A DNA stretch of 64,000 nt, taken from Hydrogenimonas sp. GTDB taxonomy: Bacteria; Campylobacterota; Campylobacteria; Campylobacterales; Hydrogenimonadaceae. The notes under the pieces were generated by a model. The model saw only the letters and a list, made by a program, of their open reading frames with translations. It ran no database searches and was not told the DNA's origin. The stretch lies in contig AP019005.1 of the NCBI GenBank assembly GCA_003945285.1, positions 496,001 through 560,000 on the forward strand. The letters are read 5' to 3'. Below are positions 1 to 64,000 of this stretch, in pieces (positions within the stretch are counted from its first letter, which is position 1; the number at the start of each line of letters is the position of its first letter). Position numbers and translations under genes: made by a program.

Positions 1-339
1 GGCCATACACTTCAGAACGTCTATATCCACTTCTGCCTTTATGAAGTTTACACCTGCATCGCTTAAAACTCCCGCTTCACATCCCTTCATGCAGTCGTCG
101 CAGAAGGTGCACCCTCTGCTTGAAAAAGAAAGTTCAGGCGTTCCGTCGCTTCCGATAGTTATTATCTCCTCTTCACACACTTTGGCACACTGTTTGTCTA
201 TACAGTCGGGACAGAGTCTGTGAAAAAGATCCGGGTCACTGTTGTATGGCGGTCTTATAGGCGCCCGTTTTTCTCTCTTCTCCCCTTTCAATGCCGAGGA
301 GAGAGAGGCAAAAATGCCTCTTCTCCCTTCGTCTACCAT
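1..339 (-). CDS. napF: NapF-like ferredoxin, periplasmic nitrate reductase operon (5' part only)
   Basis: This reading frame starts at an ATG at 339, one base past the napB stop, and runs off the left edge, so only about 113 residues are visible. The visible part has a basic N-terminus and then cysteine clusters of 4Fe-4S type: CPDCIDKQCAKVC followed by CTFCDDCMKGC. Such proteins are cytoplasmic iron-sulfur accessory proteins of nitrate reductase maturation. Position right after napB matches the napAGHBF order of Campylobacterota. The C-terminal end, and any napL and napD beyond it, cannot be assessed. Confidence 0.85.
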   Translation of the reverse strand, partial: MVDEGRRGIFASLSSALKGEKREKRAPIRPPYNSDPDLFHRLCPDCIDKQCAKVCEEEIITIGSDGTPELSFSSRGCTFCDDCMKGCEAGVLSDAGVNFIKAEVDIDVLKCMA

Positions 340-340
340 C

Positions 341-916
341 TTATTTGACACCTTCGTTGAGTGTGTCGATAAGGTTGGACTTGCTCTTTTCTGAGGGGTT
401 TCTATAGTACGGCTCGAACGTGTTTTTGACAAGTGTCGGAACGTTCGCCTGCGGAACATGGCACTGAGAGCAGTTGAATCGCTGCTCGGCAAGGTGATCC
501 AGCATCTTCTGGGTTCTGAAATCCATGAAGTGTGTCTTCGGAATCGGTGTGGCACCGACACTTTTGGCGACATCCGGCATATGGCATCCCAGGCATGCAT
601 TGTTGTCTTTTTTGATCGGAAGAAGTCCGTCTACACTGTGCGGGATCAGCGGAGGAGCGTTTTCATACGATCTCTGGAATCGCTCCGCGCTTCCCGGTGC
701 GGCGGAGGTGTACTGCGCTCTTACCGGTGCAGTTGTCTGCTCTGTATAGAGGTTCTCTTTTCGAAGTCCGAGCTCCTCCTCTGTCACTATCGGAGCGTTG
801 GCGGAGTTCAACTCCTGTTCATCCATCTGTACGGCACTCTCCGCGGTTTTGTTGGCACAGGCACTCATGCCCAGAACCAGCGCAGCTGAAAGCGCCATTA
901 GAATCATCTTTTTCAT
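341..916 (-). CDS. napB: NapB, diheme cytochrome c subunit of periplasmic nitrate reductase
   Basis: This 191-residue protein is the electron-donating small subunit of NapAB. It has an N-terminal export signal (hydrophobic residues 4-18, with a possible lipobox ending at Cys20) and two c-type heme sites: CLGCH at about 108-112 and CSQCH at about 149-153. Conserved His residues around IPHS and KTHFMDF could be the distal heme ligands. The start codon overlaps the napH stop by four bases (ATGA), which implies translational coupling. Length and heme number fit NapB. Confidence 0.95.
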   Translation of the reverse strand: MKKMILMALSAALVLGMSACANKTAESAVQMDEQELNSANAPIVTEEELGLRKENLYTEQTTAPVRAQYTSAAPGSAERFQRSYENAPPLIPHSVDGLLPIKKDNNACLGCHMPDVAKSVGATPIPKTHFMDFRTQKMLDHLAEQRFNCSQCHVPQANVPTLVKNTFEPYYRNPSEKSKSNLIDTLNEGVK

Positions 917-1743
917 CTCTTTTCTCCTTTGGCTTTACTTGTTGCAAAATCTCTAATACTAAACCCTAGTGCATCATCGTCGCACACTTCTATACAGCGT
1001 GCGCAGTTGACACATTCACCCATATTTACCGTCGTACTCTCTTTTCCTATCATAAAAAGCACTTCACTCTCCGGACAGACCTCTTTGCACTTCATGCAGA
1101 GTGTACAGTTGGGTTCATTGTGACGCACCCTTACAAGGCTGAAGCGGCCTATGAGCGAGTAGGCGCCGCCGAGCGGGCAGATGTGCCCGCACCACCCGTT
1201 TTTCACCCCGAAGAGGTCGAACAGAAAGATTGCGAGCAGCACTGCGCCTGTCATACCCATCCCGAAGATGACTCCCCGGTTGAAGATGGTTATCGGGCTT
1301 ACAAGTTCGAATGCCGCTACTCCCGTAATCGCCGAGACGATCAGGGAGAGAACCAGCACCCAGTACCTGGCGTTGCGGCTGACCCACACTTTTCTCTCCG
1401 CCTTGTCGAGCAGAAGTTTACGTCTGAGCCAGTTGGCAAGGTCCGTCACCATATTTACCGGACAGACCCAGCTGCAAAACGCCCGCCCGCCTATAATGCC
1501 GTAAAAGATAACGACTATGGCCGCGCCGATAAAGACGTCTATCCCCATTACGGCACCTGCGGAAAGCATCTGCAGTATCGCGAACGGATCTGCAAGTGGC
1601 ACGGTTTGAAAGAGCGTCGAGGAGCTCAGAGTTCCTGTCAGAACTTTCCAGCCGTACGCATTGGCGGAAAAGTAGAGGAAAAGCAGGCCTATCTGGGTCA
1701 AACGGCGCAATATTAGATAGCGCATTTTGAATATTTTACTCAT
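913..1743 (-). CDS. napH: NapH, membrane-bound quinol dehydrogenase component of Nap
   Basis: This polytopic membrane protein of about 276 residues has four or five hydrophobic segments. It has the NapH/NosR-type CxxxCP motifs (CSWVCP and CGHICP) and two C-terminal 4Fe-4S ferredoxin motifs (CTLCMKCKEVCP and CVNCARCIEVC). With NapG it passes electrons from menaquinol to NapAB, replacing NapC, which is absent here. The ATG at 1743 was chosen because it overlaps the end of napG. A longer start at 1758 is possible. Confidence 0.92.
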   Translation of the reverse strand: MSKIFKMRYLILRRLTQIGLLFLYFSANAYGWKVLTGTLSSSTLFQTVPLADPFAILQMLSAGAVMGIDVFIGAAIVVIFYGIIGGRAFCSWVCPVNMVTDLANWLRRKLLLDKAERKVWVSRNARYWVLVLSLIVSAITGVAAFELVSPITIFNRGVIFGMGMTGAVLLAIFLFDLFGVKNGWCGHICPLGGAYSLIGRFSLVRVRHNEPNCTLCMKCKEVCPESEVLFMIGKESTTVNMGECVNCARCIEVCDDDALGFSIRDFATSKAKGEKR

Positions 1744-2572
1744 CGAAAAGCCCCTCATCCATATTCAGGTAATCCTGAGCCCTCTTTTCACTGCGTTCCG
1801 TTTTTGTCTGCAGTTTGGAAAGATCGCGCTGCTTGATGCGCTCCTGATCCTTCTCACTCCACCCTTTTACGTAGTAGTCGCCGGGTTTACCCATCGCTAC
1901 CTCTCTGGGCAGAACGAAAATAGCGGCCTTTTCGGTCACGCAGGCATGCTCGCACAAACCGCACCCGGTGCAGTGGTCGGCATGAACGATCGGAACCAGT
2001 TTGGCGTGTTTGCCGGTACGCTCGTTGCGTATGTAGTCGATCGTTATCGCCTCTCCCAGAATCGGGCATGCGCGGTAGCATGCGTCACACTGTATTCCCC
2101 AGTATGCGACACACGATTCGGTATCGATAACCGCCAGCCCCATCTTTGCCTTGTTTATGTCAAGGACCTCTTTCCCGTTCTCTTCACGCGATACCGACTT
2201 CTGGTCTAGCGCGCCGGTCGGGCAGACTGGCACACAGGGAATATCGGTGCACATATAGCAGGGAATATCCCTCGGAATGAAATATGGAGTGCCCATCGGC
2301 CTTCCGTCTCCCGGTTTGGCGATTATGAGCGTATCGTAAGGGCACGCCTCCGCACACTGGCCGCACTTGATGCACATGCGCAGAAAATCTTTTTCGGGCA
2401 CCGCCCCGGGAGGGCGAAGCAGAAGCGGCGTAGCTTTCGCCTCTTCCACATATCCTGTCCATATGAGTCCACCGAGTGCCGATAGTCCGACACTCTGGGC
2501 CATAATGGTAAGGAATCGCCGTCTTTCGGTGATTTTGGGTTTGGTATCTCTCTTCGGATTTTGAGTGTTCAA
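1736..2572 (-). CDS. napG: NapG, periplasmic four-cluster ferredoxin of nitrate reductase
   Basis: This 278-residue ferredoxin has a twin-arginine export signal (ERRRFLTIM followed by a hydrophobic stretch). Four 4Fe-4S cysteine groups follow: CIKCGQCAEACP, CYMCTDIPCVPVCP, CVAYWGIQCDACYRACP and CTGCGLCEHAC. It is the NapH partner that carries electrons to NapB. The start is a TTG at 2572 preceded by GGTGGA at a sensible distance; no ATG lies upstream of the Tat signal. The end overlaps napH. Confidence 0.93.
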   Translation of the reverse strand: MNTQNPKRDTKPKITERRRFLTIMAQSVGLSALGGLIWTGYVEEAKATPLLLRPPGAVPEKDFLRMCIKCGQCAEACPYDTLIIAKPGDGRPMGTPYFIPRDIPCYMCTDIPCVPVCPTGALDQKSVSREENGKEVLDINKAKMGLAVIDTESCVAYWGIQCDACYRACPILGEAITIDYIRNERTGKHAKLVPIVHADHCTGCGLCEHACVTEKAAIFVLPREVAMGKPGDYYVKGWSEKDQERIKQRDLSKLQTKTERSEKRAQDYLNMDEGLFDE

Positions 2573-2668
2573 AGACTCAATCCACCTTTACTTTTTAAAT
2601 TTGCGACGGAACTGAAATATCTCCGTCAAGCCGCCTCGGGCCGGAGCCCGGACGGATTCAAATGTACT

Positions 2669-5473
2669 CTACGCTTTGTATATCTTGACCGCACACTTCT
2701 TGTAGTCTGTCTGTTTGGACATCGGGCATGTGTGGTCCAGGCAGACTTTGTTGATGAATACGCGCTCGTCGAACCAGGGAACGAATACCAGTCCTCTGGG
2801 CGGCCTGTTTCTTCCTCTTGTGTCGATATGCGCTTTGACCTTGCCGCGTCGACTCTCTATCCAGACCAGGTCGCCGTCTTTGAGCCCTTTCGCTTTCGCA
2901 TCCTTCGGGTTCATGTAGCAAAGAGCCTCCGGCATTGCACGATAGAGCTCCGGAACACGCATAGTCATCGTACCGCTGTGCCAGTGCTCGATAACCCGGC
3001 CCGTACAGAGCCATGTGTCATAGTCATTGTCAGGTATCTCGGTCGGATCCATATATGGTCTGAAGAAGATCTTGGCCTTGTTCGGAAGAGATATCTTTCC
3101 TAGACTCGGGTCGATCTTTTTGAGGTTACCGCGTTTTATTGTCTTGAGTGCAGGCCCGTAGAATGCAAACTCTTCACCAGGCTTCGCATGCTTGCGTGCA
3201 TACGGATCGTACTTGACGTTGAAGCGCCACGGTGTATCTTTTCCGTCGACAACAGGCCAGCGGAGTCCGCGAACCCTGTGGTAGGTGTCGAAGTCTGCAA
3301 GGTCGTGTCCGTGTCCGGCACCGAACATTCTGTACTCTTCCCAGAGAGCTTTCTGGATGAAGAAACCGTACCCTTTCCACGGTTTTCCGTCGGAACCTAT
3401 GACGTTTCTGTGGTCTCCGTTTACATCTGTGTTATCGAAACCGATGCTGATCGGATCGTCCGCACTGAAGCTTCTGTACCAGTCGTTGGCGAAGAGGATC
3501 TCGAACATCGTAGTATCTTCGTCATATCCCATTGCTTTCGCTTTTTCAATGACGTTGGGAAGCTTTTTGCCTCCTTTGATTGTCCACTCGCCCCAAAGAT
3601 CTTTGACCGTGAACCGCTTGGAGAGCTCTACCCACTGCCATGTGTCGCTCATAGCGTCACCTACCGGAACTACCTGCTGTCTCCAGTGTTGCGTACGTCG
3701 CTCGGCGTTTCCGTAGGCTCCCCACTTTTCGTAGATCATCGCCGAAGGCAGGACGAGGTCGGAAACTTTTGCGGATATTCCCGGATAGCCGTCGGAAGTG
3801 ACGATGAAGCAGTCCATCTTTCTTGCGGCTTTGATCCAGTGGTTCGCATTTGCAGAGTCGTGGTACGGGTTACATACGTTGACCCAGGCGAATTTTATCT
3901 TGCCGCTCTCGATCTGGCGGTGAATGTTCATGATGTGCTGGTAGCCGACAGGGTTGATTGTACCTTCGGGAAGCTTCCAGATCTTTTCCGCAATCTTTCT
4001 GTGTTTGGGAATTTTCACGAGCATGTCTGCAGGCAGTCGGTGTGTGAACGTTCCGACTTCACGTGCGGTACCGCAGGCAGAAGGCTGACCGGTCAGAGAG
4101 AAGGCTCCCATTCCAGGTTTGGCCTGCTTGCCGAGCAGGAAGTGAACCATATATGACTGTTCGTTGACCCAGCTTCCTCTTGTGTGCTGGTTCATACCCA
4201 TGGTCCAGAAGCTGACCATCTTTCGGCTCTTGTCTATGTAGAGGTCGCGTAGTGTTTCAAGCTTTTTCTTGAAGCTCTCGATGCTTTCGTCCGGGTCGCC
4301 TTTTGCGATACTTGCGACATAGTCGAGAGTGTATGGCTCAAGCCCTTTTTTGAACTCTTCGAAGCTGATCTCCCAGTGTCCGAGAGCGTGTCCTCTGTGT
4401 TTCATGACCATCGTATCTCCGGCCTTGTATCCAAGAGGTGCGAGGCCGGGGGCTTCTCTTTCGGAAACCTCTTTGCTCTTCTCTTTTCGGATCGTCTCGA
4501 GCTCTTTGTCGGAGTATCCGAGTTTTTTCGCCTCATCGGGCATTCTCATACCGTAACCTGTCTCTACGAAACCGGTTGCGAAAATCGTATGCTTCTTGAC
4601 GAAGTCCCAGTCGATTACCTCCGGGTGGTTATAGACGATCTCATGTGCAAGGTAGTTCCAGAGGGCCAGGTCGGTGTTGGGGCGGAAGATGATCTCCATA
4701 TCTGCAAGGTCTGAACATCGGTGTCTGTATGTGGAGATGTTCACTACTTTTACACGATCGGGGTCTGAGAGTTTCCTGTCTGTTACCCTCGCCCATAGAA
4801 TCGGGTGCATCTCCGCCATGTTGGCGCCCCATGTGACAATTGTATCCGTTATCTCGATGTCGTCGTAACATCCTGAGGGCTCATCGATACCGAAAGTCTG
4901 GAAGAAGCCGACAACCGCAGATGCCATACAGTGGCGCGCATTGGGGTCTATCGCGTTTGAGCGGAACCCGGCTTTCATCATTTTTGCGGCCGCATACCCC
5001 TCCTGGATCGTATACTGTCCGGATCCGAATACGGCTACAGCCTCAGGTCCGCCCTCTTTGAGTGCCTTCCTGATATGTTTCTCCATTTCGTCGAAAGCTC
5101 TTTTCCAACTGACTGGACGGAACTTTCCGTTTTTCGCGAAATTCCCTTTGTCGTCCATTCGCAGCAGGGGTGTGGTCAGACGGTCGGCACCGTACATGAT
5201 CTTCGCATTGAAGTACCCCTTGATACAGTTGAGTCCCCTGTTGACCGGAGCGGCCGGGTCTCCTTTGACCGCGACGATTTTTCCGTCTTTGGTAGCGACC
5301 ATAATTCCGCAACCTGTACCGCAGAAGCGGCAGACCGCTTTGTCCCATCGCCATCCGGCCTCCGCGCTGCTCGCTTTGGCCTCCACTTCGGTAGGAACCG
5401 ACATCCCAACAGCACTCGCTGCCGTAGCGGCAGCAGCACTCTTGAGGAAGTCGCGTCTTGACATAGATGACAT
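2669..5473 (-). CDS. napA: NapA, catalytic subunit of periplasmic nitrate reductase
   Basis: This 934-residue Mo-bisMGD enzyme reduces nitrate to nitrite in the periplasm. It begins with a twin-arginine signal ([12 protein letters not shown]), followed by the 4Fe-4S motif [12 protein letters not shown]. The expected molybdenum ligand region is ARHCMASAV, with the Cys in the usual place. The length is typical for Campylobacterota NapA. The start at 5473 has a strong AGGAGG six bases upstream. It is the first gene of the nap operon and lies behind an FNR-type promoter and a stable leader hairpin. Confidence 0.98.
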
Positions 5474-5520
5474 ACTTTACCTCCTGATAAGATTAGCTAC
5501 TTTCTGGAATCGCACTAGCA

Positions 5521-5557
5521 CCCAGATTCAAAAAAATTAAATTTTCTTGAATCTGGG
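5521..5557 (-). repeat. Stable hairpin in the napA leader
   Basis: An 11-bp perfect inverted repeat (CCCAGATTCAA / TTGAATCTGGG) encloses an A/T-rich loop that can pair further (AAAATT with AATTTT). It sits between the predicted napA transcription start (about 5574) and the start codon. No gene on the plus strand needs a terminator here. A role in stabilising or regulating the nap mRNA is an inference. Confidence 0.7.
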
Positions 5558-5580
5558 CACCATGATTCCGATGCAAAGTA

Positions 5581-5622
5581 ATTTTATAGGAAACAAGATA
5601 AAATGTAGTTGATACGAGTCAA
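5581..5622 (-). promoter_or_regulatory. napA promoter with CRP/FNR-type box
   Basis: The palindrome TTGACTCGTATCAA (minus-strand reading) occupies 5609-5622. A TAAAAT -10 hexamer follows at 5586-5581, which puts the box centre near -41.5, as in class II CRP/FNR activation. The remainder of the 377-bp gap between the regulator gene and napA (about 5640-5850) shows no gene or clear structure. Confidence 0.85.
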
Positions 5623-5850
5623 AATTTATTATAAGAATAAGAAAAAATTGTGATGTTTACCCATGACTTATACCTATTTGAATGGCGTACGGAGGTCGAA
5701 CTTTTGTAGAAACATGCATGTCACCGGGAGCTGTCGTGTTGAATCCGGAAAGATGTGAAAGAAGAGGTTTTTATCGATTCCGGAGTAGGGTTTTATGATG
5801 TTGACAACCGAACCGGGATCGACAGCTTTATACCCGGTGCCGGTTGAAGT

Positions 5851-6528
5851 TTAGAGGTAGAAAGTCTCTAGCCCTTCCCTGTCCAGAACGAGAATCTCAT
5901 CTTTTCTCTTTTCGATAAGCCCCAATGTGGCCAGTTTTTTCAAAATTCTGGAGAGTGTCTCGGGAGTCATGTTCAAGTCGGCGGCAATATGGCTCTTTTT
6001 GAGCTTTTTCATCTCTTTCTCATGCTCACATATGAATTTTGCGACTCTGGCCGTAGAATTCATCATCAGGTTGGTGGCGATGACGTTCTCCAGGTATTTG
6101 ATCTTTTTAGAGAGTGATTTGATGAAGGCGAAAGAGACTTCGGGATCTTTTAGAAACTCCTTTTCGAAAGCTTCGTAGTCGATCACCAAAGCTTTTCCGT
6201 CGGTTTCGAATTCGGCCGATGCGGGGTAGCGCATATGCTCCAGGTTTACTATCTCAGCAATTACATCCATAGGAAAAAAGTGGTGAAGAATGACTTTGTT
6301 TCCCTTCTGATCGGTTTTGTAGACTTGCAAAACTCCATCTATCAGAACTGTAAGTGATTTTGCCTCATCCCCTTCGAAAAAGAGGATTGCCCCTTTCTTG
6401 TAGTCGACTATTTTCGAAATCTCTTCTAGTCTGGCAAACTTTTCGTCACTTAGGTGTCTGAAGAGGTAGAAATTTCTTAAAGTGTCCATGCTATATCCAA
6501 TGCCGTTTTTTTGCCTTTTGTCAGGCAT
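5851..6528 (-). CDS. CRP/FNR-family transcriptional regulator (NssR-like)
   Basis: This 225-residue regulator has an N-terminal cyclic-nucleotide-binding-like beta barrel (about 25-130), a long dimer helix and a C-terminal helix-turn-helix at about 185-215 (IAADLNMTPETLSRILKKL). It has only one cysteine, so it cannot hold the 4Fe-4S cluster of true FNR. By family analogy (NssR of Campylobacter, Nss proteins of Wolinella, DNR of Pseudomonas) it may sense NO or nitrosative stress; this is inference. It sits upstream of napA and shares an operon with a small membrane protein. An alternative start is the ATG at 6489, which gives a more usual N-terminus (MDTLRNFYLF). Confidence 0.9.
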   Translation of the reverse strand: MPDKRQKNGIGYSMDTLRNFYLFRHLSDEKFARLEEISKIVDYKKGAILFFEGDEAKSLTVLIDGVLQVYKTDQKGNKVILHHFFPMDVIAEIVNLEHMRYPASAEFETDGKALVIDYEAFEKEFLKDPEVSFAFIKSLSKKIKYLENVIATNLMMNSTARVAKFICEHEKEMKKLKKSHIAADLNMTPETLSRILKKLATLGLIEKRKDEILVLDREGLETFYL

Positions 6529-6709
6529 ACTTAAGGAAGAGTCCTATGGAAATCGATAGTAAAACCACTATAACTATAGTTAAGGGGTTATAAAATCTCT
6601 CCGGTATAGGATAGCGGGAATCTATCCACTCTACAATTTTCATTGCCGGAAAGATCATGAAAAAGAGCATAACTATACTGAAGACCAGTGTGAGTACAAC
6701 ATTCATCAT
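6521..6709 (-). CDS. Small two-helix membrane protein ahead of the CRP/FNR regulator
   Basis: This 62-residue protein consists almost entirely of two hydrophobic segments (about 3-25 and 42-60) joined by a short charged loop (DSRYPIPERF). I do not recognise the family. Its 3' end overlaps the start of the CRP/FNR regulator by eight bases, so the two are probably co-translated. It is the first gene on the minus strand behind the FNR-type box at 6759, and so may be autoregulated with the regulator. Confidence 0.65.
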   Translation of the reverse strand: MMNVVLTLVFSIVMLFFMIFPAMKIVEWIDSRYPIPERFYNPLTIVIVVLLSISIGLFLKYA

Positions 6710-6758
6710 GCCGGATCGATCCTTCCTCTGTAAAATCTTGCGTACAATGCTTCAACCC

Positions 6759-6772
6759 TTGATAATCGTCAA
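6759..6772. promoter_or_regulatory. CRP/FNR-type box between divergent genes
   Basis: The palindrome TTGATAATCGTCAA lies 50 bases upstream of the small membrane gene on the minus strand and 57 bases upstream of the ATG at 6830 on the plus strand. The best -10 candidates are TATTAA at 6801 (plus) and a poor GATTTT near 6733 (minus). It may serve both directions. The -10 fit is weaker here than at the other boxes. Confidence 0.75.
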
Positions 6773-6829
6773 GCCTGTTTACGTAGATTGCATGTTACCA
6801 TATTAAAATTAAATTTTCAGGAAAAAGAT

Positions 6830-7201
6830 ATGCGAAATTTTTTCTATTTAGAAGGCGGATACCTTATATTGGCGGCGGTTATTATGCTTGTGACGCTCTT
6901 TGTCACTACTCGCCCCTTTATGGGGAAAGGAGCGGTGAAAAAGGGTATGAGTATAGTGGGAACGGTACTCGTCGTTTTAATAGGAGCACACTTTTGGATC
7001 ACAACTGAGAGGATGGCCGAAGTAAGAGAAGCGTTTGAAAGAGGTGAGAAGATCATATGTGAAAGTAGAATGGTTCGCATGGGTTCGCAGTCAATAATCA
7101 TAAGTAAAAATTTGGGCTGGAAATTAGATGGAGATTATTTAGTTTCCGATGCTTACAGCCGTCCCTATTTCACAGCCCGCTGCCTTGTCTATGAAAAGTA
7201 G
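6830..7201 (+). CDS. Conserved-looking membrane protein of unknown function
   Basis: This protein of about 123 residues has two N-terminal transmembrane segments (about 8-27 and 38-55) followed by a soluble region of about 65 residues rich in charged and aromatic residues (ERMAEVREAFERGEKI). The start at 6830 is preferred over 6788 because a GGAAAAAG sequence precedes it and the hydrophobic segment follows at once. It lies behind the FNR-type box at 6759, divergent from the regulator gene. I do not recognise a family. Confidence 0.6.
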   Translation: MRNFFYLEGGYLILAAVIMLVTLFVTTRPFMGKGAVKKGMSIVGTVLVVLIGAHFWITTERMAEVREAFERGEKIICESRMVRMGSQSIIISKNLGWKLDGDYLVSDAYSRPYFTARCLVYEK

Positions 7202-7299
7202 AATCGACTGAAGTACATAAAATGGTGCTTCGGTTCATTATATTAAAAAAATATAAATTTATTACTTCACTATAGAAACTACAAAAAAAAGATAAAATC

Positions 7300-7341
7300 T
7301 TGATGTATGTCAACCATATCTCCGATAAAAATTGTCATAAT
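7300..7341 (+). promoter_or_regulatory. Promoter with CRP/FNR-type box ahead of the nor/nir genes
   Basis: The palindrome TTGATGTATGTCAA is at 7300-7313 and CATAAT (five of six matches to TATAAT) at 7336-7341. The predicted start is near 7348, which places the box centre at about -41.5. It is the only good promoter seen ahead of the orf-norC-norB-nirS series. Confidence 0.87.
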
Positions 7342-7384
7342 TACTCCATGCCTTATTCAGGACAGTTAAAAAAAAGGAGTCAGA

Positions 7385-7720
7385 ATGGAACCAGTCATTA
7401 CGATGCCGCAGATCGCTCCGGACGAGTTTCTGAGGATATTCATCGTCGCCACTCTGGTGTTGGTTTTCGGTGTCGGGTATGCTGCATTGATGACGCTCTC
7501 TAAGATGGGTGTCGTATCCAAAAAACTGGCCCCTTTCAGTTATCTGTTCTGGATATTGCAGGTGTACAGTTTGTACGAGCTTTCGGTACTCATCCACAGC
7601 AGTCCGTTCACTGCCAAGGTTCTTGCGGTAGCGATGTTTGCCTATCTTTTCGCACCGCATCTCTACTTTTACCTTATAGAGCAGTCGGAGAAGCGCTACG
7701 GAGAGTCGAAAGAGAGTTAA
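7385..7720 (+). CDS. Membrane protein upstream of norCB, function unknown
   Basis: This 111-residue protein has three hydrophobic segments (about 14-37, 48-67 and 78-97) and a short charged tail (EKRYGESKES). It is the first gene after the promoter at 7300 and has an AAAAAGGAG ribosome-binding site. Its position suggests a role in assembly or electron supply of the NO reductase downstream. I do not recognise the family, and it lacks the features of NorD, NorE or NorQ. Confidence 0.75.
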   Translation: MEPVITMPQIAPDEFLRIFIVATLVLVFGVGYAALMTLSKMGVVSKKLAPFSYLFWILQVYSLYELSVLIHSSPFTAKVLAVAMFAYLFAPHLYFYLIEQSEKRYGESKES

Positions 7721-7729
7721 AAACTGATG

Positions 7730-7767
7730 CTACGCATCGTATACTTCAAGGTGCGTACGATGCGTAG
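7730..7767 (+). repeat. Intercistronic hairpin in front of norC
   Basis: A perfect 12-bp inverted repeat (CTACGCATCGTA / TACGATGCGTAG) with a 14-base loop lies between the upstream membrane gene and norC, just before the norC ribosome-binding site. No T-run follows, so it is more likely an mRNA processing or stability element than a terminator. Confidence 0.7.
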
Positions 7768-7791
7768 CTTTCAGAAAAAAAAGGAGGAGAG

Positions 7792-8457
7792 ATGAGCGGA
7801 AAGAAAGTCTCGGTCTGGACGAGCATCACCTTTTGGCGACGCTCGGCGGCATGGGTGACCGGAACGGCAACCGTACTGCTGATGTGGCTCACGTTCGATA
7901 CAATGGGCCAGATCGCCATGGGTTCAGATGCGGATCTGGAAAACGGTGTTGCAAAGCGTATACCCGCTGCGACTGTAATCAACTACCATATTGATTACAA
8001 AATGGATGAGAAGAGGGGACATGAGGTGCCTGTTATCGGCGAGAAACAGCTTTTCTTCGGAAAAGAGTGGAGTGCGGAAGAGGCGGCGGAGCTGCTACGC
8101 CACGGAAAGCTTACACAGCAGGCCAAAAACTGTATGAACTGTCATACCCTGCTGGGCAACGGAGCCTACTACGCGCCGGATCTTACCAAAGCGTGGCTCG
8201 ATCCGAAATGGAATGACGGTACGATGACCGGAATAACGGGCAAAGATACGGTAGAAGAGGCGATGGCGGAGTTTTTGATGCACCCGTCCCAGTTTCCTAC
8301 ACATGAGCGCATGATGCCTGACCTGGGAATTACGAAAGATGAGGCGATTGCACTCGTTGCATTCCTGAAACATATGAGTGCGATCGATACCAACGGATTC
8401 CCTCGCAACTTCTCGCAGTCTGCGAAACGCCTGGAAGGAGGTACTCATGCTCACTAG
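7792..8457 (+). CDS. norC: NorC, cytochrome c subunit of NO reductase
   Basis: This 221-residue protein is anchored by one N-terminal transmembrane helix (about 19-38) and carries one heme c site in the family motif CMNCHTLLGNGAYYAPDLT at about 114-132. A Met in RMMPDLG can be the second heme ligand. It accepts electrons in the periplasm and passes them to NorB for reduction of NO to N2O. The GGAGGAG ribosome-binding site is strong. The 3' end overlaps norB by 11 bases. Confidence 0.96.
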   Translation: MSGKKVSVWTSITFWRRSAAWVTGTATVLLMWLTFDTMGQIAMGSDADLENGVAKRIPAATVINYHIDYKMDEKRGHEVPVIGEKQLFFGKEWSAEEAAELLRHGKLTQQAKNCMNCHTLLGNGAYYAPDLTKAWLDPKWNDGTMTGITGKDTVEEAMAEFLMHPSQFPTHERMMPDLGITKDEAIALVAFLKHMSAIDTNGFPRNFSQSAKRLEGGTHAH

Positions 8458-9907
8458 TATAAAATCTAACCAGTTTCAGTATGAATCCAAAAAGCTCGCG
8501 ATGAACTATTTCCGGGTTGCTATCGTGCTTTTCGGCGCGCAGCTCCTTATGGGACTCATCGCTGCTACACAGTTCCTGTACCCAAGCTTCCTGTTTGAAG
8601 TGTTTGACTTCAGTGTCGCTCGTATGGTTCACATCAATGCGCTTGTAGTCTGGATGCTCTATGCGATGATCGGCTCGGTATATCTGCTGCTTCCGGATGA
8701 GAGTGGAATTGAAACGGTCGGCATCAAGCTGGGAAAACTTGCATTCTGGGTTCTCACTGCTGCCGTGACAGTTGTTGTACTTGTCTATATCTTCATACAG
8801 GTAGGACCCGGAACAGAGTCCACCATATGGCTGATCAACGAAGGGCGTGAGTATATCGAAGCTCCCAGATGGGCCGATATCGGTATCGTCGTCGTGGTTT
8901 TGATCTTCTATTACAATGTTTTCGCAACCTATATGAAGGGTAACAAGACAGGAATTTTGACTGTACTTGTCGCCGACCTCTTCGCACTTGCCGGTCTCTA
9001 TCTGTGCGGTATGTTCTTTACCGACAACATCTCCATGGACCAGTACTGGTGGTGGTGGGTAATTCACCTTTGGGTTGAAGCTACGTGGGAAGTCTTCGTA
9101 GGTTCACTCGCGGCATACGGTCTTATCAGAATTCTCGGCGCAAAACGGCAAATAGTCGAAATGTGGCTTTGGATTGAAGTTCTGATGCTGTTCGGTTCTG
9201 GTATTCTGGGTCTTGGACACCACTACTTCTGGATCGGTACACCGGAGTACTGGTGGGAGATCGGTGCCCTCTTTAGTGCCCTCGAGCCTGTTCCACTTGT
9301 AGCGATGTTCGTTCACGTACTCTATGACTGGGGTAAAGAGCAGGGACATGCGGAGGCCGGTCAGGCCGGACATGCGGTCAAGAATTCACCCGCAATGGCG
9401 TGGATAGCGATAAACGCGTTCGGAAATTTCCTCGGCGCGGGTATATGGGGTTTCTTCCACACACTGCCGCAGGTTAACATATATACACACGGTACGCAGT
9501 TCACCGCGGCCCACGGACACCTCGCCTTCTTCGGAGCCTATGCTACGATCCTGGTGGGTATGATGTATCTCGGTATACAGGGCGCATACGGAATTAGAAA
9601 GATGACCATGACGTTCAATACGAAGATGGCCATTTTCCTTCTTGTATTCGGAGTGCTCGGTATGACCGTTTCACTTACCATTGCGGGTTATGAGCAGGTG
9701 CTTGTGGAGAGAGCCGATCTCGGTGGAGGATGGGATGCCTACTTCATCGCACAGAACCTTCCGTGGTACATACAGGCTCAGGGATGGCGTCTTACTATGG
9801 GTCTTGTTACCTTTGTGGGATTCATCTTCCTGCTTGTCGATCTGCTGACAATTGGCAGAGTGGAGCACGCAGAAGAGAGTGAGAGTGCCCAGACCGCTGC
9901 GGCATAA
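8447..9907 (+). CDS. norB: NorB, catalytic heme b subunit of cytochrome-c NO reductase
   Basis: This 486-residue protein has about 12 transmembrane helices. Active-site signatures are visible: HLWVEATWEVF (His plus Glu residues of the non-heme iron site), GLGHHYFWIGTP (paired His) and HGTQFTAAHGHLAFFGAY (heme ligands). The short length and absence of a fused cytochrome domain make it a cNOR rather than a quinol-type NOR. The ATG at 8447 follows GGAGGTACTC and overlaps the end of norC. Confidence 0.97.
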   Translation: MLTSIKSNQFQYESKKLAMNYFRVAIVLFGAQLLMGLIAATQFLYPSFLFEVFDFSVARMVHINALVVWMLYAMIGSVYLLLPDESGIETVGIKLGKLAFWVLTAAVTVVVLVYIFIQVGPGTESTIWLINEGREYIEAPRWADIGIVVVVLIFYYNVFATYMKGNKTGILTVLVADLFALAGLYLCGMFFTDNISMDQYWWWWVIHLWVEATWEVFVGSLAAYGLIRILGAKRQIVEMWLWIEVLMLFGSGILGLGHHYFWIGTPEYWWEIGALFSALEPVPLVAMFVHVLYDWGKEQGHAEAGQAGHAVKNSPAMAWIAINAFGNFLGAGIWGFFHTLPQVNIYTHGTQFTAAHGHLAFFGAYATILVGMMYLGIQGAYGIRKMTMTFNTKMAIFLLVFGVLGMTVSLTIAGYEQVLVERADLGGGWDAYFIAQNLPWYIQAQGWRLTMGLVTFVGFIFLLVDLLTIGRVEHAEESESAQTAAA

Positions 9908-9909
9908 AA

Positions 9910-9953
9910 CTTTAAAAATACTTGCGGTATAATTGTTCCGTAAGTATTTAAAG
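9910..9953 (+). repeat. Hairpin after norB
   Basis: A/T-rich arms (CTTTAAA..TACTTGCGG and CCGTAAGTATTTAAAG) pair over about 15 positions around the loop TATAATTGTT. The second arm is followed by A-rich, not T-rich, sequence. It may protect the norCB 3' end or separate transcript segments. The loop also resembles a -10 hexamer, so a promoter cannot be excluded. Confidence 0.55.
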
Positions 9954-9971
9954 AAAAAGAAAGGAGTAAAA

Positions 9972-10130
9972 ATGTTTGAAGCGTGTACGGATCTGGCGTG
10001 CGACAACTTTTTCGCACTGCTGAACCAGGGGCCTTTAACCCTGACGATCTTTCTGCATACTGTGATTGTGCTGCCTATGTTCTTCATCTACTTCCAGGAG
10101 AAGAAGAGGCTGCAACAGGGCGGTGAATAA
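9972..10130 (+). CDS. 52-residue membrane protein between norB and nirS
   Basis: This small protein begins at an ATG preceded by AAAGGAG. It contains two cysteines near the N-terminus (FEACTDLACDNF), one transmembrane helix (about 21-39) and a basic tail (QEKKRLQQGGE). The family is unknown to me. The location between norB and nirS suggests a role in NO or nitrite reductase function, but nothing in the sequence shows it directly. Confidence 0.65.
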   Translation: MFEACTDLACDNFFALLNQGPLTLTIFLHTVIVLPMFFIYFQEKKRLQQGGE

Positions 10131-10146
10131 CGGTATGTGCTTGGTG

Positions 10147-10169
10147 AGCGGCCGTTCGGCCGCTTTTTT
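10147..10169 (+). terminator. Rho-independent terminator just upstream of nirS
   Basis: The GCGGCC / GGCCGC stem with loop GTTC is followed directly by six T residues. It lies only 34 bases before the nirS start codon, which leaves little room for a separate nirS promoter. It may therefore act as a partial terminator or attenuator that sets the nirS level. Confidence 0.8.
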
Positions 10170-10202
10170 GGGGGAGGATTCAACCCAAAAAAAGGAGAAG
10201 AA

Positions 10203-11912
10203 ATGAAGCTTGGTAAACTGCTTGGCATGGCTGCATGTGTTTCTATGGTAGCCGGGTCGCTTTACGCCGGTACGTCGAAGATGGACTTCGCCAAAGTATA
10301 TGAGAAAGAGTGCCAGGGGTGTCACGGACCTATTCACCAGGGCGGTGTCGGTTCCGACCTCAGGCCAAAGGCTCTGAAAAAGAAGAATGCCCAGATGCTG
10401 GCTGATGTAATCCTGAACGGTAAGCCGGGTACGGCGATGCCTGAGTGGAAGCATATGTTCACCAAAGATGATGCAGCAGGTATGGTCGACTGGCTTATGC
10501 ACTGGAAAAATACGGTTGAGCTTCGTCTCGATCTTGACGAAGTGAAAAAGACATGGAAGAAGCTTGCCGACCGCAAAGAGCTTCTTAAAAAATACCCCCA
10601 TCCGACAGATGTGAAGAGTGTGATGGATATCGTCTTCGCAACAGAGCGTGACGCATCCCTGGTTGACTTCATCGACGGAACCAGCGGAAAAGTTCTCTCC
10701 CGCCACAAAGCCGGATTCGCCGTTCACGTAACAGTGACAAACAAGCGTATGCCGCGCTACGCCTACTCCATTAGCCGATCGGGACGATTGACAATGTTCG
10801 ACCTTGCGGCTCCGGGACAGCCTGCTCTGGCAAGTGTACAGGTTGGTCAGGAGTCTCGCGGACTCGCAGTCTCTCCGGACGGTAAATATGTTATGGCCGG
10901 TAACTACAATCCGGGCGGTGCCGTTCTTTGCGACGCATTGACACTTGAACCGCTCAAAGTCTATCAGACTGCAGGCGTTATCGATCCTGACGGAAACATC
11001 GGGCCGAGCCGTGTTGCTTCAATTGCTGATACTCCGTACGGACCTTACTTCGCTTTCGCGCTCAAAGACGGCGGACATGTCTATATCGTAGACTATAGCA
11101 AGCCTGACTTCCCGATCGTGGGTGACATTCCGAACATCGGTAAAATTCTTCACGACGCATTCCTGAATGAGGGCAAGGAGATCGGCCGATACTATATGAT
11201 CGCTTCTCAGGGAAGTGACGTTATGGGTATCGTAGACTTCAAGACAAAAAGACTGGCTGCCAAAGTCTATACAGGACCCGGCTCCAAGCCGCACCCCGGA
11301 CAGGGAAGCTCCTGGTACAACGACAAGTACGGACAGCTCAACGCCACCGTCAGCATGAACGTCGGTAACGTTGTGATCTGGGATATGAACTGGGATGTAG
11401 TTGCAAATGTACCAACTGCGGCCGGCGGTCTCTTCATAGGAACAAGCAAAGATACACCCTATCTCTGGGCTGACTGTGTACTGGGCGGACCCGACAGCTA
11501 CAACAAGGTCTATCTGATCAATAAAGAGACACTCGAGACAGACAGAATCATCGAAGTCGGAAAGAAAAAGGGTAAGCTGATCGATGCCCATACCGGCAAA
11601 GTTCTGCAGACTTGGGATGCTACCCAGTATGCTACAGTAAAAGGGAAAGAGGTCAACTCCAAAATCTCCAAGGAGAAGCTGGTTACATATACGGCCAAAA
11701 AGGGACCGAAAGTCAAAAAACCGGTTCAGCCTAGACTGCTTCATGCAGAGCCTGCGAACCACGGCAAATGGACATTTATCTCTGAGTGGACTACCGGAAG
11801 AATCGGTATCTATGATTCAAAAACCGGAAAATTCATCAAGTATATCTACAACTTGACCACTCCTACCTTTACCTACTCTGTAGAGCATCGCCAGCATATC
11901 CCCGGCGCTTAA
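10203..11912 (+). CDS. nirS: NirS, cytochrome cd1 nitrite reductase
   Basis: This 569-residue periplasmic enzyme reduces nitrite to NO. It has a signal peptide (to about residue 22), a cytochrome c domain with CQGCH (about 38-42) and an eight-bladed heme d1 propeller. Conserved d1-pocket histidines are recognisable: AVHVTV (proximal ligand region), ILHDAF and KPHPGQGSSW (the two distal histidines). A lysine-rich insertion of about 50 residues near 460-515 is not in textbook NirS. The start at 10203 has an AAAGGAG site and is preferred over an upstream ATG inside the terminator. NirN is the main alternative, but both active-site His motifs and the context favour NirS. Confidence 0.92.
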   Translation: MKLGKLLGMAACVSMVAGSLYAGTSKMDFAKVYEKECQGCHGPIHQGGVGSDLRPKALKKKNAQMLADVILNGKPGTAMPEWKHMFTKDDAAGMVDWLMHWKNTVELRLDLDEVKKTWKKLADRKELLKKYPHPTDVKSVMDIVFATERDASLVDFIDGTSGKVLSRHKAGFAVHVTVTNKRMPRYAYSISRSGRLTMFDLAAPGQPALASVQVGQESRGLAVSPDGKYVMAGNYNPGGAVLCDALTLEPLKVYQTAGVIDPDGNIGPSRVASIADTPYGPYFAFALKDGGHVYIVDYSKPDFPIVGDIPNIGKILHDAFLNEGKEIGRYYMIASQGSDVMGIVDFKTKRLAAKVYTGPGSKPHPGQGSSWYNDKYGQLNATVSMNVGNVVIWDMNWDVVANVPTAAGGLFIGTSKDTPYLWADCVLGGPDSYNKVYLINKETLETDRIIEVGKKKGKLIDAHTGKVLQTWDATQYATVKGKEVNSKISKEKLVTYTAKKGPKVKKPVQPRLLHAEPANHGKWTFISEWTTGRIGIYDSKTGKFIKYIYNLTTPTFTYSVEHRQHIPGA

Positions 11913-11924
11913 CAGAGCATATCT

Positions 11925-11947
11925 TCTCTCCCCCTTTCGGGGAGAGA
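11925..11947 (+). terminator. Hairpin after nirS
   Basis: A nine-base-pair stem (TCTCTCCCC / GGGGAGAGA) follows the nirS stop by 12 bases. It lacks a long T-run, so termination may be partial. The 306-bp gap to the next gene also holds a TATGCAGAA / TTCTGCATA inverted repeat (11998-12047) around a TTGTCA motif at 12024. This could be a promoter or operator for the heme d1 genes; no full FNR-type box is present. Confidence 0.65.
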
Positions 11948-12218
11948 TGTTCCTTCACTGACCCACAACGATCATAAACAGGTTGACTCCGCTTTTTTAT
12001 GCAGAAAATATAGTTATATGAAATTGTCAAATCAGCTGTTCTGCATATGAAAGCGGTCTCCTTTAAAGGTTGTATGTATATAAACAGATGGTAGAATATC
12101 TGTTCTGTAACGGAACTCCTGCCGGAAAATAGGATGACGGCCGGTCATGATCAAAGCCTGGGCCCGGCTAGAGCTTTCTGAAACACCGGTAAATGAAAAG
12201 ATAAAAAGGTTGTACAAA

Positions 12219-12530
12219 GTGAAAAAAGTATCGTTGGCTCTTCTTTTGGTTTCGGCACTCTCTTCCGCCTGGGCAGCGGAGGGAGAGAAGCTTTTCAAGA
12301 CTTACTGCTGGGGATGCCACCACCAGACGGCCGAAGCGTTCGGGCCGTCGTTCAAGACTATCGCATCGAAGCGCAACAGAGGTCAGATAATCGCACAGAT
12401 AGTCGACCCAAAAGGGACATACAGGATGCTGGGGTACTCCAGGAATTCGATGCCGGCGTTTGCCGACCTGAAACCGGATGAGCTTGAAGCGCTCGCCGAC
12501 TATATAATGAAATTCAAGGATGCCAAATGA
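12219..12530 (+). CDS. nirC: Small monoheme cytochrome c (NirC/NirM-like)
   Basis: The protein is about 103 residues from a GTG start, with a signal peptide ending near AWA-AEG and a mature domain of about 80 residues. It has one heme site (CWGCHH) and a likely Met ligand in NSMPAF. It probably donates electrons to NirS or serves heme d1 maturation, as NirC does in other denitrifiers. GTG at 12219 was chosen because it places the signal peptide at the N-terminus. A longer ATG form from 12147 would bury it. It overlaps nirF by four bases. Confidence 0.82.
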   Translation: MKKVSLALLLVSALSSAWAAEGEKLFKTYCWGCHHQTAEAFGPSFKTIASKRNRGQIIAQIVDPKGTYRMLGYSRNSMPAFADLKPDELEALADYIMKFKDAK

Positions 12531-13678
12531 AAATTGTCAAAACAGTTCTCTCTATCATGCTTCTCGCATCTGCACTTACAGCTTCGAAGGAGATCAAAGA
12601 TCCTTCAGATATCGTTCCGCGATCCGACGAGAAGATTTTCGTTGTGGAGCGTGAAAACTCCGCACTGGCAGTTATAGAGAACAATCTCTTCAAAGGTGAA
12701 ATAGAAGGGATGCACAACTTCAACCACGCTGTCGTAAAATTCAGGGACAACGACGGCTACGTCATAACCAGAGACGGCTATGTCGTCAAGTTCGATCCCG
12801 TAAACGATAGAAAGCTCAAGGAGTACAAAACATCCAAAAGCGCGATAGGTTTTGTAATAGGGGACAACTATGTAGCCGTCGCAAACTACGACAACAAGAC
12901 CGTCGAAATTCTAGACAGGGATCTGAACCATATACAGACCATCAGCACAGGCAGCCGAAACGTCGGTATAAAAGAGTACAAGGACTATCTGGTATTCGCC
13001 TGTATGGACAGTGACGAGATCTGGGTGATGGAGGATGAGCACGCCGGCGGGAAAAAACCGTGGTTCGTACTCTACAAAAAGGTCGAAAATGCCGGTAAAG
13101 TCCCTTTCGACGCGATGATAGACAGGAACCTATATGTTGTCGGCTTTTTCAACTCCAAAAATGTAGGTGTTCTCGATCTTGATACTATGAAGTACAAAAA
13201 AGTGCCTCTGAAAATGGGAAAAAGAGAGAGGATACTGAAGGTTCCGCACTTCGGATTCTGGAGTATAAGCGGTGACTACTTCTTCATTCCCGCGGTCGGA
13301 AACAGGAAGGTCTTCATTTTCGACCACAGCTTCAAGCTTGTAAAATCTATCGAAGTGGAGGGGAACCCGGTATTTACGGCGCTGAGCCCTGACAAAAAGT
13401 GGCTTGCGGTGACCTTCAGCGGAAAGAAGTTTCCGGTGGTGCAGATTGTCGACGCCAAGAGGCTGAAGGTGGTACGTACATTGAAATTCCCCGGGATGAT
13501 ACTCCATGTCAGGTGGTCGCCTAAGTACCCCTATCTGTACTTCTCCGTAAACGACAAAGATATGGTACAGGCATACAAGGTCGCCGACCCAGATCCGAGG
13601 AAGTGGTGGCTGAACCTGGAGTGGCAGATACCAAGGCCTTCGGGGATTTTCATATTCGAGAAAAAAGAGAGAGAGTGA
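12527..13678 (+). CDS. nirF: NirF-like heme d1 biosynthesis protein
   Basis: This 383-residue beta-propeller protein is related to the d1 domain of NirS but has no cytochrome c part and no CxxCH. An N-terminal signal (MKIVKTVLSIMLLASALTAS) sends it to the periplasm. NirF acts late in heme d1 synthesis; it binds the precursor made by NirJ or its oxidised product. The gene lies between the small cytochrome c and nirJ with overlaps at both ends, typical of a d1-synthesis operon. No NirN homologue is in the window. Confidence 0.85.
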   Translation: MKIVKTVLSIMLLASALTASKEIKDPSDIVPRSDEKIFVVERENSALAVIENNLFKGEIEGMHNFNHAVVKFRDNDGYVITRDGYVVKFDPVNDRKLKEYKTSKSAIGFVIGDNYVAVANYDNKTVEILDRDLNHIQTISTGSRNVGIKEYKDYLVFACMDSDEIWVMEDEHAGGKKPWFVLYKKVENAGKVPFDAMIDRNLYVVGFFNSKNVGVLDLDTMKYKKVPLKMGKRERILKVPHFGFWSISGDYFFIPAVGNRKVFIFDHSFKLVKSIEVEGNPVFTALSPDKKWLAVTFSGKKFPVVQIVDAKRLKVVRTLKFPGMILHVRWSPKYPYLYFSVNDKDMVQAYKVADPDPRKWWLNLEWQIPRPSGIFIFEKKERE

Positions 13679-14835
13679 TGTTCAGGCTCTCTAATCTTAT
13701 CAGATCGGTTACGGAAGGCAAAAAAGAGCGCTCCCTGGACGGGAGCATAATAATCTGGAACTTCACCAACCGGTGCAATCTCGCCTGTCACCACTGTTAC
13801 AGCTATGCAGACCCCAACTCGGAAGACTTTTTGAGTACCGAGTTCATCCTAAATTCGATTCCGGAACTGAAAAAAGCCGGAATAAAATTTGTAATCTTCT
13901 CCGGCGGGGAGCCTCTGATCAGAAGAGATATTTTCGATATTGCCGATGCGATGCGAAAGCAGGGCATCATGACCTACCTCTCTACGAACGGTCTTTATGT
14001 CAGTGAAAAGAGTGTCGACAGAATAATCGAAACGTTTAACTATATCGGAATCAGCATAGACGGTATAGAGGAGGTGCACGACAGATTTAGAGGAATGGAG
14101 GGTGCCTATAGGAAGAGTCTCGATGCGATTTCTCTGATACAGAAGCACGGCGGAAACGCGGGAATTCGCTTTACCATCACCAACGAGACGAAAGAGAGTT
14201 TCTACCCGATTTTCGAACTCGCGGAAAAGATAGGGGTGGATAAGATATACATATCGCATCTTGTCTACAGCGGCAGGGGGCTGGACAACCTGAAGATAGA
14301 TATCTCCAAAGAGGAGCGCCGGAAGTATGTCGAATTTATAATCGACAAGGCCTTCGAGTATATCGAGGAGGGCAGAGATATCGATATAGTGACCGGAAAT
14401 ATGGAGATGGATGCGATTCTCTTTCTGGAGAAGTTCGCAAAGAGGTATCCGGCGCTGAAGGATGAGATGGCCCGCCGCCTAGTCAAATGGGGCGGAAACA
14501 GTGCTGGTATGAAGCTTGGCAATATAGACTGGCTCGGCCGGGTGAAACCCGACCCCTTTTTCCCGTTTATCATAGGAAATATGACAGAGCGCCCTTTCAG
14601 CGAAATATGGTGTGACGGTGAGAATGAGATGCTGGCGAGGCTAAGAGAACATCCAAGAAAACTGGAGGGAAAATGTTCCGATTGCGGTGTCATAGATATC
14701 TGCAACGGAGGATCGAGAAGCAGAGCCTACGCCATTCACGGAGATCTATGGGCGGAGGACCCGTCATGCTATCTCAATGAAGAAGAGACGTTACGCAAAA
14801 AGCGTAACGTCATCTCGAAATCTACGATTTCGTAG
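13678..14835 (+). CDS. nirJ: NirJ, radical SAM enzyme of heme d1 synthesis
   Basis: This 385-residue radical SAM protein has the cluster motif CNLACHHC (about 35-42) and a C-terminal SPASM-like cysteine region (CSDCGVIDICNGG), which fits NirJ. It replaces the propionates on rings A and B of didecarboxysiroheme by oxo groups. The ATG overlaps the nirF stop by one base. The last 15 or so residues (ending KRNVISKSTIS) are encoded by the left end of a dispersed 113-bp repeat, so the natural C-terminus has been replaced or extended. Confidence 0.9.
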   Translation: MFRLSNLIRSVTEGKKERSLDGSIIIWNFTNRCNLACHHCYSYADPNSEDFLSTEFILNSIPELKKAGIKFVIFSGGEPLIRRDIFDIADAMRKQGIMTYLSTNGLYVSEKSVDRIIETFNYIGISIDGIEEVHDRFRGMEGAYRKSLDAISLIQKHGGNAGIRFTITNETKESFYPIFELAEKIGVDKIYISHLVYSGRGLDNLKIDISKEERRKYVEFIIDKAFEYIEEGRDIDIVTGNMEMDAILFLEKFAKRYPALKDEMARRLVKWGGNSAGMKLGNIDWLGRVKPDPFFPFIIGNMTERPFSEIWCDGENEMLARLREHPRKLEGKCSDCGVIDICNGGSRSRAYAIHGDLWAEDPSCYLNEEETLRKKRNVISKSTIS

Positions 14836-14902
14836 CTTCAGGGGGGTGCAGGGGACGGCCGGTCCCCGCCAAAGCTTGGGCTTTGCTCAAGCTTTGCGTA
14901 AC
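14790..14902. repeat. Dispersed structured repeat, copy A
   Basis: This 113-bp element has terminal inverted repeats GTTACGCAAA / TTTGCGTAAC. Inside are further stems: GTTACGC with the adjacent GCGTAAC, CGAAATC / GATTTCG, GGGGAC / GTCCCC and AAGCTTG / CAAGCTT. It is about 93% identical to copy B at 57093-57204 (8 differences). It overlaps the 3' end of nirJ and fills the gap before the methyltransferase gene. Confidence 0.85.
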
Positions 14903-14935
14903 ATCAAAGAATAAGAAAGAAGAGGATTATAAACT

Positions 14936-15691
14936 ATGGGCAAAGTCTATCTTACCGGTGCCGGACCAGGAGATATCGATCTTTTGACGGTCAAAGCGCT
15001 CAGGGTGGTCAAGGAGGCGGATGTGATAATCTACGACCGTCTGGCGAACCCGGATATTCTTAAAGAGGCGAAGCCCGGATGCGAATTCGTATATGTGGGC
15101 AAGCAGGACGGCCGCCATACGCTTCCGCAGGATCAGATAAACGAGGTGATCTACCGAAAAGCGATGGAGCACGAGAAGGTAGTGCGTCTCAAAGGGGGCG
15201 ATCCGCTGGTATTCGGCAGGGGCGGGGAAGAGGCGAAGTATCTTCGTGAAAGAGGCGTGGAGTTCGAGTTTATCCCTGGTGTGACATCGGCCATATCGGT
15301 TCCGGCATATGCCGGAATACCGGTTACACATCGCGGTGTAGCCGTCTCTTTCAAGGTCGTTACCGGCCATGAAACACCGGATAAAAAGCATTCACAGGTA
15401 GATTGGGAGTCGATGAAGGCCGATGAGACCGTCATATTTCTTATGGGGCTGCACAATCTCAAAAACATCGCCGAAAATCTGATAAAAGTAGGTAGGCCGG
15501 AAGATACGCCGTGTGCGGTTATCAGCAAAGGCACCACACCTGAGCAGAAGAGTGTTACCGGGACTCTTGAAAATATCCACTCTAAGGTGAAAGAGGCGGG
15601 AATCGAGACTCCAGCGCTTATCGTAGTGGGGAGAGTGGTCGAACTCAAAGAGGATCTGGAGTGGATAGAGGAGTCGAAAGAGGGAGAGTGA
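14936..15691 (+). CDS. nirE: Uroporphyrinogen-III C-methyltransferase (NirE/CobA type)
   Basis: This 251-residue SAM-dependent methyltransferase makes precorrin-2 from uroporphyrinogen III, the first committed step to siroheme and heme d1. Family motifs are visible: VYLTGAGPGDIDLLTVKA at the start, VRLKGGDPLVFGRGGEE, VTSAISVPAYAGIPVTHR and VVGRVVELKE at the end. Length matches single-domain SUMT enzymes. Placement after nirJ suggests dedication to heme d1, so nirE is preferred over cobA. Confidence 0.93.
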   Translation: MGKVYLTGAGPGDIDLLTVKALRVVKEADVIIYDRLANPDILKEAKPGCEFVYVGKQDGRHTLPQDQINEVIYRKAMEHEKVVRLKGGDPLVFGRGGEEAKYLRERGVEFEFIPGVTSAISVPAYAGIPVTHRGVAVSFKVVTGHETPDKKHSQVDWESMKADETVIFLMGLHNLKNIAENLIKVGRPEDTPCAVISKGTTPEQKSVTGTLENIHSKVKEAGIETPALIVVGRVVELKEDLEWIEESKEGE

Positions 15692-15773
15692 CCGGTGATT
15701 TCCGCAGAGATGTGCGGATGATCTACGGACGGCCTTTTCCGATAGGGCCAACGGCAGCGGGAGGTGAGCTCTT

Positions 15774-16586
15774 ATGAAACCGGAAAGAGTCGTACTTGTT
15801 ACCGGGTCTGGAAGCGGTATGGGGAGAGAGAGTGTCCGTTTTCTGGCGCAAAAAGGGTTCAAGGTCTATGCCGCTACCCGCTATCCGGAAAAGCTAGCCG
15901 GGGTTTTCGAAGGTGACGTCACCGTAATCCCTCTCGATGTAGCAGACCCCGGGAGTGTGGAAGAGGCTTTCGGGGGTATCGAACGGCTGGATGTTCTTGT
16001 CAACAATGCCGGGTACGGCCTTGTCTCGACCGTCGAAGATATGGATGAAAAGCAGATGTTCGACCAGTTCAATGTAAACGTTTTCGGAGTTCTCAGGGTC
16101 ACGAAACATGCTATCCCTCTAATGAGAAGGGAGAGGTCGGGCGTAATAGTGAATATAAGTTCGTTCCTGGGAAAGATCGGGCTCCCGCTTCTTACAATGT
16201 ACAATGCCACGAAGTATGCCGTCGAAGGAGTTACCGACTCCCTGAGATATGAGCTTTCAGATTTCAATATCCGTGTCCACTCCATAATGCCCGGCTTTTT
16301 CGATACACGGTTCGCCAGGGAAAATCTCGTGACCAACGCGCAGACTTTTGACGCGAAATCGCCCTATGCACAGCTGGTTTCGAACCTTGCTCCGCAGATA
16401 GTGGAGCAGATCAACCGCGGAAACGATGCGAAAGAGGTAGCGGAGCTGATATACCGGATAATAGAGGATGAAAAGTTCCCCGCAAGGGTGACGGCCGGCG
16501 ACAAGGCGAGTAAATTCATACCTATGCGCAAAGAGCTTAGCGATGAAGATTTCGAGCGCCGTGTCAGGGAGTACTACAATCTCTGA
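15774..16586 (+). CDS. Short-chain dehydrogenase/reductase, paralogue 1
   Basis: This 270-residue protein has a Rossmann fold with the NAD(P) motif TGSGSGMG (about 11-18), NNAG (about 80) and the catalytic Ser (NISS) with Y-x3-K (YNATKYA). Substrate is unknown. It is strongly similar to the second dehydrogenase at 17696 (shared FDQFNVNVFG and ISSFLGK blocks, similar C-terminal FERRV). The stop overlaps the AraC-type regulator start (TGATG), so the two form an operon. A link to nitrite respiration is not evident. Confidence 0.88.
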   Translation: MKPERVVLVTGSGSGMGRESVRFLAQKGFKVYAATRYPEKLAGVFEGDVTVIPLDVADPGSVEEAFGGIERLDVLVNNAGYGLVSTVEDMDEKQMFDQFNVNVFGVLRVTKHAIPLMRRERSGVIVNISSFLGKIGLPLLTMYNATKYAVEGVTDSLRYELSDFNIRVHSIMPGFFDTRFARENLVTNAQTFDAKSPYAQLVSNLAPQIVEQINRGNDAKEVAELIYRIIEDEKFPARVTAGDKASKFIPMRKELSDEDFERRVREYYNL

Positions 16587-17500
16587 TGGAGAGTCTCTTT
16601 TTCAACATAGGCGACAAGAGGTACAAGACTACCAGGCTTTACGAGAAGGGGAAACAGCATATCACAAGGGTCGATATCTCAAACGGTATAGTATTTTTCG
16701 ATATCTGCCTCAGTGAGCATGGGAAGCGCAGTTTCGATATAAAAAACCTCGACAGAATGGTCGTCATCACCGTTGTAAAAGAGGGTGGCTTCACGATAAG
16801 GCAGAAGGGGAGCGAAAAGGTACTCTCTTCCGGCAGGGATGAAGTGAATATCTACTGCTCCTCCAGGCAGGATTTCGTTTTGACGATAGAGGCTTCGCGC
16901 AGGAGCGACATCTTCGTACTATGTATCGCCGACTTCTTCCTTAAAAGATATCTCAGTCTGAACAGAAATGAGCCGATAGATTTCCTCTATGAAAAGATCC
17001 AGGGGGAGATCGGTGCGGAACTGGTAGACAGCAAGCCGCTCGATGCACTCACCCTTCATATAATCGACAAGATCATCGATACCAGGCATCAGCAGAGGCT
17101 CCACAGCATCAAGTGCGAACACAGTGTCATAGAGTTCATGATACACCGCTTCTCCCTGATATGCCTGGTAGATGAAAATATAGATTCGGACGAGCTTGAA
17201 ATTGCCCATGAGGCGCAAAAGTATCTACTGAACAACTTCGTTAAACCGCCGACGATACCGGAGCTTGCGCATATTTGCGCCACGAACGAAACGAAGCTGA
17301 AACGCGCATTCAAAAAGGTCTATAAAACGACTATAGGAGGCTACATAAGAAAACTGCGGCTGGAGAGGGCCAACCTTCTACTGAAAGACCGTATGATCTC
17401 CATAGGGGAGGTGGCCAGAGAGGTCGGCTACAATCATCAGGGCTATTTCGGCAGACTCTTTTTCGAAGCGTACGGTATCTATCCCAAGGATTTGAAGTAG
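16586..17500 (+). CDS. AraC-family transcriptional regulator
   Basis: This 304-residue regulator has an N-terminal sensing domain of about 200 residues without a recognised motif and a C-terminal pair of helix-turn-helix units at about 215-300 (IPELAHICATNETKLKRAFK and ISIGEVAREVGYNHQGYFGR). It lies between two paralogous dehydrogenases and directly upstream of a two-copy direct repeat and promoter that precede the second. It probably controls them; the inducer cannot be read from the sequence. Confidence 0.88.
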   Translation: MESLFFNIGDKRYKTTRLYEKGKQHITRVDISNGIVFFDICLSEHGKRSFDIKNLDRMVVITVVKEGGFTIRQKGSEKVLSSGRDEVNIYCSSRQDFVLTIEASRRSDIFVLCIADFFLKRYLSLNRNEPIDFLYEKIQGEIGAELVDSKPLDALTLHIIDKIIDTRHQQRLHSIKCEHSVIEFMIHRFSLICLVDENIDSDELEIAHEAQKYLLNNFVKPPTIPELAHICATNETKLKRAFKKVYKTTIGGYIRKLRLERANLLLKDRMISIGEVAREVGYNHQGYFGRLFFEAYGIYPKDLK

Positions 17501-17522
17501 ACTTCGGCGATACCGGATAATT

Positions 17523-17594
17523 CCTTTCGTGACAAAACAAAATCCCTTTCGTGACAAAACTATCTTGTTTTTGATGGATGTAGACTACTATAAT
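17523..17594 (+). promoter_or_regulatory. Direct-repeat operator and promoter of the second dehydrogenase
   Basis: CCTTTCGTGACAAAAC occurs twice, at 17523-17538 and 17545-17560, 22 bp apart, which is about two helical turns on one face of DNA. TTGTTT (17565-17570) and TATAAT (17589-17594) with an 18-bp spacer follow at once. This is the arrangement of an AraC-type activator site abutting the -35 box. Confidence 0.75.
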
Positions 17595-17695
17595 TGTTTA
17601 AACATGGAGTATGTTATGTCTATTCAGCATCTTCGCGTCGGCTTGCCGACTTTAAACAGTAGACTTCTTGCAAAACCGAAATGGAGGGGAGTATT

Positions 17696-18511
17696 ATGGC
17701 AGAGGTGGTATTGATAACGGGAGCGGCTTCCGGGATGGGAAAGAAAACGGCTGAGCTGCTGGCAGAGGAGGGGTATACCGTATATGGCGGTACCAGAGAT
17801 CAGAGCCTTGCGGATATAAAGAGCGATAATGTAAATGCGGTTTATCTGGATGTTACCAACAACTACTCCGTAAAAGAGGCGGTGGAAACCGTTATAGAAA
17901 AAGAGGGGAGAATAGATGTACTGGTTAACAATGCCGGGTACGGCCTTCTTGCAACAGTGGAGGATGGTACGGACAAGGAGATGTTCGACCAGTTCAATGT
18001 AAACGTGTTCGGCCTTCTTCGGGCAACCAGGGAGGTTCTTCCCTATATGAGAAAGGAGAGAAGAGGGGTCATAATAAACATTAGCTCCTTCCTCGGAAAA
18101 ATGGGACTTCCGCTTCTTACGCACTACAATGCGAGCAAATATGCCGTAGAGGGTATAGTCGACTCTCTCAGGTTCGAGACTCTGCCGTTCGGCATCCGGG
18201 TCCACTCTATTCAGTCTGGGCTTTTCGGTACGAACTTCGTAAAAAAGGGGCTTGTCGTCAACCCCGATACCGTCAGCGAAGAGTCGCCCTACAAGGAGCT
18301 TGTTGCACACTTCGCTCCGATTGTCGCTAATGCGATAAACGAGGGGCCGGAACCGCTCCCCGTCGCACAGGCGGTAAAGAGTATAATAGAGAATGAAGAT
18401 GCCGATATCTTCGTTCCGGTGGGTACGGAGGCGGAGACATTCGTACCGATGAGAAGAGAGTTGGACGATAAAGCTTTCGAAAAGAGGGTGAAAGAGACCT
18501 TCGGAATATAG
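17696..18511 (+). CDS. Short-chain dehydrogenase/reductase, paralogue 2
   Basis: This protein of about 271 residues has TGAASGMG, NNAG, NISS and Y-x3-K (YNASKYA) motifs of the classical SDR family. It is a close paralogue of the enzyme at 15774. Start 17696 follows GGAGGGGAG, better than the upstream ATG at 17681. It has its own promoter with the direct-repeat operator. The paired copies around their probable regulator suggest a duplication and regulatory circuit for an unknown carbonyl or alcohol substrate. Confidence 0.88.
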   Translation: MAEVVLITGAASGMGKKTAELLAEEGYTVYGGTRDQSLADIKSDNVNAVYLDVTNNYSVKEAVETVIEKEGRIDVLVNNAGYGLLATVEDGTDKEMFDQFNVNVFGLLRATREVLPYMRKERRGVIINISSFLGKMGLPLLTHYNASKYAVEGIVDSLRFETLPFGIRVHSIQSGLFGTNFVKKGLVVNPDTVSEESPYKELVAHFAPIVANAINEGPEPLPVAQAVKSIIENEDADIFVPVGTEAETFVPMRRELDDKAFEKRVKETFGI

Positions 18512-18523
18512 AGGATATATGCG

Positions 18524-19648
18524 ATGAGAACCGTCATTTCGATACTTCTCATATCTTTCGTCATCTTCGCGATCTATTTCAAAATAGGGTTGATTATACC
18601 TGCCGGCGGAGAGGGGGAGCCGGAGATAAGAAGCGAAGAGCTCCGCCAGCGTGCACTCAGCCGCGGTCTCGCACCGGTTCCGAAGAGCTGGGAAGAGGCC
18701 AAAAAGATCGTTGAGAATCGGAAAAACCCGCTTACGGCGAAAAAGATAGAGCTTGGGAGGGCGCTATATTTCGACCCGATACTCTCCGAAGACTCCACTG
18801 TAAGCTGCGCCTCATGCCACATTCTGGAAGATGGAGGAGACGACAACCGCCCTACGGCGATAGGTATCGGCGGGCAGCCAAACCCTTTTCACCTCAACTC
18901 TCCGACCGTATTGAACGCCGCACTGGCGAAACGTCAGTTCTGGGACGGAAGAAGCCCGGATGTGGAAGATCAGGCCAAAGGGCCGATACAGGCGCCCTTC
19001 GAGATGGGAATGACGCCTGCGGAAGTCGTGAAGAGGGTAAAAGCCGACAGCGGCTACAGGAGCTTGTTCGCCGAGGTGTTTCCTGAAGAGGGGATAACCT
19101 TCGATACGGTTACAAAAGCGATAGCGGCCTTCGAGAGAACCCTTCTCACCCGCGGGGCATTCGACCGTTTCCTGGAGGGGGACGATGATGCGATATCGCA
19201 AAAAGCCAAAAAGGGGTTGTACCTTTTTATGAGGATAGGGTGCAAAGGTTGCCATACAGGCATGAGTGTCGGAGGGCAGAGCCTGCAGCGCTTTCCCCTC
19301 AGAAGATACAACTCCATACTCTCTCCGGAGTCCTATTTCATAAACGATGAGCGCTATTTTGCCGGGTTCAGATGGCAGAAGGTCGGCAGTAGCGAAGCAT
19401 ACCCTTTTCCGGATATAGGAGGGTTTCACGGCCGTAACGGGCAGTTCCTGTTCCGGGTTCCGATACTTCGCAACGTGACCAGGACGGCACCATACTTTCA
19501 CAACGGTTCAGTGGAGAAGATCGAAGATGCTGTGCGCATCATGGCCCGCCATCAGCTCGGGCTTATCCTGAGTGAAGGACAGATCGGTGAGATAGTCGCC
19601 TTTTTGAAGACGCTCGAAGGCGATCCTGTGGGGTATGAAATAAGATGA
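18524..19648 (+). CDS. Diheme cytochrome c peroxidase (CcpA/MauG family)
   Basis: This 374-residue protein has an N-terminal hydrophobic anchor or signal (about 4-25) and two heme c sites: CASCH at about 90-94 and CKGCH at about 240-244. The conserved downstream features (FWDGRSPDVEDQAKGPI, FRVPILRNVTRTAPYFHNG) belong to bacterial diheme peroxidases. It would reduce H2O2 in the periplasm with cytochrome c electrons. It overlaps the thioredoxin-like gene by four bases. Confidence 0.93.
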   Translation: MRTVISILLISFVIFAIYFKIGLIIPAGGEGEPEIRSEELRQRALSRGLAPVPKSWEEAKKIVENRKNPLTAKKIELGRALYFDPILSEDSTVSCASCHILEDGGDDNRPTAIGIGGQPNPFHLNSPTVLNAALAKRQFWDGRSPDVEDQAKGPIQAPFEMGMTPAEVVKRVKADSGYRSLFAEVFPEEGITFDTVTKAIAAFERTLLTRGAFDRFLEGDDDAISQKAKKGLYLFMRIGCKGCHTGMSVGGQSLQRFPLRRYNSILSPESYFINDERYFAGFRWQKVGSSEAYPFPDIGGFHGRNGQFLFRVPILRNVTRTAPYFHNGSVEKIEDAVRIMARHQLGLILSEGQIGEIVAFLKTLEGDPVGYEIR

Positions 19649-20034
19649 GGGGGATCATTGCGGCGGTGATGATGCTCTGCTCACTGCTTGAAGCTTCTAC
19701 GATCAGGTGGTACGGCACTTTCGATGCCGCCCTGGAAGCTTCACGGAGCTCCGGCAAACCGATGTTCGTAGTGCTTGTAGAGAGGGGGTGCGGCGAGTGC
19801 AGGCAGCTTTTTGTATCTGCACTGAGGCGGGAGCGCATCGTCCGTCTGGTTAACGGGAAGACGATACCTGTAATCGTGACCAAGGAGAACGAAGACTACC
19901 CTATAGAGCTCCTCTATACCCTGGAGTACCCGGCGATCTTTCTGCTCTCACCCCGGGAGGTTCTTCTCAAACCGCCTGTTACCGGGGCGGTCGATGCCGC
20001 TCTACTTGAAGAAAAAATCTTTGACGAACTTTAG
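19645..20034 (+). CDS. Periplasmic thioredoxin-like protein
   Basis: This 129-residue protein has a short signal peptide (MRGIIAAVMMLCSLLEAS) and a thioredoxin fold of the DUF255/thioredoxin_7 type, with active-site motif CGEC (about 48-51) and a cis-Pro region (LEYPAIFLL). Translational coupling to the peroxidase suggests it reduces cysteines during cytochrome c maturation or protects the periplasm. Specific substrate unknown. The 3' end overlaps a convergent gene by 33 bases. Confidence 0.82.
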   Translation: MRGIIAAVMMLCSLLEASTIRWYGTFDAALEASRSSGKPMFVVLVERGCGECRQLFVSALRRERIVRLVNGKTIPVIVTKENEDYPIELLYTLEYPAIFLLSPREVLLKPPVTGAVDAALLEEKIFDEL

Positions 20035-20373
20035 CTCTTTCTCGTTTAGATGCATGGTGTCTACCGTTCTGTTCTCATCATCCAGAATGAGCAGCGTGGA
20101 GTCTTTGATCTGAAGGTGGGAGCGCCCCCACTTTTTCAGAAGGTCATCAAACGCCAGGAACACCTTCGCATTATCGATTTTGAGCTTTTCGCCGGTATTT
20201 TTGTTTACCAGGTCGAGGCCTCCGATGGTCTTTGTCAACTCGTAGGGAAAGTATGCGCTGATCTTTTCTATTACATGCCTATCTTTCTTTTCGGGCATGT
20301 TGCTTATGAACATGCTGATACTCAAAAAGGCGAAAACGGCCATCAGGGCCCAAACCATCTTTTTACTTAACAT
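20002..20373 (-). CDS. Membrane-anchored protein of unknown function
   Basis: This 123-residue protein has one N-terminal transmembrane helix (about 7-25) and a soluble domain with no motif I can assign. Its start overlaps the end of the precorrin-2 dehydrogenase gene by 11 bases, so both belong to the operon behind the FNR-type box at 21012. Codon pattern and overlap indicate a real gene. A role in siroheme or heme d1 handling is only a guess from position. Confidence 0.7.
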   Translation of the reverse strand: MLSKKMVWALMAVFAFLSISMFISNMPEKKDRHVIEKISAYFPYELTKTIGGLDLVNKNTGEKLKIDNAKVFLAFDDLLKKWGRSHLQIKDSTLLILDDENRTVDTMHLNEKELKFVKDFFFK

Positions 20374-20947
20374 TCCTATCCTTTGGAAAGAGATTTTCGA
20401 TATACTTTTTGGCTTTTTCGTCCAGCATCTTCATCCGCTCTCTCCCTTTGGGCAGCGAAGCGCGAAGATGTTTCATCTCTTCGAGGAACTCCGAGATGGA
20501 GTCGGGGATGATCCTCTCTATAGCCCGGCGAAGATACTTCGCGACGGAGGGCGAGATGCCGGATGTGGAGAAAGCGACCGTAAGATCACCCTTTTTCATA
20601 TAGGAGGGGAAGATGAAGTCGCAATAGTCGACGGAGTCGACACTGTTGCATAGAGTGTGGCGCGATCTGCACTCATCGTATATCTCTTTTTGCAGCTTCA
20701 GGTCGTCAACGGCTACGACGACGATATCGAAACCCTCCAGATCACCGCTTTCGTAGCGGCGCTCATGCAGTTTCAGGCCGCCTGACTCTATCAGCTCTCT
20801 TGTCTCTTTTGCTATCTTCGGGGCAATTACTGTTATATCGTCGGTGAAATCGAGCAGTTTTTCCAGCTTTTCGCCGGCAATGTATCCGCCGCCGACTACC
20901 AGCACCTTTCTGCCGTCGAGTTTGATGAATGCCGGAAAATATGCCAA
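20363..20947 (-). CDS. Precorrin-2 dehydrogenase / sirohydrochlorin ferrochelatase (CysG N-terminal, Met8-like)
   Basis: This 194-residue protein has a Rossmann NAD-binding start (VLVVGGGYIAGEKLEKLL) and the CysG/Met8 signature (NSVDSVDYCDFIFPSYMKKGDLTVAFSTSG, in part). It oxidises precorrin-2 and inserts iron to make siroheme, needed by the nitrite reductase at 33186 and as the heme d1 precursor. It is transcribed divergently from the siroheme decarboxylase gene with one shared FNR-type box between them. Confidence 0.92.
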   Translation of the reverse strand: MAYFPAFIKLDGRKVLVVGGGYIAGEKLEKLLDFTDDITVIAPKIAKETRELIESGGLKLHERRYESGDLEGFDIVVVAVDDLKLQKEIYDECRSRHTLCNSVDSVDYCDFIFPSYMKKGDLTVAFSTSGISPSVAKYLRRAIERIIPDSISEFLEEMKHLRASLPKGRERMKMLDEKAKKYIENLFPKDRNVK

Positions 20948-20983
20948 TACCTATCCTTCCTGCAGCGCCTTGAAGTGGGAATA

Positions 20984-21054
20984 ATCTTATCATACCCTCC
21001 TTGAAAAGCCGTTGATAGACGTCAAGGAAAGTGTAAAGAGGAAAACTTTATAAT
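20984..21054. promoter_or_regulatory. Bidirectional promoter with CRP/FNR-type box
   Basis: The palindrome TTGATAGACGTCAA is at 21012-21025. On the plus strand a perfect TATAAT lies at 21049-21054. On the minus strand TAAGAT lies at 20989-20984. Both are near class II spacing from the box centre, so one site may activate siroheme synthesis and siroheme decarboxylation together. Confidence 0.85.
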
Positions 21055-21077
21055 GGATCAAAAAAAGCGATGAGATT

Positions 21078-22085
21078 ATGGAAAAAGAGTTTCTAACACT
21101 GATACAGAAAGAGTTTCCCCTCTGCAGAAGACCCTTCATGGAGCTTGCGCAGAAGCTTGGATGCGGCGAAGATGAGGTTTTGAGTCTTTATACCAGACTT
21201 AAAGAAGAGAAGATAATACGCCAGACTTCCGCCATCTTCGATACGAAGAGTCTCGGGTACAGATCTTCGCTAGTAGCATTCAAAACCGACAATATAGAGG
21301 AAGCGGCAGCCGTCATCAACAGCCATCCCGGCGTAAGCCACAATTATGAAAGGGAGAACCCGTACAACCTCTGGTTTACAATTGCGGTGGCTCCAGACTC
21401 GAAGCTTGGGCTTGAAAAAACGGTGGAGCTTCTGGCGGAGCGGACCGGATGCAAAGAGTACATCATACTCCCTACGAAGAGAATGTTCAAGATATCGGTA
21501 CAGCTCGATCTCAAGGGAGACAGGGCCAGGAAAGAGAGCCGCAAAAAGGTGAAAAAGGAGCCGATGGAGCTCGAAGATATCCATTATGAGATGATAAAGG
21601 GGCTTCAGAAAGATATTCTTCCGCAAAAAGAGCCTTTTGCGCATCTGGTCGACTCTCTCGGTATCGATTACGAAACTCTCGCAGCCGAGACGCAGAGAAT
21701 GAAAAGGGCCGGTCTGATGAGGCGTTTCGCTTCGATTCTCTACCACAGAAAGGCCGGTTTCACCGCAAATGCGATGGTGGTCTGGAAGGTGCCGGAGGAG
21801 CGTGCCGAGGAGATAGGTGAAACCGTGGCCGCCTACAGTGCCGTGAGCCACTGCTATCTGCGCCCGGTATATCCCGACTGGCCCTATCCCCTCTTTTCCA
21901 TGGTTCACGGGAAGAGCAGGGAGGAGGTCGAAAAGGTAGTATCGGAGATGGCCGAGGAGATAGGCGTGGATGAATACCGCTACCTATACTCGACCAGGGA
22001 GTTCAAAAAAGTCCGTATAAACTACTTCTCAAACGAGTTCGCCGAGTGGGAAAAGCGCTATAACCCAAATCCGGAAATGGAGTAG
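21078..22085 (+). CDS. Siroheme decarboxylase, fused NirDL/NirGH type
   Basis: This 335-residue protein is made of two AsnC/Lrp-like halves (about 1-150 and 165-325). Each has a winged-helix part and a ferredoxin-like part with a His-Tyr motif (VSHNYER and VSHCYLRP). NirD, L, G and H decarboxylate siroheme to 12,18-didecarboxysiroheme in heme d1 synthesis. One fused chain replaces the two to four separate genes of Pseudomonas. An alternative, AhbA/AhbB-type activity for alternative heme synthesis, uses the same fold, but nirS and nirJ here favour heme d1. Confidence 0.88.
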   Translation: MEKEFLTLIQKEFPLCRRPFMELAQKLGCGEDEVLSLYTRLKEEKIIRQTSAIFDTKSLGYRSSLVAFKTDNIEEAAAVINSHPGVSHNYERENPYNLWFTIAVAPDSKLGLEKTVELLAERTGCKEYIILPTKRMFKISVQLDLKGDRARKESRKKVKKEPMELEDIHYEMIKGLQKDILPQKEPFAHLVDSLGIDYETLAAETQRMKRAGLMRRFASILYHRKAGFTANAMVVWKVPEERAEEIGETVAAYSAVSHCYLRPVYPDWPYPLFSMVHGKSREEVEKVVSEMAEEIGVDEYRYLYSTREFKKVRINYFSNEFAEWEKRYNPNPEME

Positions 22086-22118
22086 ATAGAAATCTTTGCG
22101 GTGCTTGCAGTCAAGCTG

Positions 22119-22172
22119 TTTGGGAAAAAATTTGAGGCGCACCCGCCAGGTGTGTCGACGGTTTTTCCCAAA
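22119..22172. terminator. Hairpin after the siroheme decarboxylase gene
   Basis: The arms TTTGGGAAAAA (22119-22129) and TTTTTCCCAAA (22162-22172) are perfectly complementary around a 32-base loop that holds a smaller GC-rich stem. It probably ends the upstream transcript. Confidence 0.6.
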
Positions 22173-22226
22173 GTGAATAGCTGAATGATCATTACTGGTT
22201 CATCTATCTCTGTTTTGGGATTTGGG

Positions 22227-22232
22227 TATAAT
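22227..22232 (+). promoter_or_regulatory. -10 box directly before the histidine kinase gene
   Basis: TATAAT ends six bases before the ATG of the kinase gene, preceded by TTTGGG. A normal start 6-7 bases downstream would fall on the ATG itself, which would give a leaderless mRNA. No Shine-Dalgarno sequence is visible, in agreement. Confidence 0.6.
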
Positions 22233-22238
22233 TAGCCT

Positions 22239-23462
22239 ATGTTCAAACAGTATAAAGACGCCATAGAGAGCTCCAATATCGTCTCGAAAACGGATATCGA
22301 CGGGATCATCACTTTCGTAAACGACGAGTTCTGCAAGATATCCGGCTACTCCAGAGAGGAGCTGATAGGAAAAAACCACAACATAGTCCGCCACCCCGAC
22401 GTTCCGGCAAGCAACTTCAAACGCCTCTGGGATACCATTCTGCAAAAAAAGATCTTCAAGGCGACCGTCATGAACCGGGCCAAAGACGGCTCTACCTTCT
22501 ATGTAAACACGACAATCATACCGATACTGGACGAGAAGGGTGAGATAGAGGAGTTCATAGCTATCAGATACGACGTAACCAAAGAGGTTAATCTGAAGAT
22601 GGCGCTGGAGAAGAAGGAGCAGGAGTTGGAAGCGTTGAACAGAACGCTTGAGAAGAGGGTGGCTCTGCAGACGCGAAAACTCTATGAACTGAACAAGAAC
22701 CTAGAGGAGCGGGTACGCGAAGAGGTGCGAAAAAACGAAGAGAAGCAGAAGATGCTCTTTTGGCAGTCCAGGTTTGCCAGCCTGGGGCAGATGATGGCAA
22801 ATATCGCACATCAGTGGAGGCAGCCCCTGACCGAGCTGACTCTGGCCCTCTTCAATATGAAAAGGGCCTCTGAAAGAAGAGACGACGTGCAGGTTGAAGA
22901 GGTATACAGCGAAGCGAAAGCGATGATCCAGAATATGTCGCAGACGATAGAGGATTTTATCAACTTCTTCAGACCGGACAAGCCGAAAGAGCCCTTTGTG
23001 ATCGCCAGAAGCCTGGAGGAGTCTATGCAGATACTTCACAAGTCCCTCGAAAAGGAGCATATACAGATCGAAACCTCCATCGACGACTCTCTCAAGGCCG
23101 TCGGTGTCAGTAACGAGTTGTCGCAGGTGATTATCAACCTTCTGCAGAATGCCAAGGATGCTTTCGCGGAGAAGAGTATCGCCCGCAAAAGAGTCTATAT
23201 AGAGGTATCGAGAGAGGATGATTTTGCGAAGATAGTCGTTGCTGACAACGCCGGCGGAATAGAGGAGTCGGCTCTCGAGAGAGTTTTCGAGCCCTACTTT
23301 ACCACGAAGCACACGGCGAAGGGTACCGGCCTGGGGCTTTTTATGTCCAAGATGATCGTGGAGAAGGGGCTTTTGGGGAGCATAGAGGCCGGAAACAGAG
23401 ACGGCGGCGCCTGTTTTACAATAAAGATTCCGCTTGCAGAGGAGACAGCCGATGTCGTGTAG
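22239..23462 (+). CDS. PAS-domain sensor histidine kinase
   Basis: This 407-residue kinase has no transmembrane segment. An N-terminal PAS domain (about 5-110, with GKNHNIVRHPDVPAS) is similar to the Aer-type PAS of Campylobacterota. A coiled coil follows (about 115-175), then a phosphoacceptor His in MMANIAHQWRQPL and an ATPase domain with N-box (NLLQNAKDAF), DNAGG and GTGLGLFMSK. It overlaps the response regulator gene, forming a pair. A redox or energy signal is plausible from the PAS type; the signal is not known. Confidence 0.9.
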   Translation: MFKQYKDAIESSNIVSKTDIDGIITFVNDEFCKISGYSREELIGKNHNIVRHPDVPASNFKRLWDTILQKKIFKATVMNRAKDGSTFYVNTTIIPILDEKGEIEEFIAIRYDVTKEVNLKMALEKKEQELEALNRTLEKRVALQTRKLYELNKNLEERVREEVRKNEEKQKMLFWQSRFASLGQMMANIAHQWRQPLTELTLALFNMKRASERRDDVQVEEVYSEAKAMIQNMSQTIEDFINFFRPDKPKEPFVIARSLEESMQILHKSLEKEHIQIETSIDDSLKAVGVSNELSQVIINLLQNAKDAFAEKSIARKRVYIEVSREDDFAKIVVADNAGGIEESALERVFEPYFTTKHTAKGTGLGLFMSKMIVEKGLLGSIEAGNRDGGACFTIKIPLAEETADVV

Positions 23463-24141
23463 CTCCAGACTTGTGAGATTGAGAGTCCTGCTCGTCGAGG
23501 ATGAGGTGACGTTGGCGAAACTGCTCAAAGAGGCGATAGGCGACTACTTCGCCGAGTTCACGGTAGCCCATGACGGGATAGAGGGTTTGGATATTTTCAG
23601 AAAACGCAGGCCGGATATCGTAATAACCGATATAACGATGCCCAAAATGGACGGACTTCAGCTTGCATCGGCGATAAAGTCCGAAAGTCCGGATACCCCC
23701 GTCGTTATACTGAGCGCCTACAGTGACAAGCAGAAGCTTCTGGGTGCGATAGATGTCGGGGTGGTGAAGTACTTTATAAAACCTTTCGATCCGGAAGAGC
23801 TCTTGAGCTATCTTTGCGAGCTTGCGGAGCGCATAAAGAGAGAGAACAGGATAAGGCTTATAGAGCCGTTCGAATACGATCTTCAGAGCGAGCAGCTGTT
23901 CAGAAAAGGGGTGCTCGTACATCTGAGCAAGCGGGAGAGCAGGTTCATAGCGCAGCTTCTGCACAGTCCCAACCGCTACCTCTCGAACGAGGCGATCAAA
24001 GCCGCGCTATGGCCCGGCGAAGAGGTGAGTGACGACAGGCTCAGAACCTTTATAAAGCGGGTGAGACAGAAGAGTGACAGAAAGCTCATAGAGAATATAT
24101 CGGGACAGGGGTATCTGCTGGCAGGTGACAAAAAAGCGTAA
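23449..24141 (+). CDS. Response regulator with winged-helix output
   Basis: This 230-residue protein has a receiver domain (LVEDE; phospho-acceptor in DIVITDITMP; conserved Lys in YFIKPFD) and a C-terminal OmpR-like DNA-binding domain (LSKRESRFIAQLL to ISGQGYLL). Start 23449 overlaps the kinase stop. The PAS kinase upstream is its likely partner. Targets cannot be read from the sequence. The plus-strand gene ends 28 bases from the convergent nrdG. Confidence 0.9.
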   Translation, partial: PMSCSSRLVRLRVLLVEDEVTLAKLLKEAIGDYFAEFTVAHDGIEGLDIFRKRRPDIVITDITMPKMDGLQLASAIKSESPDTPVVILSAYSDKQKLLGAIDVGVVKYFIKPFDPEELLSYLCELAERIKRENRIRLIEPFEYDLQSEQLFRKGVLVHLSKRESRFIAQLLHSPNRYLSNEAIKAALWPGEEVSDDRLRTFIKRVRQKSDRKLIENISGQGYLLAGDKKA

Positions 24142-24168
24142 GTCCGGCGGAGGTGCTCTTAGCCTGCG

Positions 24169-24846
24169 TCAGCGCCATATTATCTGAAGGGTATCTTCAA
24201 GCAGTGATTCGTCGAAGTCTCTTTCCGCTCTCTTCAGGTTCGCTATATTGTTTCTCGTCTCTATGAATCTCTGAAGATAGTAGGGGCCGGTGTAGCCATA
24301 TTTTTTCAGCTCTTTCATCATTGCATTTATATCTTCAGGCTGAAGCAGATCGGAGTGTATGGTGGTACGGACTTCGAACTCCGAGCCGCTGGAGACCAGA
24401 AACTCCAGTGTTTCTGTGAATGCGGTATATTTACTGGAGCCTGTTATGTAGCCGAATTTTCCGTTTATGGCTTTGAAATCGAGGGCGATGTAGTCGACAA
24501 GGCCCTCTTGTGTCAGAGACTTTATCACCTCGGTATTGAGGCCGTTCGTATCCAGTTTTATCGAAAAACCGAGATCCCTGATTTTCCGGCATACCGGAAG
24601 CAGGTCGTGTATAGTCGGCTCCCCGCCGCTCAGAACCACTCCGTCGAGCAGTCCCGTGCGCCTTCGCAGAAAGTCATACAGCTCTTCTACCCCGTAATTA
24701 CCCTCTTTGGCAAAGACTATATCGCTGTTGTAGCAGTACATACAGCGCATGTTGCAGCCACAGAACCAGACTATACAGGCGAGCTTTCGCGGATAGTCCA
24801 GATGCGTAAAAGGGGTGATGTCGAAAATCGGTTTATCGTTCAACAA
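24169..24846 (-). CDS. nrdG: NrdG-type radical SAM activase of anaerobic ribonucleotide reductase
   Basis: This 225-residue radical SAM protein has cluster motif CNMRCMYC (about 31-38) and the GGEPT motif. It would generate the glycyl radical on the anaerobic ribonucleotide reductase. Its length is nearer to the NrdG group of epsilon- and delta-proteobacteria than to the 155-residue E. coli form. Its start overlaps the small glycyl-radical-domain gene by 14 bases, so the activase and its target peptide are translationally coupled. Confidence 0.9.
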   Translation of the reverse strand: MLNDKPIFDITPFTHLDYPRKLACIVWFCGCNMRCMYCYNSDIVFAKEGNYGVEELYDFLRRRTGLLDGVVLSGGEPTIHDLLPVCRKIRDLGFSIKLDTNGLNTEVIKSLTQEGLVDYIALDFKAINGKFGYITGSSKYTAFTETLEFLVSSGSEFEVRTTIHSDLLQPEDINAMMKELKKYGYTGPYYLQRFIETRNNIANLKRAERDFDESLLEDTLQIIWR

Positions 24847-24988
24847 ACTGCTTTCTCTGACGATGTTCGCCTTTTTTGCCTATATTGAAGCTCTCTACCG
24901 GTCTGTGGTAACCCATCACCCTGGTATATACGGTGCATCTTGTGCGTCGATCCTGGAATCTTTTGAGTATATCCTCTCTGCTGTTCAT
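24833..24988 (-). CDS. Stand-alone glycyl radical domain of class III ribonucleotide reductase
   Basis: This 51-residue protein starts at an ATG at 24988 behind an ideal AAAGGAGG at seven bases and overlaps nrdG. Its centre reads TRVMGYHRPVESFNIGKKGE, the glycyl radical signature normally fused to the end of NrdD (RVxGY with the radical Gly at residue 27). The large NrdD chain upstream ends at a TAG after its zinc-site CPKC and lacks this motif, so the two parts are separate genes 111 bases apart. The good ribosome-binding site argues against a sequencing error. Confidence 0.87.
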   Translation of the reverse strand: MNSREDILKRFQDRRTRCTVYTRVMGYHRPVESFNIGKKGEHRQRKQFVER

Positions 24989-25099
24989 ATCTATCCTCCT
25001 TTCATTTGTTGGTTATGAACCCTTGTGTATCGGGTCTGATTATATTTCCCGCCATGTGCAGCAGCAGCCTCATAAATGAGCCCGGTGACTGGTCTTTGG

Positions 25100-27226
25100 C
25101 TAAAATGACGAACATTTTTTCCCCTCCTCTTCATATGAGATCAACAGCTCTTCGTCGCATTTTGGACAGTACTCGTGCTCTCCCGGGATATATCCGTGCT
25201 TGGGGCATACCGAGAAGAGCGGAGTTACCGTGATGTATGGAAGCTTGAAGTTGGTTATGACCTTCTTTACGAGGTTTCTGCACGCTTCCGCGGAGCTGAT
25301 CCGTTCCCGCATATAGAGGTGCAGAACCGTACCGCCCGTATATTTGCACTGCAGTTCATCCTGGAGCTCCAGCGCCTCGAAAGGATCTTCCGTCCAGTCT
25401 ACAGGTATCTGTGTCGAATTCGTATAGTAGATGTTTTCACCTTCGCCGGCCTGAATGATATCCGGGTATCTCTTCCTATCCTCTTTGGCGAAACGGTATG
25501 TGGTCCCCTCCGCCGGGGTCGCTTCGAGGTTGTAGAGGTTTCCGGTCTCCTCCTGGTACTCACGCATTCTTTCACGCATGAAATCGAGAATATCCAGAGC
25601 CATCTGCCGCCCCTCTTCGTCGGCTATGGTCAGCCTGTCGTCGGTGAAGTTCCTGATCATCTCGTTGACACCGTTGATACCGATGGTGGAGAAGTGGTTG
25701 TTGAAATTCGGAAGATAGCGCTTCGTGTAGGGGAAAAGCCCCCTGTCATAGAGCTCCTGGATAAACCTTCTCTTCTTCTCAAGTGTCGATTTGGCCAGAT
25801 CCATCAACTCCCCGAGCCTGCTGTATAGGGCTTTCAAGTCGTTTTTGTATAGATAGCCGAGTCTGGCCATATTGATCGTAACGACGCCTATGCTGCCGGT
25901 CATCTCCGCACTTCCGAAGAGCCCTCCGCCCCGTTTGAGCAGCTCTCTGAGGTCTAGTTGAAGGCGGCAGCACATACTTCTTACATGCCCGGGCTTGTAT
26001 GCCTCTTCATTCGGAACCAGGTTCCCGTTTTCGTCACGCCTGTACTGACTGCCTATGAAGTTCTGGAAGTAGGAGGAGCCGACTTTGGCCGTATTTTCAA
26101 AAAGGATATCGGTGTTTTCGCCGTACCAGTCGAAATCTTCCGTAATATTCACGGTGGGAATCGGGAAGGTGAAAGGCTGACCGGTGCTGTCTCCCTCCGT
26201 CATCACCTCATAGTAGGCGCGGTTGATCATATTCATCTCCTGCTGGAAATGGCGGTAGCACATCTGATCCAGCGAGGTGATTTCGGGGTCCCGCTTCTGC
26301 GCCTCTTTCAGAAGCTCTTCATCGTCAAGACCTTTCAGGAGATGTTTTTGTGCACGGGTAGGGAACTGATCTTTCAGATCCTCCGGAACGGTCCAGTCTA
26401 TCGTGATGTTGGTAAACGGTGACTGCCCCCACCTGGCCGGTACGTTCAGGTTGTATACGAAGCTGCGTATAGCCTTTTTGGTCTCTATGAAGCTGAGGCG
26501 GTCTTTGAATACGTAGGGGGCCAGGTATGTATCGAACGAGCTGAAAGCCTGCGCACCGGCCCACTCCGACTGCAGGATGCCGAGAAAGTTGGCCATCTGC
26601 CCGAGCGCCTCCCTGAAGTGGTTGGGCGGGCGGCTCTCAACGCGTCCCCTGACTCCGTTGAAGCCTTCGTCGAGTACGGTCCTGAGGCTCCATCCGGCGC
26701 AGTAGCCGCTCAGGCAGTCTAGGTCGTGTATATGGTAGTCGCCGTTTCTGTGGGCGTAACCCTCCTCTTTTGAGTAGATCTTGTCAAGCCAGTAGTTTGC
26801 GATTATCTTACCGGCGGTATTGTTTATGAGACCGGCGTGCGAGTATCCGGTGTTGGAGTTGGCGTTGATCCTCCAGTCGCTTTTGGAGATATACTCCTCT
26901 ATCGTCTCGGTCGAATTGACGAAAGTTGTATCTTCGGCGAGTCCGAGAATATGCTCTCTCTGCATCTTGTGGGTGTGGCGGTAGATCATGAAGGCGCGCA
27001 TAACGTCGAAGTAGCGGGCTTTGAAGAGCTCCTGCTCTATCATATCCTGAATATCTTCGACCGCGGCGATGCGCTTCTGCTTCAGTCTCTCGAGAACATT
27101 GAAAAAGATAGTGCTGTCATATGTAGTATTTTGGCTTTTGAATGCCGCTTTGATCGCATCTTCGATCTTGTATGGGGCAAAACTCTCTTTAGTTCCGTCT
27201 CTTTTCAGAATCTCTTTAAGCATCAT
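25100..27226 (-). CDS. nrdD: NrdD, anaerobic ribonucleoside-triphosphate reductase, large part without the glycyl radical tail
   Basis: This 708-residue protein starts with an ATP-cone (about 3-95: KRDGTKESFAPYKIEDAIKA) followed by the ten-stranded barrel with thiyl-site MCCRLQLDL and WSLRTVLDEG. Near the C-terminus are the zinc motifs CPKHG and CPKC. It stops at EEEGKKCSSF with TAG, where other NrdD proteins continue into RVxGY. That tail is supplied by the small gene at 24833-24988. It makes deoxynucleotides without oxygen. Confidence 0.93.
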   Translation of the reverse strand: MMLKEILKRDGTKESFAPYKIEDAIKAAFKSQNTTYDSTIFFNVLERLKQKRIAAVEDIQDMIEQELFKARYFDVMRAFMIYRHTHKMQREHILGLAEDTTFVNSTETIEEYISKSDWRINANSNTGYSHAGLINNTAGKIIANYWLDKIYSKEEGYAHRNGDYHIHDLDCLSGYCAGWSLRTVLDEGFNGVRGRVESRPPNHFREALGQMANFLGILQSEWAGAQAFSSFDTYLAPYVFKDRLSFIETKKAIRSFVYNLNVPARWGQSPFTNITIDWTVPEDLKDQFPTRAQKHLLKGLDDEELLKEAQKRDPEITSLDQMCYRHFQQEMNMINRAYYEVMTEGDSTGQPFTFPIPTVNITEDFDWYGENTDILFENTAKVGSSYFQNFIGSQYRRDENGNLVPNEEAYKPGHVRSMCCRLQLDLRELLKRGGGLFGSAEMTGSIGVVTINMARLGYLYKNDLKALYSRLGELMDLAKSTLEKKRRFIQELYDRGLFPYTKRYLPNFNNHFSTIGINGVNEMIRNFTDDRLTIADEEGRQMALDILDFMRERMREYQEETGNLYNLEATPAEGTTYRFAKEDRKRYPDIIQAGEGENIYYTNSTQIPVDWTEDPFEALELQDELQCKYTGGTVLHLYMRERISSAEACRNLVKKVITNFKLPYITVTPLFSVCPKHGYIPGEHEYCPKCDEELLISYEEEGKKCSSF

Positions 27227-27249
27227 GGTTGTCTTTTAAGGTTCAATTT

Positions 27250-27371
27250 GCAGGCACTTTACGGATGCCTCAAAAACCCCGACGGGCTCAGGGGCACATG
27301 GGGGCTTTTGGGACACCCAGAACACGGAACCTGTTGCCAAAGAGCTTCAGAAGAAGCTTTTGGCAACAGGT
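27250..27371 (-). promoter_or_regulatory. Highly structured leader upstream of nrdD
   Basis: Read toward nrdD, three stems follow each other. A 19-bp near-perfect hairpin (27329-27371, arms ACCTGTTGCCAAA / TTTGGCAACAGGT, loop of four) comes first. CAAAAGCCCC pairs with GGGGTTTTTG (27271-27309), with an internal CCCC/GGGG plus T-run that resembles a terminator. AGGCA / TGCCT (27250-27270) comes last. No NrdR box was seen. The remainder of 27372-27600 shows no gene. Confidence 0.55.
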
Positions 27372-27609
27372 CCGCAACAGGGTATCTGAAGCACTGGATG
27401 CTTCAAGAATTGCTCATTTCGGTGCAAGCTAAAGGAGCAGGTGCCCGGTTACGAACTCTTCGTTTGCCGGACAGTGAAATTGTAAGCTTTTTTTACTTGC
27501 CGAGCCATAAAAAAAGAGCTCACAAAAGTGTCACGAAGACCCTGTATAGCGGCATTCGATGACACAATAGTGACAAGAGCAGCCGGGTGATATTGAGAAG
27601 ATATTTCTA

Positions 27610-27652
27610 TTGATGGATATCAACCAATTTCAAAGATATTTTTGAGTACAAT
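27610..27652 (+). promoter_or_regulatory. Promoter with CRP/FNR-type box ahead of the hemerythrin operon
   Basis: TTGATGGATATCAA is at 27610-27623 and TACAAT at 27647-27652, giving class II spacing within one base. It precedes the 24-residue peptide gene and hemerythrin on the plus strand. Confidence 0.85.
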
Positions 27653-27709
27653 CGCATAAATCAATCCGTACCCGGGGTTTGTGAACCAGGGTACAGTCAG
27701 GAAGAGAAG

Positions 27710-27784
27710 ATGGACTGGATAATGGTCTCGTTTCTGGCATTGACCGCAGTATTGATGGCAAAAATATTTTTTATTTTCAAATAG
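27710..27784 (+). CDS. 24-residue single-helix membrane peptide
   Basis: The ATG at 27710 follows GGAAGAGAAG. The peptide is one hydrophobic helix (DWIMVSFLALTAVLMAKIFF) with a C-terminal Lys, and its stop is 11 bases before the hemerythrin start, overlapping that gene's ribosome-binding region. It is the first reading frame after the promoter at 27610. Small size makes the call uncertain, but position, start signal and pure transmembrane composition support it. Confidence 0.5.
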   Translation: MDWIMVSFLALTAVLMAKIFFIFK

Positions 27785-27795
27785 GAGAGGTTTAT

Positions 27796-28227
27796 ATGCT
27801 TATATCGAACTATATGAGAGATGAGCACCGAAGCTGCGACGAGTCGTTCGCAAAAGCGGAGCAGGCTGCAAGCGGCGGCGATTTCGATGCGGCTTTCAGA
27901 CACTTCGAAGATTTTATGGTCGAAACACTCAGGCACTTCTCCAAAGAGGAGGAGATACTCTTTCCGGCATTCGAAGAGACTACCGGCAATACTGAGGGCC
28001 CGACTATGGTGATGCGCCACGAGCATACCCAGATCAGAGGACTTCTCGAGCAGATGAAAGAGGCTATAGACTCCAAAGACAAGGATAGGTTCTTCTCGGT
28101 GGCAGATACACTGATGATACTTCTTCAGCAGCATAATATGAAAGAGGAGCAGATGCTCTACGCCATGTGCGACAGGCTTATGGGAGAGCGGGCCGAAACT
28201 CTTGTAAACGAGATGAAAGAGCGTTGA
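27796..28227 (+). CDS. Hemerythrin-domain protein
   Basis: This 143-residue all-helical protein has the hemerythrin iron ligands: H11 in MRDEHRSCD, H-x3-E in RHFSKEEEILFPAFEE, H in MVMRHEHTQIRG and H in LLQQHNMKEEQMLY. Such DNR/RIC-like proteins bind O2 or NO at a diiron site and are implicated in NO sensing, storage or repair of iron centres. It is cotranscribed with DUF2249 and an NnrS-like protein under an FNR-type promoter, which supports a role in NO stress. Confidence 0.92.
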   Translation: MLISNYMRDEHRSCDESFAKAEQAASGGDFDAAFRHFEDFMVETLRHFSKEEEILFPAFEETTGNTEGPTMVMRHEHTQIRGLLEQMKEAIDSKDKDRFFSVADTLMILLQQHNMKEEQMLYAMCDRLMGERAETLVNEMKER

Positions 28228-28496
28228 ACGAAATAGGTGTGTTCGAACTGGATGCGCGCGGACTGGCACATCCGGAACCCCTGGAGCGCTCCGTCGAGAT
28301 TTTACGGATGCTCGACTCATCAAGCTGTTTCCATCTCGTGATACACCGTTATCCGCAGCCGCTGCTTATGATCGCCGAGCGCCTGGAGATCGGGTTTGAA
28401 GTCTGCGAAGCCGGTGATAACGAATGGCATATACTCTTTTGCAAAAAAAACGGCCCTGACCCCAAAGAGTTGATGAGGAGGTATTGTGGTGTTTAA
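28224..28496 (+). CDS. DUF2249-domain protein
   Basis: This protein of about 90 residues has the DUF2249 pattern: ELDARGLAHPEPLERSVEIL, then HRYPQPLLMIAERL and a C-terminal WHILFCKK. The fold is SirA/TusA-like. Function is undefined, but these genes often accompany hemerythrin and NO-response genes. The proposed TTG start at 28224 overlaps the hemerythrin stop; a GTG at 28239 is an alternative. It overlaps the next gene. Confidence 0.82.
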   Translation: MNEIGVFELDARGLAHPEPLERSVEILRMLDSSSCFHLVIHRYPQPLLMIAERLEIGFEVCEAGDNEWHILFCKKNGPDPKELMRRYCGV

Positions 28497-29751
28497 CCGT
28501 GGACTCTCTCTGGAACAGGCTCCGCCTATCAGCGTGATAATGCGCTTTTTCCTTACTATACCCCTTTTCGGACTTTTCAGTGCCGGTGCCATTCTCTTTG
28601 CGGATGCAGATATGCTTTTACAGTGGGATACTCCGGGAACTGTGGCAGTAGTACATCTGCTTATGCTTGGTGTTGTAGCCACGGCTATGGTAGGAGCTCT
28701 CTTTCAGATGTTGCCGGTTATAGCCGGGGCCTCAATATCGGAGCCGGAATACCATGCAAGATGGATTCATATTTTGATGACACTGGGTACGGTTCTTTTG
28801 GCTGCGGCTTTCTATTTCAATCTCTATTTTCTGATGCATCCATCCGTTCCGCTTCTTCTCGGGAGCCTCGGATTTGTTTCGTTTATGATGTTCTACAAAC
28901 TTCTCGCCGTAGAGAATAAGACCCCTTCGGTCATAGGGATGATGATATCAATAGCGAGTCTCGGTGTCGGACTCATCTTCGCGCTCATCCTCACTGCCAT
29001 TTTCATGGATATGGATGTCGGGTTGGATCCGCTTCTGCTTCGTGCCATACATCTGCACTTTATGCTGTTCGGTTGGGTAGGGGTACTGGTGATGGCCGTA
29101 GCGTTCCAGGTTATAGAGATGTTCTATGTCACTCCGCCCTATCCGAAAGAGATGAGCGATCTTCTACCTATAGCGGTTTTTGCGCTTCTTTTAGTCTATA
29201 TACTGTTCTCATACCTGATACCTGAGGCGACAGGACTGGTAGATTTTCTTCTTTCGCTGCTCTTCTTCTCGTTCGCTTTCATGACTCTAAGAAGGCTAAA
29301 CCAGCGCAAACGGCCGGTCGTGGACGCTACTGTATGGCTATGGCGTATAGGGATGGTCTCCCTTGCCGCATCGTCGGTAACCGCAGTTCTGTCGCTCTTT
29401 ATCTATAGCGATCTGTTCCTTTCGGTATCGGCTCTTCTTTTCGGCTACTTCGTATTGAGTGTAATATATGCTATGAGCTACAAGATCGTACCTTTTCTGG
29501 TCTGGTTCCATCTCAACGCAAAAGGTGTGCCGGAGTGCCCGATGATGGGTGACATTATCCCGGCAAAAAGGGCAATGTGGCACCTGCGGCTGCATCTGGC
29601 ACTTCTTGCCGGCGGAGTTCTGCTTCTGGCTACACCATATGCCTGGAAGTTTATCGGTGTGGCGCTTGCTGCCGAGTCACTGCTCTACGGTTTCAACCTG
29701 CTGGGAGCAGTTCGAATCTACAGATCACTAAAAGATAAAGGAGTCCTATGA
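28486..29751 (+). CDS. Twelve-helix NnrS/heme-copper-like membrane protein, paralogue 1
   Basis: This 421-residue protein is polytopic with about 12 helices and has conserved intramembrane His residues (VVHLLMLGVVATAMVGALFQ; IHLHFMLFGWVG) and the block KIVPFLVWFH followed by GDIIPAKRA. The same block and spacing occur in the protein at 31416 (KIVPFLVWFE, DMIPKKRA). The arrangement resembles heme-binding NnrS or oxidase subunit I relatives, but lacks the full ligand set of an oxidase. A role in NO response is inferred from context. GTG start with GAGGAGG upstream. Confidence 0.8.
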   Translation: MVFNRGLSLEQAPPISVIMRFFLTIPLFGLFSAGAILFADADMLLQWDTPGTVAVVHLLMLGVVATAMVGALFQMLPVIAGASISEPEYHARWIHILMTLGTVLLAAAFYFNLYFLMHPSVPLLLGSLGFVSFMMFYKLLAVENKTPSVIGMMISIASLGVGLIFALILTAIFMDMDVGLDPLLLRAIHLHFMLFGWVGVLVMAVAFQVIEMFYVTPPYPKEMSDLLPIAVFALLLVYILFSYLIPEATGLVDFLLSLLFFSFAFMTLRRLNQRKRPVVDATVWLWRIGMVSLAASSVTAVLSLFIYSDLFLSVSALLFGYFVLSVIYAMSYKIVPFLVWFHLNAKGVPECPMMGDIIPAKRAMWHLRLHLALLAGGVLLLATPYAWKFIGVALAAESLLYGFNLLGAVRIYRSLKDKGVL

Positions 29752-30350
29752 GATACCCCGCTTTTTTCGACGAAGTCGAAACGATAGATATGTACGACCC
29801 GCTGGCCGAGACACTCGGTGCCGCAGAGGAGGGCAGATTTACATACAGCTATATAGATATGGTGAAGCTTGCGGGACACTCCTGTCCCACGGTTGCCGGA
29901 GCATGGATAATGGCATCTGTCGGCCTGAAGAGACTCTATAAAGAGTCTCTTCCGGTAAGAGGAGATATAAGGGTCCAGATGCGCGGTGCGCTCGATGAGG
30001 GAGTGGAAGGGGTGATAGGAAGCTGCATAGGCTTTATCACCGGGGCCGCGAACGAGGGCGGTTTCAAGGGGCTCGGCGGAAGAATGGCCAGAAACAACCG
30101 GCTATTCTACGGTGTCGAGATGGAGGGAGAGGTGAGGCTCACCCGTCTCGATAACGGCGAGAGCGTCGAACTCTCCTACAACCCTTCGATAGTCCCCGGA
30201 AATCCGGAGCAGCAGATACTGATGCAGAAGGTTCTCGGCGGCGTGGCCACCGAAGAGGAGAAGAGGCGGTTCGGTGAACTGTGGCAGGAGAGGGTGAAGA
30301 GGATACTCCTGCAAAAAGAGTTGTGGGAGAAGATGGTTACGGTTTTCTGA
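29748..30350 (+). CDS. FmdE-like protein
   Basis: This 200-residue protein has the FmdE-domain motif GHSCPTVAGAW (about 44-54), with Cys and His suited to metal binding. FmdE was named for formylmethanofuran dehydrogenase operons, but in bacteria without that pathway its role is unknown. It overlaps the upstream NnrS-like gene by four bases, so it belongs to the hemerythrin operon. It is convergent with the DUF1858 gene, 14 bases between coding ends or less. Confidence 0.8.
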   Translation: MRYPAFFDEVETIDMYDPLAETLGAAEEGRFTYSYIDMVKLAGHSCPTVAGAWIMASVGLKRLYKESLPVRGDIRVQMRGALDEGVEGVIGSCIGFITGAANEGGFKGLGGRMARNNRLFYGVEMEGEVRLTRLDNGESVELSYNPSIVPGNPEQQILMQKVLGGVATEEEKRRFGELWQERVKRILLQKELWEKMVTVF

Positions 30351-30849
30351 TATAGGTCAGATATAGACCCTCTTCCGCCTCGGCTGCATATACTTCGTAG
30401 CCCTGCTCCCTGAAAGTATCTATGAGCGGTGAGGGCAGAAAGTCGCTCTTTATGACGACGATATCGCCGCTTTCGATCTTTTTTAGAACTTTGCTCACTT
30501 CGGAGAGGGGGTTTTTCTCCTCATCCAGAAGCTTGTTGGCATCTATCGTCTGTACCGGGGTCCCTTCGATCCAGGAGGGGGTCTCTTCGGTCTGCTCATC
30601 TTTTTCGACGCCGCTCTCTTCGAGCGGAGGCTGGCCCACCTCTTTTCTCAATATGTTCACAAGGTCCACAGTTTTATAACCGCCGATTTTTGCCACCTGT
30701 GTAAGAGTGGCTATTTTGGCTACGGTACGCCTTAGAATAGGGTTTTTCAGTTTTTTGTATTTCGGATTGAGTCCGATCAGGAACTCTTCGAGCTGCGGAT
30801 ACTCTTTCAGCAGGTCATCTATCTTTGTTTTCGCCGTTATCTGAAGCAT
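30337..30849 (-). CDS. DUF1858-DUF2249 fusion protein
   Basis: This protein of about 170 residues has an N-terminal DUF1858 domain (ScdA/RIC N-terminal type, about 1-65: KIDDLLKEYPQLEEFLIGLNP) and a C-terminal DUF2249-like domain (about 95-168: QTIDANKL, GDIVVIKSDFLPSPLIDTF, LTYIRKP). DUF1858 is the partner domain of di-iron repair proteins. The ATG at 30849 follows AAGGAGAG and is preferred over a GTG two codons upstream. It is the last gene of the minus-strand operon. Confidence 0.82.
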   Translation of the reverse strand: MLQITAKTKIDDLLKEYPQLEEFLIGLNPKYKKLKNPILRRTVAKIATLTQVAKIGGYKTVDLVNILRKEVGQPPLEESGVEKDEQTEETPSWIEGTPVQTIDANKLLDEEKNPLSEVSKVLKKIESGDIVVIKSDFLPSPLIDTFREQGYEVYAAEAEEGLYLTYIRKP

Positions 30850-31105
30850 CTTCACTCTCCTTTTTATTATTGCACGATTCCGTACCGCAGTAGCTCTTTT
30901 TCAGAATGAGCAGGAGATAGAGATCTTTGAATACAAGGGCCAGCGACCATATCCAGAGAATATCGAGTGCTAGATTGTGCGGGTAGTCCAGCCCGTAATA
31001 TAGAGCCGGCAGCCCCAGAAGGATGGGCCACTTGGCATAGTAGAAAAAGAGAATACCCGCGCCGTAGATGTGGCGAAGCTCCCGAATCCACTCCTCTTTG
31101 CCCAC
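30815..31105 (-). CDS. Small membrane protein in the DUF59 operon
   Basis: The protein is about 96 residues from a GTG start two bases after the DUF59 gene stop. It has two hydrophobic segments (about 15-40 and 45-68) and a hydrophilic tail with two Cys (CGTESC). The 3' end overlaps the DUF1858 gene. No family recognised. The position suggests it works with the neighbouring membrane protein. Confidence 0.65.
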   Translation of the reverse strand: MGKEEWIRELRHIYGAGILFFYYAKWPILLGLPALYYGLDYPHNLALDILWIWSLALVFKDLYLLLILKKSYCGTESCNNKKESEDASDNGENKDR

Positions 31106-31107
31106 TA

Positions 31108-31419
31108 TCAGGCGCCGCCCAGCGCTTTTTTGACATGCTCTTCGGCCATCGATATATTCCACTCCGGTTCCCAGACAATCTCGACTTCGACTTCGCCGAC
31201 GCCGGGAATTTCCTTTACCGCATCCTTGACCCACTGCATGAGCAGTTGATGAAGAGGGCAGCCGCGGGTAGATAGCGTCATGACCACCTTGACATTGTTT
31301 TCATCATCTATTATCGCATCGTAGATAAGCCCCATCTCGACAAGATTGAACCCGACCTCAGGGTCTATAACTTTGCGTATTGCATCGAAAACCTGCTCTT
31401 TTGTTATCTTTTCACTCAT
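31108..31419 (-). CDS. DUF59/MIP18-family Fe-S assembly protein (SufT-like)
   Basis: This 103-residue protein matches the DUF59 family: VFDAIRKVIDPEVGFNLVEMGLIYDA and TLSTRGCPLHQLL with the conserved Cys, then VEVEIVWEPEWN. These proteins help mature iron-sulfur proteins. Overlap with the stop of the NnrS-like gene (ATGA) and the FNR-type promoter suggest repair or assembly of Fe-S clusters damaged by NO. Confidence 0.88.
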   Translation of the reverse strand: MSEKITKEQVFDAIRKVIDPEVGFNLVEMGLIYDAIIDDENNVKVVMTLSTRGCPLHQLLMQWVKDAVKEIPGVGEVEVEIVWEPEWNISMAEEHVKKALGGA

Positions 31420-32672
31420 TTTCCCTCCGAGTTGTCACTTTTTCCGAAATTAATCATCCATCTAACGCTGATAAACATGAATACCGCACCTACAGCCATG
31501 AAAGCGGCTCCGCCCCTGAATATCTCATCGCTTCCGATCAACAGTCCGAGACCTCCCATGATCACCCCGGCGGTAGAGAACCAGAACTGGAAATCGGCTC
31601 TCTTTTTCGGGATCATATCCGCCAGCATCGGAACCTTCTCTTTGCCCACGAGCGGACTGTAGCGCTCGAACCATACCAAAAACGGAACGATCTTGAAGAG
31701 ATGGCCGTTTATAAGGAATGCGAAAAAGCCCATCACCAGAAACCATGCCGATGCAAGGGCAAGACTCTCCAGCCTGCCTATCAGCGCGAACGGGGCCAGC
31801 AGCAGGGCGAAGGCGAGAGAGCCGTAGCCGACTACCATCGATCTGAACCATATATCGCTCTCTCTTCTTGCACGTGTTTTGTAGATGAGCCATATCTGCC
31901 ACAGGTAGAGCCCGGTCGCTATGAAGATGGCCACCATCGATAGAAATCTTATCGAGTCGGAGTCGAAAAGAGCGCCTATGAAGTATGCGAACACGCCGCA
32001 GCTCATTATCTTGAAGGATCTGTTTACAGGGGTTTCGTCGAATCCGTGGGAGAGCCCGAACATGGGTAGAAGCACCATGCTCATACCTATGATCGTCATG
32101 GTGACGTAGCCACCAAGAACGAGAACTATGTGTGCACCGAGCCACTTCTCTATGTCGACACCGACGCCGGCGCCTATGGCTAGTGCCATCGCGAAGCCTA
32201 CAAGAATGCCGAGAAGCAGGAAAGCGTTCGTAACACCGACCGTTTTGACCGTAAGCGAGACGTGTTCTACTTTACGCAGGGTCAGAATCGTATCCGCAAG
32301 GAATATCAGCATCGCCGTAAGCACCATTAGCCCGCCGTAAGGCAGAATACCGGGCAGAAATGCGAAGCCTGTCGCCATAAGAAGGGTCCCGGCCGCAAGA
32401 AGGGGCCATATCAGGTAGTAGAAGTCTACGCTGAAGTGTCCGACCTCAAGGACGACCGGCACAAGCTGTGCCATCGCCCCGAAGATAATCATCATAACGA
32501 AACCGAGCAGAAAGAGGTGTGCCCAAGCCACTACGCCCATATCGTAGCTACTTGAATCTACTCCTAACATAGGAAGCAGCAGCATAGCCGCCAGGTAGAA
32601 GAGTGATCCGGCTACGAAGAAGGGCGATATCAGCGAAAAGGGAGGGGCAAACTCCCTGGAGACCTGAAACAT
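31416..32672 (-). CDS. Twelve-helix NnrS/heme-copper-like membrane protein, paralogue 2
   Basis: This 418-residue polytopic protein has His motifs at similar places to the paralogue at 28486 (AWAHLFLLGFVMMIIFGAMAQ; GAHIVLVLGGYV) and the shared KIVPFLVWF and DMIPKKRA blocks. The two are clearly related but diverged and sit in convergent operons. Heme binding is probable, catalysis unproven. It follows the DUF2249-like gene by 20 bases. Confidence 0.8.
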   Translation of the reverse strand: MFQVSREFAPPFSLISPFFVAGSLFYLAAMLLLPMLGVDSSSYDMGVVAWAHLFLLGFVMMIIFGAMAQLVPVVLEVGHFSVDFYYLIWPLLAAGTLLMATGFAFLPGILPYGGLMVLTAMLIFLADTILTLRKVEHVSLTVKTVGVTNAFLLLGILVGFAMALAIGAGVGVDIEKWLGAHIVLVLGGYVTMTIIGMSMVLLPMFGLSHGFDETPVNRSFKIMSCGVFAYFIGALFDSDSIRFLSMVAIFIATGLYLWQIWLIYKTRARRESDIWFRSMVVGYGSLAFALLLAPFALIGRLESLALASAWFLVMGFFAFLINGHLFKIVPFLVWFERYSPLVGKEKVPMLADMIPKKRADFQFWFSTAGVIMGGLGLLIGSDEIFRGGAAFMAVGAVFMFISVRWMINFGKSDNSEGK

Positions 32673-32692
32673 CTACATTCTCTCTTTCAGGC

Positions 32693-33040
32693 TCAGCCGT
32701 GACAGGCTGTGTCGCCAAGGTTCGCTTTTTCTGATGCCCCCTCTTTGTAGCTGAAGGTTAGCTTGACATTTCCGTTTTCGAGATTTTCTACATCTATGTC
32801 GTAGTTCTGACCGATCTTGTCGAGCAATCCCATAGGTTTTTTATGGTTTATCATAACCAGCTTTTTATCCGGTCCGTCGATGAGTTTCAGCCCGCTCATG
32901 GCATTTACCATCGGTTCCGGGGGGCCGCATCTTGAAGTGTCGAACTGATAGTATGTTACTCCATCTTTGGTATATTTGTAGAAGTCCACGGTAGCACCGG
33001 GAACTTCGATTTTTTCTGCATCTGACGGTAAAAGTTCCAT
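32693..33040 (-). CDS. DUF2249-like small soluble protein
   Basis: This 115-residue protein begins behind AAAAAAGGGGAG. It has DTSRCGPPEPMVNAMSGLKLI and a central KLVMINHKKPMGLLDKIG, which fit the SirA/DUF2249 fold (a conserved CxxP-like site and strand-helix order), and a C-terminal Cys. It is the first gene behind the FNR-type promoter at 33118. The domain call is moderate; the reading frame itself is secure. Confidence 0.75.
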   Translation of the reverse strand: MELLPSDAEKIEVPGATVDFYKYTKDGVTYYQFDTSRCGPPEPMVNAMSGLKLIDGPDKKLVMINHKKPMGLLDKIGQNYDIDVENLENGNVKLTFSYKEGASEKANLGDTACHG

Positions 33041-33089
33041 GTTTCTCCCCTTTTTTCCCGGAGATTTCTCCGGTTTTTGTGTTTCGGCA

Positions 33090-33131
33090 ATTATATGCCA
33101 ATTCGCTTACATTTAGTTTGATATGAGTCAA
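33090..33131 (-). promoter_or_regulatory. Promoter with CRP/FNR-type box for the minus-strand accessory operon
   Basis: The box, read on the plus strand as TTGATATGAGTCAA, is at 33118-33131. A perfect TATAAT (minus strand) lies at 33095-33090, exactly class II spacing. Confidence 0.88.
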
Positions 33132-33185
33132 ATTGTATAAAGAAGGGTGACACTTTAGTGACGGCAGTATGGGCTTTCGTAACCG

Positions 33186-35093
33186 TCATTTGCCGCCTAT
33201 AGAAGCCAGTGCCTTCGTGATCTCCGTAAAGACTTCATAACGGTTTCTTGACGGGGCGATCATCTTCATTACGATATCTCCGGTCTCTTTTTCCAGATCC
33301 GGATTGAGCTTGCAGATGTGGCGTGCCGGAGTCGTCTCTACCGGGTTGAACTGGTGGATACCCTGGTAGGCGTTCTGTCCGGTCAGAGATCTATATATTT
33401 CGAGGCCCAGCAGGAATATCTCGTTGTACTCCGGAACTCTCTGCCACCTGGGGTCGAAGGAGAGCTTTTTGTATCCGTTCGGCCTGCAGATCTCCACGTT
33501 CCAGCGAAGAGTGAACTCGATTGCACCCTTGGAGTAGTTCCTTAGCACGCGGCTCTCGAATCTCTCGAAGCTCTCTTTCGGTCTGCGTAGTGAAGAGTAG
33601 GCTTCCGCCAGTTCGGCAACGTAGTATTTCGCTACACTCAGCGGTACGCTCTTCATCACGGTATAGGCCTCCTCCTGCGATGCGGTCGACTTTCCGCCTA
33701 TCTGTATATGAACACCGTAGACCGTTTCGCCCCTCTCTTTCGCTTTGCAGCCGACAAAACCGATATCTCCCAGTTCATGGACTCCGCACCCCTTTACACA
33801 GGCTGACCAGTGCATACGTATCGAGGCGTCTGCCGGCAGCGGTACGGTTTCGCCCAGGTAGTCGGCCATCTCTACGGCGTCCGATTTGTTGGGTATGACC
33901 CCGAACGGGCAGAGGTCGATTCCGGCGCACGCTACCACCTGGTTGAAGTAGGGCGTGCTTATGCAGTGGTAGCGGTCATACGGCTTTTTTGTCAGAGCTT
34001 CCGGTATCTTCTCCTCGGGTACTCCCAGAATGTAGAGGTTCTGTGTCGTTGATATGTTCACTTTCCCGTTTCCGAATTCTGAGGCGAGTCCGGCCGCTTC
34101 GATCATCGCCGTTCCGGAGAAGACTCCTGACGGTACGACCATGTGAAGCGCGAACGTTCCGTCCCTGAGGCGTATGCGTCCCTCTCTCTCGTCCGTTCTC
34201 GGCTGCTTTACCATCGTCTCGCCCGCCTCTTCGAAGTTGCGCCCGGCAATCTCCTTTACGGCATCGGTGACGGCTCTCATTCCGGCCTCTTTAATCAGGA
34301 AGTGGAGCCTGTTTTTGTTGCGGCTGTCCCTGAAACCGAAACGGCGGTATGTTTTCATAAGCGCTTCGTAGAAGTCGAGAAGCTCGTCGGTCCGCAGGAA
34401 GATATCCGCCGACTCGGCTACGGCTCCCACTTTGCCGCCGAGGTATACGTTGAAGCCGTACTCCCCCTCCTTCATAGCCAGTGCGAAGCAGCAGTCGTGC
34501 GCGAAGAGGTTGCACCTGTTGGTCATCGTCCCGCTTATTGAGGTATTGAACTTTCTCGGCAGTGCCGATACCCACTCATCCTTTTTGAGCCACAGCTCCT
34601 GCATGGCCGCCGTAAGGGGGGCGGTCTCTATCACGGAGTCGAAGGCGAGCCCGTCGAGCGGGTCCGAGACTATGTTCCTGAAGTTGTCCGCACCCGTCTG
34701 CCAGCTTGTTATGCCGACACTTTCGAGCTCTTTTATGATATATGGTATATTCTCTATCTCCAGGTAACGCAGCTGCACCTGCATACGGGTGGTCAGATCC
34801 ATATAGTCTCTGCCGTACTCTTTCGCCATGCGCCCCAGAACCTCCGCCTGCTCTTTGTCGAGCCGTCCGCCGGGTATGCGTACTCTCATCATGAACTTTC
34901 CCGGAGTAGCAGGTCTGTCGAATATTCCGAAACATTTGAGAAAGTAGTCGATATCCTCTTTGCTGATCGAATCATACCCATCGACGGAGTATCTCTGCAG
35001 AGCTTCCCACGCATCTTTATAGGTACGAGTCTGCTTCAGTTTCTCTATCTTGTTCAGTTTCGTGTGTCTTGCTGCAACGGCTTCAAGCGTCAT
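33186..35093 (-). CDS. Siroheme-dependent nitrite/sulfite reductase, probably assimilatory nitrite reductase
   Basis: This 635-residue protein has the two-repeat fold of ferredoxin-dependent nitrite and sulfite reductases. The 4Fe-4S/siroheme ligand Cys motif is ACVKGCGVHELGDIGFVG; other conserved blocks are MMRVRIPGG and DLTTRMQVQLR. A C-terminal extension of about 100 residues exceeds the usual 500-560. It lies divergent from a nitrate/nitrite transporter and near a cytoplasmic nitrate reductase, so ammonium production for assimilation is the likely role. Sulfite reductase is the alternative. Confidence 0.88.
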   Translation of the reverse strand: MTLEAVAARHTKLNKIEKLKQTRTYKDAWEALQRYSVDGYDSISKEDIDYFLKCFGIFDRPATPGKFMMRVRIPGGRLDKEQAEVLGRMAKEYGRDYMDLTTRMQVQLRYLEIENIPYIIKELESVGITSWQTGADNFRNIVSDPLDGLAFDSVIETAPLTAAMQELWLKKDEWVSALPRKFNTSISGTMTNRCNLFAHDCCFALAMKEGEYGFNVYLGGKVGAVAESADIFLRTDELLDFYEALMKTYRRFGFRDSRNKNRLHFLIKEAGMRAVTDAVKEIAGRNFEEAGETMVKQPRTDEREGRIRLRDGTFALHMVVPSGVFSGTAMIEAAGLASEFGNGKVNISTTQNLYILGVPEEKIPEALTKKPYDRYHCISTPYFNQVVACAGIDLCPFGVIPNKSDAVEMADYLGETVPLPADASIRMHWSACVKGCGVHELGDIGFVGCKAKERGETVYGVHIQIGGKSTASQEEAYTVMKSVPLSVAKYYVAELAEAYSSLRRPKESFERFESRVLRNYSKGAIEFTLRWNVEICRPNGYKKLSFDPRWQRVPEYNEIFLLGLEIYRSLTGQNAYQGIHQFNPVETTPARHICKLNPDLEKETGDIVMKMIAPSRNRYEVFTEITKALASIGGK

Positions 35094-35168
35094 TCCGTCT
35101 CCTGTTATATGATTGACTGATTGCGTAACATCAGTGATTGACTTTCCGGAAGTCTAGCAGATCTTTTT

Positions 35169-35199
35169 TTGCCTGATTGTCTGTTTTTTAATCAGGCAA
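35169..35199. promoter_or_regulatory. Perfect inverted repeat between nitrite reductase and transporter genes
   Basis: Ten-base arms TTGCCTGATT and AATCAGGCAA surround an 11-base T-rich loop, in a 196-bp divergent promoter region. It could be an operator for a nitrogen regulator or a hairpin. No FNR-type box is present here, unlike the respiratory genes. The same gap holds TTGCGTAACATCAGTG (35121-35136), matching the right end of the dispersed repeat. Confidence 0.5.
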
Positions 35200-35289
35200 T
35201 AATGAAACTAAAACTGATTAAAAATTAACCATAATATCAAAGAGCCCGCTGCTACAATTACGTCAGAAAAACTATTACAAGGAGCCTGA

Positions 35290-36567
35290 ATGAAATTCGG
35301 CGAACTAAAAAAGGCGGGACACTGGCCGACACTGCTGGCCGCCTTTTTGTACTTCGACTTCAGTTTTATGGTCTGGACTATGCTCGGTCCGCTTTCTACG
35401 GAGATTTCCGAGTCGCTTGCGGCCAACGGCTTCACTCTCTCTCCGGATCAGAAGGCTACCCTGCTGGCCATTCCTATACTCTCCGGTGCAATCCTGCGTA
35501 TAGTGCTGGGTTTCGGTGTCGACAAATTCGGGGCCAAGAGAACCGCTTTGACGGCCCAGTCGGTGGTTATAGCTTCACTCTTCTACGCATACTTCAGGGG
35601 GGAGGCGATAACTTACAACGAACTGCTTCTAGTAGCGTTCGGGCTCGGTTTTGCGGGAGCCTCATTCGCCGTCGCCCTTCCGCAGGCCGGCCAGTGGTAT
35701 CCTCCGCGTCTTCAGGGGCTGGTCCTGGGGCTGGCGGGAGCCGGGAACATAGGTGTCGTAGTAGACTTTCTCTTCGCTCCGAAAATCGCCGAGATCTGGG
35801 GGTGGCAGGCGGTCTTCCTGGTCGGAGGCGTACTCTCTGCCTTCATATTCGTGGTCTATATGTTCATGGCCAAAGACGCTCCACCGGAAGTCTACAAGCC
35901 GAACCCGAAAAAACTTTCGGACTATCTGAAGCTGCTTCGTGACAAGGACACATGGTGGTTCAGCCTCTTCTATGCGGTCAGCTTCGGGGGCTTCGTCGGA
36001 TTCGCCAACTATATGAAGGTCTACCTGATGAACACCTACCAGGTAGATATGAGCGCTTTCGGGCACGATGTGCTGGGTGAAGAGAATGTAAAGGTGGTAG
36101 CAGGATATTTCGGTGCCCTATGTATTTTCGCCGGAGCGGTACTAAGACCGGTCGGAGGGTCGATCGCCGACAGGTTCGGAGGGGTCAAGTCTCTATATCT
36201 CTTTTTCGGAGCGGTAGCGGTTCTGGCGATCGTAAACGCCACTCTCGTAAACAGCTTCTACATAGCGATACTGGTCCTTTTCCTTATTATGGCTAACCTC
36301 GGCATGGCCAACGGTGCGGTTTTCCAGCTCGTACCGCAGCGCTTCGGCAAAGATATGGGAATTATGACCGGAATAGTCGGATGTGCCGGAGGACTCGGCG
36401 GTACCGCTCTGGTCAAGACACTGGGATGGTCGAAAGGGGCGTTCGACAGCTATACAGCGGGATTTTTCCTCTTTGCAGGTGTCGTTCTGATAGCTATCGC
36501 GGGTATCAGCCTTGTCAAGACCCGCTGGAGAACCACATGGGGAATGAGTGCCGGCGGACGTATATGA
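35290..36567 (+). CDS. NarK-type nitrate/nitrite transporter (MFS)
   Basis: This 425-residue major facilitator has about 12 helices and NarK/NasA motifs: FGFAGASFAVALPQAGQWYP-like segment (LGFAGASFAVALPQAGQW) and GVVDFLFAPK, with the nitrate-signature Gly-rich helices and RPVGGSIADRFGG. It imports nitrate or exports nitrite across the inner membrane. AAGGAG precedes the ATG. Position between siroheme nitrite reductase and the Nas cluster suggests supply for assimilation. Confidence 0.92.
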   Translation: MKFGELKKAGHWPTLLAAFLYFDFSFMVWTMLGPLSTEISESLAANGFTLSPDQKATLLAIPILSGAILRIVLGFGVDKFGAKRTALTAQSVVIASLFYAYFRGEAITYNELLLVAFGLGFAGASFAVALPQAGQWYPPRLQGLVLGLAGAGNIGVVVDFLFAPKIAEIWGWQAVFLVGGVLSAFIFVVYMFMAKDAPPEVYKPNPKKLSDYLKLLRDKDTWWFSLFYAVSFGGFVGFANYMKVYLMNTYQVDMSAFGHDVLGEENVKVVAGYFGALCIFAGAVLRPVGGSIADRFGGVKSLYLFFGAVAVLAIVNATLVNSFYIAILVLFLIMANLGMANGAVFQLVPQRFGKDMGIMTGIVGCAGGLGGTALVKTLGWSKGAFDSYTAGFFLFAGVVLIAIAGISLVKTRWRTTWGMSAGGRI

Positions 36568-36646
36568 GTGTAGGTTCCATTTCCGGATTCGACTTGGAGG
36601 TACCGTTTGATATAATGGCGCAAAATATTGTATAGAAGGATATGGA

Positions 36647-37384
36647 ATGGGACGCGCGTTTGAGTACCGCAAAGCTGCAAAACTGAAAAGATGGGGGGCG
36701 ATGTCACGCATCTTCCCCAAGCTCGGCCGTGTAATCACGATGGCCGCCAAAGAGGGCGGGCCGGATCCGGAGATGAACCCGAAGCTGCGTACGGCGATTT
36801 TGAATGCAAAAGCGCAGAATATGCCCAAAGAGAATATCGAAGCGGCTATAAAGAGGGCGCAGGGTAAAGACGCGGCGGATATCAAAGAGATTGCATACGA
36901 AGCCAAAGGACCCTACGGAACGCTGATGTACATAGAGTGCGCCACCGATAACGGAACCCGGACGGTAGCCAACATAAGGGCCGTTCTGGTAAGAAACGGA
37001 GGAGAGCTTCTGACAAGTGGTTCGCTCGACTTCATGTTTACCAGAAAGTCTGTTTTCGAGTTCGACAAAGATGACTCCATGGACCTGGAGGAGCTCGAAC
37101 TGGAACTGATAGATGCGGGCCTCGAAGAGCTGGAAGAGGACAGGGTCCCGCAGGAGAACGGCGAAGATAGAGAGATAATAAGAGTATACGGTGAATTCAG
37201 ATCGTTCGGTGAGCTGGGAAAAGCTCTCGAAGAGCGCGGCATCGAGATAAAAAAAGCCTCTTTGCAGAGGATACCCGCCGTACCGCTGGAGCTTGACGAA
37301 GAGCAGATGGATGAGGTGGGCGAACTGATAGAGAAGCTCGAAGATGACGAGGATGTTCAGGCGGTTTATACCAATTTGGCTTGA
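36647..37384 (+). CDS. YebC/PmpR-family transcriptional or translational regulator
   Basis: This 245-residue protein has the full YebC pattern: MGRAFEYRKAAKLKRWGAMSR, GGPDPEMNPKLRTAI, KENIEAAIKRA and ECATDNGTRTVANIR. YebC proteins bind DNA as regulators, and recent work assigns some to relief of ribosome stalling. It has a TATAAT-like element upstream (TATAAT near 36610). Ordinary housekeeping gene. Confidence 0.95.
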   Translation: MGRAFEYRKAAKLKRWGAMSRIFPKLGRVITMAAKEGGPDPEMNPKLRTAILNAKAQNMPKENIEAAIKRAQGKDAADIKEIAYEAKGPYGTLMYIECATDNGTRTVANIRAVLVRNGGELLTSGSLDFMFTRKSVFEFDKDDSMDLEELELELIDAGLEELEEDRVPQENGEDREIIRVYGEFRSFGELGKALEERGIEIKKASLQRIPAVPLELDEEQMDEVGELIEKLEDDEDVQAVYTNLA

Positions 37385-37390
37385 TGTTTG

Positions 37391-37478
37391 GTCGATGGTC
37401 GATGGTCGATGGTCGATGGTCGATGGTCGATGGTCGATGGTCGATGGTCGATGGTCGATGGTCGATGGTCGATGGTCG
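37391..37478. repeat. Tandem heptamer repeat (GTCGATG, 12 full copies)
   Basis: Twelve perfect uninterrupted copies of GTCGATG plus four bases of a thirteenth follow six bases after the YebC gene. Perfect identity of all units implies recent expansion by slippage, so copy number is likely variable between strains. Degenerate inverted units (CCATAGACCATAGACC...) lie at 37516-37545. Confidence 0.97.
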
Positions 37479-37489
37479 GGCGGCTTGTT

Positions 37490-37545
37490 TATAATTGTTT
37501 CTGTTTGAAAAAATACCATAGACCATAGACCATCGACTATCGACC
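37490..37545 (+). promoter_or_regulatory. Promoter-like -10 and inverted heptamer units before the kinase-phosphatase gene
   Basis: TATAAT at 37490-37495 sits between the heptamer array and the next gene; its -35 region would fall inside the array. Bases 37516-37545 are four degenerate heptamers in reverse orientation, able to pair with the array. The array may thus affect promoter shape or the transcript leader. Confidence 0.5.
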
Positions 37546-37565
37546 AAAAGAAAAAAGGTGCTTCA

Positions 37566-39200
37566 ATGGAAAACGGGCTTTTCAGGGTCAGTTCATTCGG
37601 GCTTGCCAAAGGCAGAGAGCTTGTGAGCGAAGACTTTTGTGCCGTTAAGGTTGTGGACGATCTTTGTATAGGGATAGTATGTGACGGGGTCGGTAGTGCC
37701 CTGGCCGGGGGGAGGGCTGCCCGTCGTGTCGTCAACTACCTTATGAACAACTTCAAAACGAGGCCGCGCAGCTGGAGTATCGAGAAGTCTCTTCGTCACT
37801 TCATAGCAGGCATAAACGCCATTTTGTACAGAGAGGGTATGGATGAGTATGAGCGTCCGGAGTATCTGACTACACTCTCCATTGTCGTTATAGACGGCAA
37901 CAGGCTATACGGGGCCAATGTGGGCGATTCGCCCATTATGCTCTTTAGAGACGGCCACATGCAGGAGATCTCCTTTTCTCATGTCAGCGACGAACCGGGT
38001 ATGGAGCATGTTCTTACCCAGGCAGTCGGTCTTGCCGAAACCGTGGACCCCTACCTCTTCGAGAACAATCTGCAGATCGGTGATACGCTTCTTATCTCAA
38101 GCGACGGGTTGGAGAAGGTGCTCGAAAAAGAGGAGATAGAGAAGAGGCTGAAGCTTGGGGCAACCTCTTTGGTAAAGGCGGCCAGCAAGAAGGTGGATGA
38201 CGACCTGCCGGACGATACGACGGCGGTGGTCATAGAGGTTGTCGAAGAGAGCAGGAAGTGTACTCTCAAACAGCTCGACCTTCCCATACCTGCGAGGCTG
38301 GATAGAGATCAGGTCATTGACGGCTACAGGCTTTTGAAGCCGCTCATCCAGAACGAGAGGACATGGCTCGCCGAGAAGAAGGGTGTAAAATATGTTCTGA
38401 AGTTTCCGCCGCCCGAGGCTATAGAGGATGAGAAGCACCTCGATCTCTTTGTACAGGAGGCGTGGAACGCGTCACGCCTGAAGGCCGGTTTCTTCCCGAA
38501 AGCGGTCATTCCCAGAAACCGCAGCGCCAGATACTACGTAATGGAGTATCTCGACGGCCAAAATCTAAAGGAGTTGACGGCGAAGAGAGCTCTTCCGGTA
38601 GAGGATGCGATAAATCTTGGCAGGTTTTTGCTGAATGCCTGCCAGTATCTGCTGAAGTACGATCTGGTTCACGGAGATATAAAGCCGGAAAACATAATAG
38701 TCGTCGAGCGGCACGGCAAAAGGGTCTTCAAGCTTGTCGATTTCGGCTCCATCGTCGAGATATTCTCCATCGCTTCCCGTGCCGGGACACCGAGCTATCT
38801 GGCCCCGGAACGGTTTGCCGGAGAGCCGATAAGCGAACAGACCGAGATATTTGCCGTAGGTGTCACGCTCTACGAACTGCTTACGGGAAAGTACCCATAC
38901 GGAGAGATAGAGCCTTTTCAGACACCGGCTTTCAAAACCCCCAAACCTCTTCGCCACTACAACAAAGCGGTACCGGCATGGCTCGAGTCGGTCGTGATGC
39001 GAGCCATCGAAAGGGAGAGGGACAGAAGATATGAAGTCTACAGCGAGATGGAGTATGAGCTGACCCATCCGGAAAAGGTCAAACCCTACTATCCTGAAGG
39101 GGTTACACTTTTCGAGAGGGAGCCTGTCAAACTCTACAGAGTCCTTTTTATAGTTTCACTTCTCTTGAATATGTTTCTTGCGGCGCTGCTGATGAGGTGA
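37566..39200 (+). CDS. PP2C-type phosphatase fused to a Ser/Thr kinase, membrane-anchored
   Basis: This 544-residue protein has an N-terminal PP2C domain (about 1-235: CDGVGS, NVGDSPIML, SSDGLEK, LPDDTTAVV), then a protein kinase (about 255-510: HGDIKPENI catalytic loop with Gly replacing Arg of HRD, DFGS, GTPSYLAPE), and one C-terminal helix (about 522-542). The glycine loop is poorly conserved. Similar fusions lie beside assimilatory nitrate genes in Pseudomonas, which fits NarK and Nas here. Substrate unknown. Confidence 0.93.
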   Translation: MENGLFRVSSFGLAKGRELVSEDFCAVKVVDDLCIGIVCDGVGSALAGGRAARRVVNYLMNNFKTRPRSWSIEKSLRHFIAGINAILYREGMDEYERPEYLTTLSIVVIDGNRLYGANVGDSPIMLFRDGHMQEISFSHVSDEPGMEHVLTQAVGLAETVDPYLFENNLQIGDTLLISSDGLEKVLEKEEIEKRLKLGATSLVKAASKKVDDDLPDDTTAVVIEVVEESRKCTLKQLDLPIPARLDRDQVIDGYRLLKPLIQNERTWLAEKKGVKYVLKFPPPEAIEDEKHLDLFVQEAWNASRLKAGFFPKAVIPRNRSARYYVMEYLDGQNLKELTAKRALPVEDAINLGRFLLNACQYLLKYDLVHGDIKPENIIVVERHGKRVFKLVDFGSIVEIFSIASRAGTPSYLAPERFAGEPISEQTEIFAVGVTLYELLTGKYPYGEIEPFQTPAFKTPKPLRHYNKAVPAWLESVVMRAIERERDRRYEVYSEMEYELTHPEKVKPYYPEGVTLFEREPVKLYRVLFIVSLLLNMFLAALLMR

Positions 39201-39309
39201 TATTTGCACACGGTTATTCAAAATTAAGCGTAACGTCATCTTGGAATCTACGATTTCTTCGACCCGTCTCTTCACCTCCCTTGAGTTTTGAATTACCGTG
39301 ATATTTGCA
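39197..39309. repeat. Diverged copy of the structured repeat, flanked by 12-bp direct repeats
   Basis: GCGTAACGTCATC and the following AATCTACGATTTC match the left module of copies A and B with few changes. The outer ends differ (CGGTTATTCAAAA / TTTTGAATTACCG) but again form an inverted repeat. The element is flanked by direct copies of GTGATATTTGCA (39197-39208 and 39298-39309). The rest of this 400-bp gap is A/T-rich, then carries the promoter at 39531. Confidence 0.7.
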
Positions 39310-39530
39310 AACCCTTTTGACCGCATACTCTGACTTTCGATAACCGGATAATCGCTTCAATCACAAAATCATAATGAACTATTATGAATGCTGCACTGAC
39401 TTTTAGCTATTTATATTAAATAATTTAATAAAATTTCTCTTTTATGATGAAAAAATAAGCAACAGTATAGAAAACTGATTAAAAAATATACAATAAACTA
39501 CCGTTTCTATAATCAGAAGAGAGATTTTTC

Positions 39531-39572
39531 TTGACCAATGTCAAGAAGCAGAAAAAATGCCGTTTGTATACT
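39531..39572 (+). promoter_or_regulatory. Promoter with CRP/FNR-type box ahead of the second NO reductase
   Basis: TTGACCAATGTCAA is at 39531-39544 and TATACT at 39567-39572, exactly class II spacing; start predicted near 39579, 24 bases before the ATG. Confidence 0.87.
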
Positions 39573-39602
39573 TTCATGTAAAATTTAATCTAGGAGTCAA
39601 AG

Positions 39603-40202
39603 ATGGATTTCAAGACTTCGGTGGAACTTCTTAAATTTCACTGGATGGCCTATACGATCTATTCGCTACTGATCATATCGGTCATAGCATGGTTCGGCTA
39701 CAACCTGAGCCGAAAAGAGAGAGTAAAGTCATTGGTACGTATTCCCTTTTACGGCTATATAGCGTTTCTCGTAGCCGGCGGCGTGGGGCATCATATCTTT
39801 ACCTACAACACCATTCCGTGGGTCGCTGAAGATATTATGCGTCATGAGATCAAGCCCGACCACGAGTTTCATATCATGATAGAGAAGCACAAGTGGACAC
39901 TGCCGCAGGAGAAGATGGTGGTGCGCAAAGGCGAGAAGGTTATGTTCAACGTAGGAAGCAAAGATCTGACATACGGCTTCGGCCTTTTCAGGAAGGATGG
40001 AAGTATGGTTACGCAGATGCAGGTTCTGCCCAACTGGAACAACGATCTTCTCTGGACGTTTCACGAGTGCGGCTCTTTCGACCTGACATCTACGGAGTAT
40101 TCCGGGCCTCACCAGTATGATGAGCATACGGGGGAAGATCTTATGCTGGTCAAAGATGCGGTCGAAGTTATCGGCTGTGACGAGAAACTGGCAAGCAAGT
40201 AG
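39603..40202 (+). CDS. Cupredoxin-like subunit II of an unusual heme-copper enzyme, CuA site missing
   Basis: This 199-residue protein has two N-terminal transmembrane helices (about 14-34 and 46-66) and a cupredoxin domain. Where oxidases have CxxxCGxxHxxM for CuA, it reads HECGSFDLTSTEYSGPHQY, without the second Cys or Met. It therefore cannot bind CuA in the normal way and may accept electrons from quinol or a heme. Subunits of this kind occur in recently described NO reductase families. It is directly upstream of subunit I, with FNR-type control. Confidence 0.85.
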   Translation: MDFKTSVELLKFHWMAYTIYSLLIISVIAWFGYNLSRKERVKSLVRIPFYGYIAFLVAGGVGHHIFTYNTIPWVAEDIMRHEIKPDHEFHIMIEKHKWTLPQEKMVVRKGEKVMFNVGSKDLTYGFGLFRKDGSMVTQMQVLPNWNNDLLWTFHECGSFDLTSTEYSGPHQYDEHTGEDLMLVKDAVEVIGCDEKLASK

Positions 40203-40216
40203 CAGGAGGAGAGAAA

Positions 40217-41890
40217 ATGAGTTTTATAAAGACACTTGTAAACGGGACAGATTTCGACCATACGAAACTCAATGCCCTTCAGAAGGTTACGCTTCGGGCG
40301 GTGGTCATGTCGTTTCTATTCTACGGTCTGGTTGCCGTAGAGGGGATGATTATGAGGATGGTGCAGACAGGCCCTTCCGCTCCCATCCCGAAGATGTTCT
40401 TTGAACCCGATCACTACTTTTCGATAATGACGGTACACCCGATCGTAGGTATCTTCGGGTCTACATATCAGCTGGTATTTGCGGCTTTCATGTTCCTGGT
40501 TCCATACCTGACCAAAAAGCCGCTCTACAGTGTGAAGCTTGCAAATGCCGTATGGCTTCTCATAACCATCGGTACGGCGATGGCGTGGATAGCCGGCTTC
40601 ATCTGGCAGTATGCGCCGCTATATACGCTCTACTGGCCCCTTCCGGCAGATACTGAGCAGTTCAAGATAGTCGGCGGATTCGTCTTCGTCATAGGTGTGG
40701 CCCTAATAATGATCGGTACGATGGGCTTCATCTACAACATATACGCCACAATCTTCGCAAGAGTGGGTGTTCACAAAAACAAGACGACAAAAGAGCTCCT
40801 GATATCCGGTTTCGGTATAGACGGGCTTATGAACCTGATTCACAAGCTGACCGGAAAGCCTCCCTACAGCAAGGAGCCGGCCCTTTCGCTTCCGGTAGTC
40901 GCGATATTTCGCGGTACGGTCGATACATTCCTCGACGCTATAGTCATCCTGAGCGCCGGTATACTGGTTCTGGTATATCTGATAGCCGAGTCGACCGGTT
41001 TTACATGGGACGTACACGCTGTAGATGCGCTGCTTTACAAAAACTGGTTCTGGTGGGGTCTCGACCTCGTCGCAGACGGTCTGGTTCTTATATATGTGGC
41101 GGGTTCGTGGTATCTTCTGGCCACCATCATAACCGGTCAGAAACTCTTCATGGAAAACGTGGCTCGGGCCGCGCTGCTGCTGGAGCTCTTCGTATCGTGG
41201 ATGGTCTGGAGCCACCACCTCCTTGCAGATCAGCCCCAGCCGGAGATGATGAAACTGGTTTCGGGAGAGATGGTTACGGCGTTCGAGCTTCTGACACAGG
41301 GGCTGGCTCTCTTCATAACACTGGTTACGCTCTGGAAGGCGAGACCTCTTAAAATGACTCCTCCGTTGGCCTATCTTCTCGGCGGACTGGTAGGGTTCGG
41401 GCTTGCGGTTCCGGCCGGAATCATCCAGGCAGACATGGGTCTTAACCGTGTGCTTCACAACACGCAGTGGATAAGCTTCGCGCACTTCCATATAGCGTTG
41501 ATCGTGGGTCTGTACATGACACTCTACAGCGCCCTTTACGTTCTCTGGCCGCTCGTGACGAACAACACGACGCTCTTTTCCAAGAAGCTGACCTGGGCCC
41601 ACTTCTGGCTCTATCTGATAGGCGGTATAGGTATGGGCGCGCTCGGCGGTATGGCCGGACTCGACGGTATGCTAAGGCGCCACCTCTATGTCGACGGCGA
41701 GTTCAACACATTGATGGTCGGTGCGGCTATATTCGGGTCGATGGTGCTGATAGCATGGGTGATCTTCCTCTTCAATATCGTGATGAGTGTAGGACTCAAA
41801 GGGCTGGTCGGCATATTCATGCCCGCCAAAGATCCTACGGCCAGCTACGGTATCGAGCCTGAACCTGAGCCTGCGACTGTAAAGGCGTAA
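40217..41890 (+). CDS. Heme-copper subunit I with altered active site, probable NO reductase (gNOR/sNOR-like)
   Basis: This 557-residue protein has about 14 helices. A low-spin heme His is in TVHPIVG (H74), paired active-site His in VWSHHLLADQ (H334, H335) and H415, H424, H426 in HNTQWISFAHFHIAL. The oxidase helix VI motif HPEVY is absent; this stretch reads WWGLDLVADG, with Asp283 and Asp287. Loss of the CuB His and the cross-linked Tyr argues against O2 reduction. Families such as gNOR and sNOR show such changes, so NO reduction is the best inference. Confidence 0.78.
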   Translation: MSFIKTLVNGTDFDHTKLNALQKVTLRAVVMSFLFYGLVAVEGMIMRMVQTGPSAPIPKMFFEPDHYFSIMTVHPIVGIFGSTYQLVFAAFMFLVPYLTKKPLYSVKLANAVWLLITIGTAMAWIAGFIWQYAPLYTLYWPLPADTEQFKIVGGFVFVIGVALIMIGTMGFIYNIYATIFARVGVHKNKTTKELLISGFGIDGLMNLIHKLTGKPPYSKEPALSLPVVAIFRGTVDTFLDAIVILSAGILVLVYLIAESTGFTWDVHAVDALLYKNWFWWGLDLVADGLVLIYVAGSWYLLATIITGQKLFMENVARAALLLELFVSWMVWSHHLLADQPQPEMMKLVSGEMVTAFELLTQGLALFITLVTLWKARPLKMTPPLAYLLGGLVGFGLAVPAGIIQADMGLNRVLHNTQWISFAHFHIALIVGLYMTLYSALYVLWPLVTNNTTLFSKKLTWAHFWLYLIGGIGMGALGGMAGLDGMLRRHLYVDGEFNTLMVGAAIFGSMVLIAWVIFLFNIVMSVGLKGLVGIFMPAKDPTASYGIEPEPEPATVKA

Positions 41891-41895
41891 CGGTA

Positions 41896-41947
41896 CGGAC
41901 GGCATTGGCCGTTCGTTCCCTTTTATGAGCCCTATCGCGGTAGGGCT
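41896..41947 (+). terminator. Tandem hairpins after the heme-copper subunit I gene
   Basis: CGGACGGC / GCCGTTCG with loop ATTG (41896-41915) is followed by TTCCCTTTT, a rho-independent terminator form. A second stem AGCCCTA / TAGGGCT (41928-41947) follows. Together they should end the two-gene operon. Confidence 0.75.
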
Positions 41948-42012
41948 TGTAAAACGGATTTAGATCCCGTATCCATCTATGCTCTGTTTGGATATTCGGG
42001 TAGATTTACAGT

Positions 42013-42021
42013 GGGGGGGGG
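42013..42021. repeat. G9 homopolymer at a ribosome-binding site
   Basis: Nine G residues end six bases before the proposed TTG start of the next gene and replace its Shine-Dalgarno sequence. Long G tracts are the usual contingency loci of Campylobacter, though there they mostly lie inside genes. Confidence 0.9.
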
Positions 42022-42027
42022 TAGAAG

Positions 42028-42633
42028 TTGACAAACCTGGAGCGTGTCGCGACGGAGATAAAGACGGTAGGTCTTTACGATCTGATTCTACAGGATGTTC
42101 AGAAAATTCTCGGCAAAAACAGACCGACGACCGAGGAGATTCTGAAGGTTATTGAGGAGCATCCCGAAATTCTGCGCGACTACAAGCAGACCAATGTCGA
42201 ATACAACCTGAGCAACATACATATCAAAGATATACCTCTCGAAGGACTCGAAGGTGAGTGCAGGCAGAAGGCCGCGAAGGTGAACGAAAACCTATCGGTA
42301 CTCAGGGAGATAGAGAAGTATACTCTCGATTTCGCCAACTCTTCGACACTGGTCATCATCTTTTCGGTCGAGTTTTTCGTACTCTTTTCGGTCCAGTATT
42401 TCATAGTGCTGCTGAACCTCAAGGCCTACCAGTGGTATATATACGGCCTTTTCGCCCTTTCGATAGCGGTGGCATGGTGGTATGCCAAACGGGAGCAGAG
42501 GAAGTACGAGTATGAAAACGGACGCTTCGAGAGGCTCTACGACGAGACGCTTCGGCTCATGGAGAGCCTCGAGGAGCAGGGGTGTGTCAAAAAGAGCGAC
42601 CTCTGGATAATGGAGAGCGACGAGCATGTCTGA
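42028..42633 (+). CDS. Membrane protein of unknown function with two central helices
   Basis: This 201-residue protein has an N-terminal soluble helical part (about 1-100), two transmembrane helices (about 107-128 and 134-150) and a charged C-terminal helix (KREQRKYEYENGRFERLYDE). The start is TTG at 42028; an in-frame stop lies just upstream, so the frame cannot extend through the G9 tract. It overlaps the next gene by eight bases. Family not recognised. Confidence 0.7.
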   Translation: MTNLERVATEIKTVGLYDLILQDVQKILGKNRPTTEEILKVIEEHPEILRDYKQTNVEYNLSNIHIKDIPLEGLEGECRQKAAKVNENLSVLREIEKYTLDFANSSTLVIIFSVEFFVLFSVQYFIVLLNLKAYQWYIYGLFALSIAVAWWYAKREQRKYEYENGRFERLYDETLRLMESLEEQGCVKKSDLWIMESDEHV

Positions 42634-43132
42634 CGGCTTGAAACTCACCCTGAAGTGGGACGAAGAGAGTTTTATGGAGGGGGCGAAGCTGGCTTACGAC
42701 TACGAGATGAAAGAGTCGTGGCGCCGTTACGTCGGCTGGTTTTTCATAGCCCTGACGCAGTTTGGGGTGGTAGGCGCCGTGCGATACGGTGCGATCGGCC
42801 TTTTGCTCGTCTCCACCCTGCTTGTAACCTACTGGTACTTCCTGAGATGGCCTCTCAGGAGATCGGCTCTGAGGCGCTTCTTCAAAAAGCTTCCCAACGC
42901 CGGCAGGGAGATAACGCTCGAAGTCGAGAGCGGCGGGCTGTGTGTCGACGAGGTGTGCGTACCTTGGAGCTCATTCAGGCGTGTCATAGCCTCTTCGAAA
43001 GGTTACCTGCTCGATATGGGTGACGCCTTCTTGTATCTTCCCCGTGAGATATTTCCGGACTCCGAAAGCCGCAACTCGTTTGTCGCAGTATTGAAAGAGA
43101 AGATCGAAAACTTCCGGAGGTTTGAAAAATGA
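42626..43132 (+). CDS. YcxB-like membrane protein
   Basis: This 168-residue protein has two transmembrane helices (about 35-68) flanked by a short N-terminal strand region and a C-terminal PH-like domain (VESGGLCVDEVCVPWSSFRRVIASSKGYLLDM...). The pattern of two helices plus YcxB-type C-terminal domain is recognisable; function is unknown. It overlaps both neighbours, which indicates one operon. Confidence 0.72.
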   Translation: MSDGLKLTLKWDEESFMEGAKLAYDYEMKESWRRYVGWFFIALTQFGVVGAVRYGAIGLLLVSTLLVTYWYFLRWPLRRSALRRFFKKLPNAGREITLEVESGGLCVDEVCVPWSSFRRVIASSKGYLLDMGDAFLYLPREIFPDSESRNSFVAVLKEKIENFRRFEK

Positions 43133-43251
43133 CATATTTTCTTATGGCTCTAATCATCATATTTCTCGCTGCGATAATCCTGATAGCCAAATATGCCGAC
43201 TCTGAAGATATGTATGGCGAGGATAGCGGCTCCGACAGATCCGATGATTAA
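43129..43251 (+). CDS. 40-residue membrane peptide ahead of the Nas-type operon
   Basis: The ATG overlaps the YcxB-like stop (ATGA) behind CCGGAGG. The peptide has one helix (LMALIIIFLAAIILIAKYAD) and an acidic tail (EDMYGEDSGSDRSDD). Overlap and start signal make it a likely gene, cotranscribed with the two membrane proteins before it. No family known. Confidence 0.65.
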   Translation: MTYFLMALIIIFLAAIILIAKYADSEDMYGEDSGSDRSDD

Positions 43252-43332
43252 AAATTGCTCATAAAACACCCGGTTGTAGTGATATAATTTCTGCAACTAC
43301 ATAGCCTGAAGGCTTAAAGAGGGGTCCATACG

Positions 43333-44931
43333 ATGAGCGAAGCCTCGAGCGCGATAGAGAGCTTTTTGAACCACAAAGCCGATACCGGAATGCAGTGCGG
43401 CAACTACACTATCGACATTCCCGAGCTCAAACCGGGAGAGCAGTACCGTTTCCATTTCGATATGACCGCATGTGTCGGGTGCCACTGCTGCGAAGTGGCT
43501 TGCAACGAGCAGAACAACAATCCGGCCGAGATCAAATGGCGCCGTGTCGGGGAGATGGAGAAGGGGACTTTCCCGGATGTGCTTCAGCTCTTCAACTCGA
43601 TGAGCTGCAACCACTGCATCGACCCCGCGTGTCTGAACGGGTGCCCTACGAACAGCTACATAAAGCTCGATAACGGTGTTGTCTACCATGTGGACGAAGA
43701 TTGCATAGGGTGTCAGTACTGCACATGGAACTGCCCCTACGAAGTGCCGGTATTTCACAAGGAGCGCGGTATCGTCACGAAGTGCCACATGTGCGTAGAC
43801 AAACTGGAGGCGAAACAGACTCCGGCATGTGTGCAGGCGTGCCCGGCCGGGGCCATCTCGATAGAGGCGGTGAACAAGGATGAGTGGATAGAAAATACCA
43901 TGCACAAAGAGGGTGTCGCGCCGCACCTGCCGGATGTGGAGATAACGAAACCGACTACCAGATACACGCTTCCGGAAGGACTCGAAGCTGATGAGGCCGT
44001 GCGGCCGGCGGACGAGCATATACTCGAGCCGGCACATCCCGAGTTTCCGCTGGTTTTCATGACGGTTCTTACACAGATGAGTGTGGGAGGCTTCACGGCT
44101 CTATTCTTCGGAGAGCTCCTGCACTTTATGGGGCTCGATCTTCCGGCGCCGAATGTGTGGATGGTTCTGGCCGTTCTTCTTCCGGCCGCCGTCGGGCTTC
44201 CCCTTTCGGCTCTTCATCTGGGGCGCCCCGCTCTTGCGATAACCGCCATGAAGAACCTCAAAACCTCATGGCTCAGCCGCGAAGCGGCCGCTTTAGGGGC
44301 CTATGCCGGGGGTGTGACTCTGCTTCTGGGGCTATACCTTCTCGATCTTCCGGAGTCTGTAAAGCTGCTGGTAGAGATACCCGTGGCGGCTCTCGGCATC
44401 TACGGCATCTACGCCCAGTCGATGATATACCGCGTTCCGGCGCGTCCGGCGTGGAACCGCCGCTCCACGACTCTGCGCTTCATGGGGAGCGGCTATCTGG
44501 GCTTTCTGCTGGTTGCGCTGATTCTCTCTCTTACTGGTGAGGCGGGGAGCGTACTCGCCCTCCTGGCTCCTACGCTCATGCTGGGGCTCTACCAGATGCA
44601 CCTGATCTACGAAGAGATGATCTTTTACAGGTACCTCGACGAAGATCACCCCCTCTACTACCAGCTGAGCCGCACCAAGACGCTTCTGGAGGAGCGTTTC
44701 GGAGAGCTCAAGAGAGTCAGGCTCTACACCCTGGCGCTATTTGCCATAGCGCTGCCGATGGTCAGTACGGTCTTCGCGGCCGCGAAGATGGAGACGGCGG
44801 CTGCACTGCTGCTTGGTTTGGCTTTTGCCGGGGCCACGGCGAGTGAGCTTCTCGGACGCTACCTCTTTTACAGAACGGTAGTTCCGCTGGGCCTTGCGGG
44901 CAACTTCTTCGCCGGCAACCAGCGCCACTGA
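43333..44931 (+). CDS. Fused four-cluster ferredoxin and NrfD/DmsC-type membrane anchor
   Basis: This 532-residue protein joins two subunits. Residues about 30-210 are a DmsB/NrfC-like ferredoxin with four 4Fe-4S groups (CVGCHCCEVAC, CNHCIDPACLNGCP, CIGCQYCTWNCP, CHMCVDKLEAKQTPACVQACP). Residues about 235-530 form eight or so helices of DmsC type. It has no export signal, so the ferredoxin faces the cytoplasm. It should oxidise quinol and pass electrons to the molybdoenzyme encoded 14 bases downstream. Confidence 0.9.
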   Translation: MSEASSAIESFLNHKADTGMQCGNYTIDIPELKPGEQYRFHFDMTACVGCHCCEVACNEQNNNPAEIKWRRVGEMEKGTFPDVLQLFNSMSCNHCIDPACLNGCPTNSYIKLDNGVVYHVDEDCIGCQYCTWNCPYEVPVFHKERGIVTKCHMCVDKLEAKQTPACVQACPAGAISIEAVNKDEWIENTMHKEGVAPHLPDVEITKPTTRYTLPEGLEADEAVRPADEHILEPAHPEFPLVFMTVLTQMSVGGFTALFFGELLHFMGLDLPAPNVWMVLAVLLPAAVGLPLSALHLGRPALAITAMKNLKTSWLSREAAALGAYAGGVTLLLGLYLLDLPESVKLLVEIPVAALGIYGIYAQSMIYRVPARPAWNRRSTTLRFMGSGYLGFLLVALILSLTGEAGSVLALLAPTLMLGLYQMHLIYEEMIFYRYLDEDHPLYYQLSRTKTLLEERFGELKRVRLYTLALFAIALPMVSTVFAAAKMETAAALLLGLAFAGATASELLGRYLFYRTVVPLGLAGNFFAGNQRH

Positions 44932-44945
44932 GAGAGGGAGAAGAG

Positions 44946-47255
44946 ATGATAAAAAAGATAAAAGATCTACTGGGACTCGATATAAAAGAGGATAAGTACG
45001 CGCTCGTCGACGACCCCTTCTTCGGCAAGGTAGCGAAAGAGAGGGCGCCGGAGAGGTGGGTGCGCTCGACATGCGGCTACTGCGGGGTGGGCTGCGGCCT
45101 CTACATAGGTGTAAAGAACGGCGACCCGGTCTATGTCAAGGGCGATCCCGACCATCCGGTAAACCGCGGTACACTCTGTCCCAAGGGGCTGAGCGAACAT
45201 GAGATGGTAAGGGCTCCCACCCGTCTGCCCGGGGCGATGGTGAGAGATGGCGAGGGCTTCAGGCAGGTAGAGTGGAGCGAAGCGTTCGGGAGGGTGAGCG
45301 AAAAGTTCAAGTCTATTCAGAAGGAGCACGGAAAGAGGGCAGTCGCGGTCATCTCGACCGGCCAGCTTCTGACGGAAGAGTTCTATACACTCGGAAAGTT
45401 CGTGCAGCTCGGGCTCGAGACCAACAACTACGACGGCAACACGACCCTCTGTATGGCGAGTGCGGTCATGGGCTACAAGCAGAGTTTCGGCAGCGACGGC
45501 CCTCCCGGCTGCTACGAAGATTTCAGCCATGCCGAAGTTATAATGCTGATAGGCGCCAACATCGCCGACAACCACCCGATTTTGAAGCTCCACATAGCCA
45601 GAAACAGGCAGATAAGGGGTAAAAAACCCACGATAATAGTGGTCGACCCGCGCCACTCCAAAACCGCCAACATGGCCGACATCTATCTGCCGATAAAACC
45701 GAGAACCGATCTTGCCCTGATCAACGGTCTTTGCTACATAATCTGGGAGCAGGGGTGGATGGACGAGAAGTTCATAAAGGAGCGAACGGAGGGATACAGG
45801 GAGTTTTTGAAGGAGATTCAGAAGTATCCGCCGCAGGAGGTGGCGCACATAACCGGTATAGATGTGAAGACGCTGTACAGGGTGGCAGGGCTCTATGCCG
45901 GAGCCGACGCCGCGATGAGCGCATGGACGATGGGTGTAAACCAGAGCGCGATGGGTACGGATACCGTAAGTGCCATAGTCAACCTCGCCCTCATGACCGG
46001 GAACCTCGGAAAACCGGGCGGGTCGCCCATGAGCATAACGGGCCAGTGCAACGCGATGGGAACCAGGGAGAGCGGATTTACGAGCTCCATACCCGGTTAC
46101 AGAAATTTCGCCAGCGCCGAAGATAGGGCGGAGTATGCCAGGATAGTCGGGGTGCCCGAAGAGCTTGTGCCCGATTCACGCGGCTACGCATATCCGCAGA
46201 TCATAGAGGCTATAGAGAGGGGCGAGATAAAGGCGCTTTGGGTGGTCGCCACCAACCCGCTAGTCAGCTATCCAGACCAGCCGAGGCTCAGAAGAGCTCT
46301 CGAGAAGCTCGATATTCTTGTGGTGCAGGACAGCTTCATGAGTGATACCGCAAAGGTTGCCGACGTACTCTTCGGTGCCGCTACATGGAGCGAAAAGAGT
46401 GGAACCTACACCAACTCCGAGAGGCGTTGCAACCTCGCAAAGAAGTCTGTACCCAACTACATGGACTCCAAGAGCGATTTCGATATAGTGGTGGAGTTTT
46501 CGAAATATTTCGACGGAAAGTACGAGCTTCTCTTCGACGGCTGGAGCGGCCCGGAGGATGCGTTCGAAGAGTGGAAGAGAGTCAGCCGCGGCAGGCTCTG
46601 CGACTACAGCGGGATGAGCTACGAAAAGATAGAGCGTCTCGGCGGCATACAGTGGCCCTGTAACGAAGAGCACCCGGAAGGTACGCCGCGCCTCTACTAC
46701 GAGGGGATGCCGACAAGAAACGAAGGTGGAAAACCGAAGTTTGTCTTCAGCGAGTGGCGCCCGATGGAGGAGGATATCTGCACATCTTTCCCGCTCATTC
46801 TAAATACCGGAAGAACGGTTGAGCAGTTTCATACCAGAACCAAGACCGGAACCATAAAGATACTGGAAGACCTGGCGCCCGAAGCGTGGGTGGAGCTGAG
46901 CCCCAAAGATGCACGAAAGCTTCAGGTGAAGTCCGGCGACAGAATAGCGCTGAGCTCTCCTAGGGGAAGGGTGGAAAACGTCATAGTCAGGGTCACAGAA
47001 GCGGTAAGAGAGGGGAGTGTATTTGTCCCGTTCCACTTCAATACCCAGCTTGTCAACACCCTCACGCAGTCGCTGTTCGATCCCAAATCGTTCGAGCCGA
47101 ACTACAAGCAGACGGCTATACAGCTGCATAGTCAAAAGGCGCCGGAGGGGATAGTTCTCGAAGAGGAGGAGATAGCCGGAGCTCTCGGGTACGAGAAGAG
47201 TACGACAGAGAAGCCGATGCAAAGAGTTGCCGGGCACGAGGGTGTTTCAAAGTGA
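44946..47255 (+). CDS. Cytoplasmic molybdopterin nitrate reductase (NasA/NarB-like)
   Basis: This 769-residue Mo-bisMGD protein lacks a Tat signal. It has 4Fe-4S motif CGYCGVGCGLYIG (about 41-53) and the Mo-ligand Cys in TTLCMASAVMGY. Other blocks fit the NasA/NarB/NapA group (MGVNQSAMGTDTVSAI, TGQCNAMGTRE). It probably reduces nitrate for assimilation with electrons from the fused ferredoxin-anchor upstream, in place of ferredoxin or NADH. Other oxyanion substrates cannot be excluded. Formate dehydrogenase is less likely since the motif lacks the usual selenocysteine/His pair. Confidence 0.85.
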   Translation: MIKKIKDLLGLDIKEDKYALVDDPFFGKVAKERAPERWVRSTCGYCGVGCGLYIGVKNGDPVYVKGDPDHPVNRGTLCPKGLSEHEMVRAPTRLPGAMVRDGEGFRQVEWSEAFGRVSEKFKSIQKEHGKRAVAVISTGQLLTEEFYTLGKFVQLGLETNNYDGNTTLCMASAVMGYKQSFGSDGPPGCYEDFSHAEVIMLIGANIADNHPILKLHIARNRQIRGKKPTIIVVDPRHSKTANMADIYLPIKPRTDLALINGLCYIIWEQGWMDEKFIKERTEGYREFLKEIQKYPPQEVAHITGIDVKTLYRVAGLYAGADAAMSAWTMGVNQSAMGTDTVSAIVNLALMTGNLGKPGGSPMSITGQCNAMGTRESGFTSSIPGYRNFASAEDRAEYARIVGVPEELVPDSRGYAYPQIIEAIERGEIKALWVVATNPLVSYPDQPRLRRALEKLDILVVQDSFMSDTAKVADVLFGAATWSEKSGTYTNSERRCNLAKKSVPNYMDSKSDFDIVVEFSKYFDGKYELLFDGWSGPEDAFEEWKRVSRGRLCDYSGMSYEKIERLGGIQWPCNEEHPEGTPRLYYEGMPTRNEGGKPKFVFSEWRPMEEDICTSFPLILNTGRTVEQFHTRTKTGTIKILEDLAPEAWVELSPKDARKLQVKSGDRIALSSPRGRVENVIVRVTEAVREGSVFVPFHFNTQLVNTLTQSLFDPKSFEPNYKQTAIQLHSQKAPEGIVLEEEEIAGALGYEKSTTEKPMQRVAGHEGVSK

Positions 47256-47293
47256 ACGGCAACGGTGCCCGTTCGGCCTGAACCGCAACTCTC

Positions 47294-48715
47294 CTAGAGC
47301 GGTTCGAACCTGCTTCTTCTGGAGACATCTACCGGGTAGCCGCGCTCTTCGGCCAGGCGTGAGGCCAGTGTCTGAAGGGCCCTTTCGTGCGGTATGTTGA
47401 TGTGGGGGAAGGCTATGGAGGGCAGAATGCTTCCCAGCAGTTTTTCTCTCTGCATATCCTGAACGATCGCTTCGGCCATATCGAGGCTGGATGAGACCTT
47501 GACTATTTCGCACCTGGCGTAGCGTGGTGCCGGAAACTCCACTTCGGCTACCCTCAAAGCGGGGTCGTCTCCCGGTATCTGCTGCGCTCCGAAGAGCGGT
47601 ACGGAGGCGGTCTCGGCACTCTCAAAAGAGGGGATGAAGCGTGCTATGTGTCTTATCGCCGCTTCGGTTCTTCGTTCAACTTCGCTCCACTCCCACCCCT
47701 CTTCGATCTTTTTTTGGAACTCTTCCGGAAGTTTCGGAGGGGTGAGCGGGTTTTCAGGCTTTGCAAGCCCCTCTTCGAAGAGCGTTATCTCCTTTGTCAT
47801 TCCGTGAAGCTGGAAATATCCTCCCGGGTAGGGGGTGAACTGCCCCATGCCGCGCGGGGTTCCCCTCTCTCCGTGAAAGATGATCTCAGGCCACTGAAGG
47901 GGTGTGCTCCACTTCGTGACATAGGCCGCCTTGAACTCTATGAGCCTCCTGCTGTATATGCCGGCGGTGGCGTCGAGATCGGCGGTTTTGAAACCGGCGG
48001 CGTTGACGAGGTAGTCGAAGCTGCCGCAGAGTGACCGGCCCGACTCCTCCCACTCGACTCTCCATCCGTCCGGCCCTCTTTTGAGCTCCTTTACACGCGC
48101 AGAAGTTTTGAGGTGGACGTTGGGGAGGGCGCTTAGAGCCAGGGTGGCCCCGGCTGAGAGCCTGAAGAGGTTGAGTCCGTACTCCTGCACCAGAATGAGC
48201 GGAAACTTCAGAGTCTCGAGGTCTACCTCTTTCGCCGCCGCTATCATCCATTCGTCGGCACCGGAGGGGGTCTTGGGGGCTTCGAGCGATGCAAGCTTCA
48301 GAAGGTCGGATTTTTCGTAGAGTCTGAAATAGTGCTCCGGCGGGCCGAGAACGGCGCTTTCGGGATCGTTTTCGACTATCTTTTCATACTCTTTCCTGAG
48401 CTTTTGAAGCCTGGGAATCAGATCTTTCGGATCGTAGGGGTCGCTTTGGGGGGTGGCGATGACCGTGGGGCGGTAGTCGACTACGTAAGGGTAGAAACGT
48501 GCGAAATCTATCGACTGCTCCAGCAGTTTCAGACACTGTCCGTCGGAGATCTCCCTGTATAGGTTGCCTCCTGCGTGGAGGTGGCAAAACGGCGGGCCGC
48601 TCACAAGCGAACGGCTCTTTTCGAAAAGTGTGACGTCGACGCCGAGCCTTCCGAGTATCAGGGCGGATGTGACACCCGAGACCCCTCCTCCCACTATCGC
48701 TACCTTAGCCGCCAT
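47294..48715 (-). CDS. FAD-dependent oxidoreductase of unknown substrate
   Basis: This protein of about 473 residues begins with an FAD Rossmann motif (VAIVGGGVSGVTSALILGRLG) and has a second nucleotide-site Gly-rich block (VNAAGFKTADLDA). The domain order fits D-amino-acid-oxidase-type flavoproteins. The ATG at 48715 follows AGGAGCGG and overlaps the HAD phosphatase end. Substrate is unknown. Function beside gph is not evident. Confidence 0.82.
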   Translation of the reverse strand: MAAKVAIVGGGVSGVTSALILGRLGVDVTLFEKSRSLVSGPPFCHLHAGGNLYREISDGQCLKLLEQSIDFARFYPYVVDYRPTVIATPQSDPYDPKDLIPRLQKLRKEYEKIVENDPESAVLGPPEHYFRLYEKSDLLKLASLEAPKTPSGADEWMIAAAKEVDLETLKFPLILVQEYGLNLFRLSAGATLALSALPNVHLKTSARVKELKRGPDGWRVEWEESGRSLCGSFDYLVNAAGFKTADLDATAGIYSRRLIEFKAAYVTKWSTPLQWPEIIFHGERGTPRGMGQFTPYPGGYFQLHGMTKEITLFEEGLAKPENPLTPPKLPEEFQKKIEEGWEWSEVERRTEAAIRHIARFIPSFESAETASVPLFGAQQIPGDDPALRVAEVEFPAPRYARCEIVKVSSSLDMAEAIVQDMQREKLLGSILPSIAFPHINIPHERALQTLASRLAEERGYPVDVSRRSRFEPL

Positions 48716-49385
48716 CAGCCGCTCCTGCAAGCTTCGGCAGCTCTTCGAGACTCTCTATGATGTGGTCGGGAGCGTAGAGCGCAATATCTTCACCGTAGTT
48801 GTAGCCCCAGCTCACCGCAACCGACTCGATGCCTGCACTTTTGGCGGCGAGTATGTCGTTTTTGGAGTCTCCGACCATCAGAGTCTCCGACGGCTCTATC
48901 CCAAGATTTTTACAGATATGCAGAAGCGGGTCGGGATGGGGCTTTTTCCTCGGTACCGTCTCCGCCCCGACGATTTGGTCGAAGCGGTGGAAGATAGTGA
49001 AGTGTTCGAGTATAGGCTTGACGAAAGGCTCCGGTTTGTTGGTGGCCACCGCCATCTTCAGACCGCCGGAAGCGACTCTTTCGAGCGTCTCTTCCACTCC
49101 CGGATAGAGTATGCTCTTTTCTGTCAGATTTTTCGAGTAATGGTCCAGAAAGAGTGCCAGCGCCTCTTTGAAAAGATCACCCCCATCGCTCTCTTGCAGA
49201 CCGAGAGCACGCCTTATGAGAGTCTGCGCTCCGTTTCCGACCCACTCTCTTACCGTATCTTCCGGAAAGCTTTCCCTGCCAAGCTCTTCCAGGGTACGGT
49301 TGACGGATGATGCGAGGTCGGGAACACTGTCTATGAGCGTTCCGTCCAGATCGAAAATAACCAGCTTTTTTGCCTCTTTACCCAT
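48705..49385 (-). CDS. gph: Phosphoglycolate phosphatase-like HAD hydrolase
   Basis: This 226-residue HAD-IA enzyme has catalytic DLDGTLIDS (motif I), VATNKPE (II), Lys in PRKKPHPDPLL (III) and VGDSKNDI (IV). Family assignment as Gph is by the DSVPDLASSVN cap start and overall length. It would recycle 2-phosphoglycolate from DNA repair. It is the first gene of a two-gene operon with the flavoprotein. Confidence 0.88.
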   Translation of the reverse strand: MGKEAKKLVIFDLDGTLIDSVPDLASSVNRTLEELGRESFPEDTVREWVGNGAQTLIRRALGLQESDGGDLFKEALALFLDHYSKNLTEKSILYPGVEETLERVASGGLKMAVATNKPEPFVKPILEHFTIFHRFDQIVGAETVPRKKPHPDPLLHICKNLGIEPSETLMVGDSKNDILAAKSAGIESVAVSWGYNYGEDIALYAPDHIIESLEELPKLAGAADGG

Positions 49386-49443
49386 ACTCCGGTCCCGTTT
49401 TTTTGCCTCGGATTATACTACAATACGATTATTAATACTGTAA

Positions 49444-49704
49444 TTTTCAAACTTAAGCCCTATACGGCAGAAAACCTTAGTAGAAGAGGCGCTGGAGAGA
49501 TATTTCGAAGAGGCGCATACGGAGCTGGCCCGAAATAGCATGGTAGATGAGAACGCCCAGACAAACCTGAGCTACGACGAGTTCTGGGAGGGTGTGGATT
49601 TATGACCCGAATCTCGAAATAGAGATAGAATAGAAGAGTCCGTTACGATCATTGCAGCCATACGTTTCGGGGAAACAGTCGACGCATATTACGGGTACGG
49701 CTAA
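49444..49704 (+). pseudogene. Remnant of a toxin-antitoxin module
   Basis: Bases 49444-49605 read as an antitoxin-like C-terminal part (TLVEEALERYFEEAHTELA, then LSYDEFWEGVDL, stop), but no start codon precedes it in frame. An ATG overlaps its stop and opens only MTRISK before a TAG. Another frame further on reads EESVTIIAAIRFGETVDAYY and ends at 49704, resembling a toxin C-terminus. Both parts look truncated by deletion. The remaining parts of the 400-bp gap (49386-49443, 49705-49784) hold nothing recognisable. Confidence 0.5.
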
Positions 49705-49784
49705 AGTTTTCCCGAAACCACCTGGTTACAAGCATCATAACGATTTCAAACTGCTATGTTTCTAGATTGTGGTGAACTGAACAG

Positions 49785-50687
49785 TTACCCCTTTTTGAGC
49801 AGTAGACCGGCAGCGACTATCATTCCGATGCCCAGCCAGACCCAAAGGTCCGGGAAGGGGTCTCCGAGCATGAAGCCGAAGCCTACGGCGAAGGGGATGT
49901 TGGCGTAGCTTACGGCTCCGACGATACCGGCGCGCCCCAGGGAGTAGGCTTTTGTAAGAAGCCACTGCGAAAGTGTGGAGATGACCGCCATTACCCCGAT
50001 CAGAAGCCATACTCTCGAAGAGGATGGAAGAGCGAAGTCCGGGAAGAGAAAGGCGAGCTCTTCTGGAGGATCCACATAGGGTGCCGCCGCAAAGAGCAGC
50101 AGCGGCAGCAGGGTTCCCATCCCGACGAAAGAGAGTACGATTATACGTGCGTCGTAGATATCTCTTATGCGCTTGATCGTCGCATATGCGCATGCCGCAA
50201 AAAAGCCTCCCATAAGTCCCAGAAAGTGCTCGAAGCCCATCCCAAGGCCCGTCGGCTTAGCTATGAATACCACTCCGGTAAAGCCGACTATCAAAGCGAG
50301 TATAGCATAGAGATTCAGACGCTCTTTCATGAGAAAAAATGCGATTATCGCAACGAAAAGAGGCGAGGTTTTGTTGAGCGTGATCGCTTCGCCGAGGGGA
50401 ATCGTCGTTATCGTGTAGAAAAATAGTATCATCGCGCTGAAACCGAAAAGGCCCCTGAGCAGAAGAAGGTGGAGTCTGCCGCCGGGGAGCAGCGCGGGAG
50501 TGTGGCGAAGTGTTACGAGTATGATTAGCACCCCTATGATGTTCCTGAAAAAGACGATCTCCATTGCGCTCAGATCGTCGCCCAGTATCTTCGCTACGGC
50601 ACCGTTGAGTGCTGATATGAGCGCACTGGCGAGCATGAAGATTATGCCTCTGTCGATACTGTTGACTCTGCTGATGGTCTGCCGCAT
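49785..50687 (-). CDS. EamA/DMT-family transporter
   Basis: This 300-residue protein has ten transmembrane helices in two EamA repeats (first with ALISALNGAVAKILG and EIVFFRNIIGVLIIL; second with SYANIPFAVGFGFMLGD). Such permeases export metabolites such as amino acids. A specific substrate cannot be given. Length and helix number are normal. It stands alone, flanked by the toxin-antitoxin remnant and the GGDEF-EAL gene. Confidence 0.9.
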   Translation of the reverse strand: MRQTISRVNSIDRGIIFMLASALISALNGAVAKILGDDLSAMEIVFFRNIIGVLIILVTLRHTPALLPGGRLHLLLLRGLFGFSAMILFFYTITTIPLGEAITLNKTSPLFVAIIAFFLMKERLNLYAILALIVGFTGVVFIAKPTGLGMGFEHFLGLMGGFFAACAYATIKRIRDIYDARIIVLSFVGMGTLLPLLLFAAAPYVDPPEELAFLFPDFALPSSSRVWLLIGVMAVISTLSQWLLTKAYSLGRAGIVGAVSYANIPFAVGFGFMLGDPFPDLWVWLGIGMIVAAGLLLKKG

Positions 50688-50757
50688 CCGAATCGCTTTA
50701 TCTCTCTTTTCTGTTATGGGATTGTAGGAGCGGAATTATATCAGAAACGGTCCTGCT

Positions 50758-53064
50758 TTACTGTCTGGTACAGCCTGCCGGGCTGCAGTGCGAGCCTATG
50801 AAAAGCTCAAGCCTATCCAGGCTGAGAGGTTTCGAAAAGAAGTATCCCTGGTAGAGGTCGCAGCCTAGTTCGTTGAGCCTGATAAACTGCTCTTCATCTT
50901 CGACACCCTCTGCCAGAATGGAGAATCCGAGTGTTTTGCCCAATGTTATGATCGCTTTTACCATCGCTTCAGACTCGTTGTCGTCCGGCAGTGCTTCGAT
51001 GAAGCTCTTGTCGATCTTGAGTTCGTCGATCGGGAGTTTTCTGAGCATACCGAGAGAGGAGTACCCGGTTCCGAAGTCGTCGAGGGATATATTAAGCCCC
51101 TCTCTTTTAAGCTCATGAAGAGTAGCGAGAATGAACTCCAACTCTTCAATAAAGAGTGATTCGGTGATCTCGACTACGATATGGGAGGGATCAATAGAGT
51201 TTTCCCTTATTATTTCCAGAAAACTCTCTACGAACCCTTTTTCGTTGAGCTGCCTGATGGAGATGTTTATGGCAAGACAGAATTTCGTGCCGAGCTTCCG
51301 CTGCAGAGAGTCGATCTCGCTGATAGCATGTGCTGCGATATATCGGCCGACTTTGGGCATGAGACCGCTCTCTTCGGCTATCTTTATGAACTCTTCCGGG
51401 TGGATGTGCCCCAGTTTTCTGTTTTCCCACCTCACCAGAGCCTCTACGCCGTGCAGTGTTCCGTCTTTTCTTATCTGCGGCTGGTAGACAATGGTGAGCT
51501 CCTCTTTCTCTATGGCGTTTCTGAGTTCATGTTCCATAATGGAGTACCTGTTTCTCTGGGCTTTCAGCTCACTTGTGAAAAAGGCGAAACTGTTTTTCGA
51601 GCGCTTGGCGTGGTACATCGCGATATCCGCGGCACTCAGAAGTTCGAAGAGTTTCGTACCGTCGAGCGGATAGCGGCTTATGCCTATGCTGACACCAACC
51701 GTAAACTCCATACCCTCCACCTCATATGGTTGGGAAATCGCTTCGATCAGAAGGCGGGCGTTTTCACTCAGCCTGTCTATGTCGTACTCGTGGCATAGCA
51801 TGATGAACTCGTCTCCTCCGTGACGGATGACCATGGTCCCTTTCGGCATCGAGGCTTTGAGCCGTTTCGCAACCTCTACGAGTATGAGATCTCCGTAGTG
51901 GTGCCCTATGCTGTCGTTTATATTCTTGAAGTTGTCCAGATCGATGAAACCGACACTGAACGGGGGCGCTCCGTCATAGATCCACGAGTCGATCTTTTTC
52001 TGCAGATACATTCGGTTTGGAAGATTGGTGAGAGAGTCGTGCATAGCCTGATAGAGCAGCTCTTTCGATTTTCTTTTCTCGATCGCATTTATCGTATAGA
52101 AGAGATAGTAGACCACTATGAAGATAAAGATGAACGAGACTATATTTATCAGCCAGTAGTTCTTCACCCTCTCCAGGATCTTTTCGGTAGGCATATGGTA
52201 GTGTATCCAGAGTCTGTATTTCGGAATATACTGCCAGCTTATAATGTAGGATTTTTCACCGGGTATAGTCAGCAGTACAACTGCCGGGGAGGCTGTTTTC
52301 TTGAGCTTTTCGAATGAGGTTTCGGCTTCTGTTTCCAAAGCTTTGCCTCCCTCGAAGATGTATCGCTCCTGCTCGGTTATCGGTTTGTTGTAGAGCTCCG
52401 GATATCTCTCCGGAGGCTTGTCACTGTGGTAGATGCGGTACCATGAGTCGTCCAGAAATATCTCCAGCTCCGTACCGGCGTCGGTGTAGGCTTGCCAGAT
52501 CGAGCGGGCACTGCTGAGGTGAAGGCCCACCGAGAGGACGGCGACCACTCTACCGCTGTCGTCTCTGGCAGCTTTGTGCAGGGGAAGTATCCACTCGTTA
52601 AGCGCTTTGTCGTAAAAAGCCCTTCCGACTACCATGGCTTTTTCAACCAGAGCCTTTTCGAATGCGTGGCAGCTCTCTTTGGAGTGTTTGAGATTGATAG
52701 GATTTCGTAAGTTGCGAGCTTTGCTCAACAGAATTATATTTCCATCCGGATCGCTGACGGAGATGCCTGCCAGTGCGGGGTTTATCTGAAGGAGGTTCGC
52801 AAAAAGCCTCTTAACATGATCCCTATCTTTTATCTCTTCATCTTCGAAAAGGTGCCTGTCCAGTACATTTAGGAGTATCTCCTGCTGGATGAAGTAGTGG
52901 TTTGTCGCTTCACTGGTGGATCTGCTCAGGTATGAGAGTTCCGCGCGCAGATCTTTTTCCACGTTTTTGTACTGCATATAGGATATGAGCAGAAGCAGAG
53001 CGAGACCCATCCCGAGCAGAATGTAAAAGAGCGTCCAGAGGTTCTTTTTCAGCAGATACTTCAT
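50758..53064 (-). CDS. Membrane-bound GGDEF-EAL protein (c-di-GMP turnover)
   Basis: This 768-residue protein has a transmembrane helix (about 10-32), a periplasmic Cache-like sensor (about 33-290), a second helix (about 305-327), a GGDEF domain with an intact HGGDEF motif (about 415) and an EAL domain with GVEALVRWEN, DDFGTGYSSL and ILAEGVE. Both active sites look complete, so it may make and break c-di-GMP. The Cache sensor hints at control by a small extracellular ligand. Confidence 0.92.
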   Translation of the reverse strand: MKYLLKKNLWTLFYILLGMGLALLLLISYMQYKNVEKDLRAELSYLSRSTSEATNHYFIQQEILLNVLDRHLFEDEEIKDRDHVKRLFANLLQINPALAGISVSDPDGNIILLSKARNLRNPINLKHSKESCHAFEKALVEKAMVVGRAFYDKALNEWILPLHKAARDDSGRVVAVLSVGLHLSSARSIWQAYTDAGTELEIFLDDSWYRIYHSDKPPERYPELYNKPITEQERYIFEGGKALETEAETSFEKLKKTASPAVVLLTIPGEKSYIISWQYIPKYRLWIHYHMPTEKILERVKNYWLINIVSFIFIFIVVYYLFYTINAIEKRKSKELLYQAMHDSLTNLPNRMYLQKKIDSWIYDGAPPFSVGFIDLDNFKNINDSIGHHYGDLILVEVAKRLKASMPKGTMVIRHGGDEFIMLCHEYDIDRLSENARLLIEAISQPYEVEGMEFTVGVSIGISRYPLDGTKLFELLSAADIAMYHAKRSKNSFAFFTSELKAQRNRYSIMEHELRNAIEKEELTIVYQPQIRKDGTLHGVEALVRWENRKLGHIHPEEFIKIAEESGLMPKVGRYIAAHAISEIDSLQRKLGTKFCLAINISIRQLNEKGFVESFLEIIRENSIDPSHIVVEITESLFIEELEFILATLHELKREGLNISLDDFGTGYSSLGMLRKLPIDELKIDKSFIEALPDDNESEAMVKAIITLGKTLGFSILAEGVEDEEQFIRLNELGCDLYQGYFFSKPLSLDRLELFIGSHCSPAGCTRQ

Positions 53065-53352
53065 CCGGTCCTTTCCGAAAGTTGCGGCTTAAAATAATAT
53101 CGGCATTTGGGCGATTAAAATGAGCAGTGTAATTATAACAAATGATAAAATAATTTTTATGATAACCATAAGTAGCATCGTAAAGCGACTGTTTTTGCCA
53201 TGGTGAAATCTATTTGTGTTCAAAAACAGGACTATATGGACTGATACTTTTTTTAACACCGCGAAAATGTTTCGGTTCCTATAGGGGAAAAAAACGGCTA
53301 TGTCGCATAAAAACTGTTACAATCATCAAAAACCTGACTCGTAAGGGGAAGT

Positions 53353-54876
53353 ATGATAGCGGAGTCGATGAGGGTTTTTCTGAAAGATCTGAAAAACTCT
53401 TTCAGGGATCTTCTGCCGATAATAGCGGTAGTGCTCTTTTTCCAGGCGGCAGTGGTGCAGAGCATGCCGGAGAATCCGGGTTCTATAGTTGCCGGCCTGC
53501 TGATAGTGGCGGTGGGACTGGCACTCTTTATAAGGGGATTGGAGCTTGGAATATTCCCGATAGGTGAGAATCTCGCCGTCGATTTCGCCAAAAAGGGGTC
53601 ACTCTTCTGGCTTCTTCTTTTCGCATTTACAATAGGTTTTTCCACAACGGTGGCCGAACCTGCCCTGATTGCGATCGCCGACAAGGCTGCAGCCATAAGC
53701 GCGGGGAAGATTGACGCCTTTTTTCTTCGGATGACCGTAGCCTTTTCCGTCGGTTTCGCAATAGCGCTCGGAGTCTTCAGGATAGTTGTCGGCCATCCGA
53801 TACACTACTACATCATTGCCGGCTATATTCTTGTGGTAACCGTCACCTTTTTCGCTCCCAAAGAGATCATCGGACTTGCCTACGACAGCGGCGGTGTCAC
53901 AACCTCCACCGTAACAGTGCCGCTCGTGGCGGCGCTGGGTATAGGTCTGGCCTCCTCGATAAAAGGCAGAAACCCTGCTATAGACGGATTCGGACTCATC
54001 GCCTTCGCCTCTCTTACGCCGATGATCTTCGTACAGCTCTACGGCATCCTGGTCTACGCAGTATCTCCCGAAAACGCCTCGGCTTCGTTTGCCGTCATGG
54101 AAGAGGCGATACGAGAGACGGTAGAGTCGAAAGAGCGTTTCTCTGCAGAAGATATTCTTTGGGACCTGGCGGCGGTGGTGAGGGATGTTGTACCGATTTT
54201 GGCGGTGATCTTCTTTTTTCAGTATATGGTCATCAAAAAAGCGGTGGCGCATCTGCACAAGATCACAGTCGGTATAGTTATGGTGATACTGGGTCTGTAT
54301 GCCTTCATCCTGGGGCTGGAGATGGGGCTCTTCCCGATAGGAGAGACCATAGCGTTTCAACTTACCGCCATGAAGAACGATCTGCTGATATATCTTTTCG
54401 GATTTCTGATCGGCTTTTCTACCACGATGGCTGAGCCCGCACTTCTGGCGATCGCCATCAAGGCTCAGGAGGTGAGCGAGGGGCGCATAAACCAGGGTCT
54501 GCTCCGCACGGCGGTCGCTCTGGGCGTGGCCGTCGGCATAGCTCTGGGGGCCTACCGTATCGTCGTCGGAGACCAGATACACTACTATATAATAGCGGGT
54601 TACATACTTGTCATCGTCATGACCTACTTTGCACCCAGATATATCATTCCGATAGCCTATGACAGCGGAGGTGTTACGACATCTACGGTCACGGTTCCAC
54701 TCGTTGCCGCTCTGGGACTGGGGCTTGCCGAAAATATAGAGGGAAGAAACCCGCTGATCGACGGTTTCGGGCTCATAGCCTTCGCATCTCTTTTCCCGAT
54801 GTTGACGGTTATGGGGTATGGAATCTACGCACACTACGCTTCCAAAAAACCAATCCACAGCAAGGAGACCGCATGA
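53353..54876 (+). CDS. DUF1538 membrane transporter, internally duplicated
   Basis: This 507-residue protein consists of two very similar halves (about 15-235 and 275-495). Each has GLELG(I/L)FPIGE, GFSTT(V/M)AEPAL(I/L)[14 protein letters not shown] and [23 protein letters not shown]1538 proteins are probable cation or ammonium-related transporters; function is unproven. Overlap with a PII-like gene (ATGA) and a CBS-domain gene suggests gating by nucleotides. Confidence 0.9.
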
Positions 54877-55223
54877 AGTTTGTCGTACTGGTGGCCATAG
54901 TGCCCGAAGAGAGGGAAGAGGAGGCGGTAAAAACCGCCAAGGAGTCGGGAGCCGGTGCCGTCACCATTATCCGCGGCCGCAACCTCGGCCTGAAGGAGAA
55001 GAAGATATTTTTCGGACTTACGCTTGAAGAGAGTGTTTCCATGCTTCTGTTCATCCTTCCGCGTAAGATATCTATGCGTGTCATGAAAGCGCTGAAAGAG
55101 GAGATGGATATGCAAAGCGACGAAAACAGTTCACTCGCGTTTACGATACCTGTTTCGCATGTGGCGGGGCTCAATATCGAAGAGCTCCATAAGTTCGAGA
55201 ACGAGATAAAAGAGATTTTGTAA
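54873..55223 (+). CDS. PII-like regulatory protein
   Basis: This 116-residue protein has the fold pattern of PII/NIT-like proteins ([36 protein letters not shown]-terminal [11 protein letters not shown]), but not the uridylylated Tyr T-loop of GlnB. Translational coupling to the DUF1538 transporter suggests it regulates that transporter, as GlnK does for AmtB. The ligand is unknown. Confidence 0.82.
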
Positions 55224-55234
55224 AGGAGGACGAT

Positions 55235-55633
55235 ATGCTGGTGGAAGAGGTAATGACGCCGAAAGAGAGGCTGGTTATGGTTTCCCAGATGGCTCCCGTC
55301 AGGGAAGCGCTTATGCTGATGAAAAAACACAAAGTTAAAGCGGTAATTGTCGAAAAGAGCTGCGAAAACGGAGCATACGGGCTTGTCACATTCAAAAACA
55401 TTCTACAATCCATAGTGGCCGAGGATGGAGATATAGATCTGCTGAACGTCTACGATATAGCTTCAACACCCTCCATATCGGTATCCAGAAAGCTCGACAT
55501 GAAATATGCGGCCCGAATGATGGTCAAGAACAGCATCAAGAGGCTGCTTGTCATAGATGAGAACGAGATATACGGCATCTTGACGATGAGTGACATCATA
55601 GGTGTTCTGCTAAACGAGGTCGAAGAGGGTTAG
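55235..55633 (+). CDS. CBS-domain protein
   Basis: This 132-residue protein is a tandem CBS pair (MTPKERLVMVSQMAPVREAL...GLVTFKNIL; then IASTPSISVSRKLDMKYAARM...GILTMSDIIGVLL). CBS pairs bind adenine nucleotides. It is the third gene of the DUF1538 operon, with AAGGAGG upstream, and probably reports energy state to the transporter. It is convergent with the next gene, with four overlapping bases. Confidence 0.9.
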   Translation: MLVEEVMTPKERLVMVSQMAPVREALMLMKKHKVKAVIVEKSCENGAYGLVTFKNILQSIVAEDGDIDLLNVYDIASTPSISVSRKLDMKYAARMMVKNSIKRLLVIDENEIYGILTMSDIIGVLLNEVEEG

Positions 55634-56079
55634 AGTCTTATCCTGGAGGCGGGAAAGAGTGTGGGGTTTTCGCTCTTTTTCGCCTCGTGCAGTGCTATTA
55701 CAAGCCTGGCGATCACATCTTCAGGTGATATCTTCTCCTCCCCCAATTCCATGATCGCCGCCGCGACACTCCCCTCCTCCACCTCTTTGGCGAAAAGGCG
55801 CAGAATCTTTTTGAATGCGATTTCACCCTTCGAAAGAGGGGTGTTGTGATATATGACGAAAAAGAGATCCTGGTCGAGTGCCATGACCATATCGGTTTTG
55901 CGCGTATTCTTCTCAAGCGTCAGAAGCATACGTAAAGGGGCCTGCACCAAAACGGCGCTGGAGTGAAGGCCGTACCGGGTGAAATCATACTGCGCCATAT
56001 CGATATAGTTTCTGATCAGGGGCTCCACATGTTTCAACATTATTCTCAGGCGCGGATTTTTGCGTATGATCTCATTCAT
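55630..56079 (-). CDS. Conserved-looking soluble protein of unknown function
   Basis: This 149-residue protein has no signal or membrane segment and reads as mostly helical (KNPRLRIMLKHVEPLIRNYIDM; SPEDVIARLVIALHEAKKSE). I recognise no family. The frame is clean over its whole length and its end abuts the convergent CBS gene, which supports it as a real gene. Confidence 0.65.
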   Translation of the reverse strand: MNEIIRKNPRLRIMLKHVEPLIRNYIDMAQYDFTRYGLHSSAVLVQAPLRMLLTLEKNTRKTDMVMALDQDLFFVIYHNTPLSKGEIAFKKILRLFAKEVEEGSVAAAIMELGEEKISPEDVIARLVIALHEAKKSENPTLFPASRIRL

Positions 56080-56263
56080 GATGTTATTGTACCATTCATT
56101 TTAACCGATGTTAAGCGGTATAGGCCGTTTTATGTTAACAGACCGGTACTGTTTCTACTCGCTGTAGCCTCTTTGCAACAAGCACTGCCGGTAGAATATA
56201 TCGTCATTTACCGGCCGTCTGTTATGCTATAATAAATTATTATGCCTTACCTGGGGGTGTGCC

Positions 56264-57031
56264 ATGAAGAGTATAGGTGAAATCAGTGGGCTTCTGCTTG
56301 ATATAGACGGTGTACTCTACGAAGGTGACAGACCGGTTGAAGGTGCTTTGGAGGCGGTAGAAGAGCTTCAGAGCCGATACCCGGTCCGCTTCATAACGAA
56401 TACGACGCGCAAAACCCGTGAGATGGTTTACGAGAAGCTCCGAAAGATGGGCTTCAATATAGGTTACGATACGATATTCACCGCCCTCGACGCGGCAGCC
56501 GCATTTCTGGAGCAGAAGAGAGCGACCGGCTTTTTTCTGCTCTACGAGAAGGTAGCAGGTACGTTTGCGGAGTATGAAAGCGAAAAGCCCGACTATGTCG
56601 TGGTCGCCGACGCATATACCGACTTTACATATGAAAATCTCAACCGTGCGTTCCGTCACCTGATGGAGGGTGCCCAGCTCCTCGCCATCGCCAAGAACCG
56701 CTATTTCAAAGACAGAGACGGCTATCTCAGTCTCGATGCCGGAGGATTTGTGGCACTGCTCGAGTTTGCGGCACAGAAAGAGGCGACTATTCTGGGAAAA
56801 CCGAGCCGCAATTTTTTCCGTCTGGCATGTGACTCCATGGGCGTTAAGCCCGATGAGGCGCTTATGGTCGGAGACGATATAGAGAGTGACGTCCAGGGTG
56901 CGCAGAAGGCCGGCATAAGGGCCTGCCAGGTAAAGACCGGAAAGTTTCGCGAGGAAGATCTGACCCTGGGTATAGAGCCCGACTGCCTGCTGGACTCGAT
57001 TGCGGAACTTCCCAAGCTGCTAAAGGGTTAG
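56264..57031 (+). CDS. NagD/HAD-IIA-family phosphatase
   Basis: This 255-residue protein has DIDGVLYEG (motif I), TNTTRKT (motif II), KPSRNFF with the Lys of motif III, and VGDDIESDVQGAQKAG (motif IV), fitting the HAD-IIA subclass near HDHD2/NagD. GGGGG precedes the ATG and TATAAT lies further upstream. Substrate unknown. Convergent genes are absent; the dispersed repeat copy B follows. Confidence 0.9.
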   Translation: MKSIGEISGLLLDIDGVLYEGDRPVEGALEAVEELQSRYPVRFITNTTRKTREMVYEKLRKMGFNIGYDTIFTALDAAAAFLEQKRATGFFLLYEKVAGTFAEYESEKPDYVVVADAYTDFTYENLNRAFRHLMEGAQLLAIAKNRYFKDRDGYLSLDAGGFVALLEFAAQKEATILGKPSRNFFRLACDSMGVKPDEALMVGDDIESDVQGAQKAGIRACQVKTGKFREEDLTLGIEPDCLLDSIAELPKLLKG

Positions 57032-57092
57032 TTTGTGAGGTATAATCGGGAAAGATTTCTATGATGTGCCCATCTTTGACTGATTTACAGAC

Positions 57093-57204
57093 GTTATGCA
57101 AAAGCGTAACGTCATCTCGAAATCTACGATTTCGAAGCTTTAGGGGGGTGCAGGGGACGGCCAGTCCCCACCAAAGCTTGGGCTTTGCTCGAGCTTTGCA
57201 TAAC
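57093..57204. repeat. Dispersed structured repeat, copy B
   Basis: This 112-bp copy is about 93% identical to copy A (14790-14902). Its ends are GTTATGCAAA / TTTGCATAAC. The C-to-T change in the left end is matched by G-to-A in the right end, so pairing is conserved. It lies between the HAD gene and the short asparaginase-like gene, close upstream of the latter. Confidence 0.88.
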
Positions 57205-57230
57205 ATCAGTGTTTAAAAAGGTCGGTAGAG

Positions 57231-57731
57231 TTGTATAAAATCATAAACACAGGCGGAACATTCAACAAAAGATACGATCCGGTAAAAGGAGAACTCTTCG
57301 TCCCCGCAGACGACATGGCCGTAGAGGAGGCTCTGAAACCGATTGGGATCGGATGTGAAATAGCTGTAAAGGGGGTGCTATACAAGGATAGCCTCGAGAT
57401 GGACGATGCAGACCGTGAGCTCCTTTGCGATGAAGTCTGCAGCGCCGGCGAAACCGGTATCGTAGTCGTCCACGGTACCGATACGATGCACAAAAGCGCG
57501 GCGGCGATAGATGCAAGGCTTGGAGAAGATGGCGGCAAAAGGGTCGTTCTTACCGGTGCGATGGTCCCCTTTTCGATCGACCCGGTGGAGGCGGTCGCAA
57601 ACCTCTCATCGGCAGTGACGGCCCTGAACTTTTTGGAACCGGGTGTCTACATCTCTATGCACGGAGTGGTTTTGCCGTATCGCAATATCGTCAAAAACCG
57701 CAGACTCGGAATTTTTGAGCGGGTGGAGTGA
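57231..57731 (+). CDS. Short asparaginase-like domain protein
   Basis: This 166-residue protein covers only the N-terminal asparaginase domain: NTGGTF with the nucleophile Thr, VVHGTDTMHKSA with the second Thr-Asp pair, and VVLTGAMVPFS with the Lys region changed. The C-terminal domain of L-asparaginase is missing. Start is a TTG at 57231. Overlap with addB (TGATG) implies an operon. Whether it hydrolyses asparagine is uncertain. Confidence 0.8.
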   Translation: MYKIINTGGTFNKRYDPVKGELFVPADDMAVEEALKPIGIGCEIAVKGVLYKDSLEMDDADRELLCDEVCSAGETGIVVVHGTDTMHKSAAAIDARLGEDGGKRVVLTGAMVPFSIDPVEAVANLSSAVTALNFLEPGVYISMHGVVLPYRNIVKNRRLGIFERVE

Positions 57732-60010
57732 TGGATTGCGTAGTATTTTCCACTTCGCGCCGGATTCGCGACTTCATCGCCGGCAAAGATAGTGCGCTAT
57801 TGCCCAAACTCTACACGATGGAGGAGTTCATACGGCGCTGTATCGTCGTAGAGGGGAGGGCTTTCGTAGATGAAGAGAGCAGGGTGCTCTACCTCTATCG
57901 TGCCGTAAAAGATCTCGATATAAGCGCGCTGGGGTTCGAGAGGGAGTTTCTGGGTTTTCTGAAAAACAGCAGCTTCCTGTTCCGTTTTTTCGAAGAGATG
58001 TTCGCGGAGCAGGTGAGTATGGATGCTCTTCACGCCGCCGATACATATGCCGACTTCGATGATCATCTCACGCTGCTGGAGAAGATTTACGACAGATATG
58101 CGGCCGAACTGCGGAAAGAGCGGCTCATAGACCGTATAACGATAGAGAACTACAGGCTCAACGAGAAGTTCCTTGCACAGTTTTCACGTATCGATATCCA
58201 TGTGGACGGATATCTGAGCCGTTTTGAAATATCGCTGCTCGATAGAGTAGAGACTCCGCTATTTCTGCATTTCGCAGCCACCCCCTTCAACAGAAAGCTG
58301 CTCGAGAGAGTCGATCCTGAAAAGAGGCTAGAGAGCGGTATGAAGTATGTAGTGGAGTGGAGCACGAAAAAGACTCTCTCCCAAGAGCCTCTTCCTCCGT
58401 TCGTTCCGGAGCGGGTCGATGTCGCATCGTTCAGTGAGAGGATCGACCAGGCGGCGTTTGTGCTCAAATCGGTAGAGAGGTTTGTGGAAGAGGGCGCTGA
58501 TCCGGACAAAATCGCCGTCATATTGCCGGATGAGTCGTTTGCCGAATATCTGAAACTTTTTGATACGCAGAAGAATTTCAACTATGCTATGGGTACGCCG
58601 TTTACCCAGAGCCGCTACTACAGGGGACTTGCCGATCTTTACGACGCTTTGACCTCCAGAAGCGCCGCCGCGGAAGAGAAGGCTCTAAGAAGCGGCCTTC
58701 TTCAAAGGTTCGAAAAGGTTACCGGTTTCGCAACCTTTATGGAGTTCATAGAGGGTCTGGAGATATCTCCCCGTGAACATGAGGCTATAGACGAATCGAA
58801 ATTCCTCTTCAAAAGATTGGCGCCTCTTCTTGAAAAGGAGTCTCCGCTAAACATACTTCACAGCTGGCTTCAGAGAGTTCAGAGTCTCAGCCTCGATGAT
58901 GTCGGCGGCGGAAAGATAACGGTGATGGGAGTGCTCGAGAGCCGGGGCATGAGCTTCGACGGAGTTGTCATTGTCGATTTCAATGAAGATACCGTGCCGA
59001 AAGTGGGTGAGAAAGATCTCTTTCTAAACTCCGTCATAAGGCGCCATGCGGATATGCCGACACGCAGCGACAAAGAGAGTCTGCAGAAGAACTACTACTA
59101 TCTTCTCATGCTCAAAAGCGAAAGGTGCGCGGTATGCTACGTGAAAAACGAAGAGGCTTCCGCAAGCCGCTTTTTAAAGGAGCTGAAACTCCCCGATCCC
59201 GCCGTCTCGGATGCTCTTTACAGGCCGATCATAGCTCCTTCGCACAGGGTGACCCCTCTCTTCGAAGAGGTGCCGGAGTCGGTAAATCCGTTCAGAAGCG
59301 ACCGCAGACTCACACCCACCAAGCTGAAAGATTTTCTTCTCTGTCCGAGACGCTTCTACTACAAGTATATTCTGAACATCAGGGCACCTGAGAGCGAAGA
59401 GAAGAGTATGGGTTCGCTTATACACGCCGCACTCGAAGCCGCCGCGCGGTCGAAATCGCAGATCTCTTCGAAAGAGGAGTACTTCGCATTCGTTATGGAC
59501 CGGCTCTACAAAAGTACGCAAAAGCAGATGCAGCGCCTGGAGGTATCCATAGAGTGGGAGGAGCGTCTAAAGAGATTTTGCGAGCTCGATTTTGAGGAGT
59601 TCAGTTCGGCCGAACAGCCGATAGTGGAGGATTGGTGCGAGGTAGGGTTTGCGGACTTCAGGCTGAGCGCAAAGATAGACCGGGTCGACGTTTCCGACGG
59701 ATCGGTGCGTGCTATCGACTACAAAACCTCCAAAAAGATCGGCAAACTGCTTGAAGAGGAGAACGATTTCCAGCTCCTCTTCTACCGTCTTTGGGCCGAA
59801 TCGGTCTATCCGGACAAGAGTGTCGAGACTCTATATATCGATCTGTACGGCGGAGAGACGATAGCCGTAGATACATCGGAAGATGAAGAGAGGCTCAAAG
59901 AGGTGCTGGCCGGGCTTCTCTCCACAGAGATTTTGAAGTATGGGAAAACGGAGGATGAGTCGGCCTGCCGCTACTGTGATTTCAGGGTCGCTTGCGGCAG
60001 GTCGAGATAA
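57731..60010 (+). CDS. addB: AddB-like PD-(D/E)XK exonuclease subunit
   Basis: This 759-residue protein resembles AddB. The C-terminal nuclease domain has the HAALEAA helix, IDRVD and AIDYKTSKK (D and K of the active site) and the AddB Fe-S cysteines CPRRFYYKY plus CRYCDFRVAC at the end. With AddA it processes double-strand breaks for recombination. The N-terminal helicase-like part is shorter than in Bacillus. AddA starts 3.7 kb downstream, so the pair is split by two other genes. Confidence 0.85.
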   Translation: MDCVVFSTSRRIRDFIAGKDSALLPKLYTMEEFIRRCIVVEGRAFVDEESRVLYLYRAVKDLDISALGFEREFLGFLKNSSFLFRFFEEMFAEQVSMDALHAADTYADFDDHLTLLEKIYDRYAAELRKERLIDRITIENYRLNEKFLAQFSRIDIHVDGYLSRFEISLLDRVETPLFLHFAATPFNRKLLERVDPEKRLESGMKYVVEWSTKKTLSQEPLPPFVPERVDVASFSERIDQAAFVLKSVERFVEEGADPDKIAVILPDESFAEYLKLFDTQKNFNYAMGTPFTQSRYYRGLADLYDALTSRSAAAEEKALRSGLLQRFEKVTGFATFMEFIEGLEISPREHEAIDESKFLFKRLAPLLEKESPLNILHSWLQRVQSLSLDDVGGGKITVMGVLESRGMSFDGVVIVDFNEDTVPKVGEKDLFLNSVIRRHADMPTRSDKESLQKNYYYLLMLKSERCAVCYVKNEEASASRFLKELKLPDPAVSDALYRPIIAPSHRVTPLFEEVPESVNPFRSDRRLTPTKLKDFLLCPRRFYYKYILNIRAPESEEKSMGSLIHAALEAAARSKSQISSKEEYFAFVMDRLYKSTQKQMQRLEVSIEWEERLKRFCELDFEEFSSAEQPIVEDWCEVGFADFRLSAKIDRVDVSDGSVRAIDYKTSKKIGKLLEEENDFQLLFYRLWAESVYPDKSVETLYIDLYGGETIAVDTSEDEERLKEVLAGLLSTEILKYGKTEDESACRYCDFRVACGRSR

Positions 60011-60110
60011 GTGTCGGGCAGATAGGTTATAATATTGCGAAAAAGAACATTTTCATACCACTATATGTCTGCATGAGTCTCTTTCGTGCAGGCGCAATGA
60101 AAGAACTCCG

Positions 60111-61973
60111 ATGAACAACGAACTGTTTCTAAAACGTTTCAAACTTTTCAGGACCCTGGCGGTAGGCGAAATGAAGGGCGATCTGCAGAGATGGTGCGGC
60201 CCGTACGGGAATATCTGCACCGTTTCGTCCTGTGGCGAAACAGAGAGGCTGGAGCCGGATAGTCACCCCCACCTTGTACTTCTCTTTATCGACAACGATC
60301 TGAAGCGGGCGGAAGAGTGTATGGAGCGGCTGAAAAAGCTCCATTTCTGGCAGGCTCTTCTCTTTGGCACCGATCCCAAAGATCCCGCCGTGATGGAGTT
60401 TGCCGTCAAGCACCGCCTGTTCGGTGTTTATGCCCTGCCTGACACCTCGGACGAACTTGCAAAGATTCTCGTAACCGTTCTTCCCTCCCTGATAGAGAGG
60501 CTTCAGGAGAGCAGCAGAACGGCACAGCTTCACAAGATTGCAGAGATGGGTCCGGCGAAGCTGCTCTACGGCAGCAGCGGACAGATAGTCTATATGAGTG
60601 CGCGTGCAAGAGAACTCTTCGGTATCGACAAGACGAAAGATGCGGCCCGGGAGCTGTCGGAACTCTTCTCACCGCTCATCGAGAGTGAATCGAAACGTCA
60701 GCTCAAAACCGTAGAGTACCGGGAGCACCCTCTTATGGTCTGCAAGGAGGTCGACAGCTCTTCGAAAGAGACTCTCTTTACGATTCTGGAACTCGACTCT
60801 TCGCAAAACGAGGCTCCTTCGCATGTTACTCGTATAGAGTTTATAGACCGGCTGAAAGACAAGATGGCGCAGCATATAGATATGTCGGTGCCGCTCTCTC
60901 TTTTGATGATCAGAATGAAAAACTATACGCAGATCGTGGAGGGTTTTGACTGGATGACGGCCCACACGGTCCAAAAGGAGCTGAACGAGCTCCTTCTGAA
61001 AGTTTTCGACAATTTCGAAAGTTACGGCCTCTGGCAGCCAGATATGGCACTTGTACTGTTTGAGGATATCTCCGGGGAAGAGCTTCAAAAGAGGATTTCG
61101 TTTTTCATTACACAGATGAATGTGAAAGAGTTCTCCGAAGGAGTCGTACCCGCACTAGATTTCACTCTCATAGAGATTGGAAACGGAGACCTGAACTCCA
61201 TGATAAACCTGATAGAGAAGGAGTATGCGGGGTCGATCAGTGTCGCCGACACCAAAGAGTTTGGAATATATAAAGTATCGAGCAGTGACGAGAAGGGGGA
61301 AGATACGGATGTACTGCGCCAGTTTCTTACAAATATAATGGCGGGTCAGCTGCCGCTGAAGCTTCTCAATATCTACAAGGGGCTTCCCATCAGCACCCCA
61401 ACCAAAATACTCAAGATGGAAGAGGATAAGGTAATCGTCACGGCCGAGAAGATACAGAAGTTTGTAATGGAGAGCGAAAAAGAGGTGGTGCTGCAGTCCG
61501 CACACCTGCCTTCGGATGTTCATGCGGATGTACACTTCATCGACGGCTCGAGGCCTCTTGCAATATTGAAAAATCTGAAGTCGATGAAGACATCCGTCAA
61601 CAACCGCAAACATACACGTGTTACCGTAACCTCCAGGCTTCCGGTTACGCTGAAGTTCGGAAAGAGCCACTACACAGGCTATATACACGATATCTCGATA
61701 AACTCCATCGCCGTACTCTTCAATCCGGACAAGTTCGAAGAGAATGAGCTCAAAGGGCGCAGTGCGGAGCTCTCTTTCAAACTTCCCTGGGAGAACGAAG
61801 AGGGGTTCGTGAACATCACCGTGGATGGAGATGTCCTTTTCAACAGAAATGAGAAGGAGTTCCACAAAGTCATCGTACTGCTGGAGCCCGATGACATTTG
61901 CGAAAGCTACATTTTCGACTACATATACAAGCGCCAGAAGGAGCTCATAAAAGAGTTGAAGTCCCGTCTATGA
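60111..61973 (+). CDS. PilZ-domain protein with degenerate PAS/GGDEF-like regions
   Basis: This 620-residue cytoplasmic protein has an N-terminal receiver-like part (about 1-130), a PAS-like region (about 145-250), a GGDEF-like fold lacking the GGDEF motif (about 265-400) and a C-terminal PilZ domain (about 500-600: RKHTRV and DISINSIAVLF). The PilZ motif binds c-di-GMP. The GGDEF-like domain is inactive by sequence. Probable c-di-GMP effector for motility or surface growth. Confidence 0.8.
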   Translation: MNNELFLKRFKLFRTLAVGEMKGDLQRWCGPYGNICTVSSCGETERLEPDSHPHLVLLFIDNDLKRAEECMERLKKLHFWQALLFGTDPKDPAVMEFAVKHRLFGVYALPDTSDELAKILVTVLPSLIERLQESSRTAQLHKIAEMGPAKLLYGSSGQIVYMSARARELFGIDKTKDAARELSELFSPLIESESKRQLKTVEYREHPLMVCKEVDSSSKETLFTILELDSSQNEAPSHVTRIEFIDRLKDKMAQHIDMSVPLSLLMIRMKNYTQIVEGFDWMTAHTVQKELNELLLKVFDNFESYGLWQPDMALVLFEDISGEELQKRISFFITQMNVKEFSEGVVPALDFTLIEIGNGDLNSMINLIEKEYAGSISVADTKEFGIYKVSSSDEKGEDTDVLRQFLTNIMAGQLPLKLLNIYKGLPISTPTKILKMEEDKVIVTAEKIQKFVMESEKEVVLQSAHLPSDVHADVHFIDGSRPLAILKNLKSMKTSVNNRKHTRVTVTSRLPVTLKFGKSHYTGYIHDISINSIAVLFNPDKFEENELKGRSAELSFKLPWENEEGFVNITVDGDVLFNRNEKEFHKVIVLLEPDDICESYIFDYIYKRQKELIKELKSRL

Positions 61974-63563
61974 GCTGATGGCTGCCGCCGCTTTGAGCAT
62001 ATTGAGCGGGTTGTGGGCCCCTATATATACCTCGAACGGCTCCTTGCCGCAATCAAAGAGTCCGTATACCGCCTCCTGGGCGCTTCTGACCGAGTATTCC
62101 ACGGTAAATACGCAGTCATCCTCTATCTCGGTGAACTGTCCGAGAAAAGCGAAGTTTGTCGAGCCTTCCGGAATCACCTTCGGGCGGTCTCCGGGCTTTC
62201 TGGGCATGAAAAGACTGTCTATAAACGGCATCGCTACCGGTATCGCGTTTACCACACCGCCTCTTTGCATGACCGGCTCCATCAGATCCAAGATTTTCAG
62301 ATGGTACCAGAGCTCTTCGAGTATCTCCTCCCCGCTGCATTCGCTCATCGGCTTCTTGACATGGTTGCCGGTACGGTCCGGGTAGAGAGCGTAGCCCCAG
62401 AATATCTTTATATCTTTCGGCTGGTCGGGAAAGTGTGGCTGTCTGGCTATGACTATCGACATGAGCCAGTTCGAGTCGGTCATGGTCACAAGCCCTCCCG
62501 TGCCGTCCACGTTTCCCGTGAACTCCTCCATATAGTCGTGGAACGTACTCTCTTTCAGGGTAACTGTAAAGGAGTACCACTTCTGCAGGTCGATATTGTC
62601 GCAAAATACTCCCGGGTTTCCGAATGCCGGGTCTTTCCGGGCGACTCTCTTCCAGAGTCTCCACGCTCCGGAGGAGTCTACACCCTTCAAAACGGGCGCC
62701 CTGTGTAGGTCGCCAGCATCGGTGCTCTCCGTTATGGAGCCGTTGGTGAAGAGGAGAAAATCTCCGTTTTCAAGGATGATAGTATCGCTCTCTCCTCCTC
62801 TCTCGACCACTATGGCTGTAGCGGTTTTGCGCTCTTTGGAGAGATCGAAGTCGATGTCGGTAACGCATGTTTCGAGCTCGAACCTGACCCCTTTGTCGCG
62901 CAGGTAGTTTTCCAGAGGCAGAACTACGGAGTGGTACTGGTTGTATTTGGTGCGTAAAATCCCGCCTATATATTTCAGCCCCGGCATCAGGTGCATGAAA
63001 CGGCGCATATAGCGTCTCATCTCGGCAAGTGAGCTCCACTTCTGAAATGCGAACATGGTGGTGAAGATCATCCAGAAATTGGTGGAGAAGAAGCTGAGGG
63101 TGAACCACTCCTCTATACGTTTGCCCGCAAGTGCAGATTCTGGTGTAAAGAGAAGCTCCATCATCAGGAACTGATCTTTTTTCCCGATGCCGTAGGATGA
63201 GAGATCGACCTTTTTCCCCTCTCTGAGCAGTCTAGCCTGTGCGTGCGATACGAAACGGCTGTTGAACTCCATGCTCTCTTCGGTGACGCTGACATTCGGG
63301 TCGTCGTAGGAGGGGATGTTGGAGAGTAGATCCCAGTAGCAACGATACTCCTTTTCGTGCATCCTCCCGCCGCGTATCAGGTAGCCCTCTTCGGGATTTC
63401 CGGAACCGTCGAGAGCCCCGCCGGTAACCGGGTACTGTTCGAATATAGTGATATGCTCCGGGTTTATGCCGGCATCGTTTATCAGGTAGTAGGCACTCGC
63501 CAAAGAGGCTATGCCGCTCCCGATGAGATATACTCTGGTCTTTTCGTCCGCTTTCGTTTTCAT
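61968..63563 (-). CDS. Oleate hydratase-family FAD protein
   Basis: This protein of about 531 residues belongs to the oleate hydratase/MCRA family: FAD motif VYLIGSGIASLASAYYL, GGALDGSG, GGRMHEKEYRCYWDLLSNIPS and FTEIEDDCVFTVEYSVRSAQEAVYG. It hydrates unsaturated fatty acids. The ATG at 63563 follows GGAGGAG; an upstream ATG at 63665 is unlikely. The 3' end overlaps the convergent PilZ gene by six bases. Confidence 0.9.
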   Translation of the reverse strand: MKTKADEKTRVYLIGSGIASLASAYYLINDAGINPEHITIFEQYPVTGGALDGSGNPEEGYLIRGGRMHEKEYRCYWDLLSNIPSYDDPNVSVTEESMEFNSRFVSHAQARLLREGKKVDLSSYGIGKKDQFLMMELLFTPESALAGKRIEEWFTLSFFSTNFWMIFTTMFAFQKWSSLAEMRRYMRRFMHLMPGLKYIGGILRTKYNQYHSVVLPLENYLRDKGVRFELETCVTDIDFDLSKERKTATAIVVERGGESDTIILENGDFLLFTNGSITESTDAGDLHRAPVLKGVDSSGAWRLWKRVARKDPAFGNPGVFCDNIDLQKWYSFTVTLKESTFHDYMEEFTGNVDGTGGLVTMTDSNWLMSIVIARQPHFPDQPKDIKIFWGYALYPDRTGNHVKKPMSECSGEEILEELWYHLKILDLMEPVMQRGGVVNAIPVAMPFIDSLFMPRKPGDRPKVIPEGSTNFAFLGQFTEIEDDCVFTVEYSVRSAQEAVYGLFDCGKEPFEVYIGAHNPLNMLKAAAAISS

Positions 63564-63756
63564 GGGCTCCTCCTTCGGTTGCCGATAGGGGCCGCTGTGG
63601 GCACTCTGTTTACAGGCTGTCGTATTCATTATATCAGGGGCACCTCCAAAAACCCCTGAACCCATAGTCTTTGGATGTACCTTGAAAAGAGCGCCCCGTT
63701 TACGCCGGCGGGAAAATTTTGATATGATAGCGGTAATTCAAGCCCAAGGGAGATCG

Positions 63757-64000
63757 ATGGAGCGGTTGCTGGCTCTGAGTGCGAGTGCCGGAAGCGGTAA
63801 GACATTTTCGCTGGTGGCTCGCTATCTTTCGCTTCTTTTCGGCGGTGCGAACCCTTCCGAGATTCTGGCCATAACCTTCACCAACAAAGCGGCGGGTGAG
63901 ATGAGGGAGAGAGTTGTCGCTTCACTGGAGTCGATACAGCCGGAGATGGTGCGTGAAATCTCCAGGATGAGCGGAGTTTCGGAAGAGGAGATAGAGAGGA
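63757..64000 (+). CDS. addA: AddA/RecB-type UvrD helicase, 5' part only
   Basis: The ATG at 63757 opens a frame to the right edge (about 81 residues). It has Walker A ASAGSGKT (about 8-15) and motif Ia ITFTNKAAGEMRERV, typical of UvrD-family AddA/RecB. A TATGAT-like -10 and AAGGGA precede it. It is the likely partner of addB upstream. Confidence 0.85.
   Translation, partial: MERLLALSASAGSGKTFSLVARYLSLLFGGANPSEILAITFTNKAAGEMRERVVASLESIQPEMVREISRMSGVSEEEIER

Follow-up and report, generated by a model that had tools for sequence, protein, structure and literature searches.

Two operons face each other in the window, that is, the whole stretch of 64,000 nucleotides analysed here: one extends from 27610 to 30350 on the forward strand and the other from 33131 to 30337 on the reverse strand (Table 1). 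Together they encode a hemerythrin, DUF2249 proteins, a DUF1858-DUF2249 fusion, a DUF59 protein, an FmdE-like protein and two membrane proteins, which we call MemA and MemB. We refer to the hemerythrin-DUF2249-MemA set as module A and to the DUF2249-MemB-DUF59 set as module B. An earlier note on this DNA had given these coordinates and this gene content correctly, as Pfam matches to hemerythrin, DUF2249, FmdE, DUF1858 and DUF59 confirm. It had overlooked the 24-aa peptide (27710-27784) and the two-helix protein (30815-31105).

Table 1. Features of the two convergent operons, with positions in the window
Feature	Position	Strand	Remarks
FNR-type palindrome TTGATGGATATCAA	27610..27623	+	perfect TTGATN4ATCAA match; promoter of the forward operon; kept in the genus
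-10 element TACAAT	27647..27652	+	23 nt past TTGATGGATATCAA; class II layout within 1 nt
24-aa single-helix peptide MDWIMVSFLALTAVLMAKIFFIFK	27710..27784	+	first reading frame of the forward operon
Hemerythrin HHE protein	27796..28227	+	PF01814 4e-23
DUF2249 protein	28224..28496	+	PF10006 2e-11; TTG start; overlaps both neighbours
MemA, 12-helix heme-copper-oxidase homolog	28486..29751	+	model and PDB matches; invariant H57, H189
FmdE-like protein	29748..30350	+	PF02663 6.5e-7; GHSCPT motif
DUF1858-DUF2249 fusion	30337..30855	-	PF08984 5e-15; short relative of Thermus DrpB
Small membrane protein with two probable helices	30815..31105	-	no Pfam or NCBIfam match
DUF59 / SUF-associated Fe-S protein	31108..31419	-	PF01883 5e-19; CPLH motif
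MemB, 12-helix heme-copper-oxidase homolog	31416..32672	-	model, CcoN match; invariant H52 (TM2), H181 (TM6)
Divergent DUF2249 protein	32693..33040	-	PF10006 via orthologs; C38 (CGPPEP), C-terminal C113
-10 element TATAAT	33090..33095	-	22 nt past TTGACTCATATCAA
FNR-type palindrome TTGACTCATATCAA	33118..33131	-	promoter of the reverse operon

MemA and MemB are true homologs (27% identity across 387 aa, E 3e-14) which share the blocks KIVPFLVWF and IP-[AK]-KRA, and both structural models contain 12 long helices, bearing out the proposal that each operon carries a related 12-helix membrane protein. A recent duplication inside the window is ruled out, as the two proteins belong to two separate, well-supported groups. 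Neither matches any Pfam or NCBIfam family. The best PDB match of the MemB model (pLDDT 94.3) is cbb3 CcoN (TM 0.73, probability 1.00), which is also retrieved from the PDB by the MemB profile (E 2e-8), and COX1 is matched by 28 of 74 MemB family members. For the MemA model (pLDDT 85), the best PDB matches, which are significant, are subunits I of heme-copper oxidases (HCOs; TM 0.55-0.65). MemA and MemB are predicted from these models to adopt the 12-helix HCO subunit I fold. Comparisons with hhalign divide MemB into three homologous 4-helix units, with mutual matches of 85-94% and matches of 95, 82 and 66% to CcoN unit 3. One alignment hinted at a heme site circularly permuted with respect to CcoN, which is unsupported, as CcoN unit 3 is the best match of every MemB unit.

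Only two histidines are universally invariant in bacteria and archaea, namely H52 (TM2) and H181 (TM6) of MemB, which correspond to H57 and H189 of MemA. In addition, M330 and H342 are invariant inside the MemA group, and H324 (TM10) is kept in the Campylobacterota group of MemB. The CuB/FeB ligands are absent from the MemA and MemB alignments (no TM7 His pair and no TM10 H-x-H); the set of six histidines of catalytic HCOs and NO reductases is not found in either protein, whereas all six are present in the CcoN control. MemA and MemB probably bind heme.

The earlier note had called both membrane proteins NnrS-like, which does not hold as family membership: PF05940 (NnrS) matches neither MemA nor MemB at E 0.1, nor any of 74 relatives of the membrane proteins at E 10, and two true NnrS genes lie elsewhere in the genome (E 4e-56 and 1e-55). 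NnrS proteins resemble MemA and MemB as multi-helix membrane proteins of denitrification regulons, and one 4-helix unit is distantly homologous at the profile-profile level (86%, E 5e-6), as would be expected of ordinary NnrS proteins escaping Pfam. However, NnrS is a separate family with other conserved histidines (H58, H311 and H333), present beside MemA and MemB in the same genome. We regard the ordinary-NnrS reading as largely refuted and highly improbable; as judged from these alignments, MemA/MemB and NnrS are distant cousins within the HCO superfamily.

Putative di-iron ligands of the hemerythrin (H11, H47, E51, H77, H113 and E117/E118) are invariant in 29 orthologs. The protein partially matches YtfE in the di-iron region, but its identification as a YtfE/RIC Fe-S repair protein was rejected (39 bits versus an equivalog cut-off of 254), the common part being the HHE domain only. 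That each operon encodes a DUF2249-type protein was confirmed directly for 28224-28496 (PF10006, 43.8 bits, cut-off 29.5) and is supported by orthologs for 32693-33040, which alone gives a weak match below the cut-off (0.008) and of whose 17 orthologs 11 match (best 3e-5); no significant PDB relatives were found for this divergent protein. In the fusion protein, the DUF1858 match is followed by a C-terminus with sub-threshold matches to DUF2249 and TusA (8e-5 and 5e-4, respectively), and its profile recovers the Thermus DUF1858-DUF2249-DUF2249 protein (DrpB) at 100 bits. The DUF59 protein matches TIGR02945 (7e-28, under the cut-off of this family), and C54 and H57 of its CPLH motif are invariant among 99 orthologs. 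The GHSCPT motif is near-invariant among 37 orthologs of the FmdE-like protein, the gene of which is attached to either module in relatives. As for the small proteins, the two-helix protein is kept in 12 loci, mainly adjoining DUF59 or DUF1858, and each of the genus's four genomes keeps the 24-aa peptide, which was not found in the remaining 25 MemA loci.

Gene order is conserved in both modules: 99 of 106 loci show the module B order, 25 of 29 the complete module A order, and hemerythrin and MemA are linked in all 29. The MemA and MemB operons lie side by side solely in the window's genus and are usually apart elsewhere, so that they constitute two modules rather than one locus. MemB operons extend beyond Campylobacterota to Thermus (narGHJI-NarK-DUF2249-DUF1858/2249-hypothetical-protoglobin-MemB-DUF59), rhizobia (norQD-hemN-DUF2249-MemB-DUF2249-DUF59-nnrS-nirK) and Bacteroidota/Ignavibacteria, while in Cupriavidus a hemerythrin-MemA-Crp/Fnr set adjoins NnrS and narK. 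A literature search for the Sinorhizobium meliloti counterparts, using their locus tags, returned nothing.

Upstream of both operons, the palindrome and the -10 element are spaced such that the CRP/FNR site is centred at about -41.5. Both promoters (site to -10, 23 nt in the forward and exactly 22 nt in the reverse operon) are thus predicted to be class II CRP/FNR-activated, as the earlier note had proposed. Within the window, the count of TTGATN4ATCAA sites at up to one mismatch is by itself only modestly above chance (6 observed versus 2.3 expected), and there is no excess at two mismatches (27 found versus 30 expected). Over related loci, the enrichment of the motif is overwhelming: a perfect site occurs in 49 of 91 module-B upstream regions (0.2 in shuffles) and a one-mismatch site in a further 29 (2.4 in shuffles), and a -10-like hexamer is found at exactly 22 nt past the site for 63 of 89 sites. 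The predicted CRP/FNR class II promoter of both operons recurs throughout Campylobacterota.

Across 249 genomes of Campylobacteria, MemA co-occurs with cNOR (32/37, OR 90, p 3e-24) and MemB with NosZ (66/75, OR 38, p 9e-28), with p values inflated by relatedness; by genus, they are 2e-5 and 3e-6, respectively. NapA, present in 213 of the 249 genomes, is uninformative as a discriminating marker. Neither of the NORs tested is found in 59 of the 94 genomes with MemB or in 12 of the 46 with MemA; there, NO would thus have to come from nitrate ammonification or from outside. The view of these genes as one coherent set gains from conserved gene order, shared promoter layout and NOR/NosZ co-occurrence, and has to be amended in that there are two modules. 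Genes scattered and not co-occurring in relatives, which the earlier note had named as contrary evidence, are found by half: the operons are usually separate outside the genus, yet both co-occur with denitrification.

Denitrifiers produce toxic NO and N2O, and both operons probably help cells cope with NO from denitrification; a putative function in sensing or binding NO, or in repair, would fit. Our main reading, to which we assign a probability of about 0.45, is that they form two parallel heme-based NO-handling modules, built on HCO homologs without a catalytic metal site and co-regulated with denitrification. An FNR/DNR-type regulator would activate both operons along with nap, nir and nor. 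The two invariant histidines would hold one heme b within the membrane protein, which may bind NO, or relay quinol electrons, without NO turnover, and the cytoplasmic DUF2249 partner (TusA-like fold) would read out or carry the capture of the membrane protein. The hemerythrin and the DUF59 and DUF1858-DUF2249 proteins may maintain di-iron and Fe-S sites during nitrosative stress, with feedback on nitrate-respiration expression like that of DrpAB in Thermus. Of the two, module A would work for the NO-reductase branch, and module B for the broader nitrate/N2O one. A more ambitious version, which we advance tentatively, is that of a widespread, undescribed accessory system of membrane heme NO receptors, MemA (with hemerythrin) going with NO reductase and MemB (with DUF59) with N2O/nitrate respiration; the two would then be ancient oxidase-core paralogs without a catalytic metal site, each with its own DUF2249 partner.

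Alternatively, the modules may build or load heme, Fe-S or copper centres of NOR, NosZ and nitrate reductase. In that case, MemA/MemB would be a scaffold in the membrane or a donor of heme, Fe-S would be carried by DUF59, and DUF2249 would act as a chaperone. DUF59 and the TusA-like DUF2249 are cofactor-trafficking folds, MemA and MemB track cNOR and NosZ, and in drpAB mutants of Thermus the activity of nitrate reductase is low even though its subunits are produced (PMC6282519). Such a maturation role is nevertheless rather doubtful, as two NOR genomes (G008 and G186) lack both MemA and MemB, 28 MemB genomes lack NosZ, and MemA occurs in the 12 genomes without any NOR tested. We consider it unlikely that the DUF2249 and DUF1858-DUF2249 proteins sense nitrate, nitrite or NO together with the membrane protein and modulate the FNR-type regulator, detoxification being secondary. 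The DrpAB phenotype, for which the same proposal was made (PMC6282519), argues for such a complex, as do the DrpB homolog within the reverse operon, the Crp/Fnr gene adjoining MemA in Cupriavidus and the protoglobin adjoining MemB in Thermus. However, most Campylobacterota module-B loci are without the full DUF1858 protein, and the minimal core is DUF2249-MemB-DUF59, in which DUF59 is no signalling domain. Finally, the predicted HCO fold, and the resemblance of the operon-linked 24-aa single-helix peptide of the genus to small oxidase subunits, could point to new NO reductases or to respiratory enzymes that oxidise quinol. With two universal histidines only, the TM7 His pair and TM10 H-x-H missing, and a real NOR already present in 34 of 46 MemA genomes, catalytic MemA/MemB are very improbable.

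The gene set is compact, conserved and annotation-dark, and spans Campylobacterota to Thermus and rhizobia. Should it act as a receptor for NO or as a protection system, it would account for the function of DUF2249, supply a partner for DrpAB and give the HCO fold a non-catalytic use.

The earlier note recognised no description of the system, which very nearly holds for the set as a whole; parts have been described, namely DrpA/DrpB, COG4309, haloarchaeal DUF2249 and HCO homologs. In the nar island of Thermus thermophilus, DrpA is a DUF2249 protein and DrpB a DUF1858-DUF2249-DUF2249 protein, and their deletion leads to loss of nitrate control and lowered nitrate reductase activity, which the authors took as nitrate sensing, not NO sensing (PMC6282519). 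Their genes belong to a nitrate-respiration island and are followed, a few genes on, by MemB-DUF59; the 30337-30855 fusion is similarly in a denitrification region. It appears to be a relative of DrpB rather than a full match, having one DUF2249-like domain where DrpB has two; moreover, Thermus has no convergent hemerythrin/MemA operon, and only DrpA and DrpB were studied (PMC6282519). COG4309 (DUF2249) was predicted to be relevant to NO reductase and is co-transcribed with norB (Rodionov 2005, PMC1274295). What it has in common with our operons is that DUF2249 is tied to genes of NO reductase and to regulators responding to NO, but the membrane partner and the Campylobacterota operons are not described there. 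DUF2249 is also known from haloarchaeal denitrification (PMC11218638).

Among membrane proteins, cbb3 CcoN and cNOR NorB resemble MemA and MemB in fold but possess the TM10 His pair and the CuB/FeB ligands, which MemA and MemB lack. Pei et al. 2014 (Protein Sci 23:1220) reportedly described heme-copper oxidase homology (HCOH) proteins, including NnrS, as having 12 helices that form three homologous units of four helices each and most resemble the final HCO unit, two conserved histidines and genes in a denitrification context. A tie of DUF2249 and oxidase homologs to denitrification already has precedents (Pei 2014; Thermus DrpAB). MemA and MemB share with HCOH proteins the 12 helices, the two conserved histidines and the gene context, MemB also showing the three-unit architecture resembling HCO TM9-12, but no Pfam or NCBIfam family takes them in; what we add to this precedent is the operon structure, the promoter and the co-occurrence with NOR and NosZ.

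MemA and MemB, the two related 12-helix membrane proteins of the window, are homologous (27% identity, E 3e-14) and match no family in Pfam or NCBIfam. They had been labelled NnrS-like in the earlier note, which was not borne out: PF05940 matches neither protein nor any of the 74 relatives tried, and two clear NnrS genes lie elsewhere in the same genome. In a PDB profile search, MemB matched CcoN, the cbb3 oxidase core subunit, at 2e-8, and 28 of the 74 relatives match COX1 (best 1e-15). The predicted MemB model is confident (pLDDT 94) and aligns with CcoN along its entire length (TM 0.73, probability 1.00); all 50 structure matches listed are heme-copper oxidases or NO reductases. The MemA model is poorer (pLDDT 85), and its structure search gives the same answer. 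Within MemB, the 4-helix units are similar to each other and to unit 3 of CcoN. A 150-180 aa protein homologous to one such unit is encoded after DUF59 in Bacteroidota/Ignavibacteria, and is probably a single-unit oxidase homolog beside the three-unit one.

Two histidines of the membrane proteins, one in TM2 and one in TM6, are invariant in Campylobacterota, Thermus, rhizobia and haloarchaea alike. Where MemB has a TM10 histidine, MemA has methionine. Both proteins lack the TM7 histidine pair and TM10 H-x-H of the oxidases, so that the catalytic metal site is missing. We infer that the membrane protein binds one heme b; a catalytic NO reductase is unlikely.

The two convergent operons with FNR-type promoters described earlier were confirmed. 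Such sites form both outer ends of 27610-33131 exactly, with site-to-hexamer spacings of 22 and 23 nt. The + operon encodes a 24-aa single-helix peptide, hemerythrin, DUF2249, MemA and FmdE, and the - operon a divergent DUF2249, MemB, DUF59, a small membrane protein and a DUF1858-DUF2249 fusion, neighbouring genes being overlapping or close-set in both. The peptide (MDWIMVSFLALTAVLMAKIFFIFK), reminiscent of small oxidase subunits like CydX or CcoM, is kept in all four genomes of the window's genus and was not found at any MemA locus compared beyond it.

Each operon is conserved: DUF2249-MemB-DUF59 (module B) is intact at 99 of 106 loci, almost all of them campylobacterotal, and hemerythrin-(DUF2249)-MemA (module A) is kept in 29/29 loci (DUF2249 included in 25). 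The pairing on which the earlier note had built one system is not, as only the window's genus has the modules adjacent and convergent (3 of 4 genomes, the fourth being without MemB). FmdE attaches to either module; other lineages have several loci where this FmdE gene faces module B convergently. MemA and MemB form two separate clades and thus do not result from local duplication. A Cupriavidus protein falls with MemA and Bacteroidota/Ignavibacteria proteins are sister to MemB, in a tree with several long branches of uncertain placement. MemB of a contig labelled Candidatus Methylomirabilis (L229) nests within the Campylobacterota group, reflecting either a binning error or gene transfer. Many Sulfurovum-like loci have, several kb ahead of module B, a ~1.1-kb gene distantly matching NrdG (radical SAM type), whose product may be a heme d1 enzyme or one that modifies peptides.

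Features of the window and of relatives' loci (L-numbers, own coordinates)
Feature	Position	Strand	Remark
Crp/Fnr-family gene	5851-6528		candidate regulator
TTGATN4GTCAA sites	5609, 6759, 7300, 21012		
24-aa peptide	27710-27784	+	precedes hemerythrin gene
MemA	28486-29751	+	
MemB	31416-32672	-	
Siroheme nitrite/sulfite reductase-like gene	33186-35093	-	upstream of - operon
Two-gene heme-copper oxidase operon	39603-41890	+	second gene PF00115, 3.5e-50
Fused Fe-S/DmsC anchor protein, then molybdoenzyme	43333-47255	+	enzyme sequence intermediate between NasC and formate dehydrogenase
Single-unit homolog	L175:2577-3110, L194:8197-8649, L198:8677-9129, L209:8539-8991, L236:8435-8887		after DUF59
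NrdG-like gene	L191, L195, L199, L201, L205, L206, L211, L233, L234, L238		

Outside the phylum, a Thermus locus carries nar genes, NarK, two DUF2249 proteins (presumably DrpA and DrpB), a hypothetical protein, protoglobin, MemB and DUF59. Sinorhizobium, Rhizobium and a Roseateles-labelled plasmid carry norQD, hemN, DUF2249, MemB, DUF2249, DUF59, nnrS and nirK, and Cupriavidus pHG1 has hemerythrin, MemA and a Crp/Fnr gene, with NnrS, narK and nosZ alongside.

The window itself is a denitrification region, with napA-like and norC/norB-like genes (from translations), a nirS-type cytochrome d1 domain protein, a radical SAM protein, a siroheme decarboxylase for heme d1 and a COX1-family protein, which we take to be gNOR-like. 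The two-gene oxidase operon resembles epsilonproteobacterial gNOR; it has counterparts in 27 of 249 genomes from the class, and of these 24 also have MemA and 25 have MemB. The siroheme reductase-like gene is divergent to a NarK-like transporter gene and adjoins module B in few relatives only. Among the 249 genomes, in membership lists hand-read from search results (cross-matches going to the better-scoring family), MemA is present in 46, including 32 of the 37 with cNOR (odds ratio 90), and MemB in 94, including 66 of the 75 with NosZ (odds ratio 38); counted by genus, p is 2e-5 and 3e-6, respectively.

Perfect TTGATN4ATCAA sites occur upstream of module B in 49 of 91 regions (0.2 in shuffles) and one-mismatch sites in a further 29 (2.4), the controls being mononucleotide shuffles and the upstream sequences related, hence non-independent. 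In 63 of 89 site-bearing regions a TATAAT-like hexamer begins exactly 22 nt past the site, which is, at the sequence level, how promoters under class II CRP/FNR activation are arranged. Four TTGATN4GTCAA sites precede napA and the siroheme decarboxylase gene or lie near nor/nir genes, so the regulon probably also takes in the denitrification cluster.

The best-supported reading is that the modules are a predicted non-catalytic, heme-based NO-handling pair. The membrane proteins would handle NO via heme without catalysis, DUF59 and hemerythrin would ensure Fe-S and di-iron upkeep, and DUF2249 would be the read-out. The DrpAB phenotype of Thermus, in which nitrate control is lost and nitrate reductase activity is low with wild-type-like subunit amounts (PMC6282519), keeps two rivals serious: maturation of denitrification enzymes and a purely regulatory role.

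A literature search, with subscription journals mostly outside its reach, found no description of the operons as a unit. Prior art covers their DUF2249, DUF1858 and oxidase-homolog parts in denitrification settings. Oxidase homologs were reportedly noted in such contexts by Pei et al. in 2014. DUF2249 has been described near NO reductase (PMC1274295) and is induced in haloarchaeal denitrification (PMC11218638), and a Bradyrhizobium DUF1858 gene is strongly NnrR-dependent (PMC6710368).
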